Assembly (NCBI GenBank): GCA_001871015.1
Contig: MNUO01000054.1
Location: 1-19,467, forward strand
Direction: 5' to 3'
DNA from: Candidatus Desantisbacteria bacterium CG1_02_38_46
GTDB taxonomy: Bacteria > Desantisbacteria > UBA1551 > UBA1559
DNA length: 19,467 nucleotides
Part shown: positions 1 to 19,467 of the stretch, one piece after another
How positions within the stretch are numbered: the stretch's first letter is position 1
Layout: each line of letters begins with the position of its first letter
Notes under the pieces: generated by a model
What the model saw: the letters and a program-made list of their open reading frames with translations, nothing else
Told to the model about the DNA's origin: nothing
The model's database searches: none
Made by a program: the position numbers and the translations under genes

Positions 1-47
1 AAAAGGCAAAAAGGTGTATAATCTAAAGGAGAAGTAAAGGGAGAGGG

Positions 48-451
48 GTGAAAATTCAATTAACAGAAAAGGGTGAAATTTCCTTTATAATTTCCATTAA
101 TTTTCAAAGAGCCCTTTTGGAACTTATTAGACCCAATTTTCTATACGCTACCCAATATTTCATTTTGATGGCCCGCAATGCATACCGCATCTCGATTTAC
201 TGTTAGAAATTCCGACACTTGGCGGGATTCAGTGGCAACCAGGAGATGGTAATCGCCCTATGACAAAGTGGGTTTCTCTTATAAAAAGAATCCAGCAGGC
301 AGGAAAACTTGTTTATATTGATATTGCTCCGCAGGAATTAGAAACTATCCTTGCTGAAGTTTCTCCTAAAGGCTTGATGATTATAACCTCAGCATCATCT
401 GAAGAAGAAGCAAAGGAGTTGATAAAGAAGGCAGAAAAATTTACAAGATGA
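48..451 (+). pseudogene. UroD/MtaA-family protein, 3' remnant with a frameshift
   Basis: From about 161 to 451 one reading frame encodes a typical C-terminal part of a UroD-fold protein (uroporphyrinogen decarboxylase / corrinoid methyltransferase superfamily). It reads HFDGPQCIPHLDLLLEIP, then IQWQPGDGN, then a tail with LVYIDIAP and PKGLMIIT. This frame is closed upstream by a TAG at 128-130, and its first ATG (260) lies in the middle of the conserved domain. A second frame, open from about 48 (GTG after a purine-rich GGGAGAGGGG), ends in FLYATQYF and would join the domain near 160 after a one-base shift. I see no complete N-terminal two thirds. The left boundary is uncertain, because the piece at 48-160 is only weakly similar. 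It is most likely a decayed gene; a sequencing indel plus the window edge cannot be excluded. Confidence 0.6.
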
Positions 452-472
452 GTTGTTTCACTATGTTTCATT

Positions 473-1279
473 TTGATACAGGTGATGATAAAAATGCTTA
501 GACAAAATATTTCTGAGCCTATGGGAAATGGAGTGTTTGAAAGTCTCAGGACATATAACGGAAGAATTTTTAAACTTCAGGAACATCTCCAAAGGTTTGA
601 ACAGAGCGCAAAAGCGCTCAACCTTATTTTACCTCCATTTAAAAAGATAGAAAAGGAAATTAAAAAAGCAATTGAGAAGAGTGACCTTAGAGATGTTTAT
701 ATTCGAATCTCATTTTCCAGAGAAAACGGATTAATTGTAATTGTTAAACCTTTGACTGTTTATCCGAGAGAATATTATGAAAATGGTGTTGAGATTTTAA
801 CAGTTCCCACTCAGCGCAACATTCCTCAAGCAATAGATGCGAAGATAAAATGTGAGAATTTTCTGGGTGGCATTATGGCGAAAATTGAATCCCGCGGTGC
901 ATTTGAAGCAATTCTTCTGAATAAAGACGGTTATGTAACAGAAGGAACAGTCTCGAATATATTCGTCGTGAGTCATGAGTTAAGGACCAGGAGTTCTAAT
1001 TATTTTTCTCTTGTGACACCCCCTTCATATCTTGGGGTGCTGGAAGGAATTACGAGAAAAGTAGTGATGGAGATTGCAGAGAAACTTGGCATTCCCGTCG
1101 AAGAAAAACCATTTACCCGTTACAATATTTACACTGCAGATGAATGTTTCCTGACGAATACATCAATGGAAATTATGCCTGTTACAAAAGTTGACGCAAG
1201 AATGATTGGTGCGGGCAATCCCGGAGCAATCACTTGCTTACTTGCGCAGGCATTTATGGTGCAAGTTCTTTCCATTTAA
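473..1279 (+). CDS. Class IV aminotransferase (branched-chain / D-amino acid aminotransferase or aminodeoxychorismate lyase type)
   Basis: A fold-type IV PLP enzyme of about 268 residues. Near the N-terminus is GNGVFESLRTYNGRIFKLQEHLQRF, matching in shorter pieces the family's GDGVFE-xLR-xYNG block. The PLP-binding lysine is probably K126 in KIKCENFLGG, and the PLP-contacting glutamate is E157 in VTEGTVSNIF. The late block FLTNTSMEIMPVTKVD and the IGAGNPGAIT turn are also present. Substrate cannot be assigned: IlvE, Dat and PabC share these motifs. The start is uncertain. The longest frame begins with TTG at 473, but GTG 482, ATG 485 and ATG 494 are in frame and no strong Shine-Dalgarno decides between them. 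About 20 residues precede the GNGVFE block, slightly fewer than usual. The 3' end overlaps the convergent pilin gene by 26 bp. Confidence 0.85.
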   Translation: MIQVMIKMLRQNISEPMGNGVFESLRTYNGRIFKLQEHLQRFEQSAKALNLILPPFKKIEKEIKKAIEKSDLRDVYIRISFSRENGLIVIVKPLTVYPREYYENGVEILTVPTQRNIPQAIDAKIKCENFLGGIMAKIESRGAFEAILLNKDGYVTEGTVSNIFVVSHELRTRSSNYFSLVTPPSYLGVLEGITRKVVMEIAEKLGIPVEEKPFTRYNIYTADECFLTNTSMEIMPVTKVDARMIGAGNPGAITCLLAQAFMVQVLSI

Positions 1280-2216
1280 TTGCCATAACACCGGATTGAA
1301 ATCCGTAAGGGTCTGCATAAGCAGGGTTGTACCAGGATTGAAGGGTTGTGGAACCCCCAACTTTTGATATAGAACCAGCAATAAGCGGACCTTCGGTTTC
1401 CACATTTCCTGTAATCTGAAGGTCTCCTGTGACATAAAGCAATCCTTTAAAATTTATGTTACCGCTAAGTTTTAAATTTCCGTACACGATAAAATAAGTT
1501 GAATCAGCCCACGCAGCATCAGTTGAGATGTTCGAAGAAATTTTAATGTCTGCAGGCGAACCATCCGGATTTTCATCAATGAATATTACTCCATTCAATG
1601 AAGAGAATGTCGGCGAGCCACCCTGAAAATAATTTCCGTTAGCACCATTGTTTCCGTTCATCTTATTGGCAATCGCTTTGTTTATATAATAGACTTCGTC
1701 AATAAGTTTTGGCAACGGGACATTTGTGTGTGCAACAGGAGTTTCGATGGTCGCCGAGCCGCTGATATATATCGTGTCAGAGGCAACAGCTTTTCCTTGC
1801 ACAGTCGCATTTCCCTCAACATTTATATAAGAACCTGAGAACAAGGTGCTTTCGAATACAGCATCAAAATTTGTAACTTCAGAATATATCTTTCTCTGCA
1901 CTCCCCGAAACGTTCCTGTAGATTCTACTTTTATAAATCCATTTGAGCCATCATATGTCTTGACCCTGTACCCAGATTCATCAAAGAGTGGGTTCGCATT
2001 GTCGTTTGACCAATTTTTATCAGGGTCTGTGCGCAAATAGAATATTGTTTTTTCAATTCCGGCATCGGCAAGATACAATGCACGGGTTGAATAGGAAAGA
2101 CGCTGGCTTGACCTCGTGCTGAAAATTGTCCAGCTTATAAAAATTGCACTGAAAGCAAGTACTGTCATAATTACAAAAATAACTATTATGTAAACAACGC
2201 CCTTTTCATTTTTCAT
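1254..2216 (-). CDS. PilX-like minor pilin / type IV pilus assembly protein
   Basis: A 320-residue protein with a short basic N-terminus (MKNEKG) followed by one hydrophobic helix at about residues 7-28, then ALYLADAGIEKTIFYLR. This is the layout of PilX_N-type pilins, which sit in the inner membrane and are assembled into type IV pilus or pseudopilus tips. The rest is a long run of short strands rich in G, N, S and T (for example VEGNATVQGK, ISGSATIET, GNLKLSGNINFKG, GDLQITGNVETEG). This suggests a beta-helix or bactofilin-like passenger. ATG 2216 lies one base after the stop of the upstream PilW-like gene, so the two are translationally coupled. It is the last gene of the three-gene operon. 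Exact function (pilus tip versus pseudopilus) cannot be told from sequence. Confidence 0.8.
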   Translation of the reverse strand: MKNEKGVVYIIVIFVIMTVLAFSAIFISWTIFSTRSSQRLSYSTRALYLADAGIEKTIFYLRTDPDKNWSNDNANPLFDESGYRVKTYDGSNGFIKVESTGTFRGVQRKIYSEVTNFDAVFESTLFSGSYINVEGNATVQGKAVASDTIYISGSATIETPVAHTNVPLPKLIDEVYYINKAIANKMNGNNGANGNYFQGGSPTFSSLNGVIFIDENPDGSPADIKISSNISTDAAWADSTYFIVYGNLKLSGNINFKGLLYVTGDLQITGNVETEGPLIAGSISKVGGSTTLQSWYNPAYADPYGFQSGVMAIKWKELAP

Positions 2217-2217
2217 A

Positions 2218-2784
2218 TTAGTTCCTAAGAAAAATCATTGTTCTTAAGGAGGATGTATTTTCATTTTTGTCATCAGTAACTTTTAGAGCCATTCTAACCG
2301 CCCTCACTAATTGTGGGTTTGTGGTTGTATCATTGTTTTCTTTATATCCAATAAAAGAAATGTCATCATGAGTCTGGAAGATACGTGCAATAATTTTATC
2401 TTTGACACCAGACTCCTGGCGTATGAGATATTTACGGTTTGCATCATACACATAAGAAATTTCCTTGTCTTCAAGAGTAGTAAATTTGATTTTTGTATAG
2501 AATGGGTGGGCTCCTGATTCTGTAATCTGGGTTATCTTCTTTGCCTGGCGCAATTCTCTGGAGAGTCTCTCAGCCTGAAGCTGAGCATTTTGCTCTACAC
2601 CGACCCTTCTGGAACCTCTTTGATACGAACCAATATTGCTCATAAGAATAATTAGGGATACAGCTATAATTACAACAGACATGGAAGAGGCAATAATTAC
2701 CTCGGCGAGCGTTAATCCACAACTATTAAAATGAGTGTTCTCACTTTCATCTTTTGGTGACAATCGTGGACAACTGAATTTCAT
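2218..2784 (-). CDS. PilW/PulJ-like prepilin
   Basis: A type IV prepilin-like protein. After an unusually long leader comes the prepilin peptidase motif CGLTLAEV, with cleavage expected after G and E at position +5. A hydrophobic helix follows (IIASSMSVVIIAVSLIILM), then QNAQLQAERLSRELRQA, as is common in PilW/PulJ proteins. I choose ATG 2784 rather than the longer GTG at 2793 because the ribosome binding site AGAGGTG (2791-2797 on the complement) covers the GTG and sits correctly for the ATG; this gives about 188 residues. The start lies inside the end of the PilV-like gene (38-bp overlap), and the stop is one base before PilX. The leader of about 23 residues is long but within the range of PulJ-type prepilins. 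Confidence 0.82.
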   Translation of the reverse strand: MKFSCPRLSPKDESENTHFNSCGLTLAEVIIASSMSVVIIAVSLIILMSNIGSYQRGSRRVGVEQNAQLQAERLSRELRQAKKITQITESGAHPFYTKIKFTTLEDKEISYVYDANRKYLIRQESGVKDKIIARIFQTHDDISFIGYKENNDTTTNPQLVRAVRMALKVTDDKNENTSSLRTMIFLRN

Positions 2785-3190
2785 GGTTTTCACCTCTGGA
2801 ATTCCACTGGAGAATTATCCCTATTTTTTTATAGTCGTGCACATCACCGTCAACATCAGCCGCTCCTGTTCCGTCTCTGGGGTCATCCACTGATTCAACG
2901 GTTACAGTGCGTCCGACATATAAGCTCTCTAGTGCTACAGTATCGGAAAGAGTATTGTTTTTATAGGGAGGAGTTGTAAACGAGTCGCCTGCTGTAATAT
3001 TTAAGTAAGGAATATTCCTGATTTCCTCTATCTTTTCCTGGCCCAGGTTGGTTACCTGTGTTTGTTCCCTTGCTCTTGCCAGTGCATGCATTCCTCTGGG
3101 AAATAGATAAATAATTCCGAAGATGGAAACCAGAAAGATTGCTGCAGAAATTACAACTTCAACAAGTGTTAACCCCTTTTGTTTCTTCAT
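2747..3190 (-). CDS. PilV/PulI-like prepilin
   Basis: A prepilin of about 147 residues with a classic class III signal: MKKQKG then LTLVEVVISAAIFLVSIFGIIYLF, cleaved between G and L, with E at +5. A hydrophilic C-terminal domain carries NLGQEKIEEIRNIPY and ends in LSTIVTKR. It is the first gene of the minus-strand pilin operon and overlaps the next gene by 38 bp. Both GTG 3193 and ATG 3190 are possible starts. No Shine-Dalgarno is visible, and the predicted transcription start falls at or next to these codons (see the promoter). PilV-like proteins act as minor pilins together with PilW- and PilX-like partners, so the three genes probably build one tip complex. Confidence 0.83.
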   Translation of the reverse strand: MKKQKGLTLVEVVISAAIFLVSIFGIIYLFPRGMHALARAREQTQVTNLGQEKIEEIRNIPYLNITAGDSFTTPPYKNNTLSDTVALESLYVGRTVTVESVDDPRDGTGAADVDGDVHDYKKIGIILQWNSRGENHEIQLSTIVTKR

Positions 3191-3198
3191 CACAAAGT

Positions 3199-3227
3199 AT
3201 TATAGCACATTTAATAAAAATTGTCAA
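3199..3227 (-). promoter_or_regulatory. Strong sigma70-type promoter of the pilin operon
   Basis: On the minus strand, TTGACA (complement of 3222-3227) and TATAAT (complement of 3199-3204) are separated by exactly 17 bp, a perfect match to the consensus. Only 5 to 8 bases separate the -10 box from GTG 3193 / ATG 3190, so transcription should start at or within a base or two of the start codon. Confidence 0.8.
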
Positions 3228-3229
3228 TC

Positions 3230-3600
3230 CTGCTTGACTTTTTGGCGTTATTGACCACAAGGCAGGGAAGTGCGGGACATACATCAGACTTGCCAGGGCT
3301 TTGTAATGTTTGCCTGCCGAAAGTAGCCGAGTAGGTGCTCTGGAGCAGCACTCTGCCGAAATTAGGCCCTCTGGAAGGGGAAGTGGAAGTGAGAGGAGCG
3401 AGATGAAAGGCAATCATTAAGCGGACTGACCTGAAAGGGCAGGCACAACGGTTTTGAGCGGAATGTTGAGCGAAGCGAAATCCCGCACCCGAAGGGTCGG
3501 GAAGGCTTGGAGCGAAAATCGGTTGTGAGCGTAAAACCTTGCAAGTCGTAGAGTGGGCTCAAGGGGCGAGTGGGGTAGGCGGGGTTAAGTATCTATATAT
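3230..3600. other. G-rich intergenic region with hairpins, no credible gene
   Basis: About 370 bp between the pilin promoter and the ATPase promoter. The plus strand is purine/G-rich with scattered GAGCG and GAGCGAAGCGAAA words. It can form a hairpin at 3335-3351 (GTGCT / AGCAC) and one around ACCC-GAA-GGGT near 3490. The open frames on the minus strand here have biased, low-complexity composition (many S, P, F, L), no ribosome binding site and no family I recognise. I read it as accumulated intergenic repeat DNA, possibly with a noncoding RNA. I do not recognise tmRNA, RNase P, SRP or 6S RNA in it. A lone TTGACT at 3234 lacks a -10 box and may be the relic of a divergent promoter. Confidence 0.5.
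3335..3351. repeat. Hairpin in an intergenic repeat, related to that at 9064-9092
   Basis: GTGCT-CTGGAGC-AGCAC forms a perfect 5-bp stem. The surrounding words (AGTAGG just before, ACTCTGCCGAAATT just after) resemble those around the hairpins at 9059-9100 (AGTAGG..CTCTGG and ACTCTGCGATTT). This suggests two diverged copies of one dispersed element. Confidence 0.4.
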
Positions 3601-3625
3601 ATTTTAACAAAAAAATTGCGTTTGC

Positions 3626-3654
3626 TTGACTTTATAAAGATAATGTGGTATTGT
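3626..3654 (+). promoter_or_regulatory. Promoter of the first DUF4143 ATPase gene
   Basis: TTGACT at 3626-3631 and TATTGT at 3649-3654 are 17 bp apart. The left arm of the inverted repeat starts at the last base of the -10 box, so the transcript would begin inside the palindrome. Confidence 0.6.
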
Positions 3655-3691
3655 TTAGGATACCACTTTTAGGCAAAAGTGGTATCCTAAA
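3654..3691. promoter_or_regulatory. Perfect 17-bp inverted repeat between promoter and ribosome binding site
   Basis: TTTAGGATACCACTTTT (3654-3670), loop AGGC, then AAAAGTGGTATCCTAAA (3675-3691): 17 of 17 pairs. The last bases of the right arm belong to the Shine-Dalgarno AAAGGAG (3689-3695). A further GTGGTAT at 3645-3651 could pair with the left arm instead. It could be an operator for a dimeric repressor, a 5' mRNA hairpin controlling translation, or a mobile-element end; sequence alone does not decide. Confidence 0.8.
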
Positions 3692-3701
3692 GGAGTGTGT
3701 C

Positions 3702-5021
3702 ATGGATAAAGAAACAGTGAAGCAGATTATCCGGGAAAACCAGGAATTTCCATTACCGCCGTTGGTAGAGAGGGATGTAGAAATACCTCTGGACTCGTCA
3801 AAAATCATTACTTTGAGCGGTCCCAGGCGCAGTGGGAAAACTTTCCTTTTATATTCCTTTATGAAGAAGATAGTGCAGGCAAAAATTAATCCTGAGAAAA
3901 TGTTTTATATAAGTTTTGATGACCCCCGCCTTTTGCCGTGCACGGCGTCTGACCTGCAGACTATATCTGAGTGTTACTTTGAGTTGTACCCGCACCTGTA
4001 CGGAAAGATGAATTACGCATTTCTTGATGAAATCCAGAATGTGAAGGACTGGGAACTCGGAATCAGGAGAATATACGATACCGGGAATTTCCGCCTATTC
4101 CTTACAGGTTCTTCTTCGAAATTCTTAAGTAAGGAAATCGCCACAAACCTGCGGGGGCGTGCGTTGAATTTCGAGATTCTGCCGTTCTCTTTTAAGGAAT
4201 TCATAAGAGCTAAGGGCATTGACGCTTCCGTAGACAAGAATCTGGTTTACTCCTCAAAAAGGTTCGGCGTGAAAAAAATGCTCGCAGAATATTTTGAAAC
4301 CGGGTCATTCCCTGAGGTTGCTCTTGAAAAGAGCGAGAACCTGAAAGTCCGCATTCTTAAAGAATACCTGAACACTATGTTTTTCCGGGACATGATAGAG
4401 AGGTACAGAATCAGGAACGAGGCTGTTATAAGGGAATTGATAAAGTATTTTTCTACCAACGTGGGTAATGTTTTCTCCCAAAACAATATATGGAAATGGC
4501 TCAAGCAGACCCACCCCCTTACAAAAAAGACGCTGATACATTACAGTGCCTACCTGGAAGACATCGGACTTTTTTTCTTCCTGAGGAGATTCTCCTTTTC
4601 CGTGAAAGAACAGCTGCAGACGAAGCGCAAAGTCTATATTGTGGATAACGGTTTGAGAAGCGCCTTCGGGTTCAGGTTCAGCGAGGACAGGGGGAGAATC
4701 CTTGAAAATACGGTTTTCCTGGAATTAAAGCAAAGACAAAACCGGAATCCTTTCTCTGAAATATTCTATTATCAGGACCATGAAAAAAGGGAAGTGGATT
4801 TTGTTATTAAGGAAAGGAATAGGATAAAAAATCTGGTGCAGGTCTATACAAGCCTCCAAAATTTTGAGACGAAAAAAAGGGAAGTAAATTCCCTGTTTTC
4901 AGCAGGGAAAAACCTGAAGTGCAGCAATTTAACTGTTATAACTTTTGAGGAAGAAGGAGAGGAAAAAATACAGGGCAAAAAAATCATATTTAAGCCGGTC
5001 TGGAAATGGCTTATGGAATAA
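3702..5021 (+). CDS. AAA_14 / DUF4143 ATP-binding protein
   Basis: A 439-residue ATPase. Walker A is GPRRSGKT at 40-47, Walker B is YAFLDEIQ at 105-112, and the sensor-1-like strand LFLTGSSS is at 132-139, followed by LRGRALNFEILPFSFKEF, the hallmark of the AAA_14 family. A C-terminal DUF4143 domain follows (about 230-439), with LVDxGL-like VDNGLRSAF at 315-323 and a PD-(D/E)xK-like core REVDFVIK at 363-370. The matching second half reads LVQVYTS instead of the usual (E/Q)xK, so nuclease activity is doubtful. Function in this family is unknown; many copies occur per genome in candidate phyla. ATG 3702 is chosen over the longer GTG 3645 because AAAGGAG stands 6 bases upstream and the promoter lies at 3626-3654. 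It is a single-gene unit, with a 5' palindrome that may control it. Confidence 0.88.
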   Translation: MDKETVKQIIRENQEFPLPPLVERDVEIPLDSSKIITLSGPRRSGKTFLLYSFMKKIVQAKINPEKMFYISFDDPRLLPCTASDLQTISECYFELYPHLYGKMNYAFLDEIQNVKDWELGIRRIYDTGNFRLFLTGSSSKFLSKEIATNLRGRALNFEILPFSFKEFIRAKGIDASVDKNLVYSSKRFGVKKMLAEYFETGSFPEVALEKSENLKVRILKEYLNTMFFRDMIERYRIRNEAVIRELIKYFSTNVGNVFSQNNIWKWLKQTHPLTKKTLIHYSAYLEDIGLFFFLRRFSFSVKEQLQTKRKVYIVDNGLRSAFGFRFSEDRGRILENTVFLELKQRQNRNPFSEIFYYQDHEKREVDFVIKERNRIKNLVQVYTSLQNFETKKREVNSLFSAGKNLKCSNLTVITFEEEGEEKIQGKKIIFKPVWKWLME

Positions 5022-5064
5022 AATACGTTCATTTAACCCTCCTCTGTAATTTATTTGAAGAACT

Positions 5065-5098
5065 TACTACATTCTTCACAAAAACAGAGAATGGAGTA
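5065..5098 (+). other. Stem-loop 3' of the ATPase gene
   Basis: TACT-a-CATTCT and AGAATG-g-AGTA pair around a 12-base loop, with one A/G mismatch. It lies 44 bases after the ATPase stop. No T-run follows, so it is at best a weak or factor-assisted terminator or a mRNA 3' end. Confidence 0.3.
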
Positions 5099-5245
5099 GA
5101 GTAGGGGGTATCTTAAGGGGGCAGAGCCCCATTATGCTATGCCGAGACCTGCGTATAACAAAACCTAAGGCCGATGTGGAGACAGGACGCTAAATAAAAT
5201 CAGGGATTTCATTAAAAAACAGTCAATACCTATGCCGTGAGGTCG

Positions 5246-5264
5246 CCCCGATGTTATATCGGGG
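5246..5264. other. Perfect GC-rich hairpin in the transposase-remnant leader
   Basis: CCCCGAT-GTTAT-ATCGGGG is a perfect 7-bp stem. It lies upstream of the Shine-Dalgarno-sequestering hairpin at 5280-5313. Together with the GGGGC/GCCCC stem near 5120 it makes the leader of the remnant highly structured. Confidence 0.6.
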
Positions 5265-5279
5265 TCGAGATTTGTTCCC

Positions 5280-5313
5280 CTACCTCTCCTGTGCTTCTCC
5301 AGAAAGGAGGTAG
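5280..5313 (+). promoter_or_regulatory. Hairpin sequestering the Shine-Dalgarno of the transposase remnant
   Basis: CTACCTC (5280-5286) is exactly complementary to GAGGTAG (5307-5313), which contains the core of the ribosome binding site AAAGGAGG (5303-5310). Many insertion sequences hide their ribosome binding site this way, so that read-through transcripts from outside are poorly translated. Confidence 0.5.
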
Positions 5314-5315
5314 TC

Positions 5316-5513
5316 ATAAAAGAACAACTACACAAAAGATTCACAGATGAAGGATCTAAAACTCTTTTTGAAAGTTATTTGAAAAGAGAAGTTGAACTTC
5401 GCTTCTTCCTTGATAAAGAAACAGACCTGGTAGAAGTCAGATTCTGGTATGAAAAAGAATTATTAGGCACCCAAAGAGTTAAAAAAACTGACTTGAATTT
5501 AGTGCACTTTTAA
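5316..5513 (+). pseudogene. Internally deleted IS481/ISNCY-like transposase remnant
   Basis: A 65-codon frame that ends at TAA 5511. Its first part, KEQLHKRFTDE...LFESYLKRE, resembles the N-terminal helix-turn-helix segment of IS481-like DDE transposases of candidate phyla. Its second part, VELRFFLDKETDLVEVRFWY...KTDLNLVHF, resembles their extreme C-terminus (family-like pattern: acidic strand, EIRFWY, GxQKVK, VHF-stop). The catalytic DDE core of roughly 300 residues is missing, and the join is in frame. There is no ATG, GTG or TTG at a suitable place: the codon 5 bases after AAAGGAGG is ATA (5316). It may therefore be untranslated, or start poorly at ATA. The homology statement rests on my memory of these families, not on a search. 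I could not define terminal inverted repeats. Confidence 0.55.
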
Positions 5514-5532
5514 AATTTAGCTAACATCCTGC

Positions 5533-5560
5533 TTGACTTTTTTGGAAAATCTGATAGAAT
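5533..5560 (+). promoter_or_regulatory. Promoter of the GH4 cluster
   Basis: TTGACT (5533-5538), a 16-bp spacer, then TAGAAT (5555-5560), with an extended -10 TG at 5552-5553. The -35 context (ATCCTGCTTGACTTTTTTGG) is almost identical to the orphan -35 at 3227-3245, with one T fewer there. Confidence 0.5.
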
Positions 5561-5605
5561 AATATCAAAAAGAAAGAAGGCAGTAGGTGGCAAATGCCAC
5601 TGCAT

Positions 5606-5647
5606 AGAGAAGTTCTAAGTTAAGAATTTTAAACATAGAACTTTTTT
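5606..5647 (+). promoter_or_regulatory. Leader stem-loop with T-run (attenuator-like)
   Basis: AAGTTCTA (5610-5617) pairs perfectly with TAGAACTT (5636-5643). The stem can be extended to 12 bp through A-T and G-T pairs into the run TTTTTT (5642-5647). A second stem, GTGGCA/TGCCAC (5587-5600), lies just upstream. Both sit between promoter and ribosome binding site AAAGGAGG (5651-5658) of the GH4 gene. The GC content is low, so termination strength is uncertain. Confidence 0.4.
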
Positions 5648-5664
5648 AATAAAGGAGGACTTTG

Positions 5665-6922
5665 ATGCCGAGAATTGTTTTTATTGGTGCTGGTTCTTAT
5701 GGATATCAATAAGGAACGGCTTGATTTTGCTCGGAAGGCAGTACAGATTATTGTTAATAGAGGGAAATATCCTGCTAAAGTTATCGCAACAATGAACAGA
5801 AGAGAAGCGCTCAATGGTGCTGATGCAGTACTTTGCACAATTCTGGCTGCACCAGTGCAGGTATGGAGACATGACATTGAAATTCCAAAGAAATACGGAA
5901 TCAATACCTGTATTGGTGATACAAGAAGTGTCTCGGGTGTTTTTAGGGCATTGCGCACAATTCCTGTTATGGTAAGTATATGTAAGGATATGGAGGAATT
6001 GTGTCCAAATGCAATTCTTCTTAATTACACAAATCCTATGGCAATGTTATGCCGGGCAATGCAGAGAAAGACATTCATCAAACTTACAGGTTTATGTCAT
6101 AGTGTGCAGGGAACAGCCGCGCAGATGGCAGGCTGGATAAAAGCTCCTATGAACCAGATTACATTTTTATGCGGCGGCATAAATCATCAGGCATGGTTCA
6201 TAAAATTTGAAAAGAACAGAAAAGACGCTTATCCTTTACTGCACAAGGTCATAGAAACAAATAAAAAGATCTATAACGAAGAAATTGTACGCAATGAAAT
6301 GTTCCTTCACCTTGGTTACTATGTTACTGAGTCCAGTGGCCACAATTCAGAATACAACTGGTGGTTCCGCAATCGCCCAAACTTAATTAAAAAATATTGC
6401 ACTTATGGCACTGGCTGGAATCCGGGGGGGTATGCTTACATATTGAAATACTACCTGAAGAAGGCAAAAACATGGAAAAAAGAAGTAAAGAAATGGTTTG
6501 ATAAGGGAGCGCCAATATCTCTGGAGAGAGGACTTGAATATGCTGCTTCAATAATCAATGCCTATATGGGCGGGGAACTTTTTGAATTTAATGGCAACGT
6601 ACCAAATAAAGGAATTATACCCAATTTGCCTTATGATGCCTGCGTAGAAGTTCCTGTGGTGGCTAGCAAACGGGGTTTCAATTCTATACATGTTGGCGAA
6701 CTTCCACCGCAGTGCGCTGCATTGAATAATATAAGTATTGCAGTTGAAGAAATGGCTGTTGAATCTGCTCTTACAGGCGACCCGACACTTGCATTTCGCG
6801 CAATTGCCTATGACCCGCTTTCTGCATCAGTGCTTTCGCTTGCCGAGATAAAGAAAATGGTGCAGGAACTGTTTTTGAAAAATAAAAACTATTTACCGCA
6901 ATTCAAGTCGGTAAAGATTTGA
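5665..6922 (+). pseudogene. GH4 family glycosidase (alpha-galactosidase-like), frame broken near the N-terminus
   Basis: ATG 5665, 6 bases after AAAGGAGG, starts [11 protein letters not shown], the NAD-binding strand and glycine loop of GH4 enzymes, but this frame stops at TAA 5710. The rest of the enzyme continues in the next frame from [16 protein letters not shown] (near 5696) to TGA 6920-6922. Family members have about 24 residues between GAGS and the MDI block. Here only one base separates the codons, which implies a deletion of about 71 bp (3n-1) at 5698. Downstream the gene looks intact: [10 protein letters not shown], the metal/active-site motif CHSVQGTA (from about 6095), GINHQAWF, and ECP-like [12 protein letters not shown] is the variant I associate with alpha-galactosidases. 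GH4 enzymes use NAD+ and Mn2+. It is the first gene of the cluster with the NagB-like and M24-like genes. It is probably inactive unless the deletion is an assembly fault. Confidence 0.8.
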
Positions 6923-6973
6923 AGGCTCAAAAGACAAAATAATTATGCTATAGCTAAAGCGAAAGGGGGAGAG

Positions 6974-7927
6974 ATGAAGATTGATTTAATTAGTACTTTA
7001 AAAGGTTCTCTGCTGGAAAAATTTTTTCCTGAAGGATGGGATTTAAAGAAACTTGACCAGTGCATTGATGAACCATCAAAGATTGGAAAAAGGCAGGTCT
7101 GGTGGAATAAGGATTTTGCTCCGGTTTCCTGCCAGACATTAGAAGAATTTGATATAAAGATGGGACATGAAATAGCTTTCAAGATAAGAGAAGCAAAACA
7201 AAAGAATAAAAAATTAATTTTTATTCTTCCGGTGGGACCAATGGGAATGTATAAATGGGCGATATATTTTTTAAAAGAATGGAATGTTTCCTGTTCCCAT
7301 GTTTATGGATTTAATATGGATGAATGGAGCGATAAAGAAGGAAACACTTTACCATCTAACAATACCGGTGCTTTTCAATATGCAATGGAGTATGCATTTT
7401 ATAATCCTTTAGGAAAACTTACCATTCCTGAAGGACAAAGAAATTTTGCTACCAGAAAATTATTACCAACCTACCCGGAAAAAATTAAAAAATTAAGAAA
7501 GGAAGGAGCAGATTTAATTGTTGTTTTTGGAATTGGCAGGGTTTTTCATATTGCTTTCTGGGAGCCGCATTTTGCTAAAGAATTTAAAAGTGTTAAGGCG
7601 TGGCAAAAACAGGAATACCGTCTTGGAGCAAAGCTCCATCCTTTAACCATCGAGCAAAATGCAATTACCAGTTTTAAAAGTAGAACCACTCTTGTTCCTG
7701 CTTTTGCAAACACAATTGGCCCGGGGATTTTTCTTAAAGCAGATTATATTATCGGTGGTTGCGATGGAACATTGGGAAGGGGAATGATGTGGCAGGGCTT
7801 ATCATTATGGGTCAGCTTAAGACATAAACCAAACATCTGGATTCCTTCAAGTTTTATGCCCACTTTACCAGGAAAATTATTCTTTTTGAAAGAACTTGCC
7901 GGACCATTAATTGCTGAATGTAATTGA
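6974..7927 (+). CDS. NagB-like sugar-phosphate isomerase/deaminase family protein
   Basis: A 317-residue protein related to glucosamine-6-phosphate deaminase. It has the phosphate-binding loop region [12 protein letters not shown] (85-96), the FNMDEW block at 113-118 (FNLDEY in NagB), and [14 protein letters not shown] at 185-198. In NagB the last block is GxGxDGHIAFNEP: here the catalytic-site histidine is kept (H192), but DG is replaced by VF and N by W. The protein is also about 50 residues longer than NagB. True deaminase activity is therefore doubtful; an isomerase or lyase on another sugar is more likely. ATG 6974 follows GGGGGAGAG. It lies 51 bp after the GH4 gene and 22 bp before the M24-like gene, so the three are probably one operon for sugar or glycoconjugate use. 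Confidence 0.72.
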
Positions 7928-7949
7928 AAGAAAGGAAGGATGAGAATAT

Positions 7950-9050
7950 ATGAATGAATTTCAAGTTAAACAGAAACGGGTCAGGAATTTTCTTAAGGAA
8001 CAGAATTTAAAAGGTGTCCTTCTTTCCCGCCAGTCCAATTTTGCCTGGATTACAGGTGGTGGGGACAACCATGTAGTGATGGGAAGTGACCTTGGCGTGG
8101 CTTCAGTGCTGGCAACAGAGAATAAGAATTACATCATCACAAATAACATAGAATCAGAACGCATTAAAAATGAAGAAATCGCACGATACTCTGCAAATTT
8201 CAGTTTTGCATCCCATATGTGGTGTGAAGAAGATAAACGCCTTGTAATTATTAAGAAAATCTGCCCCCTGGGCAAACTGGGAACCGATGCTCCTCTGGGT
8301 GGGGCAAATCTCATTGACAAAAAGTTCGCCCGTCTGCGTTATTCGCTTACCTCTGAGGAAGTCATTCGCTATGAATGGCTGGGTGTTGAGTGTGGTAAAT
8401 CAGTGGGAAAAGTTTGCCGCTCAATTAGAATTGGTGATACTGAAAATGAAATTGCAGGAAGACTTGCTGAGGATTTACTGGCAAAGGGAATAATCCCCAC
8501 AGTTCTGCTTATCGCGGCTGATGACCGCATAAGCAAATACCGCCACCCTATTCCAACAGATAAAAAAATAAAAAAATATGTTATGGTTGTGCTATGCGGC
8601 AGAAAGTGGGGATTGATTGTCTCGCTTACACGTCTGGTCCATTTTGGCAAAATTTCTGCAGAGCTGTGCCGTAAACACAATGCAGTGGTGAAAGTTGATT
8701 CCTGTTTTATTTCCTGCGCAAAGCCAGGAGCAAATATTTCGGAAATTTTCAGATGTGCTGTTCAGGCCTATGAAGAAACCGGCTTTGCAAACGAATGGAA
8801 ACTTCATCATCAGGGCGGTGCAACAGGATATGAGGGCAGGGATTACAAGGGAACTTTAGTTTGCAAAGAGGTTGTGCAGGAGAATCAGGCATTCGCATGG
8901 AACCCCTCTGTCACTGGTACCAAATCCGAAGATACAATTATCGCTTTTCCGAAAGAAACAAAAGTTATAAGTGTGGTCCCTGGTTGGCCAATGCTCTCTG
9001 TGGAATGCTGCGGTGTAGAAATCAACCGCCCTGATATTTTAGCAAAGTAG
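7950..9050 (+). CDS. M24 (pita-bread fold, Xaa-Pro peptidase/creatinase-like) protein lacking most metal ligands
   Basis: A 366-residue protein. It has a creatinase-type N-terminal domain (about 1-130, with GVLLSRQSNFAWITGG) and a C-terminal M24 domain (SLTSEEVIRYEWLG onward). In metal-dependent M24 enzymes the site is D, D, H, E, E. Here the strand that should carry the two aspartates reads VVLCGRKWGLIVSLTRLVHFG (213-233), with no Asp. The histidine is kept in LHHQGGATGY (about 286-287). The first glutamate is replaced in AWNPS (N318). Only the last is kept (E327 in KSEDT). This points to a metal-free hydrolase, as in creatinase, or to a non-catalytic protein. The start ATG 7950 follows AAGGAAGG with about 13 bases of spacing. 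It is the last gene of the GH4/NagB-like cluster. Confidence 0.75.
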   Translation: MNEFQVKQKRVRNFLKEQNLKGVLLSRQSNFAWITGGGDNHVVMGSDLGVASVLATENKNYIITNNIESERIKNEEIARYSANFSFASHMWCEEDKRLVIIKKICPLGKLGTDAPLGGANLIDKKFARLRYSLTSEEVIRYEWLGVECGKSVGKVCRSIRIGDTENEIAGRLAEDLLAKGIIPTVLLIAADDRISKYRHPIPTDKKIKKYVMVVLCGRKWGLIVSLTRLVHFGKISAELCRKHNAVVKVDSCFISCAKPGANISEIFRCAVQAYEETGFANEWKLHHQGGATGYEGRDYKGTLVCKEVVQENQAFAWNPSVTGTKSEDTIIAFPKETKVISVVPGWPMLSVECCGVEINRPDILAK

Positions 9051-9063
9051 TGGCCAAAAGTAG

Positions 9064-9092
9064 GCACTCTGGAAGTGCAGAGTTTACTCTGC
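9064..9092. repeat. Two adjoining hairpins downstream of the M24-like gene
   Basis: GCACT-CTGGA-AGTGC (9064-9078) and GCAGAG-TTTA-CTCTGC (9077-9092) are both perfect stems sharing two bases, so only one can form at a time. No T-run follows. Flanking words match the element at 3330-3365. It could be a dispersed repeat or a weak transcript end. Confidence 0.45.
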
Positions 9093-9118
9093 GATTTATC
9101 GAAAAAATCCACTTTTTC

Positions 9119-9147
9119 TTGACAAAACTTAATTTTTTTGATATAAT
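9119..9147 (+). promoter_or_regulatory. Consensus promoter of the second DUF4143 ATPase gene
   Basis: TTGACA (9119-9124), a 17-bp spacer, TATAAT (9142-9147): a perfect sigma70-type match. A second TATAAT at 9175-9180 arises from a 33-bp duplication and has only a weak -35 (TTAAAA at 9152-9157). Confidence 0.75.
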
Positions 9148-9191
9148 TGTATTAAAATAACTTAATTTTTTTGATATAATTGTATAAAAAT
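9126..9191 (+). repeat. 33-bp tandem duplication covering the promoter -10 region
   Basis: Copy 1 is 9126-9158 and copy 2 is 9159-9191. The only difference is T at 9153 versus A at 9186. The unit starts with AACTTAATTTTTTTGATATA. It duplicates the -10 box and spacer but not the -35 box, and places copy 2 directly before the ribosome binding site. Confidence 0.85.
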
Positions 9192-9203
9192 AATGAGGTT
9201 AAA

Positions 9204-10520
9204 ATGTTGCAATTGTCAAGCAATAAGTTATACCCAAGAAAAATAATTGATAAAATAAAGGAGTTTTTGTTTGGTGAAGAGATAATAGTGGTGGTGGGTG
9301 CAAGACAGGTTGGAAAAACTTGCATACTGCAGCTTTTAAAAGAAGAACTCCTTAAGAATGGAATAGAAGAAAAATCCATCTATTATTTTGACCTGGAAGA
9401 CCTTTCTTTGTTGAAGGTTTTAAACGGCGGTGCTAATGAATTTTTGTCTTATCTTTCAAGCATTGGGGTCAATCTTGAAGGAAAAACATTTATTTTTATT
9501 GATGAAATCCAGCATCTGGATAATCCTTCAAATTTTCTAAAAATAATAGGGGACCACCATAAAAATATTAAGTTGATTGTATCCGGTTCCTCAACTTTTG
9601 AGATAAGAAAGAAATTTAAAGATTCCCTTGCCGGTAGAAAAATTTTGTTTGAGGTCTATCCGCTGGATTTTTCTGAATTCCTTCTTTTTAAAGAGAAAAA
9701 AGTTTTTTACAATCTCCTGCTTGAAAATAATCTGTTTAAAATCCGCACTGAAGGGATTGAGCCAGATTTTGAAAAACTAAAGTTTCACGCAGATGATTTT
9801 AAAAGACTTTTTGAGGAATTTACCATATACGGCGGTTATCCACGCACAGTTCTTGAGCCTGGCTACGAAAAAAAGGTCGTATATCTTACGGAAATATATA
9901 ATACTTATGTGAAAAAAGACATAAAGGATTTAATGCGCATTGATAATGTGACTGCGTTCAACAATCTTCTGCAGGTGCTCAGCCTTCAGGTCGGCAATCT
10001 TCTCAATTATAACAGCATAACCGCGGACCTTCAAACCGCAAGGGACACGATAGAAAGGTATGTCTTTGTACTTGAAAATACCTTCATAGCACACTTCGTC
10101 CCGCCATATTTTACAAACAGGCGTAAGGAAATTATAAAAATGCCAAAGATATATTTTTTTGATAACGGATTGCGAAATGTGGCGACAAAAAATTTCGAGG
10201 CGCCGGAGACGCGGGTTGATGCCGGAGCGCTGGTTGAAAACTATGTTTTTACCCAGCTAATCAAGAATTTAAAAACGCTTGAGGAATTGCGTTTCTGGCG
10301 CACACTATCCAAAAACGAGATAGATTTTATAATTATGGGACAAAATCCTGTTCCTGTGGAAATAAAATACAGGCCGTTTAAATCCCCTGCTCTACCGAAA
10401 GGCATAAGATATTTTCTTAAGAAATACCCTGTCCAGCAGGCATTTGTTCTCACAAAAGATTTTTTTGCAAGGGTAGAAGAAGGTAAAACCCGTATATATT
10501 TTCTACCTGTGTGGATGTAA
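9204..10520 (+). CDS. AAA_14 / DUF4143 ATP-binding protein (second copy)
   Basis: A 438-residue ATPase of the same family as the gene at 3702 but only distantly related in sequence. Walker A is GARQVGKT (32-39), Walker B is FIFIDEIQ (96-103) and the sensor strand is KLIVSGSS (123-130), followed by LAGRKILFEVYPLDFSEF. The DUF4143 domain has YFFDNGLRN (317-325) and a complete PD-(D/E)xK-like core: NEIDFII (371-377) and VEIK (385-388). Unlike the first copy, all acidic and lysine residues of this nuclease-like motif are kept. ATG 9204 with GAGG five to eight bases upstream is chosen over the in-frame TTG 9180, which lies in the -10 box. It is a single-gene unit with its own promoter. The cellular role is unknown; toxin/antitoxin-like or transposon-associated roles have been guessed for the family. 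Confidence 0.88.
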   Translation: MLQLSSNKLYPRKIIDKIKEFLFGEEIIVVVGARQVGKTCILQLLKEELLKNGIEEKSIYYFDLEDLSLLKVLNGGANEFLSYLSSIGVNLEGKTFIFIDEIQHLDNPSNFLKIIGDHHKNIKLIVSGSSTFEIRKKFKDSLAGRKILFEVYPLDFSEFLLFKEKKVFYNLLLENNLFKIRTEGIEPDFEKLKFHADDFKRLFEEFTIYGGYPRTVLEPGYEKKVVYLTEIYNTYVKKDIKDLMRIDNVTAFNNLLQVLSLQVGNLLNYNSITADLQTARDTIERYVFVLENTFIAHFVPPYFTNRRKEIIKMPKIYFFDNGLRNVATKNFEAPETRVDAGALVENYVFTQLIKNLKTLEELRFWRTLSKNEIDFIIMGQNPVPVEIKYRPFKSPALPKGIRYFLKKYPVQQAFVLTKDFFARVEEGKTRIYFLPVWM

Positions 10521-10542
10521 AATGCGGGTAAGCAATTTCATT

Positions 10543-10564
10543 CCTCTCCACTGTGTGGGAGAGG
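10543..10564. repeat. Degenerate palindromic intergenic repeat
   Basis: CCTCTCC and GGAGAGG pair around an 8-base loop, followed by GTTGAAAGTGAGG. This resembles the widespread CCCTCTCCC...GGGAGAGGGT-type intergenic palindromes seen in many bacteria. It follows the ATPase stop by 22 bases, without a T-run. Confidence 0.45.
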
Positions 10565-10591
10565 TTGAAAGTGAGGTAGACGATTCTTTAG

Positions 10592-10825
10592 CGGCACGAT
10601 TCATCAAATCCAAACGGTCCCGGTGGTTCAAATACGGGTGATTTTAGACATATGATATATGCCAATGCCGCAGATATTTTTGTTACTGAAGAAAAAAATC
10701 TCAGAAAGAAGTTTTATAGTTATAAAAAAGAGCAAGAGCAAAGCCAAGAACCAATACTGAATTTTAATTCAGGATTAAAAATTTGCAGTTGGATGGATTT
10801 TCAATCCATTTTAGAAAAAATATGA
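10592..10825 (+). pseudogene. C-terminal fragment of a PIN-like domain protein
   Basis: An open frame from 10592 to TGA 10823-10825 that has no start codon before ATG 10652. It contains DFRHMIYANAADIFVTEEKNLRKKFYSY and ends in LKICSWMDFQSILEKI when read in short blocks. The pattern D-x-RH-xx-YA-xx-x-D-x-FVT-E-x-K-x-L matches the last part of PIN-like nucleases, where the aspartate before FVT(x)D/E belongs to the acidic site. The upstream two thirds are absent. The stop overlaps the start of the next gene as ATGA, so translation of this fragment may still feed ribosomes into that gene. The family call is from motif memory and is tentative. Confidence 0.45.
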
Positions 10826-12204
10826 ACAAAAAAGAACTTCAATTAGTTCTGGAAGAGGGCGAAGGTTATAGAATAGAATTCAAAGAATCCCTATCCGATA
10901 TTGAGAGAGAACTTGTTGCTTTTGCCAACTCGTCAGGTGGTAGAATATTTCTTGGGATAACAGACACTAAGGAAATAAAGGGTGCATACATAACAAATAA
11001 ACTTAAATCTCAGATTCAAGACATAGCTAATAATTGCCAGCCCGCTGTTAGAGTTTCCTTTGAAGAATATAAAAATATACTTGTTGTAAATATAAAAGAG
11101 GGAGAAGATAAGCCCTATAAATGCTCTTCCGGATTTTATACAAGAGTTGGCCCAAATTCTCAAAAACTCAGTCGGAACGAGATAATTGAATTCTTCAAAT
11201 CAGAAGGAAAAATCCGATTTGATGAACTTATAAACTTAAAATTTTATTATAATACTCATTTCGACTCACAAAAATTTGGAAGATTTTTAAGGCTTGCTGG
11301 TATTTCAAACATTCTTGATATTCCTGCAACGCTTATCAATCTTGGCGTTGCTGAAAAACAAGAAGGCAAAATTATTTTCAATAATACTGGCATACTTTTC
11401 TTTGCTAAAAATTTGCGTGACATATACTTTCATACAACGGTAACCTGCGCACTATTTAAAGGGAAAGAAAAAGTGGATGTTCTGGACAGAAAAGATTTTA
11501 ACGAGGATATTGTAAGCAATATAGATGACGCCATGAATTTTCTAAAAAAGCACATACCTGTAAGGTATGAAATGACAGGTATGCCCAGAAGAAGAGAGGT
11601 TCCCGAGATACCCTTTGATGCATTACGGGAAGCAATAATAAATGCGGTGGTCCACAGGGATTATTTTGAAAAGGGTGCTAACGTAATGGTAGAAATGTTT
11701 GATGACAGGATAGAAATATCAAATCCAGGTGGACTTGTAAAAGGGTTAAGACCCCAGGATTTCGGCAAAAAAAGTGTGTTAAGAAATCCTAATATTGCAG
11801 ATTTGCTTCACAGAATTGAATACATAGAGAAAATGGGCACAGGCATCAGCAAGATAAGAAATCTTGCTGCTGAGGCAGGGCTGCAACCTCCAAAATTTGA
11901 ATTCGGAACATTCTTCACTGTAACTTTTCTAAGGCCAGGAACAAAAGAAATCTCTGAAGGACTCCCACAGAAAACTACACAGAAAACTACACAGAAAACT
12001 ACACAGAAAACTACACAGAAAACTACACAGAAACTTTTGGAACTCATAAAAGAAAATCCTGCTATTACACAGAAGGAATTGGCAGAAATTATTGGAATAA
12101 GCGAAGATGGGGTGACATATCATATAACTAAATTTAGAAAAGACGGTATCTTAAAAAGAATAGGGCCTGACAAAGGCGGTCACTGGAAAATTCTGAAAAA
12201 ATAA
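10822..12204 (+). CDS. AlbA_2 (Schlafen-like) / RecG-like ATP-binding transcriptional regulator
   Basis: A 460-residue protein. Residues 10-125 form an AlbA_2 (divergent AAA-4, Schlafen-like) domain with FKESLSDIERELVAFANSSGG and RIFLGI. Residues about 265-370 form a GHKL-type ATPase domain (HATPase_c_4) with the N-box ALREAIINAVVHRDY, the G1 box DDRIEISNPGG, and KMGTGI. Residues 383-403 are a repeated TQKT linker, and 404-460 form a winged helix-turn-helix (ITQKELAEIIGISEDGVTYHI). Such proteins are often mis-named RecG helicase; no helicase motif is present. I take ATG 10822 rather than TTG 10783, because it overlaps the upstream stop as ATGA. A role in regulation or defence is inference. 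Confidence 0.83.
   Translation: MNKKELQLVLEEGEGYRIEFKESLSDIERELVAFANSSGGRIFLGITDTKEIKGAYITNKLKSQIQDIANNCQPAVRVSFEEYKNILVVNIKEGEDKPYKCSSGFYTRVGPNSQKLSRNEIIEFFKSEGKIRFDELINLKFYYNTHFDSQKFGRFLRLAGISNILDIPATLINLGVAEKQEGKIIFNNTGILFFAKNLRDIYFHTTVTCALFKGKEKVDVLDRKDFNEDIVSNIDDAMNFLKKHIPVRYEMTGMPRRREVPEIPFDALREAIINAVVHRDYFEKGANVMVEMFDDRIEISNPGGLVKGLRPQDFGKKSVLRNPNIADLLHRIEYIEKMGTGISKIRNLAAEAGLQPPKFEFGTFFTVTFLRPGTKEISEGLPQKTTQKTTQKTTQKTTQKTTQKLLELIKENPAITQKELAEIIGISEDGVTYHITKFRKDGILKRIGPDKGGHWKILKK
11966..12034 (+). repeat. 12-bp coding tandem repeat (5.75 units)
   Basis: CACAGAAAACTA occurs five times without any mismatch (11966-12025), followed by a partial copy CACAGAAAC (12026-12034). Each unit is 12 bp, so copy-number changes add or remove four residues (T-Q-K-T) and keep the frame. 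It lies exactly in the linker between the ATPase domain and the winged helix. Confidence 0.95.
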
Positions 12205-12223
12205 AAAGGTTCTCAGTGAAAAA

Positions 12224-12394
12224 ATGAAATTTGATACTTCAATTAATTGTATAGACGGGCGTGTCCAGAATCCGGTATCGTAATGGATGAAAAAACATTT
12301 GAACGTAGACTACGTAGATATGATTACAGAGCCGGCGCCTGATAAAAAATTGACCCAGGGGCTTGCAGGTCCGCATCTTGGGTTTGTGGATTAA
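12224..12394 (+). pseudogene. Carbonic-anhydrase-like protein, truncated, with an in-frame stop
   Basis: ATG 12224 begins MKFDTSINCIDGRVQNPVS, then a TAA at 12281-12283. The same frame continues WMKKHLNVDYVDMITEPAPDK and ends at TAA 12392. The blocks INCxDGRVQ-P and VDYVDxITEPxP are those I associate with small beta-carbonic-anhydrase-like proteins, in which several hundred more bases (with a GHxDC-like motif) would follow. Here these are missing. A short open piece after it (NKQWKVEVIYDTENLDGR, 12395-12449, next frame) may be the remains of the C-terminus. The nonsense codon, missing core and lack of a clear ribosome binding site all indicate a dead gene. Confidence 0.6.
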
Positions 12395-12454
12395 CAAACA
12401 ATGGAAAGTTGAAGTTATATATGATACGGAAAACCTTGACGGGAGGTAAAGACT

Positions 12455-12775
12455 GTGAATAATATCATTTTGGGGATTATCGCCGGATTAGTATTTGGAG
12501 TTATCGATGTTTTAGTAATGGCCCCTCTTAAGTTTGAGGACAAGCGTAAAAAGATTGAAGCGATGACAGGAGCTTTTATAGAACGTTTTATGCTGGGATT
12601 TTTGATTCCAAATGTTAATCTGGGAATCCATCCTGCAATTATCGGGGTTTTGTTAGGAATAGGGCTCAGTGTTCCCACCGCAATTATAACAAGAACTTAT
12701 GCTCCCATAGTCGGGATTGGAGCTGTTGGTGGTATTATCATAGGATTTATTACAAAGGCGATGTTGGGAGGATGA
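12455..12775 (+). CDS. Small integral membrane protein, unknown function
   Basis: A 106-residue protein with four hydrophobic segments: about residues 3-23 (IILGIIAGLVFGVIDVLVMA), 46-56 (FMLGFLIPNVN), 60-80 (PAIIGVLLGIGLSVPTAII) and 84-104 (APIVGIGAVGGIIIGFI). A charged loop KFEDKRKKIEAM lies between the first two. The start is GTG 12455, 7 bases after GGGAGGT. I have an impression of a conserved but unnamed family and cannot give a function. Its last codons (GGA GGA TGA) provide the Shine-Dalgarno of the next gene, so the two are probably translated together. Confidence 0.72.
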   Translation: MNNIILGIIAGLVFGVIDVLVMAPLKFEDKRKKIEAMTGAFIERFMLGFLIPNVNLGIHPAIIGVLLGIGLSVPTAIITRTYAPIVGIGAVGGIIIGFITKAMLGG

Positions 12776-12780
12776 ACTAA

Positions 12781-13350
12781 GTGAAAGAACATACGATTAA
12801 ATTGTATCCCACTATTGGATGCTGTGGACTTGATTGTGGGTTATGCCCGAGATACTATACAGTCGGCAGGTCAAGGTGCCCGGGGTGTTGCGGTCCTGAT
12901 TTTTTCAACAAACATCCATCCTGTTCTTACATAACCTGCTGCGTGAAGAAAAAGAATCTTGCGGTTTGTGCGCAGTGCAATGAATTTCCCTGTTCAAAGT
13001 TCAAATCCTGGCTGGGAGATTCCGGAAGACATGATTCTTTTTTAACCCATCAGAAAGTTTATCCCAATCTAATTTCCATAAGAAAAGATGGCATAGAAAA
13101 ATTTATGGAACAGCAGAAAAAGAGAGTTAAGTTACTTGAGGAGATGCTTAAAAATTTTGACGACGGCAGGTCCAAAAGTTATTACTGCATTACCGCGGCT
13201 GTTTTAGAAATTGGGGAACTAGAAAGAACATTAGGTGTAGCGGAGAAGAATTCTGCAGAATTAGGCATAAAAGAAAAAGCCGGAGTTCTCCATTCAATCC
13301 TGGACGAAATTGCCAGAAAAAAGAAATATTGCCTGAAATTAAGAAAATGA
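12781..13350 (+). CDS. Cys-rich DUF3795-like protein
   Basis: A 189-residue protein with 13 cysteines in the first 71 residues: GCCGLDCGLCPRYY (13-26), RCPGCCGPD (32-40), CSYITCC (48-54) and CAQCNEFPC (63-71). The CGLDCGxCPxY opening and the CxxCxxFPC block are typical of DUF3795 proteins, thought to bind metal, probably zinc or an iron-sulfur cluster. The C-terminal half is helical (KFMEQQKKRVKLLEEMLKNF). The start is GTG 12781, nine bases after GGGAGG, which lies inside the end of the upstream membrane-protein gene. Function is unknown. Confidence 0.78.
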   Translation: MKEHTIKLYPTIGCCGLDCGLCPRYYTVGRSRCPGCCGPDFFNKHPSCSYITCCVKKKNLAVCAQCNEFPCSKFKSWLGDSGRHDSFLTHQKVYPNLISIRKDGIEKFMEQQKKRVKLLEEMLKNFDDGRSKSYYCITAAVLEIGELERTLGVAEKNSAELGIKEKAGVLHSILDEIARKKKYCLKLRK

Positions 13351-13473
13351 TGCTTGAGTTAACTGAATATGAATAATCCGTTGAAAGCATATCTGGTAAA
13401 TTGGTTTTTACTGAATTATTGTTGTTTCCGCAGTTCCCATGGCAATAATAATGGCTGTTTTTATTAGATAATT

Positions 13474-14604
13474 ATGACTTATAAAATTTATAAAACGAAA
13501 ACAATACTCAATATACAAAAACACGTTGACGGTGGCTGGTTCTGGGTTAAATACTCAGCTTATCCTTATACTGGCTGCGAGTATGGCTGTGAATATTGTT
13601 ATTCACGGGATGAAAAATATAATCCTCATAAGGCATCCAGGGAACCTGAAGTCTTAAAATTTGAAGACCCCTTTTCAGAATACATAAAGATTAAGGAAAA
13701 TGCTTCTGAACTATTGAAGAAGGAATTGAAAAATAAACTGCGAGACTTAATTTACATCGATGGATATCAGACAGTTGAGACGAAATATCGGTATGCCAGA
13801 AAAATGCTTGAAGTTTGTCTGGATTTGAACTTTCCCGTTTTCCTCAATGAAAAATCTCCGATGCTGATTCGCGACATGGATATACTGAAAAAGATTAATG
13901 AAAAATCTTATCTGAACGTCGGTTGGTCAATCATTACTTCAAGAGACGATGAAACACGGCTGGCATTTGAACCAAAGGCACCGCCGGTTTCGGCTCGTTT
14001 TAAAGCTATGCACCAACTTGCAGAAAACAAAATTATGGCCGGCACGGTTTTTATGCCGATATTACCCTTTATTTATGATGATGAAAGAAATATTGAGGAA
14101 GTTATAAAAAAGACGAAGGACTGCGGAGGGCAGTATGTTTTAGATGCAGGGCTGACTCTCTGGGGCTATTGCAAAACTCATTTTTATAAAGCCCTTAAAA
14201 AATATGATTCATCTTTAATTGCAAAATATGACCGGCTTTACGAAAACAAGCAGGCATTAGGAGAATATACGGTGCGTTTGCATCAAAGCGTGCTCAAATA
14301 TTGTAAGAAACACAATATAATGTCGTACATACCCAGACCGCTGAAATTTTATCCTGAGAAATTACAGATTAACAAAAAAATTGCCGAAATATTTTATCTT
14401 GAAGTCAGGGAATTGCAATTATCAGGAGAAGGTGGCTACAAAGAATGGGCTTACAGAAAGGCAGCCTGGAGTCTGGATGACCTGGAAGAAAATGTTTGGG
14501 AGATTTTTAAAAATAAAGGAATCGATGGCTTAATGCAAATTAAAGGAATTGGCACAAGCATGGCCAAGCAAATTGAAGAATTTTTAAAAGCAGGAAAAAA
14601 TTAA
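13474..14604 (+). CDS. SPL-family radical SAM protein with C-terminal helix-hairpin-helix
   Basis: A 376-residue radical SAM protein. The iron-sulfur motif GCEYGCEYCYSR has C35, C39 and C42 (CxxxCxxC), preceded by YPYTG as in the spore photoproduct lyase (SPL)-like group. The body has LIYIDGYQTVETKYRYARKM, the strand NVGWSIITSRDDE and AGTVFMPILPFIYDDERN in the positions expected for such TIM-barrel proteins. The last about 28 residues (IDGLMQIKGIGTSMAKQI) form a helix-hairpin-helix DNA-binding motif, unusual for SPL. ATG 13474 has no good Shine-Dalgarno. The next gene, 27 bp downstream, is an alkyltransferase-like DNA-repair protein, which supports a DNA-directed role. The substrate is unknown. 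Confidence 0.75.
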   Translation: MTYKIYKTKTILNIQKHVDGGWFWVKYSAYPYTGCEYGCEYCYSRDEKYNPHKASREPEVLKFEDPFSEYIKIKENASELLKKELKNKLRDLIYIDGYQTVETKYRYARKMLEVCLDLNFPVFLNEKSPMLIRDMDILKKINEKSYLNVGWSIITSRDDETRLAFEPKAPPVSARFKAMHQLAENKIMAGTVFMPILPFIYDDERNIEEVIKKTKDCGGQYVLDAGLTLWGYCKTHFYKALKKYDSSLIAKYDRLYENKQALGEYTVRLHQSVLKYCKKHNIMSYIPRPLKFYPEKLQINKKIAEIFYLEVRELQLSGEGGYKEWAYRKAAWSLDDLEENVWEIFKNKGIDGLMQIKGIGTSMAKQIEEFLKAGKN

Positions 14605-14631
14605 TGAGAACTATCCGGTAAAGGTGGCGAA

Positions 14632-15123
14632 ATGACTGGAAAATTAAAAAAGTCCTGGCAGGAAAAACTGGAAGACAGTAAGGGTTTGCCAAAGGTTGAA
14701 AAAATCACGAAGAAAATGAGTGGAAGATGGGGAACAAAAGAGGGAAATACTGTTGTTATTCCTGCGCCGACTGAAGTGGATGAAATTATGAAAAAAGTTC
14801 CAAAGGGCAAAATTATCACAATAAACAGAATCCGGGAGGTGCTTGCCAGAAAACACAATGCAACAATCGGGTGTCCAATAACTACAGGAATTTTTGCAAG
14901 GATTGCAGCTGGTGCAGCGGGAGATGCTGAAAGGGCAGGGGAAAAAGATATCACCCCATACTGGCGCACATTGAAATCAGGCGGAGATCTGAATGAAAAA
15001 TATCCCGGTGGGGTCCAGAGGCAGGCAAGGCGTTTGCAGGAAGAAGGTCTTGAAATTGAGCCAGGAAAAGGCAAAAAGCCGCCAAAAGTAAAAGATTTCG
15101 AAAGATATCTTGTGGAATTATGA
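14632..15123 (+). CDS. MGMT-family, alkyltransferase-like protein without the acceptor cysteine
   Basis: A 163-residue protein with the winged-helix DNA-binding domain of O6-alkylguanine-DNA alkyltransferases. VPKGKIITINRIREVLA (56-72) matches the family's VPxGxVxTYGxIA block. TPYWRTLKSGG (108-118) takes the place of PCHRVxxxxG, and LNEKYPGGVQRQARRLQEEG (120-139) matches GxxxGYxxGxxxKxxLLxxEG. The acceptor cysteine of PCHR is a tyrosine (PYWR), as in alkyltransferase-like (ATL) proteins, where tryptophan or alanine stands there. ATLs bind alkylated bases and hand them to excision repair. The start ATG 14632 follows AAAGGTGG. It is adjacent to the SPL-like radical SAM gene and 6 bp before a UroD-family gene. 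Cys81 (IGCPITTG) lies elsewhere in the fold. Confidence 0.75.
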   Translation: MTGKLKKSWQEKLEDSKGLPKVEKITKKMSGRWGTKEGNTVVIPAPTEVDEIMKKVPKGKIITINRIREVLARKHNATIGCPITTGIFARIAAGAAGDAERAGEKDITPYWRTLKSGGDLNEKYPGGVQRQARRLQEEGLEIEPGKGKKPPKVKDFERYLVEL

Positions 15124-15129
15124 TTACGA

Positions 15130-16197
15130 ATGGAGATGAAAATTACATCAAAAGAAAGAGTCAAAATATCTCTTAGCTGGAAAGAGCCTGACAGGGTGCC
15201 GATAAATATTTACACAACTCCCGAAATTCATCAGAGGTTAACAGAATATTTTGGCGGTGGAAATATATATGAAGTTTTCGGTGTTGATTTCAGGGGTGTT
15301 GGACCTGAATGGAAAGGCAAGGTAAAAGAACCGCACGGTGATATTCATTACGATATATGGGGGGTTGGTTACAGGAGTGTAAAAAACCAGTTTGGCACTT
15401 ATGATGAATCTTGTGACCTTGCCCTTGCAAGAATAAAAACTATGGATGATTTCAAAAATTATCCCTGGCCAGGTGTTGAAGATTATGATTTTTCAACCAT
15501 CGAGGAGCAGTGCAACCAACTCAAAGATTTTGCTGTATGCTTTGGCGGTGCTGGAATGCCTGATATTGTGAATGGTGTGTCTCGCGGCAGGGGAATGGAA
15601 CAGACCCTGACAGATATTGCCCTTGAAGATGAAGTTGGGATGGCAATCATAGACAAGCGTGTTGATTTTTATTATGAGTATGCAAGGCGTGGTTTGGAAT
15701 CAGCGAAGGGGAAAATAGATATTTTGTGCTGTGGGGAGGACTGTGGCACTCAGAACGGAAGACTTGTGTCTCCGCGTGTTTTTGGCAAAGTATTTAAGCC
15801 ACACTTGAAAAAATTTTATGACCTCGCGCACGAATACGGGACAAAGGCTATGATGCATTCCTGCGGAGACACGCACGACATAATGCCGACTTTTATTGAA
15901 ATGGGATTGGACGTTCTTGATGCAATGCAACCTGAACCGCCGGGGATGAATCCTGAAAAAATCAGAAAATTATGCTTTGGTAAGCTCGCATTCTGCGGAC
16001 TCATCAGTACACAGCAGACACTACCGCATGGAACAGTTGAGGATTGCAGAAAAGAAGCAAGGCACCGGCTGGATGTAATTGCAAAGGGCGGTGGATATAT
16101 TTTTAGTCCGGCCCACTGCATTCAGCCCGATACGCCAATTGAGAATGTAATTGCAATTTACGAAGAGGCACTCAATAAAAAACTGTTAAAGAGTTAA
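15130..16197 (+). CDS. UroD-family protein, probable corrinoid methyltransferase
   Basis: A 355-residue member of the uroporphyrinogen decarboxylase / MtaA-MtbA superfamily. It opens with KERVKISLSWKEPDRVPI. It contains the zinc-binding HxCG at H243 and C245 (MMHSCGDTHDI) and a third candidate ligand, C330 in FSPAHCIQPDTPIENV. This three-ligand set (H, C, C) is that of corrinoid-dependent methyltransferases rather than of HemE. The size fits. Start: ATG 15130 or ATG 15136 are both possible; neither has a strong ribosome binding site. It lies 6 bp after the ATL-like gene and about 60 bp before a second UroD-family gene. Substrate is unknown. Confidence 0.82.
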   Translation: MEMKITSKERVKISLSWKEPDRVPINIYTTPEIHQRLTEYFGGGNIYEVFGVDFRGVGPEWKGKVKEPHGDIHYDIWGVGYRSVKNQFGTYDESCDLALARIKTMDDFKNYPWPGVEDYDFSTIEEQCNQLKDFAVCFGGAGMPDIVNGVSRGRGMEQTLTDIALEDEVGMAIIDKRVDFYYEYARRGLESAKGKIDILCCGEDCGTQNGRLVSPRVFGKVFKPHLKKFYDLAHEYGTKAMMHSCGDTHDIMPTFIEMGLDVLDAMQPEPPGMNPEKIRKLCFGKLAFCGLISTQQTLPHGTVEDCRKEARHRLDVIAKGGGYIFSPAHCIQPDTPIENVIAIYEEALNKKLLKS

Positions 16198-16260
16198 CTT
16201 GTTGGGCCCATACATAAAAAACGATTTACCTATATTAATCTATGTTTAAACGGAGACTCT

Positions 16261-17334
16261 ATGAATTTTGAACCAAACTTTGAGAGATTGAGAAAAGTGT
16301 TGTTGAGACAGGGAGAGCCAGACAGAGTACCGTTCTACGAGTTGTTTGCTGATATTGAAATAATGGAAGCAATTACAGGAGAACCGCTGTCAAAATTGGA
16401 CCTGACAAAAAAGGAAGAAGAGGAAAAATATCTTAAGGCGGTGATAAAATTTTATTATGAACTGGGATATGATTATGTACCCGGTAGAATTGGCCGCAGT
16501 GGTGAAGTATTTCAAAGAGACAATGTTCTTAAAACTGATGATACAGCCCAGAGACCACATGCACAAAGGGAATGGGTGGATGAGCATCGTGGAACAATCG
16601 AAAACTGGCAGGATTTTGAGAAATATCCATGGCCCAAAAGGGATTCCTACACTTTTTCTCAACTGGAATTTTTTGAAAAGAATCTTCCTGATGGAATGAA
16701 AGTTATATTTCTTGGTCCAGGAGGAGTGCTGGAAAACATTATGTGGCTTATGGGATATGAAATAATGAGTTACAGACTTTATGAAGAGCCAAAACTTATT
16801 GAAAAAATGGCAGAAAAAATTGGAACTACACTTTTAGAAATATTTACAATAGCAAACAGTTTTAAAAAAGTCGGTGCACTTGCTCTTGGTGATGATATGG
16901 GATACAAGACAGGAATAATGTTCAGTCCCGAAACGCTGCGCAAATACATTTTTTCCTGGCAGAAAAAGTTTGCAGAAATTGCGCACAGTCAAAATCTTCC
17001 TTTTATAATTCATTCTTGTGGAAACCTTGAAAAGATAATGGATGATTTGATTGATTATGTAAAAATTGATGCAAAACATTCCTGGGAAGATGTAATTTTA
17101 CCTGTGGCTGAGGCAAAGAAAATTTATGGTAAGCGTATAGCTGTACTTGGTGGCGTAGATATGGATTTTCTGTGCAGGCACAGCGAAGATGAAATTAGAA
17201 AATATGTGCACAATATCCTTGAAAAATGTGCTCCCGGGGGTGGCTATGCTCTGGGTACAGGCAACACTGTGGCAAACTACATTCCTGTGGAGAACTATCT
17301 GGCAATGCTGGACGAGGGAAGGAAGTTTAAATAA
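16261..17334 (+). CDS. UroD-family protein (second paralogue)
   Basis: A 357-residue UroD-superfamily protein that opens with RLRKVLLRQGEPDRVPFYEL. It has the HxCG motif at H251 and C253 (FIIHSCGNLEKIM), LGGVDMDFL, and the C-terminal GGGYALGTGNTVANYIPVEN in shorter blocks. The position where the first paralogue has a cysteine (AHCIQPDTP) is TGNTVANYIP here, without cysteine, so the third zinc ligand must differ or be absent. ATG 16261 follows GGAGA. The spacing of 63 bp from the upstream paralogue allows co-transcription. It may be a methyltransferase on a different substrate or a decarboxylase-like enzyme. Confidence 0.82.
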   Translation: MNFEPNFERLRKVLLRQGEPDRVPFYELFADIEIMEAITGEPLSKLDLTKKEEEEKYLKAVIKFYYELGYDYVPGRIGRSGEVFQRDNVLKTDDTAQRPHAQREWVDEHRGTIENWQDFEKYPWPKRDSYTFSQLEFFEKNLPDGMKVIFLGPGGVLENIMWLMGYEIMSYRLYEEPKLIEKMAEKIGTTLLEIFTIANSFKKVGALALGDDMGYKTGIMFSPETLRKYIFSWQKKFAEIAHSQNLPFIIHSCGNLEKIMDDLIDYVKIDAKHSWEDVILPVAEAKKIYGKRIAVLGGVDMDFLCRHSEDEIRKYVHNILEKCAPGGGYALGTGNTVANYIPVENYLAMLDEGRKFK

Positions 17335-17383
17335 AGAAAGGATTTGATCTACTCAAAAAATCAATCTAATGAAGGAGACGGAG

Positions 17384-18751
17384 ATGAAAAAACAGAAAAG
17401 AAAATCGTATACGAAACAACAGAAGAATGTTAGACCAATGCCTTCAGTGAAAGAAACTCAACTTAGTATGTTCGGCACGCAGGAATTTCCATCTGCTGAA
17501 GAAATTGTTGAAGCATATTCAAAGGAATTTGCCAGATACATAACTCCGGTGGGAAAAAATGTCTTCGGTTTTTGGATGCAAACGCTGGCAGATCTTGAAC
17601 TTTTAAATTTAGAGTTCACTGGGCTCGCAAAACATTACTCAATAAATTCCATAGAAAGAACTGCTGCGTTTACTGGGGACATAGATGCAATTCGTCTAAG
17701 AATTGCTCATCTCGAAAAAGTAGAAGGAAAGCCAACTTTATATACTGCTCTGGTTGATAAATTCGGAGATACTAATGCTTATGCATTTCATAATTTATAT
17801 CCTTATAAAGGAAAGTTTTACCCGAGGGTAGTGCGGACACTAATTAATGCCTTTGGACTTGAAGAATCTGCACTTATACTTGACCCTTTTAATGGTTCCG
17901 GAACTACTACACATGAAGCTTCGCTTATGGGAATAAAGAGTATTGGTGTAGATATCACACCTATGGGAACTATGCTTGCAGAATTGAAAAATGATCTACT
18001 TTTTATTAATGAAAGTATATTGAATTTTTCAATTTCTAATCTTAGAGACATTGCTGATTCTATTGAGAATAAGAAGTGGAAACATCATAATCCCTTTATA
18101 TATAAACTTATGCTTATTATTTATTTCGATACTGTTGATGCTTTTGCCCGGACATCCAGGTATAATAGAAAAGGGAAAACTGGATTATTTATTGAAAAAT
18201 TCAATTACATTAGAGATTGCCATAAAAAAATAATGGAGATTAAGAAACAGTTTAATTTGAGTTTTCAAAAGGCTCAAATTATTCAAGGTGATGTGCTTCA
18301 TCTGGAAGAAAAAGACTGGAAGGAAAAATTTGACACAGTTATAACAAGTCCCCCCTATTATTTTTCAATAGATTATGTTGGTAAGGACCAAATTGCATAT
18401 GAATACCTTGGCGTGGAAATGAAAGAAATTGAGTCAAAGTATCTCGGGATGAAAGAAATTCGGCAGAGCATTCGAGGAACTACAAATCTACCGCCAAAGG
18501 TTCTTATGTATTACGAAGATTTGAAAAAATCTGTCGATATTATTTTTTGGGTATTAAAACGTAGTGGTTCATGTGCAATTATTGTAGGAGACAGCACTGT
18601 TGGTGGCTATAAAATACCGACGACTATGATGACAAAAAAATTCTGTGAGGAAGCGGGATTTAAATTTAAAAAACTTATTTTCAATCCATTACTTGGCGCA
18701 AGAAATAGAGCAATTCGAGGAGAGAGTATAATTATATGTGAAAAGGAGTGA
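17384..18751 (+). CDS. Type II DNA methyltransferase (N4-cytosine or N6-adenine)
   Basis: A 455-residue amino-methyltransferase. Motif X-like HNLYPYKGKFYP (136-147) comes first, then the SAM-binding motif I LDPFNGSGTTTHEA (166-179) with the acidic end of the next strand at GVD (188-190), a central region of about 120 residues that may hold the target-recognition domain, and the catalytic motif IV TSPPYY (321-326). The SPPY form is more common among N4-cytosine enzymes. The order X-I-IV is alpha-like. I choose ATG 17384 because AAGGAG (17372-17377) stands six bases upstream; the longer ATG 17369 would lie before this site. The stop is seven bases before the restriction-like gene, so this is an R-M pair. 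Confidence 0.85.
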   Translation: MKKQKRKSYTKQQKNVRPMPSVKETQLSMFGTQEFPSAEEIVEAYSKEFARYITPVGKNVFGFWMQTLADLELLNLEFTGLAKHYSINSIERTAAFTGDIDAIRLRIAHLEKVEGKPTLYTALVDKFGDTNAYAFHNLYPYKGKFYPRVVRTLINAFGLEESALILDPFNGSGTTTHEASLMGIKSIGVDITPMGTMLAELKNDLLFINESILNFSISNLRDIADSIENKKWKHHNPFIYKLMLIIYFDTVDAFARTSRYNRKGKTGLFIEKFNYIRDCHKKIMEIKKQFNLSFQKAQIIQGDVLHLEEKDWKEKFDTVITSPPYYFSIDYVGKDQIAYEYLGVEMKEIESKYLGMKEIRQSIRGTTNLPPKVLMYYEDLKKSVDIIFWVLKRSGSCAIIVGDSTVGGYKIPTTMMTKKFCEEAGFKFKKLIFNPLLGARNRAIRGESIIICEKE

Positions 18752-18758
18752 TGAAGAT

Positions 18759-19232
18759 ATGAAAAGAAATTTACTTTGTATAAAACAAAAGGACCGATTG
18801 GAGATTGGTGAGCGACTACTTTATGAACCGTACAAAAACATCATCATAAATCTTGTTGAATTAGCTACTAAGATAGAAGCAAAGGATTTTGACCCGGTTG
18901 CAAAAGTGTATGATGGTTTGCTAAGTGTTCCTGCAGATATCAGGGAGTACTATGAAGCACTGCTTGGTGTTACAGGATATTATCAGCATAGTCAAGGAGG
19001 AAGAGGAAAATATATAGAAAAGAAAATTGCATCAATTTTTGAGAGTTGTTCTCTTGATATAAAATTAAGTGAACTACCAACATGGCTGGAGATGCCCGTG
19101 CTTCATAAAAAGAAAGGTATATTTACTTTGCAAGGATTAACTTCAGAAGAGAGATCTAAAATTAGAAAAACTCCATGGGATTGGTTGGGAGGAACCAGCA
19201 ATGATGAAAGTAGTGATATAGTGCTTTGTTAA
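18759..19232 (+). pseudogene. Probable type II restriction endonuclease, 3' part lost to an IS630 insertion
   Basis: ATG 18759 (M8 of a longer GTG frame from 18738) with AAGGAG ten bases upstream starts MKRNLLCIKQKDRLEIGERL. The frame runs 157 codons to TAA 19230-19232. The sequence includes YYQHSQGGRGKYIEKKIASI, PTWLEMPVLHKKKG and TPWDWLGGTSNDESSDIVLC. The N-terminus and position directly after a methyltransferase fit a type II restriction enzyme; I have only a weak impression of ApaLI-like enzymes. The last residues (NDESSD) look like the approach to a PD-(D/E)xK site, but the following strand with ExK is missing. An IS630 transposase gene on the other strand begins within a few bases, so the gene is very probably interrupted near TA 19217-19220. 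Confidence 0.6.
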
Positions 19233-19466
19233 CTAAATATCATTATTATGTTTTTGGCGACATCGCCGATAAAAATACTTATGAATTTCTTTTGCCATAT
19301 TAGATGGCCAGCGAAAGTTGCTCCCTGCGATAACTTTTTTGTAAAGGTCACCAAACACTGGTTCAATAGGATTAAGCCAGGGGCTGTAAGTAGGTAGGGG
19401 AAGAATTTCGAATTCAGCTTTACCTTTTTTATTCCACTGGTTAATCCATTTTTCAAGTTTTTCACT
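19233..19466 (-). mobile_element. IS630-family transposase, C-terminal part (runs off the window)
   Basis: Read on the minus strand from the window edge, the frame gives EFEILPLPTYSPWLNPIEPV, then FGDLYKKVIAGSNFRWPSNM and AKEIHKYFYRRCRQKHNND, ending at a stop complementary to 19233-19235. LPxYSPxLNPIE is the hallmark of the last part of IS630/Tc1-like DDE transposases, its glutamate being the third catalytic acid. Only the last 77 codons are inside the window. The stop lies within about 15 bp of the interrupted restriction gene, as expected for the compact right end of an IS630 element that inserts at TA. The other minus-strand frame from 19229 is a shadow. Confidence 0.88.
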
Positions 19467-19467
19467 C

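Follow-up and report, generated by a model that had tools for sequence, protein, structure and literature searches.

A three-armed element on the core promoter of an AAA_14/DUF4143 ATPase gene points to gene-private operators with a family-typical spacing

Introduction

What is a long, perfect palindrome doing between the promoter and the Shine-Dalgarno sequence of an ATPase gene? ATPases of the AAA_14/DUF4143 and ATPase_2 families are widespread and often occur in many copies per genome, and almost nothing on either family was found in the open-access literature; searches on COG1672, DUF234, SSO1545 and AAA_14 gave indirect leads only. The palindrome discussed here lies in a window (the whole stretch of DNA analysed, 19,467 bp on one contig) of an assembly of 1.73 Mb in 133 contigs, which is 88% complete and has about 18 DUF4143 genes. 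Two such genes are located in the window:

3702..5021, plus strand: AAA_14/DUF4143 ATPase gene 1 (439 aa, ATG start; Pfam and structure model)
9204..10520, plus strand: second AAA_14/DUF4143 gene, of a different subfamily (ATG at 9204; Pfam)

The product of gene 1 scores 128.7 bits for AAA_14 (cut-off 27) and 79.0 bits for DUF4143 (cut-off 28.1) and so belongs to both, and no orthologue with more than 50% identity to it was found. Elsewhere in the window, an AlbA_2/HATPase_c_4 gene (10783-12204) has a TTQK run (QKTTQKTTQK) between its ATPase-like and winged-helix domains, and the intergenic part at 3316-3509 consists of short multicopy repeats found in at least 12 other places of the genome, in tandem on contig 127.

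The palindrome and its half-sites

The region just upstream of gene 1 contains the following elements:

3626..3654, plus strand: predicted promoter, TTGACT (3626-3631), 17-bp spacer and TATTGT (3649-3654), a consensus match only
3645..3651, plus strand: half-site 1, GTGGTAT (the "third arm"), overlapping the -10 box
3654..3691, no strand: perfect 17-4-17 palindrome, arms 3654-3670 and 3675-3691, loop AGGC
3660..3666, minus strand: half-site 2, ATACCAC, inverted, within the left arm at the predicted transcription start
3679..3685, plus strand: half-site 3, GTGGTAT, within the right arm, 34 bp from half-site 1
3689..3695, plus strand: Shine-Dalgarno sequence AAAGGAG, read from the sequence, sharing 3 nt with the end of the right arm

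The perfect inverted repeat at 3654-3691 given in the preliminary description stands, its two 17-nt arms being 100% complementary, and so does the extra GTGGTAT at 3645-3651, a word that returns at 3679 and, as its complement, at 3660. The right arm enters the Shine-Dalgarno sequence, also as described. The three half-sites together cover the -10 box, the start site and the leader, with the outer copies 34 bp apart. The pattern GTGGTAT-N(6-14)-ATACCAC has a single match in the window and none in 200 shuffled versions, and three arms with the outer ones 32-34 bp apart are likewise seen only once in 19.5 kb. The background of palindromes in the genome was estimated from about 186 kb of its loci, a sample in which many loci surround DUF4143 genes; perfect stems of at least 13 bp (loop 3-8) occur there only before gene 1 and before one paralogue. 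The palindrome and the third arm are confirmed as real, far beyond chance. No exact second copy of the 14-nt arm exists in the 1.73-Mb genome (88% complete), where inexact copies stay at control level; the element is private to gene 1, with no regulon.

The only sigma-70-type promoter match in the searched stretch agrees with the consensus at 9 of 12 positions, and because 0.7 such matches are expected by chance it is weak evidence. The element overlaps the gene's own core promoter as this match predicts it. Transcription predicted from the same match would begin within the left arm, near 3661, leaving the mRNA with only about 10 bp of the stem instead of the whole hairpin.

Paralogues in the same genome

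Is a similar palindrome found before related genes, as the preliminary description proposed to check? Related genes have the placement and the spacing of about 33 bp in common, whereas their arm sequences differ. The paralogue C66 (locus L008) has an unrelated perfect 17-4-17 palindrome, likewise between promoter and Shine-Dalgarno sequence, with half-sites GTGCA, TGCAC and GTGCA, the outer pair of which is 32 bp apart. Further paralogues carry words of their own, such as TTCCAAT, TTCCAAT and ATTGGAA at L012, and the promoter of the second gene in the window is marked by direct copies:

9126-9158 and 9159-9191, plus strand: two tandem 33-bp copies

Such difference of words among paralogues of one genome argues against a single shared host regulator.

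A spacing of 32-34 bp across the family

To what extent is this arrangement a property of the family? Homologues were aligned and 80 loci were fetched from bacterial and archaeal genomes, giving 78 scored genes that were picked by similarity to the window protein. Inverted repeats are enriched at -100..+6 relative to start codons that were assigned mechanically (mean score 8.8 vs 6.5 in 230 neighbouring genes, p 3e-15). Over offsets 8 to 60, the promoters give a single sharp autocorrelation peak, made up of direct repeats at 32, 33 and 34 bp; there is none at 35, and no other offset comes close. With the repeat cut-off fixed at score 8, a direct repeat at 32-34 bp is present in 40/78 homologues vs 5/216 unrelated neighbours (Fisher p 3.6e-22), these being loci that are not independent of each other and are in some cases near-identical (e.g. 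L146, L152 and L179). Other three-offset windows give on average 2.3 genes in this set and 8 at most. The 216 unrelated neighbouring genes rule out generic promoter repetitiveness as the source of the signal.

The same spacing was found in 20 of 54 DUF4143 genes in a second set, from the own genome and others and mostly of other subfamilies (background 1.6), and in a third set collected by Pfam search only (20/77; background 2.0). An unplanned blind confirmation came from the controls: eight of the 13 "control" genes showing the repeat turned out to be DUF4143-like, out of 14 such genes that the controls contained in all. Nine homologues were found on viral contigs, three of which reach the cut-off, two of these being near-identical. 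A detectable 33-bp repeat is absent from half or more of the DUF4143 genes in the sets examined. Gene 1 itself has a direct repeat of just 7 bp at 34 bp, under the cut-off of 8, so it is the palindrome and the three-arm geometry that carry its case. What is conserved is the architecture, that is, placement and a spacing of about 33 bp, and not the arm sequence; the third arm belongs to this architecture rather than being an extra.

The repeated word varies from gene to gene, is often a dyad, and often overlaps -35/-10 or TATA boxes. Four loci (L165, L167, L183 and L207) have TCCTT-N5-AAGGA-type dyads exactly 33 bp apart, and the upstream dyad in L183 and L207 contains the TTGACA -35 box. In the genome of L207 the two dyads of this promoter are the only exact sites, and in those of L183 and L165 no dyad pair at 33 bp exists outside these promoters. 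Another group (L174, L176) uses CTCATTGACAATGAGA, a third (L178, L182, L200) has CCGTG-type dyads around TTGACA, and in the archaeal L133 and L141 a TATA-like box is flanked by AGGGAAA and TTTCCCT. Since members of single operator groups come from unrelated phyla, the operator travels with the gene. On plasmids of Sulfuricurvum kujiense (L404) and Calditerrivibrio nitroreducens (L405) the -35 box lies within a dyad (GTACTTGACAATAAGTAC and CCTTGACAATAAGG, respectively), and as these hosts are cultured, both are good bench material.

The sister family ATPase_2

ATPase_2 genes (PF01637; loci L345-L403) resemble those of AAA_14/DUF4143 in having tandem repeated words, often small dyads, in their own promoters. 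They differ in the period: the spacing of about 33 bp was looked for and is absent, whereas the long form has a period of 15 bp in 23/27 promoters, with more copies at 30 and 45, and the short form one of 19 bp in 9/11, the members counted being mostly from one phylum. The 15-bp period is also present in 8 of 11 ATPase_2 genes from a mixed genome sample. A period set by the protein family together with a word private to the gene is the pattern expected of self-binding by an oligomer.

The winged helix as a candidate reader

Which part of the protein could read such an operator? The predicted structure of the gene 1 product (mean pLDDT 93) appears to have three parts: first the AAA module, then a region resembling a winged helix (residues about 238-300), recognised from the order of helices and strands, and last a C-terminal PD-(D/E)XK-like domain. 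The winged helix lies at:

4413..4601, plus strand: winged-helix region, residues about 238-300, proposed operator reader (model, and tracking of identity with operator)

Among solved folds, SSO1545 and PaBY2304 come nearest, followed by STAND proteins and Orc1/Cdc6, with matches to 2fna (Z 16.3 over 273 residues) and 2qen (Z 16.1 over 272). The model is thus assigned an Archaeal-ATPase/STAND-like fold with AAA module and winged helix as in SSO1545, a fold match being no proof of function. A sequence search for a solved structure of the AAA_14/DUF4143 family gave no convincing match.

With overall identity removed, winged-helix identity correlates with operator similarity among 77 genes (partial r 0.095, permutation p 0.001), the gene pairs not being independent, while in the same genes operator similarity has no correlation with identity of the AAA module (p 0.71) or of the C-terminal domain (p 0.92). 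The sliding windows that track the operator best cover residues 261-285. The effect is small but localised where an operator reader should be.

At residues about 379-382 of the C-terminal nuclease-like domain, the subfamily of gene 1 has QV[CY] where the second gene has EIK, so that the PD-(D/E)XK catalytic lysine may be lost in this subfamily.

What is the element?

Taken together, the element is quite probably a DNA operator on the core promoter, bound most likely by the gene's own ATPase, for autorepression. The operator would consist of copies of a gene-private half-site (GTGGTAT/ATACCAC), with the distance between the outer ones (34 bp) corresponding to the spacing typical of the family (about 33 bp). 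Its reader would be the product of the gene: the winged helix, which follows the AAA module and precedes the PD-(D/E)XK-like domain, would contact each half-site, and an oligomer, possibly controlled by nucleotide such as ATP, would bridge the outer sites. Once bound, the oligomer would cover the -10 box, the start site and the ribosome-binding site, and the gene would be autorepressed; activation in place of repression may also be the outcome. Of the three options in the preliminary description (operator, translational switch, footprint of gene spread), the first is supported, and the covariation of operator and winged helix speaks indirectly for binding by the own product.

Could the element instead work as RNA, with a transcript hairpin of 17 bp by the Shine-Dalgarno sequence controlling translation or mRNA stability and the third arm as an alternative partner? 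RNA from 3651, if made, would fold strongly (-25.1 kcal/mol, z -5.3), and several relatives have hairpins directly before the start codon. In the preliminary description the mRNA begins with the full hairpin, which does not hold if transcription starts near 3661 and cuts the left arm. In the homologues the elements coincide with -35 or TATA boxes and precede the transcribed part, and RNA pairing has no need of the conserved trait, a direct-repeat spacing. The position of these elements and the predicted start disfavour the hairpin reading, and we regard a translational switch as quite unlikely. A reading of the operator by another host regulator instead of the ATPase is also rather unlikely. 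In its favour, operators are mostly read by dedicated regulators, and we infer the binding by the own product. Against it, each paralogue has its own word and the arm of gene 1 is single in the genome, one operator group spans hosts from unrelated phyla, and the operator covaries with the winged helix of its own gene.

The patchy distribution of the family across bacteria and archaea, its presence on 405 plasmids and the nuclease-like domain of the protein might suggest that a mobile element bearing the ATPase gene has its end, its integration site or a nuclease target here. But repeat copies 3' of the gene were found in 0/36 loci tested, which speaks against a transposon end or element boundary with copies at both gene ends and gives no support to the footprint of gene spread proposed earlier, and the copies upstream keep a promoter-typical distance and a fixed spacing; such an origin is very unlikely. 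Least credible of all, to the point of being negligible, is a chance palindrome, a bidirectional terminator or a part of the adjacent upstream multicopy intergenic repeats. A terminator-like match does exist on the minus strand and the upstream region does contain such repeats, but these stop before 3520, the arms are single-copy, and the palindrome and the three-arm geometry are rare. The family-wide 32-34 bp pattern in practice refutes this group of readings.

Relation to known systems

Operators of autorepressors, such as those of toxin-antitoxin antitoxins and phage repressors, are dyads or repeated half-sites on the repressor's own core promoter, private to the gene and moving with it. 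The elements described here are alike in all these respects. They are unlike them in two ways: a solitary gene encodes the presumed reader, an AAA-type ATPase of 440 aa that has a nuclease-like domain, and the protein family sets the spacing but leaves the sequence free. Archaeal Orc1/Cdc6 proteins, of similar fold (2qby), also bind repeated DNA boxes with an AAA+ module and a winged helix; their boxes share a conserved sequence and are found at origins, whereas the DUF4143 elements are gene-private and mark promoters. MalT is a promoter-binding regulator and an ATPase of the same broad fold group. So is IniR, a mycobacterial regulator for whose ATPase domain SSO1545, the fold closest to the present model, served as template, but it binds the promoter of another operon via a C-terminal LuxR-like domain, and no repeat array with family-fixed spacing is reported for it (PMC5760070). 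No prior description of promoter operators like the present ones was found in the open-access literature, which is no proof of novelty. The AAA_14/DUF4143 gene TT_P0211 of Thermus thermophilus is among the genes listed with altered expression in work on Argonaute and plasmid DNA, and gives a clue to the conditions that switch such genes (PMC4406477).

Implications

The family-wide promoter signature suggests a role for the DNA-binding domain of these ATPases, namely binding of the own promoter, and it allows each member's target sequence to be predicted from the 100 bp upstream. The open question of their function becomes testable by a simple binding assay, and a natural specificity code, recognition helix vs half-site, is on offer. 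On balance we lean towards the view that AAA_14/DUF4143 and ATPase_2 may together make up one large and so far unrecognised class of self-addressing ATPases that bind DNA, in which each gene has its own word, the family sets the period (33, 15 or 19 bp) through oligomer geometry, and operator and winged helix change together. If this is true, dozens of paralogues could share a genome, and come through horizontal transfer, free of cross-talk.
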